Shown here: in pieces, positions 1 to 56,526 of the stretch
Numbering within the stretch: position 1 is the first letter of the stretch
Layout: the number at the start of each line of letters is the position of its first letter
Virus record (IMG/VR): IMGVR_UViG_3300040806_002135
Location: 1 to 56,526 of that record
Length of the DNA: 56,526 nt
Reading direction: 5' to 3' (one strand)
From: a virus
The notes under the pieces: generated by a model
What the model was told of the DNA's origin: nothing
The model's database searches: none
What the model saw: the letters and a program-made list of their open reading frames with translations, nothing else
Translations under genes and position numbers: made by a program

Positions 1-109
1 TTCAGATATCAAGATCTTCAAATGTTTATTGATTTGAATATCCAGTATTTGTTTATTTAACTTTCTGCATATAACCTGGTTTTTCCTGATTTCTTGAGAT
101 ATCAGGAAT
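1..109 (-). other. Left edge downstream of terS; frame runs off window
   Basis: This AT-rich stretch follows the terS stop on the minus strand. One minus frame is open from about position 110 to the edge and reads ...NKQILDIQINKHLKILISE, but it has no ATG. A TTG near position 21 is the only plausible start. The large terminase normally follows terS and is found nowhere else in the window, so its start may lie here or just outside. This rests on gene order, not on any terminase motif. Confidence 0.25.
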
Positions 110-556
110 TCAATTGATTTGTTTTGGTGATTGTTCCAAGCCTTTTGGAATGTTGCCAAGCATGTGCTCTACTGTAACAGTCTGATTTATTTGTTTATTC
201 TCTTGTAGCACTCCCACTTCTGCTCCCATCATTCCAAGCAATCTAGAAGCAGGAGCAAAAGCCTTTTCCTGCTTCGCTAATAGGTAAAGATCGACCGCTT
301 CTGCTAGCACCCATTCTTTCGTAAGTACTGCTGTTCTGCTTTTGCTGTTCTCCAAGTCCTGCAAGTACTCCTGCACTCGATCACGCTTCAAAATATTGCT
401 TGCAATACCTGCTGCTGATTTTTCTGAGTATCCTGCTTCTTTTGCTGCCTCTATTCCATTGAAATTATTAGAAAAATATATATTGCAGAAGATTCGCTCT
501 TTTGGAGTGAGTTTGTTCTTGTTGGGTACTTGATTTGACATGAGCGGACATTTCAT
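110..556 (-). CDS. terS: Terminase small subunit
   Basis: This is a 148-residue, charged, Lys-rich protein with the layout of the Terminase_2 small-subunit family. An N-terminal LTPKERIFC segment is followed by an HTH-like GIEAAKEAGYSEKSAAGIASN (about residues 34-54), then a helical, Glu-rich oligomerisation region and a variable tail. Small subunits bind the packaging site and pass DNA to the large subunit. The upstream ATG (556) gives MKCPLMSNQ; an internal ATG at 541 (MSNQVPNKN) is equally possible because neither has a strong ribosome site. It is transcribed leftward, away from the promoter at 660-689. On a circular map it would be the first gene of the late leftward operon. Confidence 0.8.
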   Translation of the reverse strand: MKCPLMSNQVPNKNKLTPKERIFCNIYFSNNFNGIEAAKEAGYSEKSAAGIASNILKRDRVQEYLQDLENSKSRTAVLTKEWVLAEAVDLYLLAKQEKAFAPASRLLGMMGAEVGVLQENKQINQTVTVEHMLGNIPKGLEQSPKQIN

Positions 557-659
557 CTTATACTTGTTCCATCGTCAGACACGGCAACGCAATCGCAAGC
601 CAGTCAGACGCAAATCAAATCCTATCAACATTATTTCTATAAAGTGTTAGGCGTTTGAT

Positions 660-689
660 TTGACATTTATTAGACGATTAGAGTATAAT
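660..689 (+). promoter_or_regulatory. Consensus sigma70 promoter of the accessory operon
   Basis: TTGACA (660-665) and TATAAT (684-689) are both perfect matches to the housekeeping sigma factor consensus, with an 18-bp spacer. Transcription would start near 696 and run right into the structured leader and the small genes. The spacer contains TAGACGAT, a sequence also found in the switch region (9166-9173), so the repressor may act here. The promoter call is strong; its regulation is inferred. Confidence 0.75.
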
Positions 690-708
690 AGTACTCAACA
701 ATTCAGAC

Positions 709-753
709 AAGGCAAGACACCCGAAAGTGCGAAAGCGCCTGAACCCTTGCCTT
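709..753 (+). promoter_or_regulatory. 5' leader stem-loop with GNRA-type inner hairpin
   Basis: AAGGCAAG (709-716) pairs perfectly with CTTGCCTT (746-753). Inside, GTGC-GAAA-GCGC forms a short hairpin capped by a GAAA tetraloop. The element begins about 13 nt after the predicted transcription start, so it would form the 5' end of the operon RNA. A role in RNA stability or processing is possible; no T-run follows, so it is not a classical terminator. Confidence 0.5.
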
Positions 754-926
754 GTGTTCGCAGTATCTTCGAAAATTTAAAGACGTGAGCGCCTAACCAC
801 GGTAGTCCATAAGATTCACGCTGAAACTAGGCGGACTAGCCAACGCAGTCCGTTCAAAAAGATTCACCAGAAAACAGTACGTCCAACGTTGGGCGAAAGT
901 GTGGTGGATCAATGCCTCCTCCAGAA

Positions 927-991
927 CCATGCCCATTTGGGCATGGCTTAGAGTCCATCAAGGTGGACTGTAGGCCATGACTAAACATGGC
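927..991 (+). promoter_or_regulatory. Three consecutive hairpins ahead of first CTGGAGGC start
   Basis: Three perfect inverted repeats follow one another: CCATGCCC-ATTT-GGGCATGG (927-946), AGTCCA-TCAAGG-TGGACT (952-969) and GCCATG-ACTAAA-CATGGC (974-991). They are followed by an A-rich unpaired stretch and then CTGGAGGCAATATG. This matches the spacer design seen before the other small genes up to 3528. None has a T-run. Confidence 0.55.
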
Positions 992-1017
992 ATTCAATCA
1001 ACTAATCTGGAGGCAAT

Positions 1018-1137
1018 ATGCGAAAGCAATTAGTGGTCAGTCAGTTCCCTCAGTACCAACGCCCTCGGCGTTGGAGGATGAACCCACTAGAACGCCTAGA
1101 AATGGGCGTTCGTTACTACAAAAAACCAAAGATGTAA
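1018..1137 (+). CDS. Possible 39-residue basic peptide
   Basis: An ATG directly after TCTGGAGGCAAT opens a frame for MRKQLVVSQF...VRYYKKPKM, 39 residues and strongly basic. The same DNA contains two perfect inverted repeats, CCAACGCC-CTC-GGCGTTGG (1056-1074) and GAACGCC...GGCGTTC (1090-1111), as well as an internal GGAGGATG start signal. This stretch may therefore be a decayed copy of the structured spacer rather than a true gene. The strong start signal favours translation; the peptide resembles nothing I recognise. Confidence 0.4.
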   Translation: MRKQLVVSQFPQYQRPRRWRMNPLERLEMGVRYYKKPKM

Positions 1138-1215
1138 ACCTAGCATAAGACTGCTATCGGCAGTCTGTTAGTAGGTTTATGACCTGCTGTTTCAACAACT
1201 AATCTGGAGGCGACA
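1137..1215 (+). promoter_or_regulatory. Structured start cassette A
   Basis: Hairpin 1 is AGACTGC-TATCG-GCAGTCT (1148-1166). Hairpin 2 is GTAGGT-TTATG-ACCTGC (1171-1187, one T-G pair). AACCTA (1137-1142) can instead pair with TAGGTT (1172-1177), enclosing hairpin 1 and excluding hairpin 2, so two folds compete. CAACAACTAATCTGGAGGC then leads to the ATG at 1216. Confidence 0.55.
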
Positions 1216-1527
1216 ATGTACCAAAGAGTAGAAGAATACGAATTCGTGCAAGCATTCAAAGACTTCAACCGTACCGATCAATTCACCAGAGATGGGCTGA
1301 ATGTTCTATTTGAACACCTAGTGTCTTTAGAAGAAGACACCGGCGAAGAGATTGAACTAGACGTGGTTGCTTTGTGTTGTGAGTTCTACGAGTACTCACT
1401 GAAAGAGTACAACAACGAACATTCCCAACAATGGGAAACCATTGAAGAACTCGCAGAACACCTAGCAGACTACACAACCGTTGCCGGAACAACTGGACGA
1501 GACACCATAATCTTCCAAGCATACTGA
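1216..1527 (+). CDS. Small acidic phage protein, DUF7222-like
   Basis: This is a 103-residue, very acidic protein. The central GLNVLFEHLVSLEEDTGEEI and LDVVALCCEFYEYSL resemble a widespread phage family annotated as DUF7222, whose members have the form 'L..LF.yL..lEed.Gee.eLDVIALCC.y.EY'. Function is unknown for that family; its acidity and accessory position are typical of host-takeover or anti-restriction proteins, but that is inference. The start is well set by CTGGAGGCGACAATG. It stands alone between structured cassettes A and B. Confidence 0.7.
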   Translation: MYQRVEEYEFVQAFKDFNRTDQFTRDGLNVLFEHLVSLEEDTGEEIELDVVALCCEFYEYSLKEYNNEHSQQWETIEELAEHLADYTTVAGTTGRDTIIFQAY

Positions 1528-1641
1528 AAACTAGTTCAGAACAGTCATCGTTGACTGTTCGCAAGTAGGTTTCAACTACCTGCTACCTCACGGACAACTA
1601 CACCCAGTAGTGTCCTAAAAATAATAATTTCTGGAGGCAAT
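1528..1641 (+). promoter_or_regulatory. Structured start cassette B
   Basis: Hairpin 1 is GAACAGTCA-TCGT-TGACTGTTC (1539-1560, 9 bp, perfect). Hairpin 2 is GTAGGT-TTCAACT-ACCTGC (1565-1583), with the same stem as hairpin 2 of cassette A. A third hairpin, GGACAACTAC/GTAGTGTCC (1592-1615), has one bulged A. TTTCTGGAGGCAATATG then starts the next gene. Confidence 0.55.
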
Positions 1642-2391
1642 ATGGCACTGTTAACAATCGGCGGAAACCCAAAACTCGCTAAGTCTGACACGTCCAACCA
1701 AGGCTTCATCACAGCAGGACTGAACTTGGCTGCTGCCAACACGTCCGGCTACGAAGTATGCCCAAGACGTTCAACAGGCTGCACAGCAGAGTGCTTGCTG
1801 TACCAAGGACGTGGACGCATGGCTTCCGTGATGGCAGCACGACTGACAAAGACTAAGTTCTTCTTTGAGCATCGTGCTGACTTCTTGGAACAACTGCATG
1901 GCGAGATCGACAAGTTCCAACGTTCGGCAACTCGCAAAGGACTGACTGCCGTCGTGCGGCTCAACGTGATGTCTGACATCAACTGGGAGCGCATCGATCC
2001 ATCGTTGTTCACTACCTTCCCCAACGTGCAGTTCTATGACTACACCAAACGGGAAGACCGAATGAACCGATTCCTTGACGGCAACTTTCCCAGCAACTAC
2101 TCGCTCTGCTTCTCACGCAGCGAGGACAACGAGGACTACTGTCGCACGGTTCTCCAACGTGGTGGAACCATCAACGTGGTCTTCCGTGACTGGTTTCCAC
2201 TCAGCTACCTTGGCTTCCCAGTGACGGACGGAGACAAGGACGATCTCACGTTCTTGACACCATCACACACAGTCCGTGCTGTGATCGCCAAGGGTAGTGC
2301 AAAGCACGACAAGTCTGGCTTCGTTGTCGATGCGACTGACAAGCACATGCAGTCATCTTGGCAAAGACAAAAAGCGGAGGCAATCGCATAA
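1642..2391 (+). CDS. GP88-family phage protein
   Basis: The 249-residue product resembles the 'gene product 88' (GP88) family found in many actinobacterial and other phages. Three cysteines form C-x6-C-x3-C (C40, C47, C51: CPRRSTGCTAEC) near the N-terminus, after a GGNPKLAKS opening and GLNLAAANTSG. Further conserved-looking segments are VRLNVMSDINWE and NVQFYDYTKR. The family's biochemical role is not established; the Cys triad suggests metal or iron-sulfur binding, but the spacing is not that of radical-SAM enzymes. The ATG follows CTGGAGGCAAT, so the start is secure. The gene is monocistronic within the cassette series. Confidence 0.65.
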   Translation: MALLTIGGNPKLAKSDTSNQGFITAGLNLAAANTSGYEVCPRRSTGCTAECLLYQGRGRMASVMAARLTKTKFFFEHRADFLEQLHGEIDKFQRSATRKGLTAVVRLNVMSDINWERIDPSLFTTFPNVQFYDYTKREDRMNRFLDGNFPSNYSLCFSRSEDNEDYCRTVLQRGGTINVVFRDWFPLSYLGFPVTDGDKDDLTFLTPSHTVRAVIAKGSAKHDKSGFVVDATDKHMQSSWQRQKAEAIA

Positions 2392-2475
2392 CTGAGATCC
2401 ATGCCTAGACACTCAACGAGTGTCTAGACCTGACATCACGGTGATGCAGGGACTAACAACAATATCTGGAGGCAT
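2392..2475 (+). promoter_or_regulatory. Structured start cassette C
   Basis: Hairpin 1 is CTAGACACTC-AAC-GAGTGTCTAG (2405-2427, 10 bp, perfect). Hairpin 2 is CCTG-A-CATCA-CGG-TGATG-CAGG (2429-2450), again beginning CCTG. ACTAACAACAATATCTGGAGGC follows, then the ATG at 2476. Confidence 0.55.
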
Positions 2476-2619
2476 ATGGAACAAGAAACAAAGATCGTAA
2501 CGCTTACCATCAAACTAGAAGTTGATGAAAACGTAGACGTTGAAGAGATGGTAAATGAGATGGACTACTCATTCGACTACGACGGAATTCTTGGATCAAC
2601 AATCACGGAGTATGTATGA
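2476..2619 (+). CDS. Small acidic protein, 47 residues
   Basis: The frame opens after CTGGAGGCATATG and encodes MEQETKIVTLTIKLEVDE...TITEYV. It has an alternating beta-like start and an acidic middle (DVEEMVNEMDYSF). Similar short acidic proteins with a 'V.v.v.vd..vdveevv.em.y.f' pattern are common in phage accessory regions, but I cannot name a function. It overlaps the next start as ATGTATGA, so the two are probably co-translated. Confidence 0.6.
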   Translation: MEQETKIVTLTIKLEVDENVDVEEMVNEMDYSFDYDGILGSTITEYV

Positions 2620-2732
2620 AACAGAAACTACTAGCCCGTAAACGATGGATCAAGGCGAGAGAAAAGGCTATTGATCGTATCCTTGCGAGGATACCAAAAG
2701 AAGAACAACCAACGGAGGAATCAACCAACTAA
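2616..2732 (+). CDS. Small basic protein, 38 residues
   Basis: This frame overlaps the previous stop by 4 nt and encodes MKQKLLARKRWIKAREKAID...EESTN. The first 26 residues are a strongly basic amphipathic helix and the tail is acidic. The basic helix next to an acidic partner suggests the two could interact, but no function is known. It has no ribosome site of its own beyond translational coupling. Confidence 0.5.
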   Translation: MKQKLLARKRWIKAREKAIDRILARIPKEEQPTEESTN

Positions 2733-2813
2733 AACCCAGATTGTTACGCTCTTCCCTAGAGCGTAGCGACCTGCGTTTTAAGCAGGGTTTAACAACCAAC
2801 TACTGGAGGCAGT
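2733..2813 (+). promoter_or_regulatory. Structured start cassette D
   Basis: Hairpin 1 is TACGCTC-TTCCCTA-GAGCGTA (2745-2765). Hairpin 2 is CCTGC-GTTTTAA-GCAGG (2770-2786). AAAC at the 5' end and GTTT (2787-2790) can close both into a three-way junction. AACCAACTACTGGAGGCAGTATG starts the next gene. Confidence 0.55.
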
Positions 2814-3176
2814 ATGATTCATTGGAACATGACAACTAACACCTACTCAACAATCCACATCAACGATGTAGATGTTCGTACACTACGTCACATTGGCTAC
2901 AAGTTTTTTTGTGTAAAGATTGACTGGAATTACGAAGGTCAACTTGACGAAGATGACATTGAAAACCAACACGACACCAGCATCCAAGAAACAGTGTATG
3001 TCATTGCTGCAAATGAATGGCTTGCTGGACGTACCGCCTTCCTCCACTTGGACGATACCTACTCTCCAGCGGGAGATGCTTGGGCGGACGTAAGTGACGC
3101 AACAACCGCAACGGAAATCGAACCACTGGGCTTGAAACCGACTTACTACACCATCTCCATAAACCTAGAACCCTAA
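2814..3176 (+). CDS. Hypothetical accessory protein, 120 residues
   Basis: This acidic protein (MIHWNMTTNTYSTIHINDVD...) appears to be mixed alpha/beta, with a YKFFCVKIDWNYEGQ segment and a C-terminal YYTISINLEP strand. I recognise no family. The start is supported by CTGGAGGCAGTATG; an internal ATG a few codons on (MTTNTYS) is possible but lacks a ribosome site. It is a single gene between cassettes D and E. Confidence 0.6.
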   Translation: MIHWNMTTNTYSTIHINDVDVRTLRHIGYKFFCVKIDWNYEGQLDEDDIENQHDTSIQETVYVIAANEWLAGRTAFLHLDDTYSPAGDAWADVSDATTATEIEPLGLKPTYYTISINLEP

Positions 3177-3267
3177 GAACCCAGACCGTCACCCTTCACG
3201 GAGGGTGATTGCCTGCGTTCTTCCAACGTAGGGTAACTAACAACGCCAACAAGGAGGTGACAACGCT
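3177..3267 (+). promoter_or_regulatory. Structured start cassette E
   Basis: Hairpin 1 is TCACCCT-TCACGG-AGGGTGA (3189-3208). Hairpin 2 is CCTGCGTT-CTTCC-AACGTAGG (3212-3232, one G-T pair). The 5' part, AACCCAGACCGT, parallels AACCCAGATTGT of cassette D. An A-rich stretch and AAGGAGGTGA follow. Confidence 0.55.
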
Positions 3268-3453
3268 ATGACCCACAAACAATTCTTTTGGCTAGATCGT
3301 CCTCAGAACGATGATGACATCTGGAACCTAGCCTTGGAAGTTCTTTGTGCAGAGGAATACGACTCGCCTGACGAAATCTCCGACGAAGTGCTTGGAGACA
3401 AACTCAACGAGTTACGAAAGGAATACAACATCGAACGCCCAAAGCTAACCTAA
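3268..3453 (+). CDS. Small acidic protein, 61 residues
   Basis: The protein (MTHKQFFWLDRPQNDDDIWN...) is acidic and probably helical, with EYDSPDEISDEVLGDKLNELR in its second half. I recognise no family. The start has the strong ribosome site AAGGAGGTGA, which differs from the CTGGAGGC used by its neighbours and lies farther from the ATG. It lies alone between cassettes E and F. Confidence 0.55.
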   Translation: MTHKQFFWLDRPQNDDDIWNLALEVLCAEEYDSPDEISDEVLGDKLNELRKEYNIERPKLT

Positions 3454-3528
3454 CCAACCCCCTACCTCCAGGTCGAGTGGCAACACTCGGCCTAGAACAA
3501 CCGAAAAACATTATTTTCTGGAGAATTT
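3454..3528 (+). promoter_or_regulatory. Structured start cassette F
   Basis: A single long hairpin, GGTCGAGTG-GCAA-CACTCGGCC (3471-3492, one T-G pair), carries a GNRA tetraloop. ATTATTTTCTGGAGAATTTATG then starts the methyltransferase-like gene. It is the last and simplest cassette in the series. Confidence 0.5.
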
Positions 3529-4203
3529 ATGAACATCAAAGACCTCAAGGTACTTGTGGCCTGTGAGTCCAGCGGCACAGTCCGTGACGCCTTCAACCGA
3601 CTGGGCTGCAACGCTTGGTCCTGTGATATTTTACCGGCGAACGGACAGCTTATTCAGACCGATGTCCGTGAAGTACTGTTTCCTGACACATGGGATCTGA
3701 TGATCGCACACCCCCCATGTACCTACCTGACTGCCAGCGGGATGCACTGGACGACAAGGGGACTGCGTGACCCCAAGCTGACTGAGGATGCCCTCGACTT
3801 CGTGCGATTGCTGATGGACGCACCGATACGCCACATCGCAATCGAAAACCCAGTGGGGCGGATCGGTACGGCTATTCGCAAGGCCGACCAGTACGTCCAT
3901 CCCTACCTCTTTGGCCACGATACCAGCAAATGCACCGGCCTCTGGCTCAGTAACCTCCCCAAACTTCAACCTACAGAGTTTGTTCCAGCGGCACGACACG
4001 CTTGCTGTGGCAAGTGGCAGGACGAGGGACAGTGCAGCGAGTGCGGCAAGAAAACCAAGCCACGCTGGGCGAACCAAGCCCCATCGGGTGCTGACAGCAC
4101 ACCCCCATCGAAAGATCGCTGGCAGAAGCGGTCTGTTACGGCAACCGGCATCGCCGATGCGATGGCCCAACAATGGACTCAACACATACTGGAGACAGCA
4201 TGA
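3529..4203 (+). CDS. Compact DNA cytosine methyltransferase-like protein
   Basis: The 224-residue protein has the core motifs of C5-cytosine methyltransferases in their short phage form. VLVACESSGTVRDAF (about residues 9-23) is in the place of motif I. HPPCTYLT (about 62-69) carries the Pro-Cys of motif IV, and IENPVG (about 106-111) matches motif VI ENP. A Cys-rich zinc-like knot, HACCGKWQDEGQCSECGKK, follows near 159-177. It is far shorter than classical enzymes and shows no target-recognition domain, so it may modify phage DNA non-specifically or have lost activity. It starts after CTGGAGAATTT and its stop overlaps the next ATG. Confidence 0.65.
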   Translation: MNIKDLKVLVACESSGTVRDAFNRLGCNAWSCDILPANGQLIQTDVREVLFPDTWDLMIAHPPCTYLTASGMHWTTRGLRDPKLTEDALDFVRLLMDAPIRHIAIENPVGRIGTAIRKADQYVHPYLFGHDTSKCTGLWLSNLPKLQPTEFVPAARHACCGKWQDEGQCSECGKKTKPRWANQAPSGADSTPPSKDRWQKRSVTATGIADAMAQQWTQHILETA

Positions 4204-4412
4204 TCGAAATCACCGCACAACCATCGCAACGATACACTCCCCCCGTAGACGATTGGGAGAGTTTCATTCAGATCTGCCATGAGGAGGATTTTTCAGGTCT
4301 ACCTATGCTTGGGTATAGGCAAGACTATGAAATCGCCACAGTAACAGATCTGAGCATCCACACGGGCATATCGACGCCTTTCAACTTAGACGATTTGACT
4401 AGGAGTGAGTAA
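4200..4412 (+). CDS. Hypothetical protein, 70 residues
   Basis: It starts at the ATGA overlapping the methyltransferase stop, preceded by GGAGACAGC (MIEITAQPSQRY...). It is acidic, with WESFIQICHEEDF in the middle. I recognise no family. Upstream in-frame codons exist but would overlap the methyltransferase gene, so the coupled ATG at 4200 is chosen. It is the second gene of an overlapping run that ends at the serine recombinase. Confidence 0.55.
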   Translation: MIEITAQPSQRYTPPVDDWESFIQICHEEDFSGLPMLGYRQDYEIATVTDLSIHTGISTPFNLDDLTRSE

Positions 4413-4413
4413 A

Positions 4414-4842
4414 ATGAAACTAAATATTTCGGAGGAACGAGCAGACATCCCCAAGATCGACGCTGCCATCGGCAAGTGGCTCACGCACGGAACGACCATC
4501 TTCCAAATGCGAGACTTCGCCCAGCAGGCAGAAAAACTCTTGGACAAGATCAAGCTGCCCAAGGCTGACCGCTCCGGCGTACAACACGCCTTCTACTCCG
4601 GCAGCGTGGTTCCCAACCGTTACCGACACGAACGTTCAACGCACTGTGTCCTGCTGGAGCGCGGCACAAGGGACTGGTATCTCAGGTCCGTCTATCGAAC
4701 CACCCAATCCCCTAGCCAAGGCCACCGTGCCGAAACGTACCTCACCAAGAAACAGCGGGACATCGTTGTCCGCCAATTCACCAAGCAATTCACCGTCCTC
4801 AAGGATAACGCATTGGAAACCACCGCAAAGGAGACAGCTTGA
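4414..4842 (+). CDS. Hypothetical protein, 142 residues
   Basis: AGGAG (4400-4404) lies 9 nt before the ATG at 4414, giving MKLNISEERADIP...; a GTG at 4405 in the same frame is less likely because it lacks a ribosome site. The protein is basic in its second half (RYRHERSTHCVLLERGTRDWYLRSV) and ends in a helix-rich region. No family is recognised. Its stop overlaps the next start (TTGA). Confidence 0.55.
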   Translation: MKLNISEERADIPKIDAAIGKWLTHGTTIFQMRDFAQQAEKLLDKIKLPKADRSGVQHAFYSGSVVPNRYRHERSTHCVLLERGTRDWYLRSVYRTTQSPSQGHRAETYLTKKQRDIVVRQFTKQFTVLKDNALETTAKETA

Positions 4843-5048
4843 TCGCTGGCCAACGTACCGTGACCCCCTATGATCGCGGCTCCGCCGATGCCTACTACTG
4901 GCGTGGGCCGGAACCGCACTACTACTCCAGCGGCTGGCGTATCCCTGCGTCAGAGATGACGGAATACCAGATCGCCAGCTACCACCGTGGGTACTCTGAG
5001 GAGTACGAACGGAAAGATTATTTCACCTTCGGATGTGAAAGGGACTGA
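4839..5048 (+). CDS. Small phage protein, 69 residues, TTG start
   Basis: GGAGACAGC precedes a TTG that overlaps the previous stop. The product contains RGSADAYYWRGPEPHYYSSG followed by MTEYQIASYHRGYSEEYERKDY. This 'aDaYY.rp..PHy..g......l...ei.aY..GY..ne..gd.k' pattern is a recurrent small protein of many phages, with no known function. The non-ATG start is supported by spacing and coupling. Confidence 0.55.
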   Translation: MIAGQRTVTPYDRGSADAYYWRGPEPHYYSSGWRIPASEMTEYQIASYHRGYSEEYERKDYFTFGCERD

Positions 5049-5049
5049 C

Positions 5050-5175
5050 ATGGACGCTACCCTCCGTTTCCTGACCTTCCTGCTGCTGACCAGTTGTGCA
5101 TTTTTGCTGCTGGTCCCCAGTATCCTCAACAGCATCACCTTCTGGCTGAAGGTGTTTGAAGTCACCATCAAGTGA
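5050..5175 (+). CDS. Small membrane protein, 41 residues
   Basis: MDATLRFLTFLLLTSCAFLL... consists almost entirely of one hydrophobic helix (about residues 6-32) with a short amphipathic tail. It starts one base after the preceding stop, with AAAGGGA upstream. It could be an inner-membrane accessory protein; LLLTSCAFL also resembles a lipobox, so a small lipoprotein is possible. It is not near the lysis genes, so I do not call it a holin. Confidence 0.5.
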   Translation: MDATLRFLTFLLLTSCAFLLLVPSILNSITFWLKVFEVTIK

Positions 5176-5184
5176 GGAGAGACT

Positions 5185-5427
5185 ATGAAACTTCCAACGA
5201 AACTGACCTTCCATTGCACCATCACCATTGACTCTGCAGATTGGGTCAAATGGTTTGAGTATGGCGTAGGCCGCAAACCAGCAGACCGTGACGAGTTTGA
5301 CAAAGATCTAGACGAAACCCTTTTACCCCAGATCATGGGCGCAATTATAGCGTGTAAAATTCCTGTCGAATCCCTCCAGCTTTCGGGCGCAGACAAACCA
5401 ATCATCACCAAAGACGAGGCGATCTAA
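5185..5427 (+). CDS. Hypothetical protein, 80 residues
   Basis: GAGGAGAGACT precedes the ATG. The product (MKLPTKLTFHCTITIDSADWV...) has a beta-strand start and an acidic helical middle (RDEFDKDLDETLLPQI). No family is recognised. It is joined to the next gene through TAATG, so the two are likely co-translated. Confidence 0.55.
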   Translation: MKLPTKLTFHCTITIDSADWVKWFEYGVGRKPADRDEFDKDLDETLLPQIMGAIIACKIPVESLQLSGADKPIITKDEAI

Positions 5428-5654
5428 TGCACTACCTCGTTTTCGCCGGAACCTCCGGCCCCCTGCGGCCCATCTTCCACACCACCGACTGGTCGGAAGC
5501 CGCCGCCATCCAAGGCCAGGTCCACTATGACCCAGCCCTCGACACCACCGCATGGCTGTGCGAGTTTGAGTCAGAAGACCTGCAATTCTTCCAGATCAAT
5601 CCGGCCCAGCAGGGCTGGGTTGATCCAACGTTCAACACGAAGGAGACGGCATGA
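5427..5654 (+). CDS. Hypothetical protein, 75 residues
   Basis: It starts within TAATG of the preceding gene. The protein (MHYLVFAGTSGPLRPIFHTT...) is acidic and mixed alpha/beta. I recognise no family. It ends in ...NTKETA and overlaps the next start by 4 nt; several genes in this run end in KETA-like tails because GGAGAC(A/G)GC(T/A)TGA serves both as 3' coding end and as ribosome site for the next gene. Confidence 0.55.
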   Translation: MHYLVFAGTSGPLRPIFHTTDWSEAAAIQGQVHYDPALDTTAWLCEFESEDLQFFQINPAQQGWVDPTFNTKETA

Positions 5655-6010
5655 ATCTGAAACACTGTGTACCCATGAAAATCTGGACATACAAATCCGT
5701 CAAGGCTTGGATCGTCAAGTACGAAGAAGACGGCGAAGTTGATTATGAAGTTCACTTTTCCCTCATGGATGCATCGGATCACGCAGGACAGGCATCCGCC
5801 ATTATGCCACTACCGGAGATCATCGAAGCCAAGGTTCTGATCAAGGACGGGTTTAGCTGGCCGGATCGTGAAGAGTATGGCGAACATCGTGGCAAGACAC
5901 GGAAAGATCCCAACGTTGTAGATTTCATCGAACAGATCGAAGCCGAACAGGAAAAAGAAAGGAAACTCTATGAAGAACTCGACGACGACGATGAAGAACA
6001 AACCTACTGA
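5651..6010 (+). CDS. Hypothetical acidic protein, 119 residues
   Basis: The start overlaps the previous stop (ATGA) behind GGAGACGGC. The first half (MKIWTYKSVKAWIVKYEEDG...VHFSLMDAS) looks beta-rich. The second half is a charged helix ending in the acidic YEELDDDDEEQTY. No family is recognised. Its last 41 nt overlap the serine recombinase gene. Confidence 0.5.
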   Translation: MNLKHCVPMKIWTYKSVKAWIVKYEEDGEVDYEVHFSLMDASDHAGQASAIMPLPEIIEAKVLIKDGFSWPDREEYGEHRGKTRKDPNVVDFIEQIEAEQEKERKLYEELDDDDEEQTY

Positions 6011-6692
6011 GGCCTGCTACTACCTCCGCACCTCCAGCGCCACGAACGTTGGTGGCGATTCCGACGTGCGGCAGAAAGCCGCCATCGACAAGTACGCCTT
6101 CCAGCAGGATCTCACGCTGGTGCGGGGGGCCTACGACGCTGCCGTCAGTGGCAGTGACCCGATCCATGAGCGTCCAGGGCTGACCGACCTGCTCGACTGG
6201 ATGACCAAGAACCACATCACCCTGCTGCTGGTGGAGGACTCCTCCCGCTTCAGCAGGGACCTGATGGTGCAGGAGATCGGACACCAGTACCTCAAGTCCC
6301 TCGGCATCCAACTGGTTCCGGTGGACTCCCCCGACTCCTTCACGGAGGACAGCGAGGACCCCACCCGCACCCTGATCCGCCATGTGCTGGGGGCGATCCG
6401 GCAGTTTGAGAAGACGCAGGTCGTGCTGAAACTGAAGGGGGCCCGTCGGAGGGCACGGGGTTCCAGCGGCAAGCTAACCCGCGCTGGCGTAGGCAAGTGC
6501 GAGGGGCGGATCTCTCTGGAGGAACGCTACCCTGGCATCACGGAGCGGATCTACCACCTCCGTGAGGAGCGCAAACTCAAGTGGGCGGTGATCCCCCCGC
6601 AACTCTGGGAGGAGGGATTCACCAGCGAGGTAGGCACACCGATCAGCGTCAGCAGGCTCCACGCCCTGCACCGTGCGGCCTTGCGGCGCTAA
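5970..6692 (+). CDS. Serine recombinase (resolvase/invertase family)
   Basis: The 240-residue protein opens its catalytic domain with EACYYLRTSSATN; Ser22 in the Y-x-R-x-S position is the probable nucleophile. DVRQKAAID, LLVEDSSRFSRDL (about residues 77-89) and IRQFEKTQVVLKLKGAR match the resolvase core and the start of the long E helix. The C-terminal part (LEERYPGITERIYHLREER...) is a short DNA-binding region, so it is a small resolvase-type enzyme and not a large integrase. The ATG at 5970 has AAGGAAA upstream; an ATG at 5991 is an alternative. It lies last in its operon, directly before repeats that could be its targets (6771-6996). Confidence 0.8.
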   Translation: MKNSTTTMKNKPTEACYYLRTSSATNVGGDSDVRQKAAIDKYAFQQDLTLVRGAYDAAVSGSDPIHERPGLTDLLDWMTKNHITLLLVEDSSRFSRDLMVQEIGHQYLKSLGIQLVPVDSPDSFTEDSEDPTRTLIRHVLGAIRQFEKTQVVLKLKGARRRARGSSGKLTRAGVGKCEGRISLEERYPGITERIYHLREERKLKWAVIPPQLWEEGFTSEVGTPISVSRLHALHRAALRR

Positions 6693-6770
6693 CCCCTGCG
6701 GGGCGGCGGCATCATGGCCAGCGTTGGTCGTGTAGTACATTCGTATAATCATTTTTACACGAAACAAAAA

Positions 6771-6986
6771 CCCGCTAGGCCGCAGGAATACTGGTCTTCT
6801 TATTCTTTATATATTATATGTATACATATATATATATATATATATATTATTATTATTATTATTATTATTATAAACGCATACGCGAGGAGCCGTTGGAAAA
6901 TAATCCAACACCACCCCCTCCAACCTACCTACCGCACATGCTTTCTATTTATGTATACATTTCCCGCTAGGCCAGACGGATACTGG
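6771..6986. repeat. Near-direct 24-bp repeats flanking a microsatellite
   Basis: CCCGCTAGGCC..A.G.ATACTGG occurs at 6771-6794 and 6963-6986, with 192 bp between copies. Their position just after the serine recombinase makes them candidate recombination or binding sites. The AT-rich microsatellite lies between them. Confidence 0.55.
6826..6871. repeat. Microsatellite: (AT)11 then (ATT)8
   Basis: An alternating AT run (6826-6847) passes directly into an ATT triplet run (6846-6869). Such long simple repeats are rare in phage genomes. They should melt easily and be prone to slippage. Confidence 0.85.
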
Positions 6987-6995
6987 GCTAGCGGG
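6963..6995 (+). promoter_or_regulatory. Long hairpin CCCGCTAG-G-CCAG
   Basis: CCCGCTAG (6963-6970) and CCAG (6972-6975) pair with CTGG (6983-6986) and CTAGCGGG (6988-6995) across one G-G mismatch, with a 7-nt loop. It includes the second copy of the direct repeat. No T-run follows, so a recombinase or protein site is as likely as an RNA role. Confidence 0.5.
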
Positions 6996-7028
6996 GAGTA
7001 CATTTAATGGTATATGGTAATTACATGT

Positions 7029-7049
7029 AACGATTTAACATCGTTTTTT
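7029..7049 (+). terminator. Probable rho-independent terminator of rightward operon
   Basis: AACGAT (7029-7034) pairs with ATCGTT (7040-7045) around TTAAC and is followed by a T-run (7046-7049, six Ts counting the stem). The stem is short and AT-rich, so it may be weak. Its place after the last rightward gene and before the opposed int gene fits termination. Confidence 0.5.
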
Positions 7050-7063
7050 CCTATACAGCCTGT

Positions 7064-7114
7064 GTACATTCACAGCTGAACATTCCCGAACATTGGCGAA
7101 CATTCAGAATGTTC
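7064..7114. repeat. GAACATT repeats at one-helical-turn spacing, next to int
   Basis: GAACATT starts at 7078, 7088 and 7098, exactly 10 bp apart. GTACATTC (7064-7071) lies before them and the inverted GAATGTTC (7107-7114) after them. They end 3 bp from the int stop codon. In-phase repeats beside int resemble integrase arm-type sites or sites for a DNA-bending factor. Confidence 0.5.
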
Positions 7115-7116
7115 AA

Positions 7117-8205
7117 CTAAAGCAGATCCACCACCCCTTTCGTATCGTCCGACGTAATCATCGCATAGTGCTTGAGCATCACCGCGACGGAATGCCCTGC
7201 AACGTTGGCGACCAGTTCCGCCCTGCCGCCGGACTCCAAGAGCATCTTGGTGATCCCTGCGGCACGAATCCCATGCAGGGGTTTTGGCCCAACGATCCCC
7301 AGTTCGGCGCAGCGCCGCCGGAACACTTGGGTCAGCGCCCATGCCGAGGCATACGCTGGATTCCCATGACCATCATCCAGCCACCACCTCTCCGCTGGTT
7401 TCCGTCTCTTCCGATCCGCCGCCACCAACTGCCGTAGGTGGAGGCCGATGGGGATGCGCCGTTGCTGTCTAGTCTTGACGGTCCACTCCAGTTGGGGGAC
7501 ATCCTCGACCAGGATGATCCCCTCTTCCAGCCGCACGTTGGCTAGCGGCAGGGACCAGATCTCGCCGGATCGCATGACGGCGTACCGTGCCAGCCAGAAG
7601 ATCCGCAGCCAGTCCTCGTTCCCCTTGTTCTGAAGTTCTTCTTCCAGTGCATCCAGTTGTTGAGTCGAGTAGATGCTGGGGTTGCGTTGGAACACCCTGC
7701 GTTTCTTGAGTCGGAGTGGTCGGGGCAGCAGGTTCTGATCGTAGAGCCAGTTGGCAAAGACCTGCAGGCTGCGTTGGTCCTTGGCGACGGTGGCATCGGA
7801 AGCGCCCTTGGAGAGCCGGACGTTGACAAAGCGGGTATTGGCTTCCGCATCAAAGAACTTGATGGAGTGATCCCCATTGATCTGGACCCAGAGAACGATG
7901 GCCCGTTTGTACTCGGTGAGGGTACGGGGGGCCAGCAGGTTTTCCAGGCTATCGATCCAGCGGGAGGCAGCGTTGGCAAAGAGGATGGGTTCGGCTCCCT
8001 CCCCTTGCTCCCCCAGCAGTTTCTTTCGGAGGGCGGCTTCTATTTGATGATAGGTGTAGTCCAGATCTTCCCGTGTGATGGAGGGGTGATCTTCGATGAG
8101 ATCCTTGACGGGGGGTCGTTTCCCAGGCTGTTTCAGTTTCCAGAAGCGTCCGCACCACATCTTACGTCGGACATCGTAGAAGACATCTTCCCTTTGTCTG
8201 CCCAT
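7117..8205 (-). CDS. int: Tyrosine recombinase (phage integrase)
   Basis: The 362-residue enzyme has the full catalytic set: Arg212 (YAVMRSGEIWSL), Lys245 (VKTRQQRRIPI), His311 and Arg314 (LHGIRAAG), His338 (AGHSVAV) and the nucleophile Tyr347 (LKHYAMI). An SAM-like core-binding domain lies at about residues 75-165 and a shorter arm-binding N-terminus precedes it. It would insert the phage at a host attB, probably in a tRNA-Phe gene, given the piece at 18746-18792. The ATG is 3 nt after the repressor stop, so int is probably cotranscribed with it. The attachment core, unusually, is about 10.5 kb away. Confidence 0.9.
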   Translation of the reverse strand: MGRQREDVFYDVRRKMWCGRFWKLKQPGKRPPVKDLIEDHPSITREDLDYTYHQIEAALRKKLLGEQGEGAEPILFANAASRWIDSLENLLAPRTLTEYKRAIVLWVQINGDHSIKFFDAEANTRFVNVRLSKGASDATVAKDQRSLQVFANWLYDQNLLPRPLRLKKRRVFQRNPSIYSTQQLDALEEELQNKGNEDWLRIFWLARYAVMRSGEIWSLPLANVRLEEGIILVEDVPQLEWTVKTRQQRRIPIGLHLRQLVAADRKRRKPAERWWLDDGHGNPAYASAWALTQVFRRRCAELGIVGPKPLHGIRAAGITKMLLESGGRAELVANVAGHSVAVMLKHYAMITSDDTKGVVDLL

Positions 8206-8208
8206 GTT

Positions 8209-8943
8209 TCAATAACTCAACATATGGGACACCCAAAGTAACCTTCCCAATACTCTGAAAGCACTTTCATCAGCTTCAGTCACCGTTTGTTCACGATACT
8301 GTTGATTGTCACTTATTAGAAGAATGGTGTTATCCAATTGTCGCTGGAGTCGTTTGATCAGTAAGGATTCGTACAACTGGATGAGATAAATCCCATCACC
8401 TCGGTACTGTTGATCCATCGTGACAACGACATAATCCCCGCTGGAAATCGTGGGAGACATCGAATCGCCTTCAGCGCAGAAAGCGGCAAGTTTGTTTTGA
8501 TCGAACCTGCGGAAACCCGATTGGTAAATATTGTAAGGGATGGGTAGATGTCCGGTAATGAATCCTTCCTGTTCCACGAAGTTGCCGCCACCCATGCTGG
8601 GGACAGCATCGAAGATTGGGACGGGCACACTGGCAATCGGCTTGCCGTTGCGTTCTTCGTGGACAGCGGAATTCGCGAGGATTTGGAGGGTTTCACGGAC
8701 AGCGTCAGCGGTTAGTTTTTCCCAGTCAGGCTCTTCGCCATCGCCAGACATTAGCCACTTTTCGCTAACAGAGAATAGATGTGAGATCAGACGAGCAGTA
8801 GAACGATCCAAATCTTGAGCGGTTTCAAGTCTAGACATTTTCCGTTGGGAGATACCGATTTTCTTTGCAAATTCAGCTTGAGATAGGTCAACCGCCTTGC
8901 GAACAGACCGAACACGTCTAGCAGATTCAGATACTGGAGTCAT
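8209..8943 (-). CDS. CI/LexA-type repressor with S24 peptidase domain
   Basis: Residues 8-60 form an HTH_3 domain (LSQAEFAKKIGISQRKMSRLE). The C-terminal half is a peptidase S24 fold with Ser161 (GDSMSPTISSGDYVVV) and Lys197 (LLIKRLQ) as the dyad. Such proteins hold the lytic promoters shut and are inactivated by RecA-stimulated self-cleavage. The usual Ala-Gly cleavage pair is not seen; the linker has PSMGGG instead, so cleavage may be altered. It heads the leftward repressor-int unit and faces the operator-rich gap 8944-9208. Confidence 0.85.
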   Translation of the reverse strand: MTPVSESARRVRSVRKAVDLSQAEFAKKIGISQRKMSRLETAQDLDRSTARLISHLFSVSEKWLMSGDGEEPDWEKLTADAVRETLQILANSAVHEERNGKPIASVPVPIFDAVPSMGGGNFVEQEGFITGHLPIPYNIYQSGFRRFDQNKLAAFCAEGDSMSPTISSGDYVVVTMDQQYRGDGIYLIQLYESLLIKRLQRQLDNTILLISDNQQYREQTVTEADESAFRVLGRLLWVSHMLSY

Positions 8944-9208
8944 AATGGCTCAAAAAGAATAGTGTTTTTCCAAAATTGGGCACAACGTTTACTAGCAATG
9001 ATTTGTCTGAAGTACTTCATTTTAACCTTTAAAATGAGTGCTTTAACAAAATTAAACGCATTGTCTAATTTTGTTGTTGCAAAAAAGAACAATGAGTCTA
9101 GAATTGTCTAGACAAAGCTAGTCAACAATATTGACTAACCGTCTAATAAGGTACTAACTCTTTGCTAGACGATCAAGGTATTTCTGAAAAATTTTTGTAA
9201 CATTTTGC
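8944..9208. promoter_or_regulatory. Lysis-lysogeny switch region with clustered operators
   Basis: This is the gap between the leftward repressor and the rightward replication operon. It contains the palindromes TTGTCTAGACAA (9104-9115) and TAGTCAA-CAATA-TTGACTA (9119-9137). Further GTCTA/TAGAC half-sites lie near 9063, 9097, 9141 and 9166. TTGACT at 9131 may be a rightward -35. The exact promoters could not be fixed. Similar half-sites occur at the 660 promoter and near 18820 and 18973. Confidence 0.6.
9010..9043. repeat. Long inverted repeat ahead of repressor gene
   Basis: AAGTACT (9010-9016) and CATTTTAA (9018-9025) pair with TTAAAATG (9029-9036) and AGTGCTT (9037-9043), leaving a CCT loop, one bulged T and one T-G pair. 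It lies in the probable 5' leader of the repressor mRNA and has no T-run. It may be an RNA hairpin or a protein site. Confidence 0.5.
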
Positions 9209-9982
9209 ATGTCTAACTGGGAGTTCTTGTCAGCAAGCCGTCTCAATAGTGAATGTCCGGCTTCGCTGAACTATCGCTACAACGAAGGAATCAAATCCCC
9301 CGACAACGTCTACCAGATTTTGGGAGACGCTGGAGAAGCAGGGATTGAGGCAATCCTTCGCAACCACAGCAGTAGCACCCACCACCCCCACCTAGCGGAG
9401 GCGGAGGTGTGGGCAACGATCAAGCGCCGGTGTGAGGAAACCGGCGTAGAGGCCCCCGCTGATGAGGACGTGGTCCGTGTAATTGCTGCGGTCGAGCAGT
9501 TCCAGCCTGCCACGGACTACGTTCTCAGGAGTTCCCAGGAGAAGATTCTTCTGGAGACACCCAGATTACCGATGCCTGTGATTGGTTATCTGGATTTCCG
9601 TGGTGAGGAGGGAGGAGAGGTGGTCATTGATGACGTGAAGGTGTCCAGCGCCAGACTGAGTAAGCCCAAGCCGGAATGGATTCTCCAGTTGGGCGTATAT
9701 GCGTTGGCAGTGAAGATCTCGCATGGACTTTCCTCTCTTCCTCGCACACGGATCATCTTTCTGAACCGGAGCAGCAAGCCGTCTTGTTCGGTATTGGAAG
9801 TGGAACACACGGTGGAATCGCTCTCCAACATCTTTCTCCGCGCCAGCCAGATCCAACGCTATCTGGAATTGGACTGGTGGCCACCCAACCGCAGTTCACA
9901 GTTCTGTAACGAACGAAACTGTGCTTTTTGGTATCGCTGCCACAGCGATCACCTCATCCCTTATTCAGAAATCGTCTCATGA
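9209..9982 (+). CDS. Cas4/RecB-like PD-(D/E)XK nuclease with Cys cluster
   Basis: The 257-residue protein has the nuclease core GYLDFRGEEGGEVVIDDVKVS (about residues 126-146), i.e. the D...D-x-K signature of the RecB/Cas4 family. One early cysteine (C16, SECPASLNYRY) and three late ones (C233, C238, C244, CNERNCAFWYRC) match the 1+3 pattern that binds a 4Fe-4S cluster in Cas4 and AddB. A likely role is DNA end resection in phage recombination, beside the Sak4-like ATPase and SSB. No CRISPR array or other cas gene is present. The ATG at 9209 has no clear ribosome site. The gene heads the rightward operon and overlaps the next as ATGA. Confidence 0.7.
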   Translation: MSNWEFLSASRLNSECPASLNYRYNEGIKSPDNVYQILGDAGEAGIEAILRNHSSSTHHPHLAEAEVWATIKRRCEETGVEAPADEDVVRVIAAVEQFQPATDYVLRSSQEKILLETPRLPMPVIGYLDFRGEEGGEVVIDDVKVSSARLSKPKPEWILQLGVYALAVKISHGLSSLPRTRIIFLNRSSKPSCSVLEVEHTVESLSNIFLRASQIQRYLELDWWPPNRSSQFCNERNCAFWYRCHSDHLIPYSEIVS

Positions 9983-10251
9983 ATTTGAAGCGATGCCCTC
10001 ACTGCCACCGTTCCCTGCGGGGCAATTACAAGGATTCGATCTCCTCCCTGATCAAAGGCTTGGGGATCACCAAAACCAAGTTTGCCGAAGATCTGGGAAC
10101 CAGCCGTTGGTTGGTACACCAGTGGATCAACGGGAAAGTCAACCCTGGACAGGAGTACATACACAGAATTGAGGAAGTCTACAATTTCGTTATACGACCA
10201 AGCTACCCACCGGAAACAGGTTCGGGCCAGCATCACTCGGCAGTTGAATGA
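9979..10251 (+). CDS. Zinc-knuckle plus HTH DNA-binding protein, 90 residues
   Basis: Translation is coupled to the nuclease by ATGA. The N-terminus RCPHCHRSLRG has a CxxC knuckle. Residues 15-65 form a Xre-like HTH (LIKGLGITKTKFAEDLGTSRWLVHQWING). It could be a Cro-like regulator of this switch or a replication factor; its position right after the switch favours a regulator. An upstream in-frame start would lie inside the nuclease gene and is rejected. Confidence 0.65.
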   Translation: MNLKRCPHCHRSLRGNYKDSISSLIKGLGITKTKFAEDLGTSRWLVHQWINGKVNPGQEYIHRIEEVYNFVIRPSYPPETGSGQHHSAVE

Positions 10252-10511
10252 ACGCCGCCGACGATCAGGTCTTGGGCCTCTTCCAGAGGAACCGCGAACT
10301 TATATCTCAACGGAAAGCCCGGAAATCACGATCACTCCAGCAGGTATGGGAGCATTCCACCGGCTGGTTAACTCCTTCAGAGAGGGAACTTCTGGAGGAA
10401 AATGACCGTCTACCCGATGGATATCGGACAGTAGACGAGAGAAAGCGCGGGTATCGATTGACCCAAGCAAAATTCAAGGAGATCTGCGATGGCAGCAAAA
10501 TTATTGGATGA
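10248..10511 (+). CDS. Hypothetical protein, 87 residues
   Basis: ATGA couples it to the HTH gene. The protein is very basic at the N-terminus (RNRELISQRKARKSRSLQQ), then has LTPSERELLEENDRLP and a C-terminal RLTQAKFKEIC. It looks helical and DNA-compatible, but no family is recognised. Its end overlaps the start of the ATPase by 23 nt. A longer frame at 10082-10405 runs across it and is rejected. Confidence 0.5.
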   Translation: MNAADDQVLGLFQRNRELISQRKARKSRSLQQVWEHSTGWLTPSERELLEENDRLPDGYRTVDERKRGYRLTQAKFKEICDGSKIIG

Positions 10512-11250
10512 TTTGATCCGTACCGGATTCAACCATCAGGAACCATTTCTGGTGATCAATGGTCGCCCAGGTGTGGGGAAGTCCACGCTTCTGGCGAACC
10601 TGCCGGATCATCTGATTTTCAATTATGACTTAGGCTTGGGCGAGTTGAACGCCCGTTCGATTGACATGAGTGAGCAGACGTTTGAGGACCAACTGTCCTT
10701 ACTGGAGCAGGTATCTCAGAGGCAGGGGGACATCAAGTGGGTTTGCTTTGACTCAGCAGACAAGATGGAGGTGAAGATCCAAGAGTCGGTCTGTCGGGAT
10801 CATGGTTGGAGCAGCATTGAGGAGCCCGGATATGGCAAGGGCTACATGTACGCCCGTGAGAAGAACGCCAAATTCCTGCGCTACACCAAGAGGTTGCAGC
10901 AGAAAGGATTTGGGATTGCGATTTCCTGCCATGCGGCCATCCGCTCACTGAACGAGCCCCATCTGGGCGAATCCTACGATCTGTACACCAGTAAGTTGCA
11001 CAAGCACATCGCGGCGGATCTTTATGAGGCCGCAGACGCAATCCTCTTTGCGACCATCAAGACATCTGTCCAGAAGAAAACAGGGGATTTCGGCAAGAAG
11101 ACCACCCAGAACGTAGTCAGTGGGGAGCGTATCCTCTACACGCAACCGATGACCGGTGTGGAAGCCAAGAACAGGTTCAACCTCCCATCGGAAATCCCGC
11201 TAGATGCAGAAGCCCTACTCAACCTCATCAGTGAAAACCGCAATCAATAA
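10489..11250 (+). CDS. Sak4-like RecA-fold ATPase (AAA_24)
   Basis: The 253-residue protein starts with a P-loop, INGRPGVGKSTLL (residues 23-35). A Walker B-like IKWVCFDSADK lies near 82-92 and GFGIAISCHAA near 140-150. This is the layout of phage Sak4/AAA_24 proteins, which act with SSB in single-strand annealing or strand exchange. AAGGAG lies 8 nt before the ATG. The SSB-like gene follows immediately and the pair is typical of phage recombination modules. Confidence 0.75.
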   Translation: MAAKLLDDLIRTGFNHQEPFLVINGRPGVGKSTLLANLPDHLIFNYDLGLGELNARSIDMSEQTFEDQLSLLEQVSQRQGDIKWVCFDSADKMEVKIQESVCRDHGWSSIEEPGYGKGYMYAREKNAKFLRYTKRLQQKGFGIAISCHAAIRSLNEPHLGESYDLYTSKLHKHIAADLYEAADAILFATIKTSVQKKTGDFGKKTTQNVVSGERILYTQPMTGVEAKNRFNLPSEIPLDAEALLNLISENRNQ

Positions 11251-11259
11251 GGAGATCTC

Positions 11260-11772
11260 ATGATCACAGCCGTTGATCCCAGTCGCTCATCCGACACGTT
11301 TGAGTTGCAGCCGAAGCTACCGGCAGGAAAGCACATCCTCCGTTGTGTGCGGCTGTTGGAGGCAAGGAAGGATGGGAGCCACTACACCGACAAGGATGGG
11401 GATCGGAAGTGTCTGGCCATCTTTGAATCGGATTCCTACCCGAACCACGAAGGAATTTTCCAGGCAGTGTATGACTCGCGTCATTCGATTACAACAGATC
11501 GGGATTCCAAGCTAGGCCGGACAGCCAGGTTTGTTGGGCAGTTCATTCATTGTGCTGGCATCCCGCAGATCTCAACGCTGGAAGAAATGGTCGAGTTGAC
11601 GGCCCATGCGAATGTCGTCCACAAGGGTGAGTATGTGAACATCAAGGAGTGGTTCATCCCCTCCTCCTCATCAGGATCACCCAAATCACAAAAGGATCTG
11701 AATGCTCCTGCGACAGAAGATGAGGAGAGCCAGCAGCAGGGCCAACAAAATCCTGACGACGTGCCGTTTTGA
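11260..11772 (+). CDS. Single-stranded DNA-binding-like protein
   Basis: The 170-residue protein has a beta-rich first 125 residues (PAGKHILRCVRLLEAR..., NIKEWFIP) and a disordered Ser/Gln/Glu-rich tail. It ends exactly in PDDVPF. That acidic tip copies the DDDIPF end of bacterial SSB, which docks host repair and replication proteins. The body differs from bacterial SSB but matches phage proteins encoded next to Sak4. AAGGAGATCTC precedes the ATG. It probably coats phage ssDNA and recruits host polymerase factors. Confidence 0.7.
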   Translation: MITAVDPSRSSDTFELQPKLPAGKHILRCVRLLEARKDGSHYTDKDGDRKCLAIFESDSYPNHEGIFQAVYDSRHSITTDRDSKLGRTARFVGQFIHCAGIPQISTLEEMVELTAHANVVHKGEYVNIKEWFIPSSSSGSPKSQKDLNAPATEDEESQQQGQQNPDDVPF

Positions 11773-11774
11773 CG

Positions 11775-12467
11775 ATGGAGTTCAAGCAATCGCACCGCTC
11801 CAACAAGGCGTATACGGAGGAGCGGTCCTGCGTGGTCTGTGGGAAATCGTTCTTCATGAACGCTGCCCGATCCAAAATGACCTGTTCGCACGAATGTCGA
11901 TACGAGCGTCAAAAAGATCGTCAGAAACAAGTCCGGCGGATGGAACGGGAGATGACAAGGCTGGAGGTGTTGAAAAGACCAGCGACCTGTCTGTTCTGTG
12001 GGACACGGTACATGCGGAAAAAGGCTTCCCAGAAGCGTTGTCCAAGTTGTATCGAAAAGCAGGTAACGAGGATTTCGCAGGTTGAGAAAAAGAAGAGCCC
12101 GACGCAGCAGCAAGCAAGAGTTTTTGAAGGAGAAACGCATCAGTACTTCATGAACTCGTTGCGGGAGGCGGACCTGCGTTCGCAGGAACGGTTCTCAGCG
12201 CGGGTCCAGCACGTTGGAACCATCACCGGAGAAACCCAGTACAAGGAGGAGATTGCAAATTTCCTTTCAAAGGGCGGGAAGGTCCGCGTCATTCCGCCCC
12301 AGACGGAGGAATCCTCCTCCACCATTAGTTCAACATCATTCTCATTCAGTCGTTATGGCGAAACCGGCTCATCGACCTTTGGGCTACCGCAGTTCCTGGG
12401 AGGAGCAGTATGCGGAGCATTTGAAGGCTTTGAAAACAGCGGGGACGATCCAATCTTGGGCGTATGA
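11775..12467 (+). CDS. Zinc-finger protein, 230 residues
   Basis: Two Cys-rich modules are visible: CVVCGKSFFMN...CSHEC (about residues 18-42) and CLFCGTRYMRKK...CPSC (about 71-94). They are separated by a very basic helix (RQKDRQKQVRRMEREM). The rest is charged and then Ser-rich. Zinc ribbons like these are common in phage DNA-binding or host-modifying proteins; the exact role is unknown. A TTG at 11769 overlapping the SSB stop is an alternative start. Its last 113 nt overlap the DUF1064-like gene, so the C-terminus (Ser/Phe/Gly-rich) may be unstructured. Confidence 0.6.
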   Translation: MEFKQSHRSNKAYTEERSCVVCGKSFFMNAARSKMTCSHECRYERQKDRQKQVRRMEREMTRLEVLKRPATCLFCGTRYMRKKASQKRCPSCIEKQVTRISQVEKKKSPTQQQARVFEGETHQYFMNSLREADLRSQERFSARVQHVGTITGETQYKEEIANFLSKGGKVRVIPPQTEESSSTISSTSFSFSRYGETGSSTFGLPQFLGGAVCGAFEGFENSGDDPILGV

Positions 12468-12678
12468 AGCCGTCCGGTTACGGATCGCAGACAAGGGAGT
12501 CTACACGCCAGATTTCATGGTGGTGACCCCAGAGGAAATTCAGATGCACGAAGTGAAGGGCCAACGTCGGGAAGCTGGAATGGTCCGGCTCCGTACCGCA
12601 GCCCATCAGCATCGATGGGCCAGGTTCTTTTTGGTAACCAAAACCCGTGGGAACTGGGTCATCGAAGAGGTTGCCTAG
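12355..12678 (+). CDS. DUF1064-like PD-(D/E)XK nuclease
   Basis: The 107-residue protein MAKPAHRPLGYRSSWEEQY... has the DUF1064 hallmarks: SxxE near the N-terminus (SSWEEQYAEHL), then YTPDFMV and, 13 residues later, HEVKG. This is a restriction-endonuclease-like active site (E...PD...E-x-K). DUF1064 proteins occur in phage recombination modules and may cleave branched DNA. The frame is open further upstream, with a TTG at 12214, but those residues are Arg/Pro-rich and unlike the family, so the ATG at 12355 is chosen. No clear ribosome site is seen. Confidence 0.65.
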   Translation: MAKPAHRPLGYRSSWEEQYAEHLKALKTAGTIQSWAYEAVRLRIADKGVYTPDFMVVTPEEIQMHEVKGQRREAGMVRLRTAAHQHRWARFFLVTKTRGNWVIEEVA

Positions 12679-12974
12679 CACAAAAACAGGGAGAATTGCT
12701 GGGGCCAAGGGCGTGGAGTCGCCTCCATAAAAATAGGACTCCTGATTCATTACGCCCAAAGCGATACACAAGCTGTCTTGGCGGTTCTCCAGATCAGAAA
12801 TGAGACGTAACCGGGCTGGCTTTTCGGGGAAGTAGTTGTTGGGCTCCTCGACACAATTCTATGTGCAAGTCAACTCCACGCGAACTTCCTGCCTAGGAAC
12901 AGGAAGGATTTTTGGGAGTCAGTAACCGAAGCAATATGAGGTATTTATGCTATCTGCCTCTACGCTGCGTCTCA

Positions 12975-13051
12975 TGATTTTTTACCGATGGCGGTCAACT
13001 GGTGACGGCTGTTACCTCGGTCACTAGCGAGGTGTTCCTTTCAAAAAATCA
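12975..13051 (+). ncRNA. Possible structured RNA with three-way junction
   Basis: TGATTTTTT (12975-12983) pairs perfectly with AAAAAATCA (13043-13051). Inside lie GTCA-ACTGG-TGAC (12994-13006) and ACCTCG-GTCACTAG-CGAGGT (13014-13033). GTGAC (13002-13006) is also complementary to GTCAC in the second loop (13020-13024), which allows an alternative pairing. The element could be a cis-regulatory RNA or a DNA site such as an origin. The pairing is seen; the function is inferred. Confidence 0.4.
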
Positions 13052-13058
13052 GCCAGAC

Positions 13059-13142
13059 ATGAATACACCGGAAATCAATACTGGGTTCCCCATGCCCTAC
13101 GATGCCGCCATCCCCTCCACCTTCTTACCGACACACTTGTAG
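13059..13142 (+). CDS. Possible 27-residue peptide
   Basis: MNTPEINTGFPMPYDAAIP... is a short Pro-rich frame ending 8 nt before the next gene's ATG. It follows the structured RNA element directly. No good ribosome site is seen. It could be a leader peptide, the relic of a longer gene, or chance. Confidence 0.25.
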   Translation: MNTPEINTGFPMPYDAAIPSTFLPTHL

Positions 13143-13150
13143 GAAATCAA

Positions 13151-13513
13151 ATGGAATATGATTTCACCGTTGATCCAGAAACTCCTCCGAAGGCTCGGTA
13201 CTCCCAGCGAGACGAGGAACTTTTCATTCTGAGAGACATGCCTGCGTATGCCTTGCGGCCAGCCAGCCAGTACCCGTTGGAAACCTACATGACTGGATAC
13301 GTTCGGGCCAGTCGGAAGCGTCGGCGGTTCAACTGGCCGAATGCTCGACCAGAGGTCCTCCGTGATCTGGCGAGTTGGGTGCTGAACAATCCGCCGAAGT
13401 TACGGGTAACGAAGGGCAAGTGGATCATTGAGTATGCGGTGATTCCACCGTTTCAAGAGGTAGCTTCGTTCCGGTTACCGAACGCTTATTTTGACGAACC
13501 GGCAATGGCGTAG
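13151..13513 (+). CDS. Hypothetical protein, 120 residues
   Basis: TAGGAAATCAA precedes the ATG. The protein is basic in its centre (TGYVRASRKRRRFNWPNARPEVL) and ends in a beta-like KWIIEYAVIPPFQEVASFRLP. No family is recognised. It is followed after 2 nt by the next gene. Confidence 0.55.
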   Translation: MEYDFTVDPETPPKARYSQRDEELFILRDMPAYALRPASQYPLETYMTGYVRASRKRRRFNWPNARPEVLRDLASWVLNNPPKLRVTKGKWIIEYAVIPPFQEVASFRLPNAYFDEPAMA

Positions 13514-13515
13514 GG

Positions 13516-13815
13516 ATGCCTGCAGACAAATCGTTGGTGGTTGCAGCCACGCCAGGTCCGTGGGGGGTAGACGCCCGTCGAGACGGCGTCAAGGTCCGTA
13601 CCAAGAGTGGCGAGTTGATTTGTGACTGTGCCACCGTTGGTCGGAGTGCAGCAAAGGATCGTGCGAACGCAAGGCTGATCGCATGTGCGCCTTTGTTCAG
13701 AGACGTGCTACAGCACATGATCAATTATCAGGTGGACTATTCAGAGGACACAGATTGGAACGTCCGCCAGCTTCAACTATTGGCACAGAGGGCCATCACT
13801 GTGGCCCCCAAGTAG
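13516..13815 (+). CDS. Small phage protein with TPGPW...NARLIACAP pattern
   Basis: The 99-residue protein opens with a short lead, then AATPGPWGVDARRDG and, about 35 residues on, ANARLIACAPLFRDVL. The 'TPGPW ... NA.LIA.AP.l' pattern is widespread in short phage proteins of the Ead/Ea22-like type, whose function is unknown. The start is separated by 2 nt from the previous stop. Confidence 0.55.
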   Translation: MPADKSLVVAATPGPWGVDARRDGVKVRTKSGELICDCATVGRSAAKDRANARLIACAPLFRDVLQHMINYQVDYSEDTDWNVRQLQLLAQRAITVAPK

Positions 13816-13851
13816 GGGTCACCAATACATGCTTCAGCATAGGAACCAACT

Positions 13852-14814
13852 ATGAAACTGATGAAGAACACCGTTGCTCCACAGCAGCGCGAGAAAGTAG
13901 GAATTGAAACAGTAACTCCAGAATACGCCAAGCAGTTGTTGGGGAAGAATATATCGAATCGCCCCTTGCGGAGCAAGCATGTGGATTCGATTGCCAGAGA
14001 CATGGCAGCGGGGGCATGGATGCTCAACAATGATGCGATCTGTGTTGCTACCGATGGAACCCTGTTGAATGGTCAGCACCGTCTGAGTGCAGTGGTCAAG
14101 TGTGGGAAACCGATCAAGATGTTGATGGCTTATGGCTTTTCGCCGGAAACTTACAAGGTCTTGGATTCGGGGAAAAAGCGTTCGGTTGCAGACAACATGA
14201 ACATCACGACCAATTTGGCAGCAGCGATCAAGATGGCATTTTCGTTGGCACAGGGGCAGTTCTATAGTGGCAACGACAACCCAAACTTCAAGGAGATCGA
14301 AACTCTGATGAACTCAGAATTCGGAACGATCTACGACACCTTGCCACGTCAGATCAAGACCTTGCCAGGTACATCTGTTCGGGTAGCCGCAATTGCAGCG
14401 ATTCTCAAGGGAGTTGATCCAGCGTATGTAATTCTGGAAATCAACAGCATCAGCAACTTGGATTATGAAAATGTGACCCGTGGAGGGCAGTCGATCCTTC
14501 GATCTTTGCGAAATCCAGTCAGCCTGTTCTATGAAAACAGATCAATCAAAGGAAGAGTGCACAAAGCGGCATACCTGTTCAAACATTTCCAGCAGTTGGA
14601 CCGTGACGTTAAGAATATTCGCATGAGTGATCGGGAGGCAGAAGAAGCCTTAAAGATCATGGGGGCGATGTTCAAGACGTTTTTGGATGAGGCCAAGGCG
14701 GAGGAATCTGGCGAGAAAGCGGTTCTGCGATATGCCTCATCGCCCATGCATGAGAGTTCAATGGGATACTACGACTACTCCTGTGGTTCTTCTCAACAAG
14801 TAGCCGGAGTCTAA
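13852..14814 (+). CDS. ParB/Srx-like domain protein, 320 residues
   Basis: Residues 15-110 resemble the ParB-like nuclease fold found in many phages: LRSKHVDSIARDMAAGAW, then DGTLLNGQHRLSAVVKCGKPI with the GQHRL signature at 74-78. The rest is helical and has no clear similarity. Such phage proteins are thought to bind nucleotides or DNA; whether this one cleaves, modifies or only binds DNA cannot be said. The dCTP deaminase gene follows after 2 nt. Confidence 0.6.
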   Translation: MKLMKNTVAPQQREKVGIETVTPEYAKQLLGKNISNRPLRSKHVDSIARDMAAGAWMLNNDAICVATDGTLLNGQHRLSAVVKCGKPIKMLMAYGFSPETYKVLDSGKKRSVADNMNITTNLAAAIKMAFSLAQGQFYSGNDNPNFKEIETLMNSEFGTIYDTLPRQIKTLPGTSVRVAAIAAILKGVDPAYVILEINSISNLDYENVTRGGQSILRSLRNPVSLFYENRSIKGRVHKAAYLFKHFQQLDRDVKNIRMSDREAEEALKIMGAMFKTFLDEAKAEESGEKAVLRYASSPMHESSMGYYDYSCGSSQQVAGV

Positions 14815-14816
14815 GC

Positions 14817-15437
14817 ATGATCCTGCCTGACCATAAGCTGTATGAATTCGTCAGGCGGGGTTACCTACCGGAGGATATCCACATAGGCCCCTGCTCAGTG
14901 GATCTCCGGTTGGGAAAACAATTCCGCACATTGGACGTGACAAAACTTCAACATTTCGACTGGCCATGTAGGACGACGCTGGTCGAATCCAATCAATATC
15001 GGTTGCCTTCGGGAGGCTTCCTGTTGGCAACAACAATGGAATCAATCAAGATTCCGAACGGTTACGCCGCCCATGTTCATGGACGCTCCAGCATAGGCCG
15101 GATGGGTCTGCAGATTCAGAACGCTGGTTTTATTGACGCAGGTTTTGAAGGCGAGATCACGCTGGAACTTCACAATCAATCTCCAAACGATATCATGCTC
15201 CGTGCAGGCTGGAGAGTGTGCCAACTCTCCTATCACTGCCTGCAGGAACATGCTCACCATCCCTACGCAGGGAAATATCAGAAGCAGGTTGGCGCGACAG
15301 CCTCAAGGCTGAGAGAGGACTCTGCTGCCAGTGAAAAACAAGTTCCAAAGCCCAGGTTCTGTCCGGGCTTTGAAATAAATACCCGTGCCAGTGGTGAACT
15401 CTGCCGTTGGTGTGGGCTTGACCGCAAAGACCACTAA
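14817..15437 (+). CDS. dcd: dCTP deaminase with C-terminal Cys extension
   Basis: The 206-residue protein carries the dCTP deaminase/dUTPase signatures: PCSVDLRLG (25-33), HGRSSIGRMGL (88-98) and AGFIDAGFEGEITLELHN (103-120), with Glu117 in the catalytic Glu position. The enzyme turns dCTP into dUTP as a step toward dTTP, which would feed phage DNA synthesis. An extra tail (FCPGFEINTRASGELCRWCG, about 181-200) holds three Cys in a zinc-finger-like arrangement not usual for the family. It is tightly packed between the ParB-like gene and a small gene. Confidence 0.85.
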   Translation: MILPDHKLYEFVRRGYLPEDIHIGPCSVDLRLGKQFRTLDVTKLQHFDWPCRTTLVESNQYRLPSGGFLLATTMESIKIPNGYAAHVHGRSSIGRMGLQIQNAGFIDAGFEGEITLELHNQSPNDIMLRAGWRVCQLSYHCLQEHAHHPYAGKYQKQVGATASRLREDSAASEKQVPKPRFCPGFEINTRASGELCRWCGLDRKDH

Positions 15438-15453
15438 GAACATGGAGAAGGTT

Positions 15454-15669
15454 ATGGCAGCAGGAGATCAGATTTTTGATTATGACACCTATGAATTCAC
15501 GATGACCGACGTGACTGGAAAGAAGTTTTCTGTAGCAATGAATCACTGTGGTTCCAGTGAGGAGTTAGAAGAATTCTTCTGTCTAGTCGCAAAAGCCGCT
15601 GGATTCAACTGGGTCAAAAACGTGTACATGATCCCCACCACGGAGGATCTGAACAAATTAGCAGACTAG
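15454..15669 (+). CDS. Hypothetical protein, 71 residues
   Basis: GGAGAAGG lies a few nt before the ATG at 15454, giving MAAGDQIFDYDTYEFTMT...; a longer in-frame start at 15385 lies within the deaminase gene and is rejected. The product is acidic and mixed alpha/beta (GKKFSVAMNHCGSSEELEEFF). No family is recognised. It precedes the PrimPol-helicase gene by 7 nt. Confidence 0.55.
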   Translation: MAAGDQIFDYDTYEFTMTDVTGKKFSVAMNHCGSSEELEEFFCLVAKAAGFNWVKNVYMIPTTEDLNKLAD

Positions 15670-15676
15670 GAGGTTC

Positions 15677-18049
15677 ATGCCACCCACCACTGACGAGGAG
15701 GGGTGGCTGCACCGACGGGATGCAGCCATCCGCCGATATCATGAGTTGGGCCTGTGCCCAATTCCGTTACGGGGAAAGATCCCTCGTAGAAAGGCTTGGC
15801 AAAACGAGGAGCAGTATCGCAAGCCGGTTGAGGAAGTCCTACGGATGTTCCGGCCAGAGGATAACGTTGGCTTGTTGTGTGGAATCCAGATGAAGGATGG
15901 CCGGTTTCTGAAGGGGATTGATTATGATGATCTGAAGATGTGGGAGGAACACGGTGGGAATACAGACATCTCTTGGTTTTCAAGGGGTTCCATCGTCAAG
16001 ACCGGATCGGGGAAGTTCCATCACTATGTGTTGAGTGATGACCCAAACAAGTTTGTCTTTGGAGGAAGAAGTGATCCCACCCACGGCGGAGAAGTTCAAG
16101 GGGTAGGAACCCAGTGCGTGGCTCCACCATCGATTCATCCTGACACTGGGAAGGAATATCTCTGGGGTCAGGAGGACTGGGAGAATCTGGCTTTTGTACC
16201 GGACTCCCTGCTGAAGTATCACTACCCACCAGCGAAGGAAAAAAAGAAATTCGCTGGAGGGAGTACTGCCAAAACTGACAAAAAGACAGTAATCAAGGCT
16301 GTGGCCCCTACTGTTCAACCAGCCGGTGAGGTTTACTACGACTACAGCACCATCGATTTCATTGCACTGTTCCGTGCCCGTGGCTGGGTAATCCAAGAGA
16401 CGGGGGAGAGTGTCTACGTTCTCTGCCCGAACCGTGGGCAGCACAGCAAGGATACCGATGGAACATCTTCTACCGTGATCCTCCGCACGGATTCTGGTGG
16501 GCAACGGTTCAAGTGTCTACATGGACATTGCGAACAGTTAAGTGACCGGGACGAGTTGGTCAAGTTGCTCGGTGGAAAGGATATACTGGAGGGATATGCT
16601 CAGAAGATCATGCAGGCGGACACAGACTTTGACCGGCGGTACAAGGCTCAGATTGAGTCTGAAGCAAAACCAACGGCAGAGGAGTTAAGAGAGTCTGCAA
16701 AGAAGGAGGAGTCCAAGGAGAAAGGGATCATTGCGCCACCGTCCCTGTTGGAGCCTCCTGGGGCAGTAGGAGATCTTGTCCGTTGGATGAATGCCTCAAC
16801 CAGCGCCCCAATCCCGATCCTGCATGTGGGGGCCTCCATCGCCTTTGCCGGAGGGTTGTTGGGTCATTCGTACCAAGGACTCAATGGGGCACGTCCCCAG
16901 ATCTATGTGGTGGGATTGGCCGAAACCGGAACAGGGAAGGAACACGCCCGAACCGTATTGCGGAACATTGCTGATGCTGCAGGGGTAGGGAGTCGTTTTG
17001 TCGATGGCGAGATGTCTGGTTCCAGAGCATTGGAAATCACAATGGAAAAACGCCAAGGCCGGATGATCTGGTTATTGGATGAATTCGGACGGGCGATGAA
17101 GCCGATTCTGGCTGGAGGAAGCAATGGCTCCAGTTTCCAGCAATCGTTGGCTCAGACGATCATGAAGATGGATGGGTTGATCAACAGCACCTACGATGGC
17201 CAGCACTATGCGGATGGCCAGCCTGGGAAGGCCAAGGGTAAGCATACGGTATCGATCAAGTTTCCGGTCCTGTCGATTTATGGAACCACCGTCCCCAAGA
17301 ACTATGTTGGGATTCTGAAGCTGGAACACATTGCCGATGGATACATCAACCGTTTCCTTCATGTTCGCAGTTGGGAACCTGCGCCAATCCATCGGCCCTT
17401 GAATCAGCAGTTTCTGGCTGCAGATCCACCGGGGCATCTGGTGGAAACGGTGAAGCGTTGGGAGACATTGTCTCTGGAGGATGGGGTAGGGATTGGGAAC
17501 ATCCCCTTCGTTGCAGAGGATGCAACCTTTGAACCTCGGAAGGCCCGTGTGATGATCGCCGATGAGGATGCTGTCCAAGTCTACATGGACTTTGAAACAG
17601 AGATTGCCGAATGGAGAGCCTCCTTGGACAAGGATCTGGAGGGAGCAGGGGATCTGTTGGGACGCAGTGCTTGGAAGGTCCGCAAGGTAGCCTTGATTTT
17701 GGCAGCAGCAGACGAGCGTCCTGTGGTGGACAGAGAGATCATGCAGTACGCAGTCGATCTCGTTCGGTATTCTGAAAAGGTGGTGGAGGCGATGTTGCCG
17801 AACATCGGAGAGGACAATCCCGAACGTTCAAGACAACTGAATTCCATCGTCAATTACATCACAAAACAGAAAAAGAAAGGCCGCTCCCCGATGGACATCT
17901 CCAATCGATTCCGTGGGATTGAAAAGCGGATGAGGAAGGAGTACTTGGAGACGCTCATCGATGGCGGAGAGATTGTTCAGATCATCGAAGGAGAGGGAGT
18001 TTCCAAGAGGAGCCGGTACGTCAGTGCAAGGTGGGCGGACAATGGTTGA
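15677..18049 (+). CDS. Primase-polymerase/helicase fusion (PrimPol plus DUF3987-like)
   Basis: The 790-residue protein joins two replication domains. Residues 10-190 are a bifunctional DNA primase/polymerase (PF09250-like) domain, with the metal-binding LKGIDYDDLK (78-87), TGSGKFHHY and GVGTQCVAPPSIHP. From about 360 comes a DUF3987-like helicase: Walker A GLAETGTGKE (about 411-420) and Walker B MIWLLDEFG (about 461-469). A Cys/His pair (CPNRGQH...CLHGHC, about 255-283) may bind zinc. It would prime and unwind phage DNA at the fork. AGGAGGTTC precedes the ATG. No separate DNA polymerase gene is present. Confidence 0.8.
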   Translation: MPPTTDEEGWLHRRDAAIRRYHELGLCPIPLRGKIPRRKAWQNEEQYRKPVEEVLRMFRPEDNVGLLCGIQMKDGRFLKGIDYDDLKMWEEHGGNTDISWFSRGSIVKTGSGKFHHYVLSDDPNKFVFGGRSDPTHGGEVQGVGTQCVAPPSIHPDTGKEYLWGQEDWENLAFVPDSLLKYHYPPAKEKKKFAGGSTAKTDKKTVIKAVAPTVQPAGEVYYDYSTIDFIALFRARGWVIQETGESVYVLCPNRGQHSKDTDGTSSTVILRTDSGGQRFKCLHGHCEQLSDRDELVKLLGGKDILEGYAQKIMQADTDFDRRYKAQIESEAKPTAEELRESAKKEESKEKGIIAPPSLLEPPGAVGDLVRWMNASTSAPIPILHVGASIAFAGGLLGHSYQGLNGARPQIYVVGLAETGTGKEHARTVLRNIADAAGVGSRFVDGEMSGSRALEITMEKRQGRMIWLLDEFGRAMKPILAGGSNGSSFQQSLAQTIMKMDGLINSTYDGQHYADGQPGKAKGKHTVSIKFPVLSIYGTTVPKNYVGILKLEHIADGYINRFLHVRSWEPAPIHRPLNQQFLAADPPGHLVETVKRWETLSLEDGVGIGNIPFVAEDATFEPRKARVMIADEDAVQVYMDFETEIAEWRASLDKDLEGAGDLLGRSAWKVRKVALILAAADERPVVDREIMQYAVDLVRYSEKVVEAMLPNIGEDNPERSRQLNSIVNYITKQKKKGRSPMDISNRFRGIEKRMRKEYLETLIDGGEIVQIIEGEGVSKRSRYVSARWADNG

Positions 18050-18584
18050 GGTGAAGCTGACACCATCGCAAATCATGATGGCAGCACACTGTGGAACGAT
18101 GCGACAGACAATGAATCTAAAAAACAGAAAGCCTGCTACCTATGGGGCCGGTCATTTGAATGACTGGCAACTTCATATCGAAGGATGCTTGGGCGAGATG
18201 GCTGTGGCGTCGTATTTAAATTTGTATTGGGACGGGAATCTAGGATTTTTTTCAAAAGCCGACGTGGGTTCCCTTGAAGTCCGAACGGCCTCCAATCATC
18301 GATACAATTTGATTCTGCATCCAGCAGACAAGGATGACTCCAAATTCATTTTACTGACAGGGCTCAATGGATCGTATCAGATCCACGGTTGGATCTATGG
18401 ACGGGAAGGGAAAAAAGAAGAATTCTGGAGAGATCCCTTGGGAGGAAGACCAGCGTTTTTTGTGGGGAAGGAGCATCTCCATCCGATAGAAACCATCATG
18501 AACGGGACTGAATCAATTTCTCCAGATACACCACCGCATCCAGCAACTCCTCCTGCAGATGCCTCAACCAGTCCACTTCCGTAA
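18042..18584 (+). CDS. Hypothetical protein, possibly nuclease-like, 180 residues
   Basis: The ATG at 18042 overlaps the PrimPol stop by 8 nt. The protein begins MVEVKLTPSQIMMAAHCG, has HIEGCLGEMAVASYLNLYW, then SLEVRTASNHRYNLILHP...DSKFILLTG. The E-V-R...D-D-S arrangement after an E-rich helix suggests a PD-(D/E)XK-like fold seen in other phage 'VRT' proteins, but the match is weak. The last 28 residues (Pro/Thr/Ser-rich) overlap the opposing gene at 18496-18696. It is the last rightward gene. Confidence 0.55.
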   Translation: MVEVKLTPSQIMMAAHCGTMRQTMNLKNRKPATYGAGHLNDWQLHIEGCLGEMAVASYLNLYWDGNLGFFSKADVGSLEVRTASNHRYNLILHPADKDDSKFILLTGLNGSYQIHGWIYGREGKKEEFWRDPLGGRPAFFVGKEHLHPIETIMNGTESISPDTPPHPATPPADASTSPLP

Positions 18585-18696
18585 GGTCTGTGCGGTCCAT
18601 CGTGGTCCCATATTTTGCATGGCCGACAGCAGCCCGTTGGACAATCCGGCTGGCAATGGCTGAATTGATGGAGTCAATCTCCGATATATTACTCAT
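18496..18696 (-). CDS. MazG-like/DUF550-type small protein, 66 residues
   Basis: AKYGTTMDRTDLTEVDWLRHLQEELLDAVVYLEKLI (about residues 27-62, written here in two parts: AKYGTTMDRTDLT and EVDWLRHLQEELLDA) matches a small phage family related to MazG-type nucleotide pyrophosphohydrolases. The E-E-L-x-D metal-binding helix is present. It may trim non-canonical or regulatory nucleotides, but it is shorter than a full MazG, so the activity is uncertain. It runs leftward and overlaps the end of the rightward gene by 89 bp. Its start lies 50 bp from the tRNA-Phe piece. Confidence 0.65.
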   Translation of the reverse strand: MSNISEIDSINSAIASRIVQRAAVGHAKYGTTMDRTDLTEVDWLRHLQEELLDAVVYLEKLIQSRS

Positions 18697-18745
18697 ATCG
18701 GCTAGAATCTATAAAATAAGTAATGATTTCAGTAGGGAGGGCACA

Positions 18746-18792
18746 GACTGAAAATCCGTGTGTCGCAGGTTCGATTCCCGCTCTGGCCACCA
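18746..18792 (+). other. attP: Probable attP core: 3' portion of a tRNA-Phe(GAA) gene
   Basis: From the anticodon arm on, the DNA reads as a tRNA-Phe: loop CTGAAAA (18748-18754) with anticodon GAA, T-arm GCAGG-TTCGATT-CCCGC (18765-18781), acceptor strand TCTGGCC, A and encoded CCA (18782-18792). The D-arm and 5' acceptor are not in place, so it is not an intact tRNA. Tyrosine integrases often use the 3' part of a host tRNA gene and restore it on insertion. The int gene is about 10.5 kb away, which is unusual. Confidence 0.7.
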
Positions 18793-18996
18793 GTAAACAT
18801 CAGGGATAGCGGGTTCTTAGACGGCTAGACAATATCTCCGATAACTCCGATGATCGGAGAAATGCCAGCCAGCCCAGAAGTTTAAGAATGACCGTTCTTT
18901 TGCACTTCACACCAAATTTTCCACAACGCTAGTTAGAAAAATTTATTTCGGACTGGCTGAACATGTTGGATAGTCTATAGACGAATTGGCTAAAAA
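18793..18996. other. Intergenic region between attP and late operon end
   Basis: No gene is seen. TCTCCGAT (18835-18842) pairs with ATCGGAGA (18853-18860), and a second CTCCG can compete for the same partner. GTCTATAGAC (18973-18982) is a perfect palindrome followed by GA, like TAGACGAT elsewhere; TTAGACGG and CTAGACAA occur near 18818-18832. GCTGAACAT near 18958 resembles the repeats next to int. AAGAA-TGACCG-TTCTTTT (about 18884-18903) is a weak terminator candidate. Confidence 0.45.
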
Positions 18997-21900
18997 TCAA
19001 TCCGCAGTTTGAGCAAATCTTTCCACTCTGTCGTTGAGTGTCTGCATTCGTCTGGTAATCAGTTTCTCAATAGCTTCGATGGAACTACGAGAAGCGTTTT
19101 TCTTGAGCATCTCTCGTTTCCTCTTCTGCAGTTTCCTCACCGCTGTCTCCACCTGTCCTGCAAATCCTGCCAGCCGTGCCTCTGGGAATTCCCGTAGGTA
19201 TTCGGCAACATTTTCCCGATTCGCTCTACGTCCATTGACTTCTGCCTCATGCTCATTGAGGCGGGTAATGTTTGTGTAAAAACGATTGCTGGTGGCAGCA
19301 CTAGATTCGGTGTTGCCGTAAAACCGACCTGCCAAGGGAATCTTGTACGGAGGCAATTCTTCTCCGGTGACGGCACTGGAAAGAGTTTGTTCCGCCTTCA
19401 ATAATTCGCGTCCGACACCACCAAAGGCTTGTCCCACAAGGTAGTCCAGTTGATCCGGTGTTGGAGAGAACAGTCCTTTCTGGTAATCGGTCCCCCCGCT
19501 GGCAGCGTTGAGGAAGTAGGCCAAGTAGGTATTGAGAGTGGAAGCGGTATCCTTTGCGCGGGTGTACCCAGGAGTCGGACGGGTACTGACCATGTCCTCC
19601 TTAGCAATCGGGCTACCCGTCCAGTCGCGGTTTTCGGACAAGGCTACCAGTGGATCTGCAACGGTAGGAGCAATGGTCTGCACCGACCAGCCAGCGTTGC
19701 CGATGGGGTTGAAGGCATCCAAGAAGGAGCCTGTGAATTGGCCCACCCGTTTTGCGGTATCTCGGCCACCGGAGAGTACAAACTCGGTAAGAATCCGGCT
19801 GGTATTTGGAATGATATGCAATCCCAGTGGCATCGGGATGGTGAGGTAACCGCCTCCGACCAAAGGAAGAATGATATTTTTTTCACGCACAAAGTACGGT
19901 GGTTCATCCTCATCAAAGTCTGCAGCCTCCAGCAGTAACGCTTGCGCCGTACCCAGCAGGAGTCCGCCCTTGAGGATTTTTGCTCCGGCAGGACCCTTCA
20001 TGGTTTCATACATCCGTGCCGTGCCTTGGACCGCTGCATTGAAGAAGGAGTAGAGAGCCCCAGCTTGTGTGGCAATCTGACCCTTTCGGTTGAAGTTGAC
20101 CGTCAGGTTTTTTGCCAGTGAGGCTGCGGCCTGTTTGCTCATCCCTTCTTCCTTGGCTACCTTGTAAGCAGAAAGCCGGACAGCATTTTCCATCGCTTCG
20201 TTGTAGTCGGACAGCCAATCCCGAATGGCATTCAAGGTCTTCATTGGTTTGCCTGCAGACAAGCCTTTGAGTTCCTTTTCCAAGGCGGTGGCCCGTTCGT
20301 CAGATCGGGCGAACATGTCTTTGTATCCAGTCTGACCACCTTCCTGCTGGAACTCTTCCCAAAGCTGAGAATATTGGTTCTGGCGGTTGGTATCTTTCCG
20401 TAGGACTGCATAGATGCCCTTGAGGGCAAGAGGGGTTCCTGCGAAGACTTGCCTTTGTTTGTTGCCGATGGGAGTGCTGGTCAGGTTGATCAGGGCTCCC
20501 TGCACGTCTCGGATGAGGTTGACGACACCAAAGATTGGGTTGTACTGAGTATTGACAGAGGTCATCCATCGGGTGACATTGCCCAGGATTCCCATGACCC
20601 GACCAAGCTGATCGGCATCTAGGTTCTTGAGGGACCGGACCATACGTTGGCTGGATGGGTTCTTGGCGTTGAAGATGACAAACTTATCCTGTCCATTGAT
20701 ACGGGTGGAAAGGTAGTTGTCAGAGTTTCGGATGGAAGCATTGATCCGGCTGACCTTCAACCCAGTTCTTGTGTCTGTGGATGAGGTGACTGGTTCCTTG
20801 GCAAAGTTTTCAGCCATGTCCGAAGGCAGACCCATGTTCTTTAAGGTTTGTGCCAACTGCCGGACATCCTTTTGTCCAGCAGGATCGATGACCAACCAAA
20901 AGTCGGTGTTCGGATTTTGTGCAGCCAACCCGTAGACGGCTTGGGCTACCTTGTTTTTGTTGGATCGGGTGATCGCCCGTTCGCGTTGCAGGGCCACGTT
21001 GGCAAGGACATCGATGACGCCTCGTTCGGAACCAACGGCACGGCGGGAAGCAGGATTGCGGACATCGTATCCCTGACCGATTCCGGCCCCAGGTTGCATC
21101 GGTTGGAAGTCAAACTCTTCGCGTAGGAGGGGAACATACTTTTTGTAAACGTCTTCCCAAGTATCCACCGTTTCTGCAGATTCCAAGGAGGAATCCTTGA
21201 GGATCTGACGGGTCTGGGAGGTGATGTTGTCCACCCGTTGGGCCAGTTGTTCAAAGACCCTGCGTTTTTGTGGTGATAGGTTGGCTAGGTAGTCTCTGGC
21301 TTCTGCAGTGGTCCGTCCAGATCCTTTGTCAGGCATGTCAGGATTGACCTTGGCCATCTGGATGTTGCGCTCTTCGGCATGGCGGTTCCAGAGGTAGTTG
21401 TCAAAATCCTTGATGCTGACACCAAATCGTTGAAGGTCTTCCATGAGTGGCTGTAGTTCGTTCGTCAGGAAATCCTTCGTCTCCTTGGCAGTACGTCCGT
21501 GGTAGAGTTCTTCCTGCAGATATGGGTTCCAACGTTCATCAATGTTACCGACAGCCTCCTTGATGGATTCGACCACCCGTTTGGTATCGATCATCTTGTC
21601 TTGCATCGTATAGAGGTAGTCATCGATCTTCGATTCTGTCGGAGTTGTCCAGTTCGACAGTGGAACCTGACCCCCAATTAGGTTGGACGTGGGGCGGCTG
21701 GAGTATCGAACCCTTGCTGATCCGTATTCAATACGGTCACGAAGTTCTTGATTGATACGTCCTACTAAGGCTTCTCTTGGACTGACTCCTGACTCTATAG
21801 GAATTTCACGATATTCTTCTGGTTTTGCTTTGGCTTTGTTCCCACTGCCAACAACAAAATCTGTTGTTTGCTCTTTAAGGTAAGTGGCACGGCGATCAGA

Positions 21901-24900
21901 AGGAACATTTCTCAAAACATCTTTAACTGCTTTTTCAACATCATAGAGGCGAGGTTTTAAATCCTTGTTATCGTCCAAAACTCTTTGAACAATACTATTG
22001 TAATCTTTCTTGCTGATTCGGGCCGGAGGCTCTTTTAAATTTTCAGTCTTAAAACGTTCTTTTTCTTCGGCAGTCTGTTCTGCTCCTTCCTCCTCTTCCA
22101 CATCCCTTGTCCCTCGCTGTGCCCCCTCAATGATATTCCCATTCCCATCAACAAATTCCTGTTGAACCTGTTGCATGATTTTCTTCAACGCCGTTTCCGA
22201 ATACTGGCGCAGTCCCAGAGAACTCAGGACGTTCTGAACCAGATTTTCAAGGAATCCAACGTCTCTGGCTCCTGTTTCTGCAAAGTTCTTGGCAATGTAC
22301 TCTTCAATCTGGGTATTGCGGTCCTTGTTCACATAAGGCTGGGCATCTTTTGTCTTCAGCCATGCATCCACCTTTTTCCCATTCTTGATCCCAAAGTTCT
22401 TGATGAAGTCATTGAACTTTTCTCCCATCAGACCCCGTAGGCCAGCGTGGCCCAGTGCCTCATGGAAGGTGACTTCAACCATCCGATCCACTGCCTCACG
22501 GAGGTTCTTCCCTTGGATCTGATCGGCGATCAGCACAATGTTTCCGGTATCTGTCAGTGTGAATCCTTCTTCCAGGGAGTCTTCACGATTGGCCAGACCT
22601 GCTGCATCCCGATCCCGTCCCATTTCCTGCAGCTTGGCCACTGCTTCAGCCTTGTTGGCAACGACGGTCACCCGATCTCCGTTGGGGTCCAGCTTCTTGA
22701 GTACCGACTTGACTCCTTCCATTGCAGCCTTGACCTGCCGCGCCGTCAACTTCGTAGACGGACCTGCAGCATTGGTGGGACGGCTGGTGGCAGAGTAGGA
22801 GAAGCGTAGCCCCCGTGGGTTCCCATCGATAGTGTATTCTTCGTCACGGATATTGAACTCTTGTGCGTTGGGATCATAAAGACCCCCCTCATCAAATCCG
22901 ACTTCATTGGTCCCTCCAGACTCCCGCAAAGCGGCAGCGCCACGATCCTGCTCAATATCTGATCCTTGGTCTGCGATCAGTCGGGCTAGTTCTGATTGGG
23001 TGTCTGTTTCCGCAGTCTCAGAAAGTCCTTCGGCTTCCAGTGCAGCCAAGTCTTCTACCGATGGACCACTTTCCTCATCATAGATGGAAGCGAACTCCTC
23101 CAATGATGCAGTATCCACCGTCTCGGTTTCTAGCTTTGCGTTGGCAATTTCTTCCCTGGTAGCAAGTCCTCCTTCGCGGAGTTGTTGGAGCAGTTGCTGG
23201 GCTAACCGTAGTTGACTGATTTCATCATCAGGATTGAGTGCTTGGCGGTTTACTTCTTTTCGGAAAAGACCGTTGAAGCGTTGGCGATCTGCCAGCGGAA
23301 GTGCTTCCACTGCATTGCCCACTTCCTGCTCCAACCGATCCACTTCTGCTTGGTAAGGTTTGTATGCCTCTCCAACCTGGTTATCCAGTTTGTTAAACGC
23401 CACCCTAAGATCATAAAGTCTTTTCCTTTCTGCATTTTCTTCGGGAGTTAAATTGTCTTTATTAAATTTCCCGTTCTTTTTCCCCTTTTCGACCAAAGCC
23501 TTGTGTTTTGCACCAGCCTGTTCTGCCTCAATCCCCATCTCCTCCTGCTGCCTCTCCAAATCAAGGATAGCCTGGAACTCAGAACTCAGGTTACTGGATG
23601 TTTCCTCCGGTAATCTTTCCGGTAAGGGTGCTGTTTCTTCGACAACAGGTTCTGTTTGATTTAATTCAGCAAGGCGTTCATCAATTTTTTCCTTTAGACT
23701 TTTATTGGATGCCAGTTCAGCTTTGGTGGGATCTGTTTGAAAAGCCTCATCCATTAGTTGGGCTGCTCTTTCAAGTTTTTGACGATCCCTAGAATAACCT
23801 AAGTTACTATAAATAGTGGCTAGTTCTATTTTTCCTTCAGGCGATGTCAGATCAATTTGACTTTCCCCACTTTGCAAGGCTTCAAAAGGAATATCTCCTG
23901 GTAGATACCCGTAGTCCTTTTTGAGGTTGCCTTCAAGTAATCTGGCTATTTCAAATGCAGCATTGTCCTGATCGTAAATTTGGCCTACAGAAGCTTGACG
24001 ATCCGCTTTTAATTTTAAGTTCTCGTCAAGTTTCCCGATGGCTTGGGCTTTGCTGTAGAAGATTCCCCTTGGAAAAACTTTGCGCGGGACTACCAAGTTT
24101 GGAGCCTGTTCCACCGATGCCAACAACTTGCTCAAGGCAGGTGCAATTTGTTGAACCTGTTCTGGATTGGCTAGTCGGTACGGGTTGATTTCCGCAATCA
24201 GTTCTTCCGCACTCAGCAAATAGTTGAAGAACTGCTTGTCAATATTCCGACCTTCAGTATCCGCTTCTTGCACCCGTTGTCGCAACCCAGGGTAGAGAAA
24301 TTCTTCAATAGCCTTGAGTTCATTCCTGACGGCACTGTTTGCGTTGATTTTATCGCCTAGCAAAGAATGGGAGGCGTGTCCGAATTCATGGGCTAGTAAA
24401 TATCCGATTCTGGATTTATCTGAATCAAATTCACTACGGCCAGAGATTCCTACTCCTCCATTAAAGTGTCCGGCAGACCAGCTAGTCAATCCTTCAAACA
24501 CAAAAACGTTTGGAAGAGCCTGAGAGTATCTTGATTGAATCAAACCATCGATACCATCATCTAAAACTGGTTTTTGGTCTTGGTATCCAATCTCCTCAAA
24601 TTTCTCTCTGACTCTTTGAGGATTAGTGATTATTTCTTCTTCTGTGCCTCCACTGGGACGGGCATTCTCATCAAACGGAGCATCCGGCTCCAAGTCCGGC
24701 TGATCTCTCCGATTCACCAACGTTGGGGCTTCTGGTGGAGCAAATATATTTTTTGGGATTGCTCCAGCAGTATCGTCCGTTACCCGCCCATTGTTCGTTT
24801 TACCCTCTTTATTAATTGCAGGTAGAACTGGAGTTTCTGGAGCGACAGTCTCCTGTTCCAGTGGAGACTGAAACGCTGGGCCTTCCTCGGTAGTGGAGGC

Positions 24901-26619
24901 GCTGGTTTCTGTGGGCACAGGGTAGTTGTACTGCTCCTGCTGCCCGATCTGGCTAGGAGTTGGAGCCGTTGGTTCCACAGGCTGATCCATAGGACCAGCA
25001 GGCATTTCGATTGCCGAATCCCGCATGGTGAATTCGGGCTGTGGATCTGGTTCGGGGGCAGGCCGTTCGGGGGCAGTAGGTAGGCGGGAGTCAAATCCGC
25101 CTTCCTTCATTGTAAAGTCTACATCTTCTCCAGGTTGCTTCTGACGGCCAAACCTGAACGTTGGATCTGTAATCTCTTCGCCGTCTTGCCATAATCCAGA
25201 CTTTGGAATTCGGAACGCTTCGGCTTCTCTTTCCCCTGGAAGTTTGTCGTCTGCGATTTGTTTCCGTTGTGTGTCTGCTGTCGGAGCCGTTCTTTCAGAA
25301 GTGGCAGTAGTCGAGGTTCCAGAGGAAGCAGCAGGCGTCGCTTCATTCTTGGCTCTGGCCATCTCGTTGGTGGTCTTAAAGCGTTCTCGGATGGCTTGGG
25401 CCTCCAGTTTCATCAACTGCAGGGCATCCTTTTCACGTTGGACTTGTTCCTTGCGTTGTCGGGCTTGTTCCTCTGCTTGAGATTTCTGTATTCGTTCGGC
25501 TTCTTCCAGAGCAGCCTGTTGTTGGGCAGCCGCAAGAGTCTCTTGTCGCTGTGCCTCCAACGCATCGTTGGCGCTGACGGCGTTATACGCAGCATCTTGT
25601 GTCCTGCGTCTGAGGTCGGTGGCCACCGGATCAACACGGGAGTCTGCGGCCGCCAGTGCACCCTCGGCCACCGTAGGAACTGCTTCTGAAATTAATCCCA
25701 CCAGCATGGAGTTTCGGGCTTCTGGAGTGCTGAAGCGTCCGGTGAATTGTTCCATCGGGTTGCCGGTGGCGGTTTCACTGACTTCGTACTGTCGGCCTTC
25801 CTGCAATGCTCCTGATCCAGCCTGCAACCCCCCGATGGTTCCGTATCGTGCGGCTCTTCCTGCGTTCGGGAGTAGCCCCTTGGCGATGGCTCCAGAGGCT
25901 CCTTGGACTCCAGCAAGAGCAACCAGTTCGGGGTCCGTCAGGTTGGCAATGGCAACTTCATCGGCTTCCTTCTTGGCCTGTTTTGCAGCCTGATCTTCGG
26001 GCATCCCCTGCCGCATGTAGTACTGTTTGCGGTCACTGTAGGTACTGCCTCCTTCCAACGCTGCATTGGCTGCCAGCACACCAGCAAAACCACCAACGGC
26101 CCCAGGGACACCTCCGGTGGCTGCACCAATCAACGGTGGAACAATAGCAGGAGCAGATCCGATTGTTTCTTCCCCAGCCTGCAGAAGCAGATCATCAACT
26201 CTTCCCAAATATCCTTGTCTCTCCTGCTCCTCTGGCGAAGCGTAAGGCGCAGGAGATCGTTCCAGCAGTTGCCGGTTCCGTGCGGCCATGTCCTGGCCAA
26301 ATCCTTCCAGCCCTTCTGATCCCAGACTTCGTCCGAAATACTCTGCCATTGCGCCGACATTCATCCCAAACTTATCAGCCCCTCGCCCTGCTGCTGCCGG
26401 AACCCGCTCACTGAGGAATCCTCCCTCTTGAATGGGTTCTGGCCCCAGCAGGGACATGGTGACCTCGTATCTTGTGTCCTCATCTTCATTGGGAACTCCG
26501 ATACTGTCCATTTCCCGATTCAGCCGATCCCGCCTCCGTCGGTAGTCTTCCAGCACATTGCCGGTTTCGGGGACATAACTAAGTTTTCGTTCAAGATATT
26601 GTCGTGCTTGTGGAGTCAT
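18997..26619 (-). CDS. Giant polyvalent virion protein with two HExxH motifs, 2,540 residues
   Basis: This is the last gene of the late operon, the place of T7 gp16-like ejected proteins. A Gly/Ala-rich hydrophobic region lies at about residues 150-270 (PAIVPPLIGAATGG...). A long charged, low-complexity part (about 340-680) follows. HEFGH (about 744-748) and HEALGH (about 1386-1391) are zinc-peptidase signatures, each within its own domain. The C-terminal third, including a hydrophobic helix near 2216 (ILKGGLLLGTAQALL), resembles LPD38, a large polyvalent protein-associated domain. It is probably packaged and injected with the DNA, making a channel and acting on host proteins or wall crosslinks. 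No lysozyme or transglycosylase domain was recognised. Confidence 0.7.
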   Translation of the reverse strand: MTPQARQYLERKLSYVPETGNVLEDYRRRRDRLNREMDSIGVPNEDEDTRYEVTMSLLGPEPIQEGGFLSERVPAAAGRGADKFGMNVGAMAEYFGRSLGSEGLEGFGQDMAARNRQLLERSPAPYASPEEQERQGYLGRVDDLLLQAGEETIGSAPAIVPPLIGAATGGVPGAVGGFAGVLAANAALEGGSTYSDRKQYYMRQGMPEDQAAKQAKKEADEVAIANLTDPELVALAGVQGASGAIAKGLLPNAGRAARYGTIGGLQAGSGALQEGRQYEVSETATGNPMEQFTGRFSTPEARNSMLVGLISEAVPTVAEGALAAADSRVDPVATDLRRRTQDAAYNAVSANDALEAQRQETLAAAQQQAALEEAERIQKSQAEEQARQRKEQVQREKDALQLMKLEAQAIRERFKTTNEMARAKNEATPAASSGTSTTATSERTAPTADTQRKQIADDKLPGEREAEAFRIPKSGLWQDGEEITDPTFRFGRQKQPGEDVDFTMKEGGFDSRLPTAPERPAPEPDPQPEFTMRDSAIEMPAGPMDQPVEPTAPTPSQIGQQEQYNYPVPTETSASTTEEGPAFQSPLEQETVAPETPVLPAINKEGKTNNGRVTDDTAGAIPKNIFAPPEAPTLVNRRDQPDLEPDAPFDENARPSGGTEEEIITNPQRVREKFEEIGYQDQKPVLDDGIDGLIQSRYSQALPNVFVFEGLTSWSAGHFNGGVGISGRSEFDSDKSRIGYLLAHEFGHASHSLLGDKINANSAVRNELKAIEEFLYPGLRQRVQEADTEGRNIDKQFFNYLLSAEELIAEINPYRLANPEQVQQIAPALSKLLASVEQAPNLVVPRKVFPRGIFYSKAQAIGKLDENLKLKADRQASVGQIYDQDNAAFEIARLLEGNLKKDYGYLPGDIPFEALQSGESQIDLTSPEGKIELATIYSNLGYSRDRQKLERAAQLMDEAFQTDPTKAELASNKSLKEKIDERLAELNQTEPVVEETAPLPERLPEETSSNLSSEFQAILDLERQQEEMGIEAEQAGAKHKALVEKGKKNGKFNKDNLTPEENAERKRLYDLRVAFNKLDNQVGEAYKPYQAEVDRLEQEVGNAVEALPLADRQRFNGLFRKEVNRQALNPDDEISQLRLAQQLLQQLREGGLATREEIANAKLETETVDTASLEEFASIYDEESGPSVEDLAALEAEGLSETAETDTQSELARLIADQGSDIEQDRGAAALRESGGTNEVGFDEGGLYDPNAQEFNIRDEEYTIDGNPRGLRFSYSATSRPTNAAGPSTKLTARQVKAAMEGVKSVLKKLDPNGDRVTVVANKAEAVAKLQEMGRDRDAAGLANREDSLEEGFTLTDTGNIVLIADQIQGKNLREAVDRMVEVTFHEALGHAGLRGLMGEKFNDFIKNFGIKNGKKVDAWLKTKDAQPYVNKDRNTQIEEYIAKNFAETGARDVGFLENLVQNVLSSLGLRQYSETALKKIMQQVQQEFVDGNGNIIEGAQRGTRDVEEEEGAEQTAEEKERFKTENLKEPPARISKKDYNSIVQRVLDDNKDLKPRLYDVEKAVKDVLRNVPSDRRATYLKEQTTDFVVGSGNKAKAKPEEYREIPIESGVSPREALVGRINQELRDRIEYGSARVRYSSRPTSNLIGGQVPLSNWTTPTESKIDDYLYTMQDKMIDTKRVVESIKEAVGNIDERWNPYLQEELYHGRTAKETKDFLTNELQPLMEDLQRFGVSIKDFDNYLWNRHAEERNIQMAKVNPDMPDKGSGRTTAEARDYLANLSPQKRRVFEQLAQRVDNITSQTRQILKDSSLESAETVDTWEDVYKKYVPLLREEFDFQPMQPGAGIGQGYDVRNPASRRAVGSERGVIDVLANVALQRERAITRSNKNKVAQAVYGLAAQNPNTDFWLVIDPAGQKDVRQLAQTLKNMGLPSDMAENFAKEPVTSSTDTRTGLKVSRINASIRNSDNYLSTRINGQDKFVIFNAKNPSSQRMVRSLKNLDADQLGRVMGILGNVTRWMTSVNTQYNPIFGVVNLIRDVQGALINLTSTPIGNKQRQVFAGTPLALKGIYAVLRKDTNRQNQYSQLWEEFQQEGGQTGYKDMFARSDERATALEKELKGLSAGKPMKTLNAIRDWLSDYNEAMENAVRLSAYKVAKEEGMSKQAAASLAKNLTVNFNRKGQIATQAGALYSFFNAAVQGTARMYETMKGPAGAKILKGGLLLGTAQALLLEAADFDEDEPPYFVREKNIILPLVGGGYLTIPMPLGLHIIPNTSRILTEFVLSGGRDTAKRVGQFTGSFLDAFNPIGNAGWSVQTIAPTVADPLVALSENRDWTGSPIAKEDMVSTRPTPGYTRAKDTASTLNTYLAYFLNAASGGTDYQKGLFSPTPDQLDYLVGQAFGGVGRELLKAEQTLSSAVTGEELPPYKIPLAGRFYGNTESSAATSNRFYTNITRLNEHEAEVNGRRANRENVAEYLREFPEARLAGFAGQVETAVRKLQKRKREMLKKNASRSSIEAIEKLITRRMQTLNDRVERFAQTAD

Positions 26620-26631
26620 TATTGGCCTTTA

Positions 26632-28932
26632 CTATTGAATCTTCGCTTGATTTGCCATTTCCTCCTCGTTCCTCCTTAGATCATCTATTCTGTTTTTAAG
26701 GATGTTATAATTTGGGATAATGTCCTCCAAGTAGATTTTGGTCAGTTTGCTCTTTGGATTTGCCAAGTCAGTTGCCTTGAATTCACCTTTAGTAAATCCA
26801 TCGGAAATTTTTGAAAGAGCGTCACGCAGGGCTACATAGTTATCTCGGATTCCTCTTCCATAAGCGACACGATCAAATTGTCTGAAACTATTGATCATAG
26901 TTCCGATAGATCTCATCCGTTCGTCAGCCATTTCCAATCTTTTATTGTAAGCATCCTGCTCTTCGGGAGTTAGTTTTTCAGAAGCTTGTGCTTCCATTTT
27001 TTCGTTTTGCCGTTTGACGGTGGTTGTCCCCTCAGAAACCTTTTTTGCGGTTTCATCCATTGGGGTAGTCAATCCGATTTTTTCAAGAAATCCTGTGTCT
27101 TCTGGAGGATTGTCCGTGTTCCGTACATCCTGCTTGGCAAGTTGCTTGAGAGTAGCCTGATCCTTAATGGTGTCCTTGCGGAAATCCTTAAAGAAAGGAG
27201 CGGCTTCGGCTTGTAGTTGTTGCAATTGTCCTTGCAATTCCTGTTTTTTGACAGGATCTGTTTCTGCAAAAAGTCTTGTCAGAAGGGTATTGTATTGAGA
27301 AGCGTATTGTTGGACTTTCCTTGACTCCTCGTTATTGGGAAAGGCTTCGGCAAGTTCTAATGCTTCAACAATTTCTCCTTCGGATAAAGTGGGTCCTCCT
27401 TTTGGAATGAATCCACTTCCTCCTGCTTCGGGGGGATTTCCTGCGTTGTTTCCACTTCTCAGATCATCATAATTCGGTATGGGAACCGTACCGGCTCTGG
27501 GACCATAGGTTTCATCTGCCATTTCTCTGGCAAGCTTGAGTGCATTCTGAGTTTGCAACTCATCAGCAAAGCCAACATCTGGAGTCAAGGTATCCAGAAA
27601 GTCTTTGAATCCGTCTTGCCATCGTTGAATTCGTTTAGCTTCCTTTTCCTCTGGAGTCAGATCTTTGAGTTTATCGGCGTATGCTAGTTCCTTTTTCTTC
27701 AATTCGGATTGCAGGTTGGCTAAGGCTATGGCCTTGCCTGTGTCCAATCCCATGCTTTCCCGAAGGTAATCTATTTTCCTTCTTTGTTCGTCATCCCCAA
27801 TTTGATTGCTCCTTTTCACAACGAGGGGAGTCAGTCTATCGTACTTGTTAACATCAATGTCAGCAGCATCCTGTCCACGCTGTTGCAACGCTTTTGTGGT
27901 GACCCCTTCCTGTTGTTGAAATCGGTTTATAAACCCAGGAGTCAGTCTATCGTACTTGTTAACATCAATGTCAGCAGCATCCTGTCCACGCTGTTTCTGT
28001 TCGGTTGTGTCAATCCCTGCTCTTTTCCCATAACTTTCGTCTTGAATGTCCGCCTGACCTTGAGCCAACTCCAATTTTGGCTCAATGGAATCTCGCAAAA
28101 ATTCAAGTTGAGCAATATTTTCTACGCCAAGTTTTTGTCTTAGCCTTTCAATAACATAGGAAGTTTGATCTCCAAAAATTTTGTTATCAATTCTTCCTTT
28201 ATTTAACTGGGCCTCTCCTTCCACAGTTCGTATCAGTTTTTGCAAATCTTCATTGCCAAGTGTTTGGAACAAAGAATCAATTTCGGCTTTTGTTTTAGCG
28301 TTTTGAAGCTTTCCAACAAAATCTAAGTTAGTTTGGGCTGTATCAATTCCTCTCTGTTTCAGAGCATCCGTCAAAAAGCCCATCTCTGCCTGCTTGTCTT
28401 TCAAAGCATACGCTTCCTTCGTAGACTCAGGGCTCACACTGGCAGGTTGAAAGTATCCGATGGGTTCATCGTCAAAGGCTGTCCCAGGCTCTCCAATAAA
28501 AGGAACGCCGGTTCTAGGGTTGATTAGCTTTTTGGCATAGGTTCCCGTTCGATCTGGAAGATCCAAGACAGATTCATCACGGCCCATGTTGAGGAATCCT
28601 GTTTTGTTGAATTCCTGTTTCATGTTTGCGTAATCTTGGTCCAGCAAGTTAATCTGGCCTTGAACGTTTTTGTAATCATCCGTTCTTGGATCAGCAGTAT
28701 TTCTTAGGTTGACCAACTGATCCCGCTGGGTCTTATACCTCTCCTCAAAATCCTTGAGTTGCTGATTCCCCTGGTCCACATTGTACTTGGCCAGCCTACC
28801 GATGACACTTCCCAGGTTCTGGTACTGTTCCCGTTCTCTACGGTTCCGCTCTTCCAACCCAGCCCGTTGGGCGTCAAACATGTTCTGATACAGTTGTTGG
28901 GGAAGAAACCCTGCGTTGTAATTGATTGCCAT
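26632..28932 (-). CDS. Internal virion protein, 766 residues
   Basis: The protein is Gln/Asp/Lys-rich and almost wholly helical, with coiled-coil character (ERNRREREQYQNLG, LEQYKTQ-like runs). It resembles podovirus internal-core proteins in size and place, between the 671-residue and 2,540-residue genes. The N-terminus MAINYNAGFLPQQLYQNMFDA is like other marine-phage internal proteins. The sequence QRGQDAADIDVNKYDRLTP occurs twice, coded by a perfect 58-bp repeat. It probably forms part of the ejection complex; this is inferred from context. Confidence 0.55.
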   Translation of the reverse strand: MAINYNAGFLPQQLYQNMFDAQRAGLEERNRREREQYQNLGSVIGRLAKYNVDQGNQQLKDFEERYKTQRDQLVNLRNTADPRTDDYKNVQGQINLLDQDYANMKQEFNKTGFLNMGRDESVLDLPDRTGTYAKKLINPRTGVPFIGEPGTAFDDEPIGYFQPASVSPESTKEAYALKDKQAEMGFLTDALKQRGIDTAQTNLDFVGKLQNAKTKAEIDSLFQTLGNEDLQKLIRTVEGEAQLNKGRIDNKIFGDQTSYVIERLRQKLGVENIAQLEFLRDSIEPKLELAQGQADIQDESYGKRAGIDTTEQKQRGQDAADIDVNKYDRLTPGFINRFQQQEGVTTKALQQRGQDAADIDVNKYDRLTPLVVKRSNQIGDDEQRRKIDYLRESMGLDTGKAIALANLQSELKKKELAYADKLKDLTPEEKEAKRIQRWQDGFKDFLDTLTPDVGFADELQTQNALKLAREMADETYGPRAGTVPIPNYDDLRSGNNAGNPPEAGGSGFIPKGGPTLSEGEIVEALELAEAFPNNEESRKVQQYASQYNTLLTRLFAETDPVKKQELQGQLQQLQAEAAPFFKDFRKDTIKDQATLKQLAKQDVRNTDNPPEDTGFLEKIGLTTPMDETAKKVSEGTTTVKRQNEKMEAQASEKLTPEEQDAYNKRLEMADERMRSIGTMINSFRQFDRVAYGRGIRDNYVALRDALSKISDGFTKGEFKATDLANPKSKLTKIYLEDIIPNYNILKNRIDDLRRNEEEMANQAKIQ
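27827..27995. repeat. Perfect 58-bp direct repeat within internal virion gene
   Basis: 27827-27884 and 27938-27995 are identical over 58 bp and start 111 bp (37 codons) apart, so the frame is kept. The identity at DNA level, including third positions, points to a recent duplication or gene conversion. Confidence 0.85.
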
Positions 28933-28934
28933 TC

Positions 28935-30950
28935 TTATGCTCCTGGTGATCCGAACAAGCTGACACTATTTGGCATCACTGCATCTGCCAGTGATGTAAA
29001 TTGTTGGAATCCTGTGGGCCGATTGTAGTTGGCCATATTGCCTTGGAAGTTCATTCCGGCGGCAGCCAGCCTTGCCTGATCCATCGTGTTGGACCGGGCA
29101 ACGTAGTCCTGCAGTTGTCGGTCATACATGCCTGCCATGAAACCAGCGTTGTTCAATCCCATGCCGGACATGTTATTGATCATAGCCCCTTGGTTGTTCA
29201 GCAGGTTCCCTTGGTTCATGACCATGTTGGCCTGTTGTCCGTAATTCTGTCCCATCTGGTTGAGAGCCCCCAGTTGCTGGTTGTACCCCTGCATCTGATT
29301 GCCAAGCATGTTGGCCCTCATTCCCTGTCCTGCCAGTGTGTTGTTGAGGAATCCGGCCTGTTGCCCCAACAGATTGCTCTGTGCCCCCAAGTTCTGGCCT
29401 CGCTGACCTAAAAATCCAGCTTGGGCTTGAAGATCGTTGAGGCCACTGTTGTTGAGGTTCCCCTGCTGGGAAAGCAGGTTTCCGATCTGACCCTGTGCCC
29501 CCAGTTGCTGACCTACCTGTCCAGCCTCGGCACTCAGCGCATTGAGGCGGTTGCCGATCATGTTGGATTGATTGTTGATCAGATTTGCTCGGTTGTTGAC
29601 CATGCCGGATTGCAGACCCGCCTGCTGTGCGGTCAGTCCGGCGGCTTGGGCTGCAGAAGATCCAGCCTGCCCCATCAGGTTGGCCTGTTGTCCCAGCAAT
29701 CCAGCCTCCTGTCCGGCTAGATTGGCCTGCATTCCCAGCGCATTCCCACGTTGGTTCAGCAGGTTTGCTTCCTGCCCAACGCCTGCCTGTGTGGCCTGAT
29801 TCAACCCCGAACGTTGGGACAGGAATCCACCCTGTTGCCCCATCATTCCCTGTCGATTCTGGATACTCTGGTTGGCTGCCGTCAGTTGGTCCTGCCGTGC
29901 TGCTTCAGCCGCCGCTGTCTTTCTGTCTCCAGCGGCTCCAGCCAGCATTCGCTGGGCATCCCGTGCGTCTCCGCCAGCCTGTGCAATGGCCCGACGTTGG
30001 GCGGCTTCTGCTCCACGTTCCTGTCCCTTACGAGCCTGCTCGGCCAGTCCAGCGTACATTCCCTGGTCTTGGGTCAGGGCGGCAATGTCTCCAGCCTGTC
30101 CTTGCAGTCCTGCTGCATCGGAAATCATCCCCTCCTGCCCTTGGCGCAGCCGCTGGGATACCTCTCGGAGGGCATTGGTATCAGAGTACTGATCTGCAGC
30201 CTGTCCTCTCAGGGAACCCAAGTCGGATCGCAGTTTCTGGGCATCAGACGCCAATCCGGCAACATTCTGTCCTGTCTGACGAACGGTTCCAATGTCACCA
30301 CTCAGATTGGTGTTGATCCCTTGGAGATCCTGATCCAATCCTCCCAGCTTTGCTCCCATCCCACGATACTCGTTGCCTGCCTGTTGCATCCGATTGCCAA
30401 TGTTCCCTGACATGTCCGACAAACTGTTGATGCGCCCTTCCAGACCACCCATCCGGCCCATGATGTTCCCACGGTTTTGCCCAATGGCATTCACTCCTTG
30501 ACCCAGTTGACCCAGTGCTTGGTTCAACCCTTGGTATCCTCCGGCCAGTGCTGCCGACTGCTGTCCCAGCCCACCGAATCCTCCGATGGTCCCCTGCATG
30601 TCATTACTGATATCGCCGTAGGCGTTGATTCCTCCGGCAATGTTGCCCATCTGCTCACCGATCTGAGCATTGAGGCCCCCGAAGTTTGCCCCCAGATTGT
30701 TCAGTTGCCCACGCAGTGGGCTATAGCCACCTTGCAAGCCCTGCATTTGTCCAATAAATCCCTGCTGCTGCTGATTTGTCGTATCTCCCAAGGATTGATA
30801 CTGCTGCAGCATTCGGTCACGGTTCCCTCGCAACTGGTCGTATTCCTGTTGATTGAATCCTAACTGTGCTGCTGACATGGAAGGAGCCTGACGGTCCCAT
30901 CCCATGAATCCGTGAAAGGCGTCTTGAACTCCGCTGACAACTCCACCCAT
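28935..30950 (-). CDS. Gln/Gly/Asn-rich repetitive internal virion protein, 671 residues
   Basis: After an N-terminal MGGVVSGVQDAFHGFMGWD, nearly the whole protein is built from irregular repeats of about 7-11 residues such as LGQQAGLL, LNQRGNALG and LMGQAGS, spaced like a long coiled coil or a glycine-zipper helix. It is rich in Q, G, N, L and A, with no Cys. The 3' end has a more ordered tail (YDRQLQDYVARSNTMDQARLA). Position suggests the counterpart of T7 gp14/gp15-type core or ejection proteins. Its strong composition bias makes several long antisense frames, which I reject. Confidence 0.55.
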   Translation of the reverse strand: MGGVVSGVQDAFHGFMGWDRQAPSMSAAQLGFNQQEYDQLRGNRDRMLQQYQSLGDTTNQQQQGFIGQMQGLQGGYSPLRGQLNNLGANFGGLNAQIGEQMGNIAGGINAYGDISNDMQGTIGGFGGLGQQSAALAGGYQGLNQALGQLGQGVNAIGQNRGNIMGRMGGLEGRINSLSDMSGNIGNRMQQAGNEYRGMGAKLGGLDQDLQGINTNLSGDIGTVRQTGQNVAGLASDAQKLRSDLGSLRGQAADQYSDTNALREVSQRLRQGQEGMISDAAGLQGQAGDIAALTQDQGMYAGLAEQARKGQERGAEAAQRRAIAQAGGDARDAQRMLAGAAGDRKTAAAEAARQDQLTAANQSIQNRQGMMGQQGGFLSQRSGLNQATQAGVGQEANLLNQRGNALGMQANLAGQEAGLLGQQANLMGQAGSSAAQAAGLTAQQAGLQSGMVNNRANLINNQSNMIGNRLNALSAEAGQVGQQLGAQGQIGNLLSQQGNLNNSGLNDLQAQAGFLGQRGQNLGAQSNLLGQQAGFLNNTLAGQGMRANMLGNQMQGYNQQLGALNQMGQNYGQQANMVMNQGNLLNNQGAMINNMSGMGLNNAGFMAGMYDRQLQDYVARSNTMDQARLAAAGMNFQGNMANYNRPTGFQQFTSLADAVMPNSVSLFGSPGA

Positions 30951-30951
30951 A

Positions 30952-31305
30952 TTATAACTCCTTGCTAAGTACGACTTGTTTTCGCTGTTTGTAATCTTTT
31001 AGGACTCTGGACCACCCTGGTCTTGCCGTCATGGTTGCTCGGATGCAGCCGACGTGTCTTGCCCAGTCTTCAATCTCAGGTTTCATAAGTTCATTTATTT
31101 CGTTTAGGTTCCCTCCGGCAAAGAGCCAGACCAGATGTCTTCCATTCCCCACATCCACCACGTTGGTCACAAGTGCGGACTGTTCTCCACGCCAAAGCTG
31201 AAACTGCCCCTGTTTGATCTTTGTCAACACCCACTCCACGGTTGTGTCTCTTTCGCGTTCAATCGCTGGCCTCAAGAGGCGGACACTGTCTGCCAGTCCA
31301 ATCAT
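30952..31305 (-). CDS. GNAT-like podovirus virion-region protein, 117 residues
   Basis: The protein has GQFQLWRGEQSALVTNVV, then HLVWLFAGGNLNEI and IEDWARHVGCIRATMTARPGWSRVL. This pattern (G...W.g..sa.vT, laGG.l.ei, iE.wA...GC....R.GW..vl.d) is a recurrent family annotated as acetyltransferase-like beside podovirus internal protein genes. A canonical acetyl-CoA P-loop is not clear, so enzymatic activity is doubtful. It overlaps the upstream gene by 4 nt. Confidence 0.6.
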   Translation of the reverse strand: MIGLADSVRLLRPAIERERDTTVEWVLTKIKQGQFQLWRGEQSALVTNVVDVGNGRHLVWLFAGGNLNEINELMKPEIEDWARHVGCIRATMTARPGWSRVLKDYKQRKQVVLSKEL

Positions 31306-32084
31306 ACGGGTACGGGCTGCTCCGGTTGTTGAAGGTCGGTCAGGGTGATATCACTCTCCAAGAGTGCAATCTCGCCATCTCCATCGTACTGAATCCACTG
31401 GAGGGTATGACCTCGTCCTCCCGCTGGCAAGTAGTGCTTGCTGGTCTGGTATGCCGACTCATCCAAGGCAGCATCCAGATTGAACTGCGAGATCATCTCT
31501 CCATCCAAATAGATCTGGAGATCTACATACCCTTGGTAGGTCACCTGGATTTCGGAATGATCCCGCAGTCCTCGGTAGTACCGTAGAGGGAGAGCCACCG
31601 GAACCGCCCGATGGACCTGCCCAGCAGTCGTGGCAATGTTGACTTGTTCCAGATTTGGGATGTACCCCCAACGCAACGCTGGATAGTACACCCGTCGGGT
31701 GTCCTGCCGTCTACCATCTCTAGCCGTCAGGATGATGGTGTCACTGAGATTGTTTGCCCTTTGGGCCACCTCATCCATGTTGAGTTTGAGTTCCACCGAT
31801 TGGTCAAAGGTAACTTCCCAGTAATGATAGAGTTGTTGGGTGGCAAACTGTTCCACTGGCACGGTTTCCAGTTGGAATCGGGTGATGGCCGGATCGCTGA
31901 TGGTGATCTGGATGACGTATCCTACCAGCCCTGGAGGCAGGAGAACCCGACGGGTCTTGCGTTCCGCCTGTGTTGGCAGTGCCTGTTGATTCACCAACGT
32001 CTGCCCATCTACATGAACGCTATAGCTGGGTTGCCCCTTGTACTCGACTCGGAGGGCTTGGGCAATAACTCTGGGTTTAATCAT
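31302..32084 (-). CDS. Hypothetical beta-rich virion protein, 260 residues
   Basis: MIKPRVIAQALRVEYKGQPSYSVHVDG... is predominantly beta, with many alternating hydrophobic strands (VLLPPGLVGYVIQITISD, HYWEVTFDQSVELKL). It is encoded directly after the probable nozzle and small coiled-coil genes and overlaps both neighbours by a few nt. A tail or connector role is likely from position; no family is recognised. Confidence 0.5.
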   Translation of the reverse strand: MIKPRVIAQALRVEYKGQPSYSVHVDGQTLVNQQALPTQAERKTRRVLLPPGLVGYVIQITISDPAITRFQLETVPVEQFATQQLYHYWEVTFDQSVELKLNMDEVAQRANNLSDTIILTARDGRRQDTRRVYYPALRWGYIPNLEQVNIATTAGQVHRAVPVALPLRYYRGLRDHSEIQVTYQGYVDLQIYLDGEMISQFNLDAALDESAYQTSKHYLPAGGRGHTLQWIQYDGDGEIALLESDITLTDLQQPEQPVPV

Positions 32085-32241
32085 TGGTCTGGGATTCCAA
32101 AAATTCGATGCGTGTCAGCAATTCATCCAACTGGGTCTGCAGATTCCGGTTGTTCTGGGTCAGTTGCCGCAGGGTTTCCCGCAATCGTTCATCCTCAATT
32201 TCCTGATACAGATCTGTCTCTGCCACCCGCAACTGGCTCAT
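32077..32241 (-). CDS. Small coiled-coil protein, 54 residues
   Basis: The frame starts at an ATGA overlapping the upstream stop and ends overlapping the next ATG. It encodes MSQLRVAETDLYQEIEDERL...LESQTND, a continuous heptad-like helix (LRQLTQNNRNLQTQLDELL). It could be a structural clamp or assembly factor for the tail complex. The double overlap with conserved neighbours supports it as a real gene. Confidence 0.6.
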   Translation of the reverse strand: MSQLRVAETDLYQEIEDERLRETLRQLTQNNRNLQTQLDELLTRIEFLESQTND

Positions 32242-34772
32242 ATCGGCTCCGAACTGTACTGGATGCGGGAAATCCGATCTGCTTCGGTTTCCTCACAGAA
32301 CAGGTGGGCCACCGATCCTTCGGTCAGCGCAGGGAAGTACAATTGAGCCAAGGTCCCATCCTCTGTCAGAGTCGGAGTCAGGGCTATCGGTCCAATCTTG
32401 GTCACTCCATCCACCAGCACAGATACATTCAAAGGGCCTCCGGTGTACTGGAATTCCACGGCATCCCAGCGGCGCAGCGTTTGTTCGGCCAGCATGTCCA
32501 TCTCGACTCCTACCCCAATCAAACGCCCACCTCCGTTGGATACCCGAACGGTGGCCTTGCGTCCGATCCGTGCATCGGTACACCGAAACACCCGCTCCAC
32601 CAACTGCGTAGCAGGGAGCGTGAAGATATCGGTGACCACGTCATCGATGAGCAACTCCAGTGTGCCGGACAAGGATTCTCCGGTAATCTGTACCCCACGG
32701 AAAACTTTCAAATCCTGCAAGTTTCCAGCATCAAAATCGCGAGTCAGTACAGTAAAGTTCTGATTGGTTCCACCGCCCAGGTAGCCTGCTTCAGAATACA
32801 GATTGTTGGTCTGACCCCGATAGTGCAGAGAGGCTGCTGTCAGATTGGATCTCGCAATCCGCACCCCCTGGCGCATGTCTACAACGTAACCCTGCGTGGT
32901 TTCGTCGGTGGAGAGCAGGTAGTAGCGGTTGTCCACAACTCCAGCAACATTGTTGATCAGGGTGTCAGAGGGTAGAGAGAAGTCCTTTAGAATCCCCTTG
33001 CTTAGATTGGTGACGTTGGCTCCATCAAAGAAACAGATGCCATTGAAACTGATGTAGAGGACTCCCTGCATGATCTCACGGACACAACGATGGAGTCCGG
33101 CAGGAACGCCTTCTACAGTAGGAACCTTGACCTTCCGCATACTGTCGGCAGTGGAACCGAAAACCCGGTAGAGGGAGAAGTCGGTAAAGACCAGCAGGTC
33201 GGAGCCACGTCTTCCCAATGCGGTGATGTCATTGTCAAAGGAAAGGTATCCGGCCAGAGGCCAGTTGTTGGGGTCACTGAAACGGGAAATGTAAAGAGTC
33301 CGGCCCTCGACTCCAAAGAAGAAGTTATTGACCTCCGTTACATGCTGCATGTTGTACGGAGGCAAATCGGTATTGAGGATCGGTTGGATGTCAATCAAGG
33401 CTCTTGCTGGAACAAAGTCCAAGAACGTTCCGCTGGTGATGGAACCTTGTGTATCTACGGCAAACGCGATGGGAATGAAGACCCGTTCAAACGGATCGTC
33501 ATCCATCACGATTTCCACCAGAATGTCTACATGGTGTGCGGCTCCAGCGGTGCGGCTCAGTGTGAAACTGACTGATCCAGAAGAAATGGTACTGTAGTCG
33601 GTTATGTCGTTGTTGACCGTGTTGTAGAGGCAACCGTTGAAGGAATGCCAGTTGAGACGGGCCTTTCCTGGAGGGAGATTGTTGATGGTTACATTGAGAT
33701 CGGTTGTGTTGGAAACAGAGATGGTTCCCGAAGTGACACTGCTGTAGTAGAGATTGGCGACCTTCTTGATGACCGAACTGGTTCCCCCCGTCCGGTACAG
33801 CGCATACTTGCCTGTTGTGATATCACTGATTGTGACCAAGGCAGGCCGATTGATGTTGTTGGCATCCTTTGCAAGGGAACTGGCGCTATTGGAGGGATCT
33901 GTCAGATCAGACATCCCTGACTCTGCTCCTGTCGCCTCATCAAACCGTGCCAGCCCGTACTGGTAGGGAATTGGATAGTATCCGGTGCTGGTCGAGTACC
34001 AGAGGGAGGTATGGCTGGAAGCCCGATCTGCGTTTGTGCCAATCTGGGAAAAGCTGATGTTTGGTTCGGGAACCTCCAGTCCCATCCGGTAGGTCTGATT
34101 CAGATCCCCATCCAGAATACGGATGGGGGCGCTGTCCACTGCCACAAGGGTTGCTGTTGCCGAAGCAACCGGAGTCTGATCAATGACAATCTGGTTGGAT
34201 GCAGAAATGATGTTGGTGACCAATCCACCGTCAGGGAGAATCGAATCATTGGCAACCAGCCTGTCCCCAACATGGATCTTGTCCACCTCTCCAGATTCCA
34301 GCGTCAGTGTCTTGGCTCCGGCATTGACTCCATTGGCGGCAACACGGATGGAATAGGAATCCCGACCAATGTAGAGATCCTGAGAGTATTCCACGAAGGA
34401 ATTTGCCTGGAAGAGGCCCTTGATCAGTCCTTGAACGGTGATCGTATCCCCACTGGTGATCGTGTAGTCCCCATTGCGCTCAATGACCAGAGGGCTGGTG
34501 TACTCTGCATCTCCACTGCTGCTGAGAACGGTGGTGATGATCAGTTGAACGGCTGGAGTGACATTGCTGAAGCCACTGCTTCCAACCCACGTTTCTCCGG
34601 CCTCGTAGTAGAAGACCTGTCCACCTCCTTCGCCTCCAAAGGACTCTCCCTGCCGGATCGTGTTGTCATAGACTTCGGCATCGATGAGCAACTGACTGGT
34701 GGCTTCCGGCAGTCGATTGCCAGGAAGCAGTGTGTTCAGCCCCCCGCCGAAGTTCGACTGCTCTTGGATCAT
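32238..34772 (-). CDS. Probable tail nozzle/tubular protein, 844 residues
   Basis: The N-terminus MIQEQSNFGGGLNTLLPGNRLPE is typical of the opening of podovirus tail-tube/nozzle proteins. The middle and end show propeller-like repeats: NNFFFGVEGRTLYISRFSDPNNW, SDLLVFTDFSLYRVFG, GVLYISFNGICFFDGANVTNL. T7 gp12-type nozzles are built from a beta-propeller, so this is a likely nozzle capping the adaptor ring; the assignment is by fold pattern and place. It overlaps the S74 fibre gene and the 54-residue gene by 4 nt. Confidence 0.55.
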   Translation of the reverse strand: MIQEQSNFGGGLNTLLPGNRLPEATSQLLIDAEVYDNTIRQGESFGGEGGGQVFYYEAGETWVGSSGFSNVTPAVQLIITTVLSSSGDAEYTSPLVIERNGDYTITSGDTITVQGLIKGLFQANSFVEYSQDLYIGRDSYSIRVAANGVNAGAKTLTLESGEVDKIHVGDRLVANDSILPDGGLVTNIISASNQIVIDQTPVASATATLVAVDSAPIRILDGDLNQTYRMGLEVPEPNISFSQIGTNADRASSHTSLWYSTSTGYYPIPYQYGLARFDEATGAESGMSDLTDPSNSASSLAKDANNINRPALVTISDITTGKYALYRTGGTSSVIKKVANLYYSSVTSGTISVSNTTDLNVTINNLPPGKARLNWHSFNGCLYNTVNNDITDYSTISSGSVSFTLSRTAGAAHHVDILVEIVMDDDPFERVFIPIAFAVDTQGSITSGTFLDFVPARALIDIQPILNTDLPPYNMQHVTEVNNFFFGVEGRTLYISRFSDPNNWPLAGYLSFDNDITALGRRGSDLLVFTDFSLYRVFGSTADSMRKVKVPTVEGVPAGLHRCVREIMQGVLYISFNGICFFDGANVTNLSKGILKDFSLPSDTLINNVAGVVDNRYYLLSTDETTQGYVVDMRQGVRIARSNLTAASLHYRGQTNNLYSEAGYLGGGTNQNFTVLTRDFDAGNLQDLKVFRGVQITGESLSGTLELLIDDVVTDIFTLPATQLVERVFRCTDARIGRKATVRVSNGGGRLIGVGVEMDMLAEQTLRRWDAVEFQYTGGPLNVSVLVDGVTKIGPIALTPTLTEDGTLAQLYFPALTEGSVAHLFCEETEADRISRIQYSSEPI

Positions 34773-35551
34773 TCCATTGCCCGTTGGAGTTCTTGGACTT
34801 GTTTACTTAACTGATTGACCGATTCAATCAGTAACGGGATCAGGAGTTCGTACCGGACGGCCAATGTACCATCGGGACGTTGGATCACCGCTTCGGGGAC
34901 CACAGGTTGCACCTCTTGGGCAATCACCCCAACGCTGGATTCTCCACCTGTGGGATGATCCTCCAGCCACTCAAAGCGGACCCCACGCAACACCGCCAGA
35001 TCAGCCAGCGGGTTGGATGAGATCATCCGAACGTTTCGTTTCTTGCGGATATCGGAGGTGTAGTAGGCTGTGACATCCCCAGCGCACCGGATCTCGGCAG
35101 AGGCCCCGGTGACCGTCAGCAGTCCTTGGATTTCGGTACTGGTGGTAAAGGTCTTGTTGGAAAGACTTTGTGTGTCCGAGGTTCCGACCAGAGAGCCCGA
35201 AGGGATGGATTTCCCCAGCAAGTCCAGACTGATCGTGTTGGCAGTTCCATCGGTACTGAGGACAGGAATGTCTCCGTCTGTGGAACCATGAGTCTTGCCG
35301 TTGAGTTTGTCCACATTCAGATTGCTCACCTTTGTGGTCGAGGTGACCGTCAGCGGAGCCGTTCCTACGGCAATGTTGCTGATCAGGGAAGCCCCTGTGA
35401 CAGAACCTGTCGAAACGACAGTGTTGGCACTGACGGTTCCTGATGCAGTCAGACTCTGTACAGTGGAGTTCCCTGTCGCATCCAGCGAAATGTTGGGAGA
35501 GGCTCCGCTGTTGGATAGATGCCGAACTTCATTGACTCGTACAGTACTCAT
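34769..35551 (-). CDS. Tail fibre/spike with S74 intramolecular chaperone
   Basis: The first 160 residues are Ser/Thr/Val-rich, fibre-like repeats. The C-terminal third is a peptidase S74 chaperone: TSDIRKKRNVRMIS with the Ser166-Asp167 dyad, then LRGVRFEWLEDHP and SVGVIAQEVQPVVPEAV, ending in a coiled coil (VNQLSKQVQELQRAME). S74 domains guide trimer folding and cut themselves off before the Ser. It likely forms a short receptor-binding fibre. The gene follows the endolysin gene by one base. Confidence 0.8.
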   Translation of the reverse strand: MSTVRVNEVRHLSNSGASPNISLDATGNSTVQSLTASGTVSANTVVSTGSVTGASLISNIAVGTAPLTVTSTTKVSNLNVDKLNGKTHGSTDGDIPVLSTDGTANTISLDLLGKSIPSGSLVGTSDTQSLSNKTFTTSTEIQGLLTVTGASAEIRCAGDVTAYYTSDIRKKRNVRMISSNPLADLAVLRGVRFEWLEDHPTGGESSVGVIAQEVQPVVPEAVIQRPDGTLAVRYELLIPLLIESVNQLSKQVQELQRAME

Positions 35552-35935
35552 CTAGTAACTCCAAATAGCTGATTTTTCAGGTTTTCTTACGTCCAAATGT
35601 ATGAATCTCTGGGAAAAGTCGTTGCGCTGGTTGATCCCCAGTCCATTGAATCCGTGCTTGATTGCCAGCTTCAGTAGGCGTATGGCATCTGCCCCGTAGA
35701 TCAACACATCCACGGCCATCCCTCGTCCATGATATCCTGGTCCATTCGGCTTCATGCGTTCGCGTGGATTAAGTTTTGGGTCACGATAGGCGCTGGATAG
35801 GCGCATCGGTTGTCCGAACTCCTCCCGCAACGCTTCCAGCTTTTCCATCATTTCCAAGTCCATCGCGCAATTGTTCGTGAAGGAACAGGCGAGTTCCTCC
35901 CTGCTGAAATGGGGGCTGGATTCAATAGTACTCAT
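35552..35935 (-). CDS. Endolysin, M15-family peptidase
   Basis: The 127-residue protein is a Peptidase_M15_3 (VanY/DacA-like) domain: RLSSAYRDP (about 46-53), then YHGRGMAVDV with His69 and Asp76, and FIHLDVR with His113, which together give the H-x6-D...H zinc site. Such enzymes cut L-Ala-D-Glu or D-Ala-D-Ala bonds in peptidoglycan. There is no signal peptide, so export would depend on the holin. It sits between a small membrane protein gene and the S74 fibre. Confidence 0.8.
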   Translation of the reverse strand: MSTIESSPHFSREELACSFTNNCAMDLEMMEKLEALREEFGQPMRLSSAYRDPKLNPRERMKPNGPGYHGRGMAVDVLIYGADAIRLLKLAIKHGFNGLGINQRNDFSQRFIHLDVRKPEKSAIWSY

Positions 35936-36234
35936 GCGTTTTTCCCCATCATTTGTTTAGCTTTGATTTCCTTGCGCCACCGCTTGAACATCTTGATTCC
36001 AATGACAATCGCGATAGGCGCACCAAAGAACGCCGCAATTCCCTCGGCGGCTCCGGTGTCCAGCAGGACATCCGTAACGCCCCACGCCATGTCCTCTACG
36101 CTGGCATCTACGGGCGCAGAGAGGATGAAATCAATCGCTTCCTGGTTGTTCGGATCGGGGATCGCTTCAATCCCAGCGTCTGTGACGGCATCTGTCACCG
36201 TGTCCGTAATGAGATTCTTTATGATTTCTTCCAA
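35932..36234 (-). CDS. Small membrane protein, possible holin or pinholin, 100 residues
   Basis: After an acidic amphipathic first half, a hydrophobic segment (GIAAFFGAPIAIVIGIKMF, about residues 65-83) is followed by a basic cytoplasmic tail (KRWRKEIKAKQMM). One helix and a charged tail next to the M15 endolysin fit a class-III holin or an accessory lysis protein. The overlap with the endolysin gene by 4 nt supports a joint role. Confidence 0.5.
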   Translation of the reverse strand: MEEIIKNLITDTVTDAVTDAGIEAIPDPNNQEAIDFILSAPVDASVEDMAWGVTDVLLDTGAAEGIAAFFGAPIAIVIGIKMFKRWRKEIKAKQMMGKNA

Positions 36235-36449
36235 GATACCCTCTTGCTACTGGTTTTACGTTTTGCAGGAGCCGCCTTGCACATGGCCTTGGTAGGCCGA
36301 CACGCTGGATACGGACGTTTGCTGCCACCCTTGGCAGACTTTCGGCCACAAGCCTTCCCTGTCTTGCAGTCCACCCAGCCCTTGCCGCCGTTTCTCCCAA
36401 ACCAACCCTTCAGCCCTTGCTTTTTTTCTGGCCCGAACTTCGTTGCCAT
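36219..36449 (-). CDS. Lys/Cys-rich small protein, 76 residues
   Basis: MATKFGPEKKQGLKGWFGRN... is very basic, with GGKGWVDCKTGKACGRKSAKGG and RPYPACRPTKAMC. The 'W.dCk......pCGrk....kk.yPaCRPt...C' pattern recurs in small proteins of marine T7-like and T4-like phages. Function is unknown; DNA or wall binding is plausible. It overlaps both neighbours (by 16 and 40 nt). Confidence 0.6.
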   Translation of the reverse strand: MATKFGPEKKQGLKGWFGRNGGKGWVDCKTGKACGRKSAKGGSKRPYPACRPTKAMCKAAPAKRKTSSKRVSWKKS

Positions 36450-36580
36450 CCTCCTCCCATCGCTTTGTATCTCTTGGCGGCATATCCGTTGGCATAGGCA
36501 CTCGGATATACTTTGTACTTTCTTTTTGCTTCCGCCTTGGCCTTTGCCCAGAGGGCAGGCTTGGTTGGAGTATTGGCCAT
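36410..36580 (-). CDS. Lys-rich small protein, 56 residues
   Basis: The frame starts at a TGATG overlap with the upstream stop and encodes MANTPTKPALWAKAKAEAKR... ending GGGWQRSSGQKKSKG. The 'KP.LW......k.k.....s.ya...a...Yk..GGg' layout is a recurrent family of marine phages. It is nested between two other short overlapping genes, so the unit is compact. Function is unknown. Confidence 0.6.
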   Translation of the reverse strand: MANTPTKPALWAKAKAEAKRKYKVYPSAYANGYAAKRYKAMGGGWQRSSGQKKSKG

Positions 36581-36984
36581 CAGATCTGCCTATCCGTATT
36601 TACACCGATTAAGCATTCCTTAGTCATCTTTTCGGCAGCTTGTAGCTTTTGGGGTTCAGACATTTCCAAAACCTGCTCGTACCGATAGTGCTTGCGGAAT
36701 TCATCGATGACGCAAGAACAGTTTTGAATGGAGAACTGAAGTGCCAACGGTTTTGGCATTCCTTGGTATTCAAACTGTGGCTGCATCTGCAGCGAACATT
36801 GATACGTCCACTGCAGTAGAAATAGGGTAGGGTAGTTGATCTCATACAGTTGTTGCTCAACTTCGTTGACCAACGGCCCTTTACTCTTGTCGAGATGCTG
36901 TGGCAGATTGCCGTGATGCGAGAACGCTGGCGGCGGCAACCCGCAGGTTGACAACAGGGCCAGTAGCAGCAGTGATTTCTTCAT
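36580..36984 (-). CDS. Exported protein in lysis cluster, 134 residues
   Basis: MKKSLLLLALLSTCGLPPPAF... has a classic Sec signal peptide: positive start, hydrophobic stretch, then SHHGNLP after a probable cut near residue 22. LLSTCG also resembles a lipobox, so a lipoprotein is possible. The mature part has five Cys, including QNCSCV, and Leu-rich helices. Its place in the lysis cluster fits an o-spanin-like or periplasmic lysis factor, but no known spanin motif is seen. It is coupled by TAATG to the upstream gene. Confidence 0.55.
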   Translation of the reverse strand: MKKSLLLLALLSTCGLPPPAFSHHGNLPQHLDKSKGPLVNEVEQQLYEINYPTLFLLQWTYQCSLQMQPQFEYQGMPKPLALQFSIQNCSCVIDEFRKHYRYEQVLEMSEPQKLQAAEKMTKECLIGVNTDRQI

Positions 36985-37283
36985 TAGTACTTTCCTTTTC
37001 TACCTTTCGGATTAGACGTAGTATGTCCTCCCTTGCCACCCCATAGGTCTTTGCAAGCCCAGTGTTTTGCAGTGCCTTTAGTTGCTGAAGCGCACTTGTG
37101 TCGTGCCTTAAAAGATTTTCTAGCTGCGGCAGAGTAATTGTTTCCATAGCCCTTTGCTCCATACTGAATGATCTTTTCTTTTCCACCGCTGCAGTCCTTG
37201 ACCACCCTCTTCTTTTTGCTTCCTGCTGGCGCTGGTCTGGGCTTGTTGCAGGGCATAGCCTTCTTATTGACTCTTGCTGGCAT
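36984..37283 (-). CDS. Basic Cys-containing protein, 99 residues
   Basis: The central KEKIIQYGAKGYGNNYSAAARKSFKARHKCASA followed by HWACKDLW is a signature of a small basic family seen in many cyanophages and pelagiphages (written here: YGAKGYGNNYS, then SFKARHKC, then HWACKDLW). Its function is unknown. It is very Lys/Gly-rich and may bind nucleic acid or act in lysis. It overlaps the exported-protein gene through TAATG. Confidence 0.6.
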   Translation of the reverse strand: MPARVNKKAMPCNKPRPAPAGSKKKRVVKDCSGGKEKIIQYGAKGYGNNYSAAARKSFKARHKCASATKGTAKHWACKDLWGGKGGHTTSNPKGRKGKY

Positions 37284-37284
37284 C

Positions 37285-37578
37285 TTATTCTTTCTCCCGC
37301 AGTACGGCCTTCAGCAGTGTAGTTTGTTCGACTAGGCAGCTTCGCAGATCCCCCAGTATTTTGTTAGACTCAGAAATGATTCCTCTGAGTGCCTCATCGC
37401 TGGTCGTATCCTTTTTCATCCATTCGAGCCTTTCTTCTTTGTGCATCATGTCTGCTGTTGTTCGCTCCTCACGATGAGATTTTGTGATAAATTGGATATA
37501 CCAGAAACAAGCGATCAAGGAGCCAAGCCCTGCGCCTAAGTCGCTAACCAGCTGAATGATTGAAGATGATTCGGGCAT
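37285..37578 (-). CDS. Probable holin, BhlA-like, 97 residues
   Basis: The N-terminus MPESSSIIQLVSDLGAGLG... continues into one transmembrane helix (SLIACFWYIQFI, about 20-32). It is followed by a charged amphipathic domain (KSHREERTTADMM...) and a C-terminal coiled coil (LVEQTTLLKAVLREKE). This topology is like BhlA/UviB-type holins. It is the first gene of the lysis cluster, one base from its neighbour. Confidence 0.6.
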   Translation of the reverse strand: MPESSSIIQLVSDLGAGLGSLIACFWYIQFITKSHREERTTADMMHKEERLEWMKKDTTSDEALRGIISESNKILGDLRSCLVEQTTLLKAVLREKE

Positions 37579-37599
37579 AGCAGGTACTCGGCTAAAGGG

Positions 37600-38151
37600 T
37601 TATAGGGAATCAGGCCACGCATGAATCGGTGCTTTGCCCGTTGGATTTCCCTCTTCGTCCGTTGGGGTGGTGTGGAGTGCGATGAACTCTTCTAGTGTCG
37701 TGCAGCCATTGATGGCGGATTCGATTGAATTGGATGCGGCCCGTACAGAAGCCCTATAATCTAGTACTGCTTGCGGCACTGCGGTGCTGGTTTCGGCCTT
37801 CCGTACAACATACCAATCGGTGTCTTTAAGTAGGCTTCCTGCGGTTTGTTTTGTGCGGCTAATCCACTGGCTTTTGAGCCCCTGCTGAACCTGCTGGTTG
37901 CCGCCCATGTCTAATACTGGATTGCCGTCTGCGTCCGTTACGTTTATATCATCTAGGCTTTTAGGGTTATTAGCTGACCAATAAAACCGTTCATCATACG
38001 GATCTGGTGGCGCAGGAGGTTCTACCCAAACCATTCCAAGTGACGTTTTGAATTCTGGTGTCCACCGATTCCAGACTGACGGATGTGTAATGCCATTGGA
38101 ATCTGTCCAAGATCGTCCAACACGAATCGTAGTGCCGTTGTAAGTCCACAT
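37600..38151 (-). CDS. Tail-fibre assembly-like protein, 183 residues
   Basis: The N-terminal 60 residues (MWTYNGTTIRVGRSWTDSNG...) look beta-rich. The second half is helical with LLKDTDWYVVRKAETSTAVPQAVLDYRASVR, the 'L..tDw.v.r......vP......y...lR' pattern of DUF4376-like and tail-fibre-assembly proteins. It may chaperone or cap the adjacent fibres. It follows the 638-residue fibre gene. Confidence 0.55.
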   Translation of the reverse strand: MWTYNGTTIRVGRSWTDSNGITHPSVWNRWTPEFKTSLGMVWVEPPAPPDPYDERFYWSANNPKSLDDINVTDADGNPVLDMGGNQQVQQGLKSQWISRTKQTAGSLLKDTDWYVVRKAETSTAVPQAVLDYRASVRAASNSIESAINGCTTLEEFIALHTTPTDEEGNPTGKAPIHAWPDSL

Positions 38152-38173
38152 AGTTAGTTATCCTTTTATCCTG

Positions 38174-40060
38174 TTAACGTGCGTTGCTAAATTTAAATGG
38201 TTGTTCTGCGAAGGCCATAAAGATGTAAGTTTCGCCATCATCGTTAATTTCTTCTTTAGTGGATCTAACTTTAAAACCATTACTTAAAAAATCTATGTAT
38301 ATGTCCGTTGCGGCAGTAGACCCGTTTCCACGATAGCCTTCTTGGATACTTTTATTAGCGTACAAAACTTTATTCATGACGTTACTGGAATCCCTAGCAT
38401 TGTCGTACATAGCCCAACTAGTATGAGTCGTGGTGGTGTCGGATGTGCATTTGCAAATTACAAGGGCAGGGCGGAAGCCACAGTACACAAACGGCAAAGC
38501 AGTAGACCCTTCGTAGCTGCCGAACTTACTGTAGCCTTCTACCGAATGCCAGCAGTAGGCTATAAAATTATGAGTATCATTAATATTAGTTGTATTAATA
38601 TTCCCCAGTAAAGGGACTATATTTCCATCAGTAAGTGGGTTTTTAATACCCCCACCTCCGGAAGTCGAAACATTCGTCTGAGCATTAGGTAATTGCAAAT
38701 ATAAATTATGATTCGTTGATAGGCTTTTGTGGTAAACGAACCAATATTCAGGATCATCTAAATCCTTAATTATTACAAAATCTAAACTACTTAGACCGGA
38801 CGGAATAGACTGATTCGAATTGGTGGCGTTATTACCGTAGTATTTTACAATACTAAACCCTGCATCGGTATTTATTGACATCCGCTTTGGGTATATTGTT
38901 GGCGATCCAGCAGGGGTATAATTGCTTTGTAGTACCCCATTAATTGATACACTACTATTAGAACTAGTAGCAGCAGACCCATTAGCGTTCATTGCGCCAG
39001 AAGTAGCCGTATTATCTGCTGTGGGTACCCCACCTGCTTTCCAGCACCAAGCTACAAACTTAGCATTGTTGTCATTTAAAGCGTTAGTTCCTGTGATTGA
39101 TTGAATTGTAAAGCCAGATGATGTTAAATCGGCATCAGCATTACCAGAATATGTACCTTCAGCATTAGTCTGGGAGGATGAAATCCATTTTAAATTCCCA
39201 TCCCCACGAACAGAATCCATTAACAAGTGATCTGAATTTACATTGGATGTTGGTAATAGTGTTCTTGCTTTAGTCCAAATTAAGTCTGGAGCAAAGTCTG
39301 TTGAAATTGATCTAGGGTAAATATTATCCCCCGTCCAAATCACAGCTTTAAAGTAATCCGCTGGCACATCACCAGTAACGGTTGGGGTAAAGTCTGGCAG
39401 GTTGGCAGTACAAAGTGCTAGTGCGCCAGTTGGTGGTTGGAAAGCAAAGCGTCCACCTGTTGAATTACCTGAGGCATCTGTATCATAATCGCCAGCACCA
39501 GTAGGAAGGTTTGATGCTCCACCGAAAGTAGGGTCTTGACCGAAATTAACTCTAATTTTCTGACTGCCAGAATTTGAAGCATTCCAGCATCTTAAACTAA
39601 GATTTGAAGTAAGGTTATTATGAATATATCCTGTTCCGTTCGAAATGTTTGCAGACAACTGCAATGCGCCATTTTTTGCTAGATACCACTTGCTATTCTG
39701 AATATCTACAATCACGCCTAATACATCTTCTGTTGTAAAGCTAATCGAAACTGCTGTTTGAGGAGCGTTATTCCAAGGTTCACCATCACCTCTAATTCCC
39801 CAAGAATTACTAGTATTGGTACCTTCCAGTAACCCAATATTCAATAAACTTAAGTAACTTGTTTCATAATAAATTTCAAAATAAGTAATCGCATTCGGTA
39901 ACATCTGCATTGATGAAGACACTGAGCCAGCAGAAGCTAAAAATGTTCCGGTAGTTAAATTCCCATCAGATAGCGAAATTGATGAGTTATATAACGGATT
40001 CAACGCAGCAAAATTATTCGTTGGACTGTCTGGGACAATATCGTGTGTGCTAAATGCCAT
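38174..40060 (-). CDS. DUF7483-like/SPRY-type fibre protein, about 628 residues
   Basis: Two copies of a lectin-like module are visible: an SPRY-like first half (YFEIYYETSYLSLLNIGLLEG...), then the DUF7483 type (YFKAVIWTGDNIYPRSIST, FAPDLIWTKARTLLP, FTIQSITGTNALNDNN, FVAWCWKAGG) and a second partial copy (LDFVIIKDLDDPEYWFVYH, FIAYCWHSVEGYS). Such modules occur on tail fibres of aquatic phages and probably bind host surface sugars. The ATG at 40060 (MAFSTHDIVPDS) is chosen over a TTG at 40084 that would overlap the upstream stop. Confidence 0.65.
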   Translation of the reverse strand: MAFSTHDIVPDSPTNNFAALNPLYNSSISLSDGNLTTGTFLASAGSVSSSMQMLPNAITYFEIYYETSYLSLLNIGLLEGTNTSNSWGIRGDGEPWNNAPQTAVSISFTTEDVLGVIVDIQNSKWYLAKNGALQLSANISNGTGYIHNNLTSNLSLRCWNASNSGSQKIRVNFGQDPTFGGASNLPTGAGDYDTDASGNSTGGRFAFQPPTGALALCTANLPDFTPTVTGDVPADYFKAVIWTGDNIYPRSISTDFAPDLIWTKARTLLPTSNVNSDHLLMDSVRGDGNLKWISSSQTNAEGTYSGNADADLTSSGFTIQSITGTNALNDNNAKFVAWCWKAGGVPTADNTATSGAMNANGSAATSSNSSVSINGVLQSNYTPAGSPTIYPKRMSINTDAGFSIVKYYGNNATNSNQSIPSGLSSLDFVIIKDLDDPEYWFVYHKSLSTNHNLYLQLPNAQTNVSTSGGGGIKNPLTDGNIVPLLGNINTTNINDTHNFIAYCWHSVEGYSKFGSYEGSTALPFVYCGFRPALVICKCTSDTTTTHTSWAMYDNARDSSNVMNKVLYANKSIQEGYRGNGSTAATDIYIDFLSNGFKVRSTKEEINDDGETYIFMAFAEQPFKFSNAR

Positions 40061-40068
40061 AATCTTTA

Positions 40069-40806
40069 TTAGGTTACTGTCCAATCGTTATTATTACCGG
40101 AAACGTCATTACCAATGTTAGATGAATCCGCAAAGTCTAAATGAAATCCGTTGTCTCCGTAACTTCCTGTGTATGCTTTAGGAACCCAAATATCTTGTTT
40201 AGTTTCGCCAAAATATGATGCGTCGAGTGCTTGCCCGTCTATAAATTGTATGTTTGCTAGGTATCCACTAAATGGTTCAGTAGCATCAGATCCTCTACCT
40301 AAAGTAACAGGTCTTGAAGCTTTGTTAATGAATGGTTGTGTAAATGTAGTAACTGTTGGAGCAACACTATTTGGCCCAATAATTTCAACTCCATTTGCGT
40401 ATACAATCAATTTATTAGTCGCTCCAGTATCCATCATAATTACAAAATGATACCATGCACTTGGATCTCTGAATGCAGCAGAAGAGGTTGCCTCAATTTG
40501 CCACGCAGAATCAACATCGTTTCTAACACCAAAAAAGAATTGGTCAGAGGTCACACTAGTAAATATTATGCATCTGCCGCCACTGCCACTCCCACCGGCA
40601 TATGTATCAAAGAAACTATTCCTTAACCCAAGCCTACTACCAATCTTATACCATAAACTGATAGTTACTTTTGATTCATCAGTAACAGAAGATAAATTTG
40701 TTCTACTCAAATAACTAGACCCATCAAACCGTAATGACTGCTCAATCGGGTAGTCGTAGAAGCTAGCTGATCCGCCACTTTTTGCTGTGCCTTGTATAAT
40801 GCTCAT
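40069..40806 (-). CDS. LamG/concanavalin-type lectin protein, 245 residues
   Basis: After a short N-terminal region, residues 25-215 form a LamG-type beta sandwich: LRFDGSSYLSRTNLSS, KVTISLWYKIGSR, WYHFVIMMDTGATNKLIVYANG and YLANIQFIDGQALDAS. This layout is used by virion lectins to bind glycans. It precedes the DUF7483-like gene and probably forms part of the same fibre. Confidence 0.7.
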   Translation of the reverse strand: MSIIQGTAKSGGSASFYDYPIEQSLRFDGSSYLSRTNLSSVTDESKVTISLWYKIGSRLGLRNSFFDTYAGGSGSGGRCIIFTSVTSDQFFFGVRNDVDSAWQIEATSSAAFRDPSAWYHFVIMMDTGATNKLIVYANGVEIIGPNSVAPTVTTFTQPFINKASRPVTLGRGSDATEPFSGYLANIQFIDGQALDASYFGETKQDIWVPKAYTGSYGDNGFHLDFADSSNIGNDVSGNNNDWTVT

Positions 40807-40825
40807 GGGCTTTTACCTGACTCCG

Positions 40826-41479
40826 TTAGCTAAGTGCGGCAGTTACTGATACCAGCACTACAGAAGCACTTGGCGCAAAGTATGACAACCAGTATTCGCC
40901 TGTTGCTGACAACGTAGTTAAATCCGCCGTTCCTAGCTTTACGGATGCCGCTTTACTGGCAGTATAAGCTGACGCATTGTTAACGTAGATGTTTCCAGAC
41001 TGTCCTGCCGTAATATTCGTAAAGGTAATCGTATAATTGGCAGTTGGCGTACAAGAAAAGTTATTAGTGGTGTTCATGTCAAAACTGGCAGTATTGGCTA
41101 CTGTGACTGTGCCACGATTGCCGCCAGTAAATGTCTGGTCTGCCGTCAGATCCGCAAAGTTGGATAAGCCCAGCGTGGTTCGTTGGGCCGTTGTATCCGC
41201 ATCATCTAATAGCGCCCGTCCTGCACTCGTCAGATCCGCCACGGCATAAGTATCGGACGCAGTGGTGTACAACATTTTGTCAGTGTCAGTGGTTAGGCCA
41301 CTGATCGAAGTCAGCCCAGCATCTAACGGTTGCTTACTACCTAAGTCCGTAGTCAAGTTACTGATCTTTGCTTGGGCAATCGCAGCATCTGCGGCAATAT
41401 CCGTGTTCGTGATGGTCCCGTCGGCAATGTCCTCAGACGTGAGTGGGACAGGGGTTGGTTGTTTTCCGATATAGGCCAT
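40826..41479 (-). CDS. Tail fibre protein, 217 residues
   Basis: MAYIGKQPTPVPLTSEDIADGT... is the typical opening of a small fibre family of aquatic phages (MAYIG..P). Thr/Ala-rich repeats follow (ITNTDIAADAAIAQAKI, DTTAQRTTLGLSNFADL), then a C-terminal beta region with FTNITAGQSGNIYVNN. Its stop is shared in part with the next gene's start. It probably extends a fibre tip or shaft. Confidence 0.6.
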   Translation of the reverse strand: MAYIGKQPTPVPLTSEDIADGTITNTDIAADAAIAQAKISNLTTDLGSKQPLDAGLTSISGLTTDTDKMLYTTASDTYAVADLTSAGRALLDDADTTAQRTTLGLSNFADLTADQTFTGGNRGTVTVANTASFDMNTTNNFSCTPTANYTITFTNITAGQSGNIYVNNASAYTASKAASVKLGTADLTTLSATGEYWLSYFAPSASVVLVSVTAALS

Positions 41480-41820
41480 TAGCTTTGCTCCAATACTGAA
41501 ATGACCGCATCCACGGAGGAAGCGACACTGCTGGTTACTGTGATCTTGTCTCCGGTTTCCAATACGACTTTCTGATCTCCTCCAACCAACACCAAACTTC
41601 CTCCTACTGGAATCGGAGCATCCTTGACGAGGTAGGCAGTGGTTCCGCTCACCCCAAGACTACTGTCAAAGAGAACCGCACTGATGGTGATTGCAGCACT
41701 GTGTTTGTTTGCCAACGAGGCCCCAATAACGGTTGTTGTTGTTGCAGAGGGCGTCGTGTATATGTCGTTCCCGCTGGTTCCAATCGATGTTGTGATCTGG
41801 TTCTTAAATGTATTTGCCAT
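41479..41820 (-). CDS. Small structural protein, 113 residues
   Basis: The product MANTFKNQITTSIGTSGNDI... is Thr/Ser/Val-rich and all-beta, with AITISAVLFDSS and GGSLVLVGGDQKVVLETGDKI. The same type occurs between fibre genes in marine phages and is probably a virion or fibre decoration. It overlaps the following gene's start codon by one base. Confidence 0.6.
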   Translation of the reverse strand: MANTFKNQITTSIGTSGNDIYTTPSATTTTVIGASLANKHSAAITISAVLFDSSLGVSGTTAYLVKDAPIPVGGSLVLVGGDQKVVLETGDKITVTSSVASSVDAVISVLEQS

Positions 41821-41822
41821 GA

Positions 41823-43301
41823 TTATCCTAGTGCAATGCTGAGTGCGAGGGCGGTCCCTGCTGGATCAAAGTCTGTCCCTGACGCTGGAATGGTCAGTGT
41901 CACATTCCCATTCACATCTGGCGTATTCCCATTCACCGAATCTACGGCTCCAATTCCATCGGCTCCTCGGAGATCCCCTGTGCTGAAGCCCAGTCCATCG
42001 TCACTGGTGAACGTCACAACCCCTGTGGACGCTGAATAGCTTCCTCCTGTGAATCCTGATCCTGTGGCTCCCCGCAGATCCCCTGTGGTGAATCCCAGTC
42101 CATCGTCACTGGTGAACGTCACAACCCCTGTCGATGCTGAATAGCTTCCTCCTGTGAATCCTGGCCCTGTGGCCCCATCCACTCCATCGGCAGGCTTGGC
42201 AAAGGTCACCACATCTGTGCTGGCATCATCGTAGGTGATCGTCAGCGCATAGTTGGCTGCATTGTTTGGATCAGTTCCCAATGCGGTGCTGGAGATTTCC
42301 TTTGGTGTGGTTCCATCGACTCCATCGGCAGGTTTTACAAAATCTGCAGTCGTCTGGGTTCCTGCCACATCATCAAAAGTAATCGTCAGCCGGTACTTGT
42401 TGGAGTCTGTTGGATGAGTCCCCAGTACGATGGTAGAAATCCCCCGCCCATCGGCTCCCGTTGGCCCCTGAGATCCGGTTGCTCCCTGAGATCCGGCGGC
42501 TCCCTGTGGCCCCGTTGGCCCCGTTGGGCCCTGGACTCCTTGTGTTGGGATGTCAATGACAAATTGCCAGGCGTTGTTGGTTCCAACGTCTCCGTTGCCA
42601 CTGCCCTTGTAGAGGTAGGTGTATCCGTATTCGGTTGCACTGGTACTCCCCCCGACAATCGCAAACTGCCCTGTCGAAATCCCTACGTTGCTCGGTGGGT
42701 CAGAATCTCCAACCAAGGCTGCGTAGGAACCGTAGACATGAGCAATGTGGAAGGCCCCTCCTGCCGATCCGGCTGCTCCGGTTGGACCCTGTGGCCCTTC
42801 GGCTCCTTGGGGCCCCGTTGGGCCTGCTGGGCCTTGAACTCCTTGGGGACCACGAACATTTGGAATGCTGTAGGTGTAGCGATTGGGGAAGCCTGTCAGC
42901 GTGATCGAATTGCCGATATCGTTGTGATTGGCCGACCAGTAGAAAACCTTGGAAGGAGAAGTGTTGCTGATCGTCAGTGTTGCCGTTGCTGCCGTAGGTG
43001 TTGCCCCCAACGCCTCATAGGCGGAGACAAAGGCTGCATAGGTATTGTAGGTTGTGCCATCAATGACGTAGACCACGCCCTCTGTTCCACCAAATCCATT
43101 CTCATCCGCACGGTTGCTCAGAGAGAATGTGTAGGCGTTGTTGCCTCCACCGTTGAAGATGGTGGAAGACTGGATGTTGAAGATGAATACATCATTCAAT
43201 AATCCGCTTAGTGCTGGCGCGGTTTCTGGGCCAGACCCTCCCTGCAGAGACAGGACGTATTCGCCACCAGATACGGTTACATCATAGGTATAGGTAGTCA
43301 T
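41823..43301 (-). CDS. Collagen-like fibre protein, 492 residues
   Basis: An N-terminal beta domain (about 1-150) is followed by Gly-x-y blocks: GPQGVQGPAGPTGPQGAE near 157-174 and GPTGPTGPQGAAGSQGAT near 253-270. Between the blocks are globular parts. Near the C-terminus a 35-residue unit (GFTGGSYSASTGVVTFTSDD...) occurs twice in tandem. Collagen-like triple helices are used as rigid shafts in phage fibres. The gene is coupled to its neighbours and probably forms a tail fibre with the 894-residue protein. Confidence 0.75.
   Translation of the reverse strand: MTTYTYDVTVSGGEYVLSLQGGSGPETAPALSGLLNDVFIFNIQSSTIFNGGGNNAYTFSLSNRADENGFGGTEGVVYVIDGTTYNTYAAFVSAYEALGATPTAATATLTISNTSPSKVFYWSANHNDIGNSITLTGFPNRYTYSIPNVRGPQGVQGPAGPTGPQGAEGPQGPTGAAGSAGGAFHIAHVYGSYAALVGDSDPPSNVGISTGQFAIVGGSTSATEYGYTYLYKGSGNGDVGTNNAWQFVIDIPTQGVQGPTGPTGPQGAAGSQGATGSQGPTGADGRGISTIVLGTHPTDSNKYRLTITFDDVAGTQTTADFVKPADGVDGTTPKEISSTALGTDPNNAANYALTITYDDASTDVVTFAKPADGVDGATGPGFTGGSYSASTGVVTFTSDDGLGFTTGDLRGATGSGFTGGSYSASTGVVTFTSDDGLGFSTGDLRGADGIGAVDSVNGNTPDVNGNVTLTIPASGTDFDPAGTALALSIALG
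41971..42185. repeat. Tandem 105-bp (35-codon) repeat in collagen-like gene
   Basis: Two units of 105 bp are nearly identical (for example CAGTCCATCGTCACTGGTG begins at 41991 and again at 42096). They encode two copies of a 35-residue motif. High identity makes copy-number change by recombination likely. Confidence 0.8.
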
Positions 43302-45766
43302 CAGCTTCTGCCGTACTTGTAAATATCAAGGAAATCACATCCGGCAATCTGATAATTGTTTGATCCAAACAGATTGCTTTTGTTGGTATCTTGGAAAAAC
43401 TCCCAACATCGAATCACCGCCCATGCCTCTGGGCTGGTATTTACCTTCCTTTCCAGATAGAGATCAAAACCCCTGCGGTTGTTGTCTCCTCCACTGATTG
43501 CCAACGTTGGGATCGTTGTCGATGTAAAGTTGCTGCTCGTCCCATCCACGGTTGCCGTTGCTCCTGCCACGGACAACTTGGCCCCTTGGATGCCATGCCA
43601 CTTCAACCGAAAGGTTTCATTTGCTGCCAGATTTCCCAACGTCAAGGTGTTCCCAGAAAGGGACATTGTCGGATAGCTTCCGTTCATGGGGGCAACGTAT
43701 CCCAGATTGACTGGACTCGAAGAGCCTTGGTCATTGCGGTACAGTGTAAAGAAATAATCCGTCAGTTCTTCTGGGGCGGCTTCTGCGTTTGGCGTAAAGA
43801 CCAACCGTTGGGGCGTGTTGTTGCCCGTATTGATCAGGGAACCTGATGTGACCAGCGTCTCCTGGCCTCCCTCCAGAATGACCGCATTGTCCACTTCCAT
43901 ACGGGTCAGGTAGTAGTTGTTGATCGTTCTGCCGTTGCGCCAGTTGTAACTGTAGGCGATGGATTCCGGCCAATAGAGTTTCTGAGAGTAATTCAAGGAG
44001 GTTGTGCTGGCTCGGTACAACGACTGTCGGGCATTGTCGTAGTTGAACTCTGGCGTGGAATAAATTCCCAGCACTTCTGGTCGGATTTCGTAGATTCTGT
44101 CGTATTGGTAGGTTGTGACGTTCTTGGTTAGTTCCAGTTGGCTAGAGTAGGTGTATACTGTCTGACTTGCTCTTTGAGAGTCCGTAATCCCACTTGAATA
44201 GGAGTAAGTAATCTTCGTGTCTTGGATTGGTCCAGAATAGTTGTAGACATTCCCGCTTGCGGATATTCCCCATGTTGCAGGATAGGTGTTGTAGGGCTCT
44301 CCTAGTTTGTAAACGTTGTATCCATAACCAGTATTATCATATCTAACAAAATCACCTCTCTTTAGAGTCACGCCATTTACAGTGATTTCTGTTCTTGTCA
44401 TGGCATCATCATAAAAATTTCCAAAAAGAGAAGTATACCCAGCAATCCCAATCTGATTAGGCCCAGTAGCGTTGATTGTCCCTGCGTTTGCTGGAATCGG
44501 GGTTACTTTTGTGCCGATATAGCCAAATGGGTAGTAGTTCCCAACTTGCCAATACTGGTTGTAAGCGTCTCCATTGTTAAAAAGCTTGTAATCATAAGCC
44601 CACGCCTGCCCTGTCCGTTGACTCCCCCGTGTTACTGTGATCCCGTTGATCGTGACGGATGTTGTTGTAGGTTCTGTGGAGTAATAACTGATCTTCTGTG
44701 TTCCGTTTAAAGACACTGTCAGCTTGTAGGGATTTGCTCCTCCAACCTGCTCAATTTTCCAGTAGTTGTTCTGATCATTAATGTCGTTGTAACTAACAAC
44801 ATCTACAGTTCTTGTGTAGAACTTGTTGTCCGTTGCTCTTGCCCAGTACTCTGACCCCCCCTTTGTCCACTTGGTATGTCCATCCTCTGTTACTGCAGGA
44901 TCTGAAATCTCGTATCCCATGTAGGGAGCCTCACTGACCGTCACATCCACGGTACTTGCCGTAGGAGTTCTCTCCTTCAAACTTGCTGCTGGACTTGCTG
45001 AAGCATTTCCTAATGACCAGTAATAGTTCGTTGTTCCCGAAATCCTCCACTGGTAGTATCCGTTCCTGTCTGGGCTGGTAGCATTGTCAGGAGTTGTAAT
45101 CACATACTTTGTTCCAGATGTTCCAAACCAATAATCTGCTGTTCCAGCGTTTGCAGTAGTGACCGCCACTCCAGAGATTCCATAATCTTGAATGCTCGTA
45201 GTTCTGGTCTTCATCTCATACGGAGAAGTCTCGCTGACCCAGGTCTCCTGTGGATAGGCGTTGTTGCTGTTCGTATACCTTACATGCCCATCGACTGCCG
45301 CTTCGTTGGCATTGACATACCCAAATGCCGAAGCATTGCTGGCTGTCATGAACTGTGTGTCTGGAACCGTTGTCCCTGCGTCACTGTACTTGATCTCTGA
45401 TCCAATCTGGTAGTAAGGCCCCAGATTCCCCTTGTACCAAGTTGAATACCCTCGGATGGAACCACTCTGGCTGTATCCAAACTCAGAGGCAGTGGATGTT
45501 GTCAGCAACACCGACTGTGCGGCGACATAACTTCTTCCTGCATCAGAAGCGACCAGTTCCAAATTTGGGTCTGTGTTCGATACCGTCACCGTCATCTGCA
45601 GGTTCACTGTGCCATAGAAATCCGAAAGGCTGATCTCCTGCCCCCGTTTTGGAACGGTTGCCTCCACGCCCCAGTACTCTGAGAGGAAGGCTCCCCCATC
45701 AATAATGTTTCCGAATTCTTCTTCAACCTGAGAAAGGCTGATTGCTCCAGATTCTTGTAAAGGCAT
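43301..45766 (-). CDS. Large Tyr/Trp/Asn-rich virion protein, 821 residues
   Basis: The start MPLQESGAISLSQVEEEFG... and ISLSDFYG (about 45-52) match a motif found at the head of many fibre-associated proteins of marine phages. The remainder has many short beta repeats rich in Tyr, Trp and Asn (NGYYQWRISGTTNYYWS, HTKWTKGGSEYWARATD). The last 150 residues resemble an adhesin-like sandwich. No known enzyme is recognised; it is probably a host-binding fibre. Confidence 0.55.
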   Translation of the reverse strand: MPLQESGAISLSQVEEEFGNIIDGGAFLSEYWGVEATVPKRGQEISLSDFYGTVNLQMTVTVSNTDPNLELVASDAGRSYVAAQSVLLTTSTASEFGYSQSGSIRGYSTWYKGNLGPYYQIGSEIKYSDAGTTVPDTQFMTASNASAFGYVNANEAAVDGHVRYTNSNNAYPQETWVSETSPYEMKTRTTSIQDYGISGVAVTTANAGTADYWFGTSGTKYVITTPDNATSPDRNGYYQWRISGTTNYYWSLGNASASPAASLKERTPTASTVDVTVSEAPYMGYEISDPAVTEDGHTKWTKGGSEYWARATDNKFYTRTVDVVSYNDINDQNNYWKIEQVGGANPYKLTVSLNGTQKISYYSTEPTTTSVTINGITVTRGSQRTGQAWAYDYKLFNNGDAYNQYWQVGNYYPFGYIGTKVTPIPANAGTINATGPNQIGIAGYTSLFGNFYDDAMTRTEITVNGVTLKRGDFVRYDNTGYGYNVYKLGEPYNTYPATWGISASGNVYNYSGPIQDTKITYSYSSGITDSQRASQTVYTYSSQLELTKNVTTYQYDRIYEIRPEVLGIYSTPEFNYDNARQSLYRASTTSLNYSQKLYWPESIAYSYNWRNGRTINNYYLTRMEVDNAVILEGGQETLVTSGSLINTGNNTPQRLVFTPNAEAAPEELTDYFFTLYRNDQGSSSPVNLGYVAPMNGSYPTMSLSGNTLTLGNLAANETFRLKWHGIQGAKLSVAGATATVDGTSSNFTSTTIPTLAISGGDNNRRGFDLYLERKVNTSPEAWAVIRCWEFFQDTNKSNLFGSNNYQIAGCDFLDIYKYGRS

Positions 45767-45767
45767 C

Positions 45768-48452
45768 TTAGGATGAACTTACGGTGGCTTCGTTGTAATC
45801 GGCAATCTTGACATAGGCCACGGTTCCGTGGGCACTGCTGTCGGTTCCAACAGTATGCATCTGCAACGTTCTACCACTTGGAGTCGTGTACTGAATCCAC
45901 ATCGACTCGCCTGCGGTGGCCCGATGGATTGTTGTAAAATTAACACTGCAGGGTTTCTGTCCTGCCGGAGCCGTCCCATATACCCGATGAATCTCGGTGG
46001 ACCCTGCATCCGTATGGACATCAAAGTAAAAGTCGGTATCGTCTGTCTGGGAACTTGCTGTGGAAACCGCCCATGTTCCTGTGATCAGATAGACTCCTGC
46101 TTCTGGGAAATCCAATCCCCCATTGGCGTTGAAGGAGTGTGGTGACCCCCCAGGACGTTGGTTGTCATAAAGAGTGTTGGTTTCTGTCTGGCTCAGATCC
46201 AGTGTGGACCCGTTGAATCCTCCAAAGAGGTAGGAATCAAACTGCCAACGGAAGAAATTGGCTGTCAGTTCCCCGGCAGGCCCCTGCGCCCCACGCAAGT
46301 CTCCTGTGGAAAAGACCAGTTCTGGATAATTGGAAGAAAAGGTAACAATCCCCGTACTGCTGTTGTAAGTTCCAGCAGTCCATCCCTTGCCATCGTTTCC
46401 GTCTGTTCCATCGGAAGGGACATCAATCTGACCTACCAACGTCTTGGGGGCGTTTGGAACGTCATCCGTGAAGGTTGTGACCAGATTGTACTTTCCATTG
46501 GAAGGAGCCAGAAGTTCAATCGTTGCGACTCCTCGACCCTGATCTCCCTGTGTCCCTGGCAATCCTGCCAATCCGTCATTCCCTGGAGGACCTTGTGGTC
46601 CCTGTGGCAAGGTTACATTGCCTGTGTATCCTCCGTTGGATAACGCAAAGCGGATTGTTGATGCATTGACAACATCAACATTGGCAATCCCCACACCGTC
46701 CGCTCCATCCGCTCCATTGGCCCCGTCCGCTCCATCTGCTCCATCTGCTCCATCGGCCCCAGGAAGCCCCCGCACACTCTGTGGTGTGACAATGATGTCC
46801 CCGTTGCTTAGTGTCAGTTCAAGCTGGCTGTTGCTGTTGATCGATGCGTTGGTTGGTACGATCTTCGGTAGGTCAAAGTACGAAGTGTAGGTTGCCGGAT
46901 TGGTATCGAGTTCAAACCGGATTTGTTCGGTATTGCTGGGGTTGACACTTACCTCCACCAGCCCTGGTCCATCGGCTCCATCTGCTCCATCGGCTCCGGC
47001 AGGCCCTACAATCGTTCCTGTCGAAGTCAACACTGTCCCGTTATTGAACGTCAACTCCAGTTGGTTGCTTCCGTTGACAGCAATGTCTACAGCATTGACC
47101 ACAGGCAGGTTGACCGAATAGGTCGAGGAATCGGTCAGTGTGAAGGTGGCACTACTGGTCCCCTGTGGCTGGGTGATTGTACTGATCCCTACTCCGGCTG
47201 GCCCCTGCTGAGATACGCCTACGTCTTGATAGGTGATGACCAGTGAGTCGGATGCCGAATCATAATCAATGTTGACAATCCCAGGACCCGTCAGTCCCGT
47301 TGGTCCTGCTGGCCCCTCCAGTCCTGCCTGCCAAGCATTTCCATTCCAGAATTCCAACTCCTGTGTGGTGCTGTTGTAAATGACTGAGCCGGTGATTACC
47401 CCGGAGGTTGGTCTGGCTGCCTCTGTATAGGACCCCAGAAAACGGGCATTGATGTTGTCCGCCAGCGCCTGTGTCTTGGCTTGGTAGTGCAACGCACTGA
47501 AGCCCGTTGTGCTTCCATCGGAAAGCGTGTACTGCGTGTCCTCGGCGTTGATTGCCAACTTCTCCGCATCGGCTTTGGCGTTGCTGGCGTTGGTTCCCGC
47601 AGTGGATGCCGTGTTGGCAGATACTCCTGCGGTGTTACTGTATCCCTGTGCCTGTGCGGCATATCCTGCAGCCTGACTGGCTGATGCTGATGCCTGACCT
47701 GAGAATGTAGATGCCTCGACTGCGGAACTTGCTGCGGTGGTTGCGTTTGTCTCTGCCTGAGAGATGCTGCTGTTCTCATCAACAATTGCTGCTGCCAGCG
47801 AATTCACATCCGCTATGTTGTCACTGACCTGCTTGATCTTGGAACTCGCTCCCAGATTCAGATCATCGGCAACGATTTCCACATCTGCAAAGTTGTCTGC
47901 CACCGCCGCAACCTTGCTGGTTCCACTGTCCAGGTCTGTTGCCAACGTGGTGATCTCTGTGTCTGAACCTGCCACCGTGTTGATGTTGCTCAGTGCTGCT
48001 GCAACCGAAGCTACCGTGTTGTATTCTGCTGTGGAAAGAGGGATTGCCTCCAGAATCAGTTCAAAGAAGGTTGTGTTGGTGATGGCATAGGAAGCCCCCG
48101 CCACCACATCTTGAATGACCACATACAAACTGTTTGTCGAGGGATCACGGATCAGATCGTCTGTGTTGTATGCCTGACCCTGCGTGTAGTCTCCACTCCA
48201 GTTCAACCCCGGTGGCAGTTCTCTTTCATAGACAAACAGATCCCAGTATTCCGAATTGCCTTCTGTGGAAGGCAACGCAGTCCCCACAGGAACGGTTCGG
48301 GTTGCAATGTAAATCCGGTTGCGGGTTGCGTCACGGACAATGTCCCGCTCCACATAGGAATTGCTTGTGCTGTGGATGCCTCTCCACGAAACCCCAGGAG
48401 GTCCTTGGGTTCCCTGACTTTGGACAATGATCTGTGCGCGAGTGGTACTCAT
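45768..48452 (-). CDS. Collagen-like tail fibre with C1q-like head, 894 residues
   Basis: Residues 1-110 contain small beta modules (VSWRGIHSTSNSYVERDIV, LNWSGDYTQGQAYN). A long Ala/Ser-rich helical part follows (about 190-320: SAVEASTFSGQASASASQAA). Several collagen-like blocks come next, including GADGADGADGANGADGAD near 580-597. The C-terminal 150 residues (HSFNANGGLDFPEAGVYLIT, FTTIHRATAGESMWI) are a C1q/TNF-like jelly roll. It is probably the main receptor-binding fibre. It overlaps the baseplate-like 114-residue gene by 4 nt. Confidence 0.75.
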   Translation of the reverse strand: MSTTRAQIIVQSQGTQGPPGVSWRGIHSTSNSYVERDIVRDATRNRIYIATRTVPVGTALPSTEGNSEYWDLFVYERELPPGLNWSGDYTQGQAYNTDDLIRDPSTNSLYVVIQDVVAGASYAITNTTFFELILEAIPLSTAEYNTVASVAAALSNINTVAGSDTEITTLATDLDSGTSKVAAVADNFADVEIVADDLNLGASSKIKQVSDNIADVNSLAAAIVDENSSISQAETNATTAASSAVEASTFSGQASASASQAAGYAAQAQGYSNTAGVSANTASTAGTNASNAKADAEKLAINAEDTQYTLSDGSTTGFSALHYQAKTQALADNINARFLGSYTEAARPTSGVITGSVIYNSTTQELEFWNGNAWQAGLEGPAGPTGLTGPGIVNIDYDSASDSLVITYQDVGVSQQGPAGVGISTITQPQGTSSATFTLTDSSTYSVNLPVVNAVDIAVNGSNQLELTFNNGTVLTSTGTIVGPAGADGADGADGPGLVEVSVNPSNTEQIRFELDTNPATYTSYFDLPKIVPTNASINSNSQLELTLSNGDIIVTPQSVRGLPGADGADGADGADGANGADGADGVGIANVDVVNASTIRFALSNGGYTGNVTLPQGPQGPPGNDGLAGLPGTQGDQGRGVATIELLAPSNGKYNLVTTFTDDVPNAPKTLVGQIDVPSDGTDGNDGKGWTAGTYNSSTGIVTFSSNYPELVFSTGDLRGAQGPAGELTANFFRWQFDSYLFGGFNGSTLDLSQTETNTLYDNQRPGGSPHSFNANGGLDFPEAGVYLITGTWAVSTASSQTDDTDFYFDVHTDAGSTEIHRVYGTAPAGQKPCSVNFTTIHRATAGESMWIQYTTPSGRTLQMHTVGTDSSAHGTVAYVKIADYNEATVSSS

Positions 48453-48793
48453 CGACTCACCTCACCTAGTACTTTGATTTTTCCAACTAATACTTTTTCC
48501 ACGACGTTGTTTTGCTCTATTTCCAAATCGTATTCGTAAACTCCTGAGAGATACCCTGCTGTCGCAGAGGCTCCCACGGTGATGCGGATGTTCGGAGAAA
48601 CCGATTGCATTGTGATCTCCTGTCCACTGTTCCAGATGTCTGTCGGCGTGGCTTCCCCACGATGAGTCTTGATGTATAGACGTGCCGTATAAGTGGTCAG
48701 GTCCCGAATGTTCCCATCCTCATCCTTTACCGTCAGGTCTGCCCCAAACGTTGTTCCCTGCTCCACTTCAAAATCATAAATGCCGTAGGCCAT
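48449..48793 (-). CDS. BppU-N-like fibre-attachment protein, 114 residues
   Basis: MAYGIYDFEVEQGTTFGADL... with LTVKDEDGNIRDLTTYTARL and YEYDLEIEQNNVVEKVLVGKI matches the N-terminal domain type of upper baseplate protein BppU, which links fibres to the virion. It lies between the adaptor and the long fibre, just where a fibre anchor is expected. It overlaps the next gene as ATGA. Confidence 0.65.
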   Translation of the reverse strand: MAYGIYDFEVEQGTTFGADLTVKDEDGNIRDLTTYTARLYIKTHRGEATPTDIWNSGQEITMQSVSPNIRITVGASATAGYLSGVYEYDLEIEQNNVVEKVLVGKIKVLGEVSR

Positions 48794-49776
48794 TAGCGGG
48801 TAACTCGGAAGTAAGATTCATTGCGGCCTTCGCTTTTGCTGAAGGAGTTGATTCCTTCGTTCAGTAAGGCTCCACTGGCCAACTCCATAAACCTTCCACG
48901 GGCAATCTGGGCCTTTTCTGTGTTGCGGGTCTGCCCCTCTCGGTTGTAAGCCCTTTCCAGCGCACCAAACACCAACGCCTCATGATAAAAATGCCCGATG
49001 ATCGGCTCCGTGGCGTCTGCAGTAATGTCTTGAATCCTTGGCAACCCACGCAACAGGATCTCCTTGAAGACCTTCGTGGTTGCCGTTGCATCGATGAACA
49101 GATCCTCATCCCTTGCGGGAATCGGGAAGATCCGAAAACTTCTGGTCGAGGCCGTATTGTAGACAATCGCCTCTACCGGACCATTGCGCTCCCGCCACTT
49201 CGGAGTGGCATTCAACGTGTAGTTTGCCCGAATCGTTGAGAATGGATTGGGGACTACCCCAAAGACCCCATTCATGAACTGGCCTCCACTGCTGAAACGG
49301 AAAACCGCTGCGTCCAGTTCCCCTTCACTCATGATTGCCAGATTGATCCCGTCGAGGCTGGCGGAGACGATCTCCTCAATACTGTCTGGAACCGTTAGCA
49401 CCGGATCAGTTGGAAGATAGCTGATTGCCCCTGGTTGCTGCTCTCCTTCCGTCAAGTACCGGAAGATCGTCTCCGTCAACTTCGTGATCACATAACTTTG
49501 GTTGGAGATCACCACGGTGTCCCCTGTGCTGAGTCCGTGAGCCGATGCAGTCGTCACTGTGACCGTCTTGCCATCCACCGTGGCGGTTCCTGCTACGGCA
49601 GTTGCTGGTCCGCTGGATAGCGCAACCGTTGCCGTTACCTGTGGCTGTCGGCTGATGCGGACAAACTCCCGTTGGGCGTCATCGATGTAGCGGTTGATCT
49701 CCGCATTGCTCCAACGGCGGTTCTCTGTGTCCTGCAGGGCCTCCTCTACCCGCTCTCGGATCTCTCTTCTATTCAC
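48793..49776 (-). CDS. Head-tail/tail adaptor protein, 327 residues
   Basis: MNRREIRERVEEALQDTENRRWSNAEIN... opens with a helical domain, then ISRQPQVTAT and a beta part (DTVVISNQSYVITKLTE). This resembles podovirus adaptor (T7 gp11-like or DUF6682-like) proteins that sit under the portal. The C-terminal helical ALERAYNREGQTRNTEKAQIA fits that family. The gene overlaps both neighbours by 1-4 nt. Confidence 0.6.
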   Translation of the reverse strand: MNRREIRERVEEALQDTENRRWSNAEINRYIDDAQREFVRISRQPQVTATVALSSGPATAVAGTATVDGKTVTVTTASAHGLSTGDTVVISNQSYVITKLTETIFRYLTEGEQQPGAISYLPTDPVLTVPDSIEEIVSASLDGINLAIMSEGELDAAVFRFSSGGQFMNGVFGVVPNPFSTIRANYTLNATPKWRERNGPVEAIVYNTASTRSFRIFPIPARDEDLFIDATATTKVFKEILLRGLPRIQDITADATEPIIGHFYHEALVFGALERAYNREGQTRNTEKAQIARGRFMELASGALLNEGINSFSKSEGRNESYFRVTR

Positions 49777-50225
49777 TGATTGATCTCAATCACTTCAAAT
49801 CTCTCCATGCTTTCATCAATTGGCTTGTCTGCGCCCTTGGGCCACCGAATCGCCCGAAGCTGGAACCTCCGTGAAGAGCGCCCCACCAACGATCTCATCG
49901 GATCGGGTTGCAGATATCTCGTTCGGACGGTGTCCGACAAGGCGTTGAAATGCTGGATTGGTAACAACACCGGCTTGTTGCGGGGGATGATGATCGTGTG
50001 GGTGTCCACGGTGACCGGAACCGGCCCCAAGTCCCACGACTCGTCTCCACTGTCAATCTGAGCCACCACATGCCCATCCGCTGGACGGTGCTTCACGTCA
50101 ACCTCCTGCGCCATTTCCATCCCATCCTTCACAAAGGTGAACTGGTCTTCCCCTGTGCGAACATAGGACTGGTGCAAGGTCGGTTCTGGTAATTTGTCTG
50201 GTAAAAGTCCTCCGGCTACGGCCAT
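49773..50225 (-). CDS. Hypothetical virion protein, 150 residues
   Basis: The protein (MAVAGGLLPDKLPEPTLHQSY...) has a Pro-rich start and a beta-rich middle (VPVTVDTHTIIIPRNKPVLLP), and ends in a charged strand (MERFEVIEINQ). It lies between the capsid and adaptor genes, where head-completion proteins are usual. No family is recognised. It overlaps the adaptor gene through ATGA. Confidence 0.5.
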   Translation of the reverse strand: MAVAGGLLPDKLPEPTLHQSYVRTGEDQFTFVKDGMEMAQEVDVKHRPADGHVVAQIDSGDESWDLGPVPVTVDTHTIIIPRNKPVLLPIQHFNALSDTVRTRYLQPDPMRSLVGRSSRRFQLRAIRWPKGADKPIDESMERFEVIEINQ

Positions 50226-50297
50226 TGGTCTTCCTGGTTAGAGGTTACTGAATTCCCGACGCCCCCAACGAAGGGAGACATCGGGAGTAGTAGGCGA

Positions 50298-50726
50298 TTA
50301 AGAGTACGCTACGTTTGGCGCGAAACGGAAATCCACCCAGAAGTACATGTCTCCTGCAGTGGCAGCGGTTCCAACGGTGGTTACGGTTGCCCGTACCACA
50401 TAGTTGTCCTCACCATCGTCCGTTGCGGTGTAGGCCGTCACGGCGGTCATCTGCTTTGCAGCAGGGGACTCGGTTCGGGCTGCGGCCTTAATGCTGGTGG
50501 ATGCCAAGAAGGAATCCACGGTGTTGATGTCGCCAACCTGCACAGCAGCTGAAGTGCCGTTGTCGAAGGCGGTCTTGACGACGACGTTGGCCTTCTCCAC
50601 GATTGCGCCTTCCGGCACAACAATGTCAAAGGTGTAGGTTCCTGCAGCAGAAACATCCGCTGCTTGAACCCGAACATGCTTGCTCGTCTGAGGCATGTTG
50701 ATGTGTTTAACGAGAATCGATTCCAT
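50298..50726 (-). CDS. Probable capsid decoration protein, 142 residues
   Basis: MESILVKHINMPQTSKHVRVQA... has a beta-rich core (AAGTYTFDIVVPEGAIVEKANVVV) and no charged clusters, like head decoration or stabilising proteins encoded next to N4-gp56-type capsid genes. The C-terminus GDMYFWVDFRFAP is a last beta strand. An independent ribosome site (AGGAGATAAT) precedes it. The assignment rests on place and composition. Confidence 0.5.
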   Translation of the reverse strand: MESILVKHINMPQTSKHVRVQAADVSAAGTYTFDIVVPEGAIVEKANVVVKTAFDNGTSAAVQVGDINTVDSFLASTSIKAAARTESPAAKQMTAVTAYTATDDGEDNYVVRATVTTVGTAATAGDMYFWVDFRFAPNVAYS

Positions 50727-50776
50727 TATTATCTCCTAACTTGGAATCGCCCCACCCAAAGGTAGGGCTATTGTAA

Positions 50777-51835
50777 TTAGATGTCAGTTGCGCCAACTTC
50801 GATGCGATATAGGTACAAATCCTGCAAAATAACGCAAGAATACATCGTTTGCCACGAAACTGTACCTCTTTGTCCCAAGGGGTCGCCGGGGCCAGGTTTG
50901 GGGGCAACTACCGTCGAGCGGAGAGAATCCTTCCCGCCCAGCGTCGCGCATCCACCAAAGTCTGCAGCCATGATCACCAAGGGATAGACATCGATGTTTC
51001 CACCAGTTGCCTTCAACCCTGTGGAACCAACCGCTGCGCCTGCACCCTTGAAGGGCATCGCCTGTGTGGTCAGAATGAAGCGGATTCCTCTTGCGGCTCC
51101 TACCTCTCCGTCCATCACATCACCCTGATCGGCATACTGCTCTACGGGTACATAACCCGGAAGTGCTTCCAGATCCTGACGTAGATCTACATGACCAATC
51201 GCAACGAAGGACTCACGGATGGGGCTGGTGGAGACACCGTCGGTGGCATCCAACTGCTCTTTCAACTTGGTCGCGTCGTTGTTCTCCAAGACTCGGATTG
51301 CACGGTCCAACAAGGTCGTTGCCGCTGTTCCTGCCGCAGCGTTCTTATTGGCAATCGTGTAGTTCACGTCACTTCTTCCGGTACTGCCGGTTGAACGTGC
51401 GTACCCTACCTGTGATCCTGCCCGGAATTCCTTGTAGGAGATGAAGTCCAGCGTCTCGCCTGCTTGCTGCGCCTGTCGCTCTGTGATCACCTGGACCAGC
51501 GGATCGTGGCTTGCCGCCAACATGATGTCGGTGGTGTTCACATACGAACCATACTGCTGCAAATTGTGCTTGATGGTCGTGTGCTGCAAATTCACAAAAT
51601 TCGGGGTCACCCCTTCGGCAATCGGCGTGTCCACAATCGGGAACCGCTCGTACCGTCGGTGGCGAATCTCCAGACCCTCTTTCTGTGGCTTGGTTTCGCG
51701 TTGAGCAAATTTGCTGAAGGTGAGTAAACGCTTCGCAATCGGAAGCATTCGTTTTTGGATGGTGTAGGCATCGTGCTTCGACAGATCACCGTAAGATGAT
51801 CCGGTAAGCAGACCCGTTCCTGCATTGATAGCCAT
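50777..51835 (-). CDS. Major capsid protein, N4-gp56 family
   Basis: The 352-residue protein has the marks of the N4-gp56 family: TKPQKEGLEIRHRRYERF (a wide N-arm), then VGAARGIRFILTTQA near 245-260 and a C-terminal QRGTVSWQTMYSCVILQDLYL (written here in part: GTVSWQTMYSCVILQ). The fold is expected to be HK97-like. AAAGAAAAATGG precedes the ATG. It follows the scaffolding gene as in other podoviruses. Confidence 0.85.
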   Translation of the reverse strand: MAINAGTGLLTGSSYGDLSKHDAYTIQKRMLPIAKRLLTFSKFAQRETKPQKEGLEIRHRRYERFPIVDTPIAEGVTPNFVNLQHTTIKHNLQQYGSYVNTTDIMLAASHDPLVQVITERQAQQAGETLDFISYKEFRAGSQVGYARSTGSTGRSDVNYTIANKNAAAGTAATTLLDRAIRVLENNDATKLKEQLDATDGVSTSPIRESFVAIGHVDLRQDLEALPGYVPVEQYADQGDVMDGEVGAARGIRFILTTQAMPFKGAGAAVGSTGLKATGGNIDVYPLVIMAADFGGCATLGGKDSLRSTVVAPKPGPGDPLGQRGTVSWQTMYSCVILQDLYLYRIEVGATDI

Positions 51836-51911
51836 TTTTCTTTCCTATGTTCTGGCCATCTGGTCATTGATCTCTATGATCAATCAACAGATAGTCGTCT
51901 ACCATGAAAAT

Positions 51912-52874
51912 CTAGACGGCGATGCTCTCCCAGAGTTCTTCGTCGTTCATGTCCTCTGGCCTGCGTTCCTGCTGTCTAGGATTACTGTTCTTGAGCAGAC
52001 CCTGTGCTGCCTTGCGGCGGACAGTGCCTTGCGTTCCTGCTGCTGCTGCTGGCGTTGCTACTGGTGCTGGCTCCGATCTGAACCTTTCCCGCCCCACTGG
52101 GGTGTTGAGAAAGTCGTTCATCACTGCCGCATGATCTGCCGGGTCCATCGATTTGGTCATTGCTGCCAGACGTATCGGTGCAGCCTTGACGTATTCCTCA
52201 AACTCCGGGCTTCTGTCAATGTCCATGTAGTCGTCACCAACGTGCGTTCTCATGTGCGCGGCATGTTGCAGGCGATACTGATTCGCCTTGTACTGCTGTG
52301 CTACCTCTTCCAGCTGGCCGATCCGGTCTTCCGGTATCTCCGGCATCTGGATTCCTTTTGTCGCCTTGGCGATTTCGTGAGCAATCAACTTTCTGTAGGC
52401 TGAAGTCAGTTCTTGGAACTCGTCCAACGTCTGCTTCGTTGTTGGATCAAACCAGTCTTCGTCCAAAGGACTCGGTTCCTTGGGCTTGGCTTCCACAGGA
52501 GTTTCCTCCTTCTGCTTTGCCAACTGGCGCTCCATCTCCAACCGCTCCAGGCGTAACTGCTGAAACTGCTCCCGCAGTTCCTTCGTCTCCTCGTTGCGGC
52601 GGTGGAACTCCTTCTCCAGGTCCTTGTACCGCTTCTCGTAATTATGCTCCTCCTTCCTCTCCTCGGCGGTGGGTTCAGAGGGTGCTTCTACCTCAAAGAC
52701 CTCTGATTCCTCCTCTGCCTCGTCAGTGGCTGTGGGGGATGCATCATCACTTACGTCTTCAACAACCGGGGCCCCTACTTGGTCCCATAACTGATCGTCC
52801 GATAATTCCACCGTCTCTGAAGCTGAGTCCTCAACCATCGATTGAGACAACCCCTGTTCTGTGGATTCTGCCAT
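51912..52874 (-). CDS. Scaffolding protein, 320 residues
   Basis: The protein is acidic at the N-terminus (DEAEEESEVFEVEAPSEPTAEE), then strongly coiled-coil (YEKRYKDLEKEFHRRNEETKELREQ) and ends basic (NPRQQERRPEDMNDEELWE). It has no Cys. Together with its position between portal and capsid this is typical of an internal scaffold removed during head maturation. No protease gene is seen next to it. Confidence 0.75.
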   Translation of the reverse strand: MAESTEQGLSQSMVEDSASETVELSDDQLWDQVGAPVVEDVSDDASPTATDEAEEESEVFEVEAPSEPTAEERKEEHNYEKRYKDLEKEFHRRNEETKELREQFQQLRLERLEMERQLAKQKEETPVEAKPKEPSPLDEDWFDPTTKQTLDEFQELTSAYRKLIAHEIAKATKGIQMPEIPEDRIGQLEEVAQQYKANQYRLQHAAHMRTHVGDDYMDIDRSPEFEEYVKAAPIRLAAMTKSMDPADHAAVMNDFLNTPVGRERFRSEPAPVATPAAAAGTQGTVRRKAAQGLLKNSNPRQQERRPEDMNDEELWESIAV

Positions 52875-52919
52875 TGTCTTCCTTGCTCACAAGGTTAGCG
52901 CCTTCTCAAAGTGCCCCAT

Positions 52920-53159
52920 CTATCTGGGATCTGAGTTCTGGCGGACTGCTTGAGGGTTCATCGGCAATTCCAAGATCTCCTTGATTGCCTCCCGATACCC
53001 TTGTAAATGTGAAAAAATAAGCCTTTTGGCTTCACTGTCGATGGTCGCGTTCACCAACTGCTCATCCGTGTCCTTCAACGCTTGGAGTAAATGCTGGTAA
53101 AGCACTTTCCAACCGGGGGACTCCGGTAAGGTGCTGATGAGTCGTGGGTCCATCGGCAA
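52920..53159 (-). CDS. Hypothetical small protein between portal and scaffold, 79 residues
   Basis: The product MPMDPRLISTLPESPGWKVL... is helical, with LLQALKDTDEQLVNATIDSE and LQGYREAIKEILELP. It resembles small helical proteins commonly found next to podovirus portal genes. An ATG two codons later (MDPRL) is also possible. The portal stop lies 4 nt upstream. Confidence 0.55.
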   Translation of the reverse strand: MPMDPRLISTLPESPGWKVLYQHLLQALKDTDEQLVNATIDSEAKRLIFSHLQGYREAIKEILELPMNPQAVRQNSDPR

Positions 53160-53163
53160 TTCC

Positions 53164-55506
53164 TTAGTTGACCGTTGGAATGTTTGCTGCCGGTAACTGG
53201 TTCTCTGCGGCCTGCTCCCGCTGCTGCGCCATCATCTCACGGGGATTGTTCTCCCCACCCTGCCGCTGCTGCTGGGCCTCCGAACTGCGCTGCTGCGCTA
53301 GCCGGTTCAACTGCGCTACCTGCGCCTGTCTCATCCTCTCCTGCTCCGCCTGTGCGGCCTGCATCGCCTGTTGCTGGGCCGCCTGGGCCTGCATCGCCTG
53401 TTGCGCCTGCATCTGCATCTGCTGCTGTTGCGCCTGCTTCTGCTGCTCCTCGTTGATCAACATGCTCATTCCGTAATAATCGGGTATCGCCTCGCGTAAT
53501 ACATTCCCCTGCCTCAATAACTCCATCCGCTCCTGAATCTGACTCTGGCGGATGTCCTCACTGGCTGCCTTCTTTTCATCCAAAATGGCCTTCGTCTTTT
53601 CAAATTCGCTGCGTAATTGGAGTTCCTGCTGCAAAGACTGGATCTTCATCTGCTCGGCCTGCTGTGCCTGCTGTGCCTGCTGCTGCATTTGCTGCTGCTG
53701 GTTCTGCTGGACCTCCTGCTCCGATTTGACGATCATCTCCGGGTCCAGATTAAATGCGCGAACCAACGGCTGGACAAAGGCATCGTACCGGATGTAGTTC
53801 TGTAACTGTGGTAACTGGCCGATTGTGCTGAGAAACTGGATCAATTGCGTGTTGTGGACTTCCTTTGCCACATACTGCGTCCAGCCTGTGCAGATCGCCT
53901 CGTAGTCCCCCTTCAAGGAAGAATCACTGCTGTCTACCATGATCCAACGGTAGATCGCCTCAATGTTCCGTGTGATCATGTCACTGATCGAACGGACCAC
54001 GTCTGCCGTTTGCTTGTTCGCGTTGGAATTTAGGATCGACATCCCTGTCGCCGTCCGGGTCTGCGAAGGAGACATGTCCCCATACCCAATCGCTGTCTGA
54101 CCACTGTCGAGATCTGCTTCCCGCTCCAACACCTGGATCAGGTTGAGCAACCCACTTGTCACGTCTGGGATCACAATCGATGCAAACGCATCCTGCACAC
54201 TCATCCCACTGCGGACCTTGAACTGCTTTCCTGCCCGAATCGACTCCAGATCACTGCCACTTTCAAAGGCTGCCGGATTGACCACCGTCATCGGAACTGC
54301 CGATAGTTCCTTGCCCTCGACCAACATCGCATAGGCAAAGTTGATCAGATGCTGTACGTCCCGAATCGCATAGTAGATTCCATCGCCCCAAATGCTCTCC
54401 GGGTTCCGTTGCCAGTAGGCAAAGTCATACGGCTTGCGGCCATCAAACGGGTTGATTGCCATCTTGATGACCTTGTGGCCTACCACATGCGCCACTACGT
54501 CCAATGTCCCCGTAAAGTCATCCTCAATCGGCAAATGCCCCTGCAGGTCCTTCGCGTCCAGCTTTCCCCAGAATTCCAAGACCTCAAACTTCTTCACACG
54601 GTGCGAATTCGTCTCGTCCAACGTCTTCGGATGCTCACTCTGGTCCTGCCCCTCGACACTGCCAATGTCTCCAGAAATCACCTCATCGATGACCTCTGGT
54701 AAAAAACCTTCCTGCGATCTTCCCAACTCCCGTAACTGGATCGATGACAGAAACGAACGCTGGATCACATACTCCGCATCGTCTGCCGATGACGCCTCCG
54801 GTGTCGGAAAGACATTCCAAATGCTGACGTAGTCCACCGATGGAACCAGTTCCGACTCAATCTGACTCTCTACCTGCTCCATGAACTGGCCTGATGCCGG
54901 GTCCATCATTCTGGTCGTCTGGTACACCGGATAGTTCACATACTCCAACATCGGAGACTTTGTGACACAGGTCCCGTACAGACAAAGTTCATGGATGCCG
55001 TCCAACAGGCTGTCCAGGTAATGAGTCTGGTCCAGTACGTCCCGAATCCGGTCCTCCATGTTCTGAGATCGCTGTTTCACGGCGTCCAGTAACTGGTATC
55101 CCTGCAGGCCCTGCTGGACCAGATCCTGTGGCAAGTACCTCGGTTTCCTCGACGGGGTTACCGCAAACGGGATTCTGCCATCGTCAAACAGCAAGGAACC
55201 AATCTTGACCTTTGCCGAATTGACCTTGCGACGGGTCTGGTTGATGAAAATCCCCCGACGGGCCGCTACACTGTCTCCACCCGCACTGTTGATCTTCTCA
55301 GGATACTTCGCCCGATACGCATCGTAGGCGTCCCGCCAGATCAACTCGTTCTCCCGACGGTACTCCTTCGCCTGCTCAAACAAATCCCGAACAACCTTGC
55401 CGATGTCATCCAATGGCGCAGAAATCACCTTGACCTCTACCGCCTCTGGAGTATCCAAGCCCTCCTCGTCTAGAATTTCTTCTGCGTCCTCTGGAAATAC
55501 TGCCAT
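53164..55506 (-). CDS. Portal protein, 780 residues
   Basis: This long portal has an acidic N-terminus, then RDLFEQAKEYRRENELIWRD, NQTRRKVNSAKVKIGSLLFDD, WNVFPTPEASSADDAEYV and SIWGDGIYYAIRDVQHLINFAY, the typical wing and stem segments of large podovirus portals. From about residue 615 the tail is extremely Gln/Met/Ala-rich (QNQQQQMQQQAQQAQQAEQ) with coiled-coil, barrel-like character. Portals form the 12-mer ring for DNA packaging. The stop-start with HNH overlaps by one base. Confidence 0.8.
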   Translation of the reverse strand: MAVFPEDAEEILDEEGLDTPEAVEVKVISAPLDDIGKVVRDLFEQAKEYRRENELIWRDAYDAYRAKYPEKINSAGGDSVAARRGIFINQTRRKVNSAKVKIGSLLFDDGRIPFAVTPSRKPRYLPQDLVQQGLQGYQLLDAVKQRSQNMEDRIRDVLDQTHYLDSLLDGIHELCLYGTCVTKSPMLEYVNYPVYQTTRMMDPASGQFMEQVESQIESELVPSVDYVSIWNVFPTPEASSADDAEYVIQRSFLSSIQLRELGRSQEGFLPEVIDEVISGDIGSVEGQDQSEHPKTLDETNSHRVKKFEVLEFWGKLDAKDLQGHLPIEDDFTGTLDVVAHVVGHKVIKMAINPFDGRKPYDFAYWQRNPESIWGDGIYYAIRDVQHLINFAYAMLVEGKELSAVPMTVVNPAAFESGSDLESIRAGKQFKVRSGMSVQDAFASIVIPDVTSGLLNLIQVLEREADLDSGQTAIGYGDMSPSQTRTATGMSILNSNANKQTADVVRSISDMITRNIEAIYRWIMVDSSDSSLKGDYEAICTGWTQYVAKEVHNTQLIQFLSTIGQLPQLQNYIRYDAFVQPLVRAFNLDPEMIVKSEQEVQQNQQQQMQQQAQQAQQAEQMKIQSLQQELQLRSEFEKTKAILDEKKAASEDIRQSQIQERMELLRQGNVLREAIPDYYGMSMLINEEQQKQAQQQQMQMQAQQAMQAQAAQQQAMQAAQAEQERMRQAQVAQLNRLAQQRSSEAQQQRQGGENNPREMMAQQREQAAENQLPAANIPTVN

Positions 55507-55745
55507 TACTGCTTCTTCCGGTTCGCTCTTTTGCTGATCACTCGCAAATTGCTCGGCTTGTTGTTTCTTGGGTTTCCATCGCGATGATCGACCTCGCGGG
55601 TGCGGTCCCCCTTCGTAAGGCGTCCCGCTCCCACCATGCGCCGACGGGCCGTGTTCCTTGCGGCACGGGCCTTCTTCTGCTCCGGTTTTGCATGAAACTG
55701 GTCATACTCCCTCCGGTAATTACGGACTCTTGGCTTTTTGCTCAT
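55506..55745 (-). CDS. HNH endonuclease, 79 residues
   Basis: The C-terminal half has a compact HNH site: REVDHRDGNPRNNKPSNLRVI, with DH as the first HNH histidine pair and N-x-R of the last motif. The N-terminal half is basic (KKPRVRNYRREYDQFHAKPEQKK). Small HNH proteins next to terminase and portal genes often assist cos-type DNA packaging, but free-standing homing is possible. It overlaps the upstream small gene by 26 nt and the portal by one base. Confidence 0.75.
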   Translation of the reverse strand: MSKKPRVRNYRREYDQFHAKPEQKKARAARNTARRRMVGAGRLTKGDRTREVDHRDGNPRNNKPSNLRVISKRANRKKQ

Positions 55746-55875
55746 CTACGTTCCAACGGTCCTCAATGTGGTAGACCAGCCGCTCCAACAACGCCCGAAT
55801 CTCTACCAGTTCGTCCAACAACGGGTCCATGTCCACTACGATCACGTCGTAGTTTTCTTCGTTCTCTGGACTCAC
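55720..55875 (-). CDS. Small acidic protein, 51 residues, GTG start
   Basis: The GTG overlaps the upstream stop (GTGA) and is preceded by AAGAAGG. The product MSPENEENYDVIVVDMDP... has a long amphipathic helix (LLDELVEIRALLERLVYHIE). It overlaps the HNH gene by 26 nt. A coiled-coil or packaging-accessory role is possible. An internal ATG (MDPLLDEL) is an alternative start. Confidence 0.55.
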   Translation of the reverse strand: MSPENEENYDVIVVDMDPLLDELVEIRALLERLVYHIEDRWNVDEQKAKSP

Positions 55876-55994
55876 TTCTTCTTCATCCCCTTCTTGGCCT
55901 TCATCATCATCATCTGCTTCTGCATCGCCGGAGACATCTTCTTTGCCGACTTCCCTGCAGGCTTCTTCATCATTTTGCTCTTGCTTCCGTACAT
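55872..55994 (-). CDS. Lys/Met-rich small protein, 40 residues
   Basis: MYGSKSKMMKKPAGKSAKKM...MKAKKGMKKK is strikingly rich in Lys and Met. AGGAG lies upstream of the ATG. Similar short Lys/Met-rich proteins occur near structural genes of marine phages; they may bind DNA or packaging components. It is coupled to the next gene through GTGA. Confidence 0.6.
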   Translation of the reverse strand: MYGSKSKMMKKPAGKSAKKMSPAMQKQMMMMKAKKGMKKK

Positions 55995-56028
55995 ACCCTT
56001 CTACTCCTACGAGAGTTGGTGTTGATGG

Positions 56029-56133
56029 TTACCTGGCTGGGGTGCAACACCCACAGGCTCCTATGTCCAGCGTCCTCAAGGCGTAGCCCTTGCTGGTTTG
56101 CTGACGAGGTTTCTTCCTATTGCCATACTTCAT
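56029..56133 (-). CDS. Small basic Cys-containing protein, 34 residues
   Basis: The ATG overlaps the end of the upstream gene and encodes MKYGNRKKPRQQTSKGYALR...CGCCTPAR. The N-terminus is basic and the tail has three closely spaced Cys (CGCC). It is supported by translational overlap and by the absence of other frames in this interval. No family is recognised. Confidence 0.5.
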   Translation of the reverse strand: MKYGNRKKPRQQTSKGYALRTLDIGACGCCTPAR

Positions 56134-56434
56134 CTGTCTTCCTCTGCCGACTCCGTCGTTGTTCCGACCGTGCGAAAGTCCCGTCCCTCCATTGCCGCTT
56201 CATCCGCTCCGATACCATCTCCGACTTCAAACACCCGCAGGAACGGGATCTCCCACTCCGTAATACCTTGCCCTGCGTTCTCGCCTTGTATCCGCAATCA
56301 CAAACGCAGAACCACATCGCCTGACCCCACTCGTTGTCCTCTGCACGGTACTGCACCGTCCAACGGCCAAACCTTCTGCCCGATAAGTCCTCGTAGTTTC
56401 CCCAACCACGACGCCCCGATTTCCAACTACCCAT
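56117..56434 (-). CDS. HNH-associated/AP2-like zinc-ribbon protein, 105 residues
   Basis: The ATG at 56434 gives MGSWKSGRRGWGNYEDLSG.... LSGRRFGRWTVQYRA, then MWFCVCDCGYKARTQGKVLRSG and SCGCLKSE form a common phage module: 'dltG.rfGrltv ... W.C.CdCG......l..G...SCGCL'. It accompanies homing endonucleases or stands alone as a DNA-binding protein. Basic ends (RMKRQWRDG, QRRSRQRKTDE) agree. A longer frame start upstream (MYRRRQRRRR) overlaps the end of the preceding gene and is rejected. Confidence 0.65.
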   Translation of the reverse strand: MGSWKSGRRGWGNYEDLSGRRFGRWTVQYRAEDNEWGQAMWFCVCDCGYKARTQGKVLRSGRSRSCGCLKSEMVSERMKRQWRDGTFARSEQRRSRQRKTDEVWQ

Positions 56435-56526
56435 GTCTCTTCTTCCTGCGTCGTTTGCCCCTGGGGGTTCCCCCACCAGCCCACCGTACCGGCGTCGGCG
56501 TTGGCGGCGGCGGTACACTGGGACTG
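56427..56526 (-). CDS. Partial CDS: C-terminus of an upstream gene, cut by window edge
   Basis: A minus frame enters from the right edge and ends at 56427, overlapping the next ATG as in the other gene pairs here. It reads SPSVPPPPTPTPVRWAGG..., then KRRRKKRHG, a Pro-rich and basic tail. By gene order this could be the end of the large terminase or a short gene after it. No domain is visible in 32 codons. Confidence 0.45.
   Translation of the reverse strand, partial: SPSVPPPPTPTPVRWAGGGTPRGKRRRKKRHG

Follow-up and report, generated by a model that had tools for sequence, protein, structure and literature searches.

Most of the spacers between the small early genes of an uncultured phage of 56.5 kb (record IMGVR_UViG_3300040806_002135, whose full 56,526 nt are called the window here) carry imperfect RNA hairpins that open at the stop codon of the upstream gene, and together with a structured leader they make up an array resembling the sites in phage T7 that RNase III cuts, of which it would be a new variant. 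On the comparisons set out below, it is somewhat probable that these spacers are intercistronic processing signals of the T7 kind on one polycistronic early mRNA. All features given window coordinates below lie on the + strand.

Among the proteins encoded by the window are a terminase small subunit, portal, major capsid protein, integrase, exonuclease, Sak4-like annealing protein and primase. The closest named matches of the portal are in HMO-2011-type podoviruses, SAR11 and roseobacter phages and Pseudoalteromonas phage Slicky01 (25–30%). A search for tRNA and tmRNA genes found none, nor were prophage relatives found when genome contigs were searched via the portal and capsid. The early operon begins with the region 560–3530 and diverges from the gene for the terminase small subunit. 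It opens with a sigma-70-type promoter, TTGACA-18-TATAAT (660–689; 12/12 match), followed by a leader of about 330 nt and by small genes specifying, in order, 39, 103, 249, 47, 38, 120 and 61 amino acids, after which comes a phage DNA-methyltransferase-like gene. The 249-residue product (1642–2391) belongs to the GP88 family (Pfam PF17338; E 3.7e-45). The only other + strand promoter match, at 2789, scores 10/12 and overlaps a start codon. The best explanation of this layout is that the small early genes are probably transcribed as one polycistronic mRNA from the single promoter. Two related contigs were compared: L002, which covers the whole region and has the same promoter and a conserved first gene (1018–1137 in the window), and L122, which adds the leader alone.

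Window scans were controlled with shuffled sequences, in place of a raw minimum-energy ranking that was uninformative because GC-rich coding windows dominate it. Over all 56.5 kb, four of the seven + strand single-hairpin windows with z ≤ -6.4 are at 937, 1134, 1525 and 2730. For the spacers of the window, folding z lies between -2.4 and -5.3, and for those of L002 between -2.0 and -6.0. Four of the six window spacers, and four in L002 (R1, R2, RE and RF), contain a two-turn imperfect hairpin of 45–51 nt, represented by seven distinct sequences and built from a lower stem (6–9 bp) and an upper stem (8–13 bp), which are separated by mismatches or an internal loop and closed by a loop of 3–6 nt. 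The lower stem opens at the upstream stop codon or the adjoining base in cassettes B (TAA at 1135; hairpin 1134–1180, 18 bp, z -5.9), C (TGA at 1525; 1525–1574, 18 bp, z -6.0), E (TAA at 2730; 2730–2780, 21 bp, z -8.2 to -9.0) and F (1 nt into TAA at 3174; 3175–3222, 19 bp, z -4.6 to -4.7). Hairpins anchored in this way with z ≤ -4 stand at four of the six spacer-bearing stops, against about 0.4–0.5% of random positions (17 of 3314 sampled, a sample that includes some of the cassettes themselves). The upper stems of B, C, E and F differ in sequence, G-U wobbles are present in cassette stems, and R1 (4589 in L002) is unrelated in sequence to any window cassette.

Cassettes D (2405–2427) and G (3470–3493; 13 bp in L002) are simple 10-bp hairpins outside the two-turn form, D being set off from the stop codon, and the junction of the 47- and 38-residue genes at 2616 has neither spacer nor hairpin. 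Additional pairing is found in C (a third hairpin, GGAC-ACTAC/GTAGTGTCC, 1592–1615, its stem kept and its loop variable in L002) and D (a second hairpin, CCTGaCATCA/TGATGCAGG, 2429–2450), and CTCC just 5' of the G hairpin can pair with CTGGAG at 3518. The sequence-only reading had described a single design in every spacer, with one perfect hairpin of 7–10 bp. The shared design holds for B, C, E and F, where the perfect hairpin is the upper half and a lower stem continues it; it does not extend to the simpler D and G, to the 2616 junction or to the start of F. Both the stop-codon anchoring and the two-state fold described below had been overlooked.

A Shine-Dalgarno (SD) repeat, CTGGAGGC, lies ahead of five genes (1007, 1204, 1631, 2466 and 2803) and is present nine times in the window against 2.5 expected; with the ATG of the 103-residue gene it spans 1204–1218. 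The uniform start of CTGGAGG(C) plus ATG proposed earlier is seen at these five genes, AAGGAGG taking its place in cassette F and CTGGAG in cassette G.

The lower stem's 3' arm has, in all eight two-turn cassettes, a second possible partner downstream, and pairing there gives an alternative hairpin (hp2) that is nearly isoenergetic with the stop-anchored one (hp1), the two folds differing in silico by -2.1 to +1.7 kcal/mol. The pairing is GTAGGT with ACCTGC in B (1171–1187; 1171–1176 with 1182–1187, exclusive with the hp1 lower stem), C (1565–1583; 1565–1570 with 1578–1583) and R2. In E, RE, F and RF it is CCTGC with GCAGG, or CCTGCGTT with AACGTAGG or AACGTGGG, the E version (CCTGC/GCAGG, 2770–2786) lying 0.1 kcal/mol from the full hp1 fold and the F version (CCTGCGTT/AACGTAGG) occupying 3212–3232; in R1 it is TGGTG with CACCA. 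When the 5' arm was held open, mimicking a terminating ribosome, the downstream flank stabilised the RNA more than shuffled flanks did (B, C, E, F and R1; Fisher combined p 7e-5, which is somewhat optimistic because B/C and E/F share lower-stem sequence and are partly paralogous). The two-state fold was absent from eight control sites of T7 and Slicky01 (p 0.05–0.98).

The leader was aligned for the window, L002 and L122 (194 columns). A different module takes the place of its 5' hairpin, ACAAGGCAAG/CTTGCCTTGT (707–755), in L002 and L122. All three sequences preserve 31 pairs, spread over five helices, and nine of these pairs show changes on both sides, against a shuffled mean of 3.0 (0/500 shuffles as high) and 0–1 for slid structures. 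Four of the six pairs of H1 (784–789/815–820) are doubly compensated; H4 (861–869/902–910) has two double changes and H5, within it (880–885/890–895), has three, while H2 (790–795/828–833) and H3 (832–837/847–852) are invariant. Of the 33 stems of 5 bp or more that the window leader could form, H1, H5 and H4 have the most compensated changes. Since H1 and H2 interleave, they should form a pseudoknot or be alternatives. Covariation is strong for H1, H4 and H5, as covariation among three sequences and not family-wide. Further downstream, an anti-SD, GCCTCCTCCAG (914–924), identical in the three sequences, is predicted to pair with the CTGGAGGC of the first gene (1007–1014; 7.2 pairs in the window ensemble and 7.0 in that of L002), and between the two lies a two-turn hairpin (936–985; -28.6 kcal/mol, z -6.8) with C-G/U-G variation in L002. 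No Rfam family was found at the gathering cut-off, the best permissive matches falling far below the cut-offs, and the leader DNA had no match in the named phages. A coding leader was considered and rejected: L002 has a long open frame, but frameshifting indels are present in the window and L122.

Among the cassettes, the sole clean compensated pair between orthologues is a T-A to C-G change in the upper stem of D, covariation here being thin because one relative alone carries the full region. Of the covariation seen earlier in stems that differ yet still pair, the real part lies in the leader and in this one pair; comparison between cassettes is a comparison of paralogous spacers, and not formal covariation. 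An RNA role, also claimed, is supported by the leader covariation, the G-U wobbles, structure in excess of shuffles and the same design in the gene-divergent L002. Both covariation and similar spacers were found in the relatives, the two points on which the sequence-only reading had staked its case.

Similarity between the window and L002 falls into segments (1129–1189, 1564–2481, 2615–2719, 2728–3256, 3453–3498 and 4199 onward). Most of these open within a spacer or else at a stop codon or close to one, and their far ends mostly lie at start codons or within spacers. In place of the genes at 1216, 2476 and 3268, L002 has unrelated ones, the methyltransferase-like gene is missing from it, and its cassette R2 consists of the B hairpin and the 3' part of C. 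With unrelated genes between matching spacers in two related phages, the spacers are, to judge from the alignments, joints of gene exchange.

In T7, RNase III cleaves the early mRNA at five sites while it is being transcribed (PMC4858673); the enzyme has no strong consensus, its R1.1 site is a stem of 49 nt, and a stem of 12 bp can be enough for cleavage (PMC8708148). Like R0.3, R0.5, R1.1 and R1.3 of T7, the window hairpins are irregular two-turn structures of about 50 nt in the leader and spacers of a predicted polycistronic early mRNA, consist of a lower stem, a mismatch or loop and an upper stem, and lie at or just past stop codons. The T7 intercistronic sites share this fold architecture, the site after gene 0.4 being anchored at the gene 0.4 stop codon. 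An irregular two-turn hairpin of about 45–60 nt is present in B, C, E, F, the leader, R1, R2, RE and RF. The window hairpins differ from the T7 sites in having no shared sequence and freely variable upper stems, and hp2 sets them apart from the T7 sites examined. The ACUC/UAUGAU internal-loop signature occurs in the early spacers of T7 and Slicky01 and not in the early region of the window, which therefore appears function-like and not a sequence member of the T7 type. Slicky01 (L129) is a distant relative by its portal (28%), and its early operon, too, runs divergently from the terminase genes; most spacers of that early region contain a T7-signature hairpin (ACTC...TTTATGATT) that starts at the stop codon or close to it. 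Its array has a comparable genome position and arrangement and is accompanied by a repeated start sequence (AATTAATTATG), but it retains the T7 signature and is without the two-state fold. The early regions of HMO-2011 and CRP-212 were scanned and contained no such hairpin array.

The sequence-only reading had compared the cassettes with the SAS/ESAS of Cluster K, in which ESAS have a 13-bp GGGATAGGAGCCC element plus 17-bp imperfect inverted repeats that follow one genome-wide consensus (PMC3203893). A repeated start-site sequence, an upstream inverted repeat and association with a subset of non-structural genes are common to both systems. In the window, however, the repeat before the start codon is CTGGAGGC and not the 13-bp GGGATAGGAGCCC, the 17-bp consensus repeats are missing, the stems of B, C, E and F differing in sequence, and the anchor is the upstream stop codon. 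The comparison survives as a loose analogy, and a T7-type site fits better. The promoter early stem-loops (PeSLs) of T4, which pair a promoter with a terminator stem-loop, likewise lie between small early genes and mark gene shuffling, a trait matched by the mosaicism of the window and L002. Identity with PeSLs was rejected; they differ from the window cassettes in that one consensus promoter serves the whole window operon, the 10/12 match over one start codon being the only other, and there is no early promoter for each cassette. Two GP88-bearing contigs, L057 and L062, also have hairpin-plus-start cassettes, with a repeated ACAACAGGAGC start after the hairpins; in L057, two hairpins start at TGA and have a constant lower and a variable upper stem. 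Their sequences are unrelated to those of the window, and no hp2 was seen in them on inspection. A single scan recovered repeated start sequences in Anaya (SAS), Slicky01, L057/L062 and L022–L024, and the hairpin-plus-start design seems to recur in unrelated lineages with differing sequences.

If the spacers are processing signals, the single promoter at 660–689 would give a polycistronic early mRNA, and the intergenic RNA, folded into a two-turn imperfect hairpin from the stop codon onward, would be cut by the RNase III of the host or by a comparable nuclease for double-stranded RNA. This would leave each gene on a separate mRNA that ends in a 3' structure and begins with a free, A-rich leader bearing the SD. 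Because the hairpin at 936–985 sits between the anti-SD and the SD predicted to pair with it in both leaders, a cut there would part the two, release the SD and activate the first gene. Phage genes can be activated in this way by RNase III, as for T7 gene 1.2 and lambda N. Translation of the upstream gene may also gate processing, as a ribosome at the stop codon would cover the 5' arm and favour hp2. The conserved spacers double as joints for the exchange of accessory genes. The lack of the T7 internal-loop signature, the form of D and G, the thin covariation of the cassettes, the partial paralogy of the five in the Fisher test and the absence of such an array from HMO-2011 and CRP-212 count against processing. 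We put forward only tentatively, as rather doubtful, the fuller proposal of a ribosome-gated processing switch, in which a terminating ribosome forces a non-substrate fold and the module travels with exchanged genes behind a new covarying leader family.

The same two folds could form a switch gated by translation termination without any cleavage, the ribosome opening the lower stem and letting hp2 form, with an effect on mRNA stability or on initiation at the next SD. A lower stem that begins at the stop codon, and an hp2 that is nearly isoenergetic throughout and missing from the control RNase III sites, agree with this; but the SD is neither clearly hidden nor freed (mean unpaired probability 0.17–0.80, with no pattern), and the match in length to RNase III sites would be a coincidence. 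We regard it as unlikely. It is distinctly less probable that the spacers are primarily recombination joints that, like T4 PeSLs, offer short stretches of homology at which genes are swapped, with structure secondary. The phage does encode a Sak4-like annealing protein and an exonuclease, and the breaks between the window and L002 fall at or near stops, spacers and starts with unrelated genes between them; yet upper stems that differ among cassettes would make for poor homologous pairing, neither the leader covariation nor the G-U pairs make sense without an RNA role, and the cassettes are without promoters of their own. Integron attC-like DNA sites, suggested by hairpin ends of AAC...GTT, were likewise rejected, as the G-U wobbles in the stems and a G-U to A-U covariation in the leader point away from them.

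Two readings centred on transcription are still weaker. A covarying leader of about 230 nt right after the sole promoter of a long operon would suit a put-like processive antitermination RNA acting on RNA polymerase, perhaps with the cassettes included, but it resembles no Rfam family and downstream terminators needing passage were not found, which leaves this very improbable. Weak terminators or stabilisers of mRNA 3' ends, for which hairpins right behind stop codons are typical, are if anything a shade less credible: terminator hits are not in excess (4 against 3.2 in shuffles) and the single promoter serves all genes. The claim that the stems have no T-run, and so are not simple terminators, stands for all but E, which was flagged as terminator-like and is borderline for a GC-rich stem with a direct T-run (GCGTTTT after the stem).

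If the two-state fold is real, RNA processing would be tied to translation termination. The leader, for its part, is a candidate for a new family of structured RNAs. Hairpins at stop codons combined with repeated starts suggest separate origins in several unrelated phage lineages, and their suggested use is the insertion and expression of small accessory genes in early operons.

The start cassette ACAACAGGAGC recurs in the GP88-bearing contigs L057 (5720–7850) and L062 (5730–7850), the cassette sequences of which are unrelated to those of the window. In these two regions a GCACTG...CAGTGC hairpin block occupies differing positions and GTACCCACGAAAAACCAGTA (VPTKNQ) is common to gene ends; the TGA-anchored hairpins of L057 possess a constant lower stem and a variable upper stem.

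Repeated start sequences were also observed in other contigs. In L022, L023 and L024, CTACAAAAGGA, which resembles the start-associated sequence of Cluster K mycobacteriophages, is repeated ahead of several genes, and two of the spacers with such starts contain strong hairpins. L015 contains 13 copies of TGAATACGATG that are ATG-associated, with a spacing of mostly 49–63 nt; they make up a tandem repeat or array. Pseudoalteromonas phage Slicky01 carries a T7-signature RNase III-type hairpin array (36776–41137, minus strand) in most early spacers; its hairpins have their 5' end at or near stop codons, and certain annotated gene starts fall within the hairpin (TTTATG).

Elsewhere in the window, a very strong hairpin (6949–7004; z about -9, folding energy versus shuffled sequences), a candidate terminator or attachment site, separates a resolvase-like gene from the integrase, and another strong hairpin (9002–9050; z -6.5) lies in the gap 5' of the exonuclease gene.

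Window positions 560–660, which separate the promoter from the terminase small subunit gene, show good conservation in L002, L122 and L098, and include GTCAGAC... and the inverted repeat CAAATCAAA/TTTGATTTG; this is a possible operator. When L091 (118–379) was compared with the window (5–256), the portal gene of this contig proved 99% identical whereas identity was just 79% near the terminase small subunit gene, which suggests recombination at the early-region edge.
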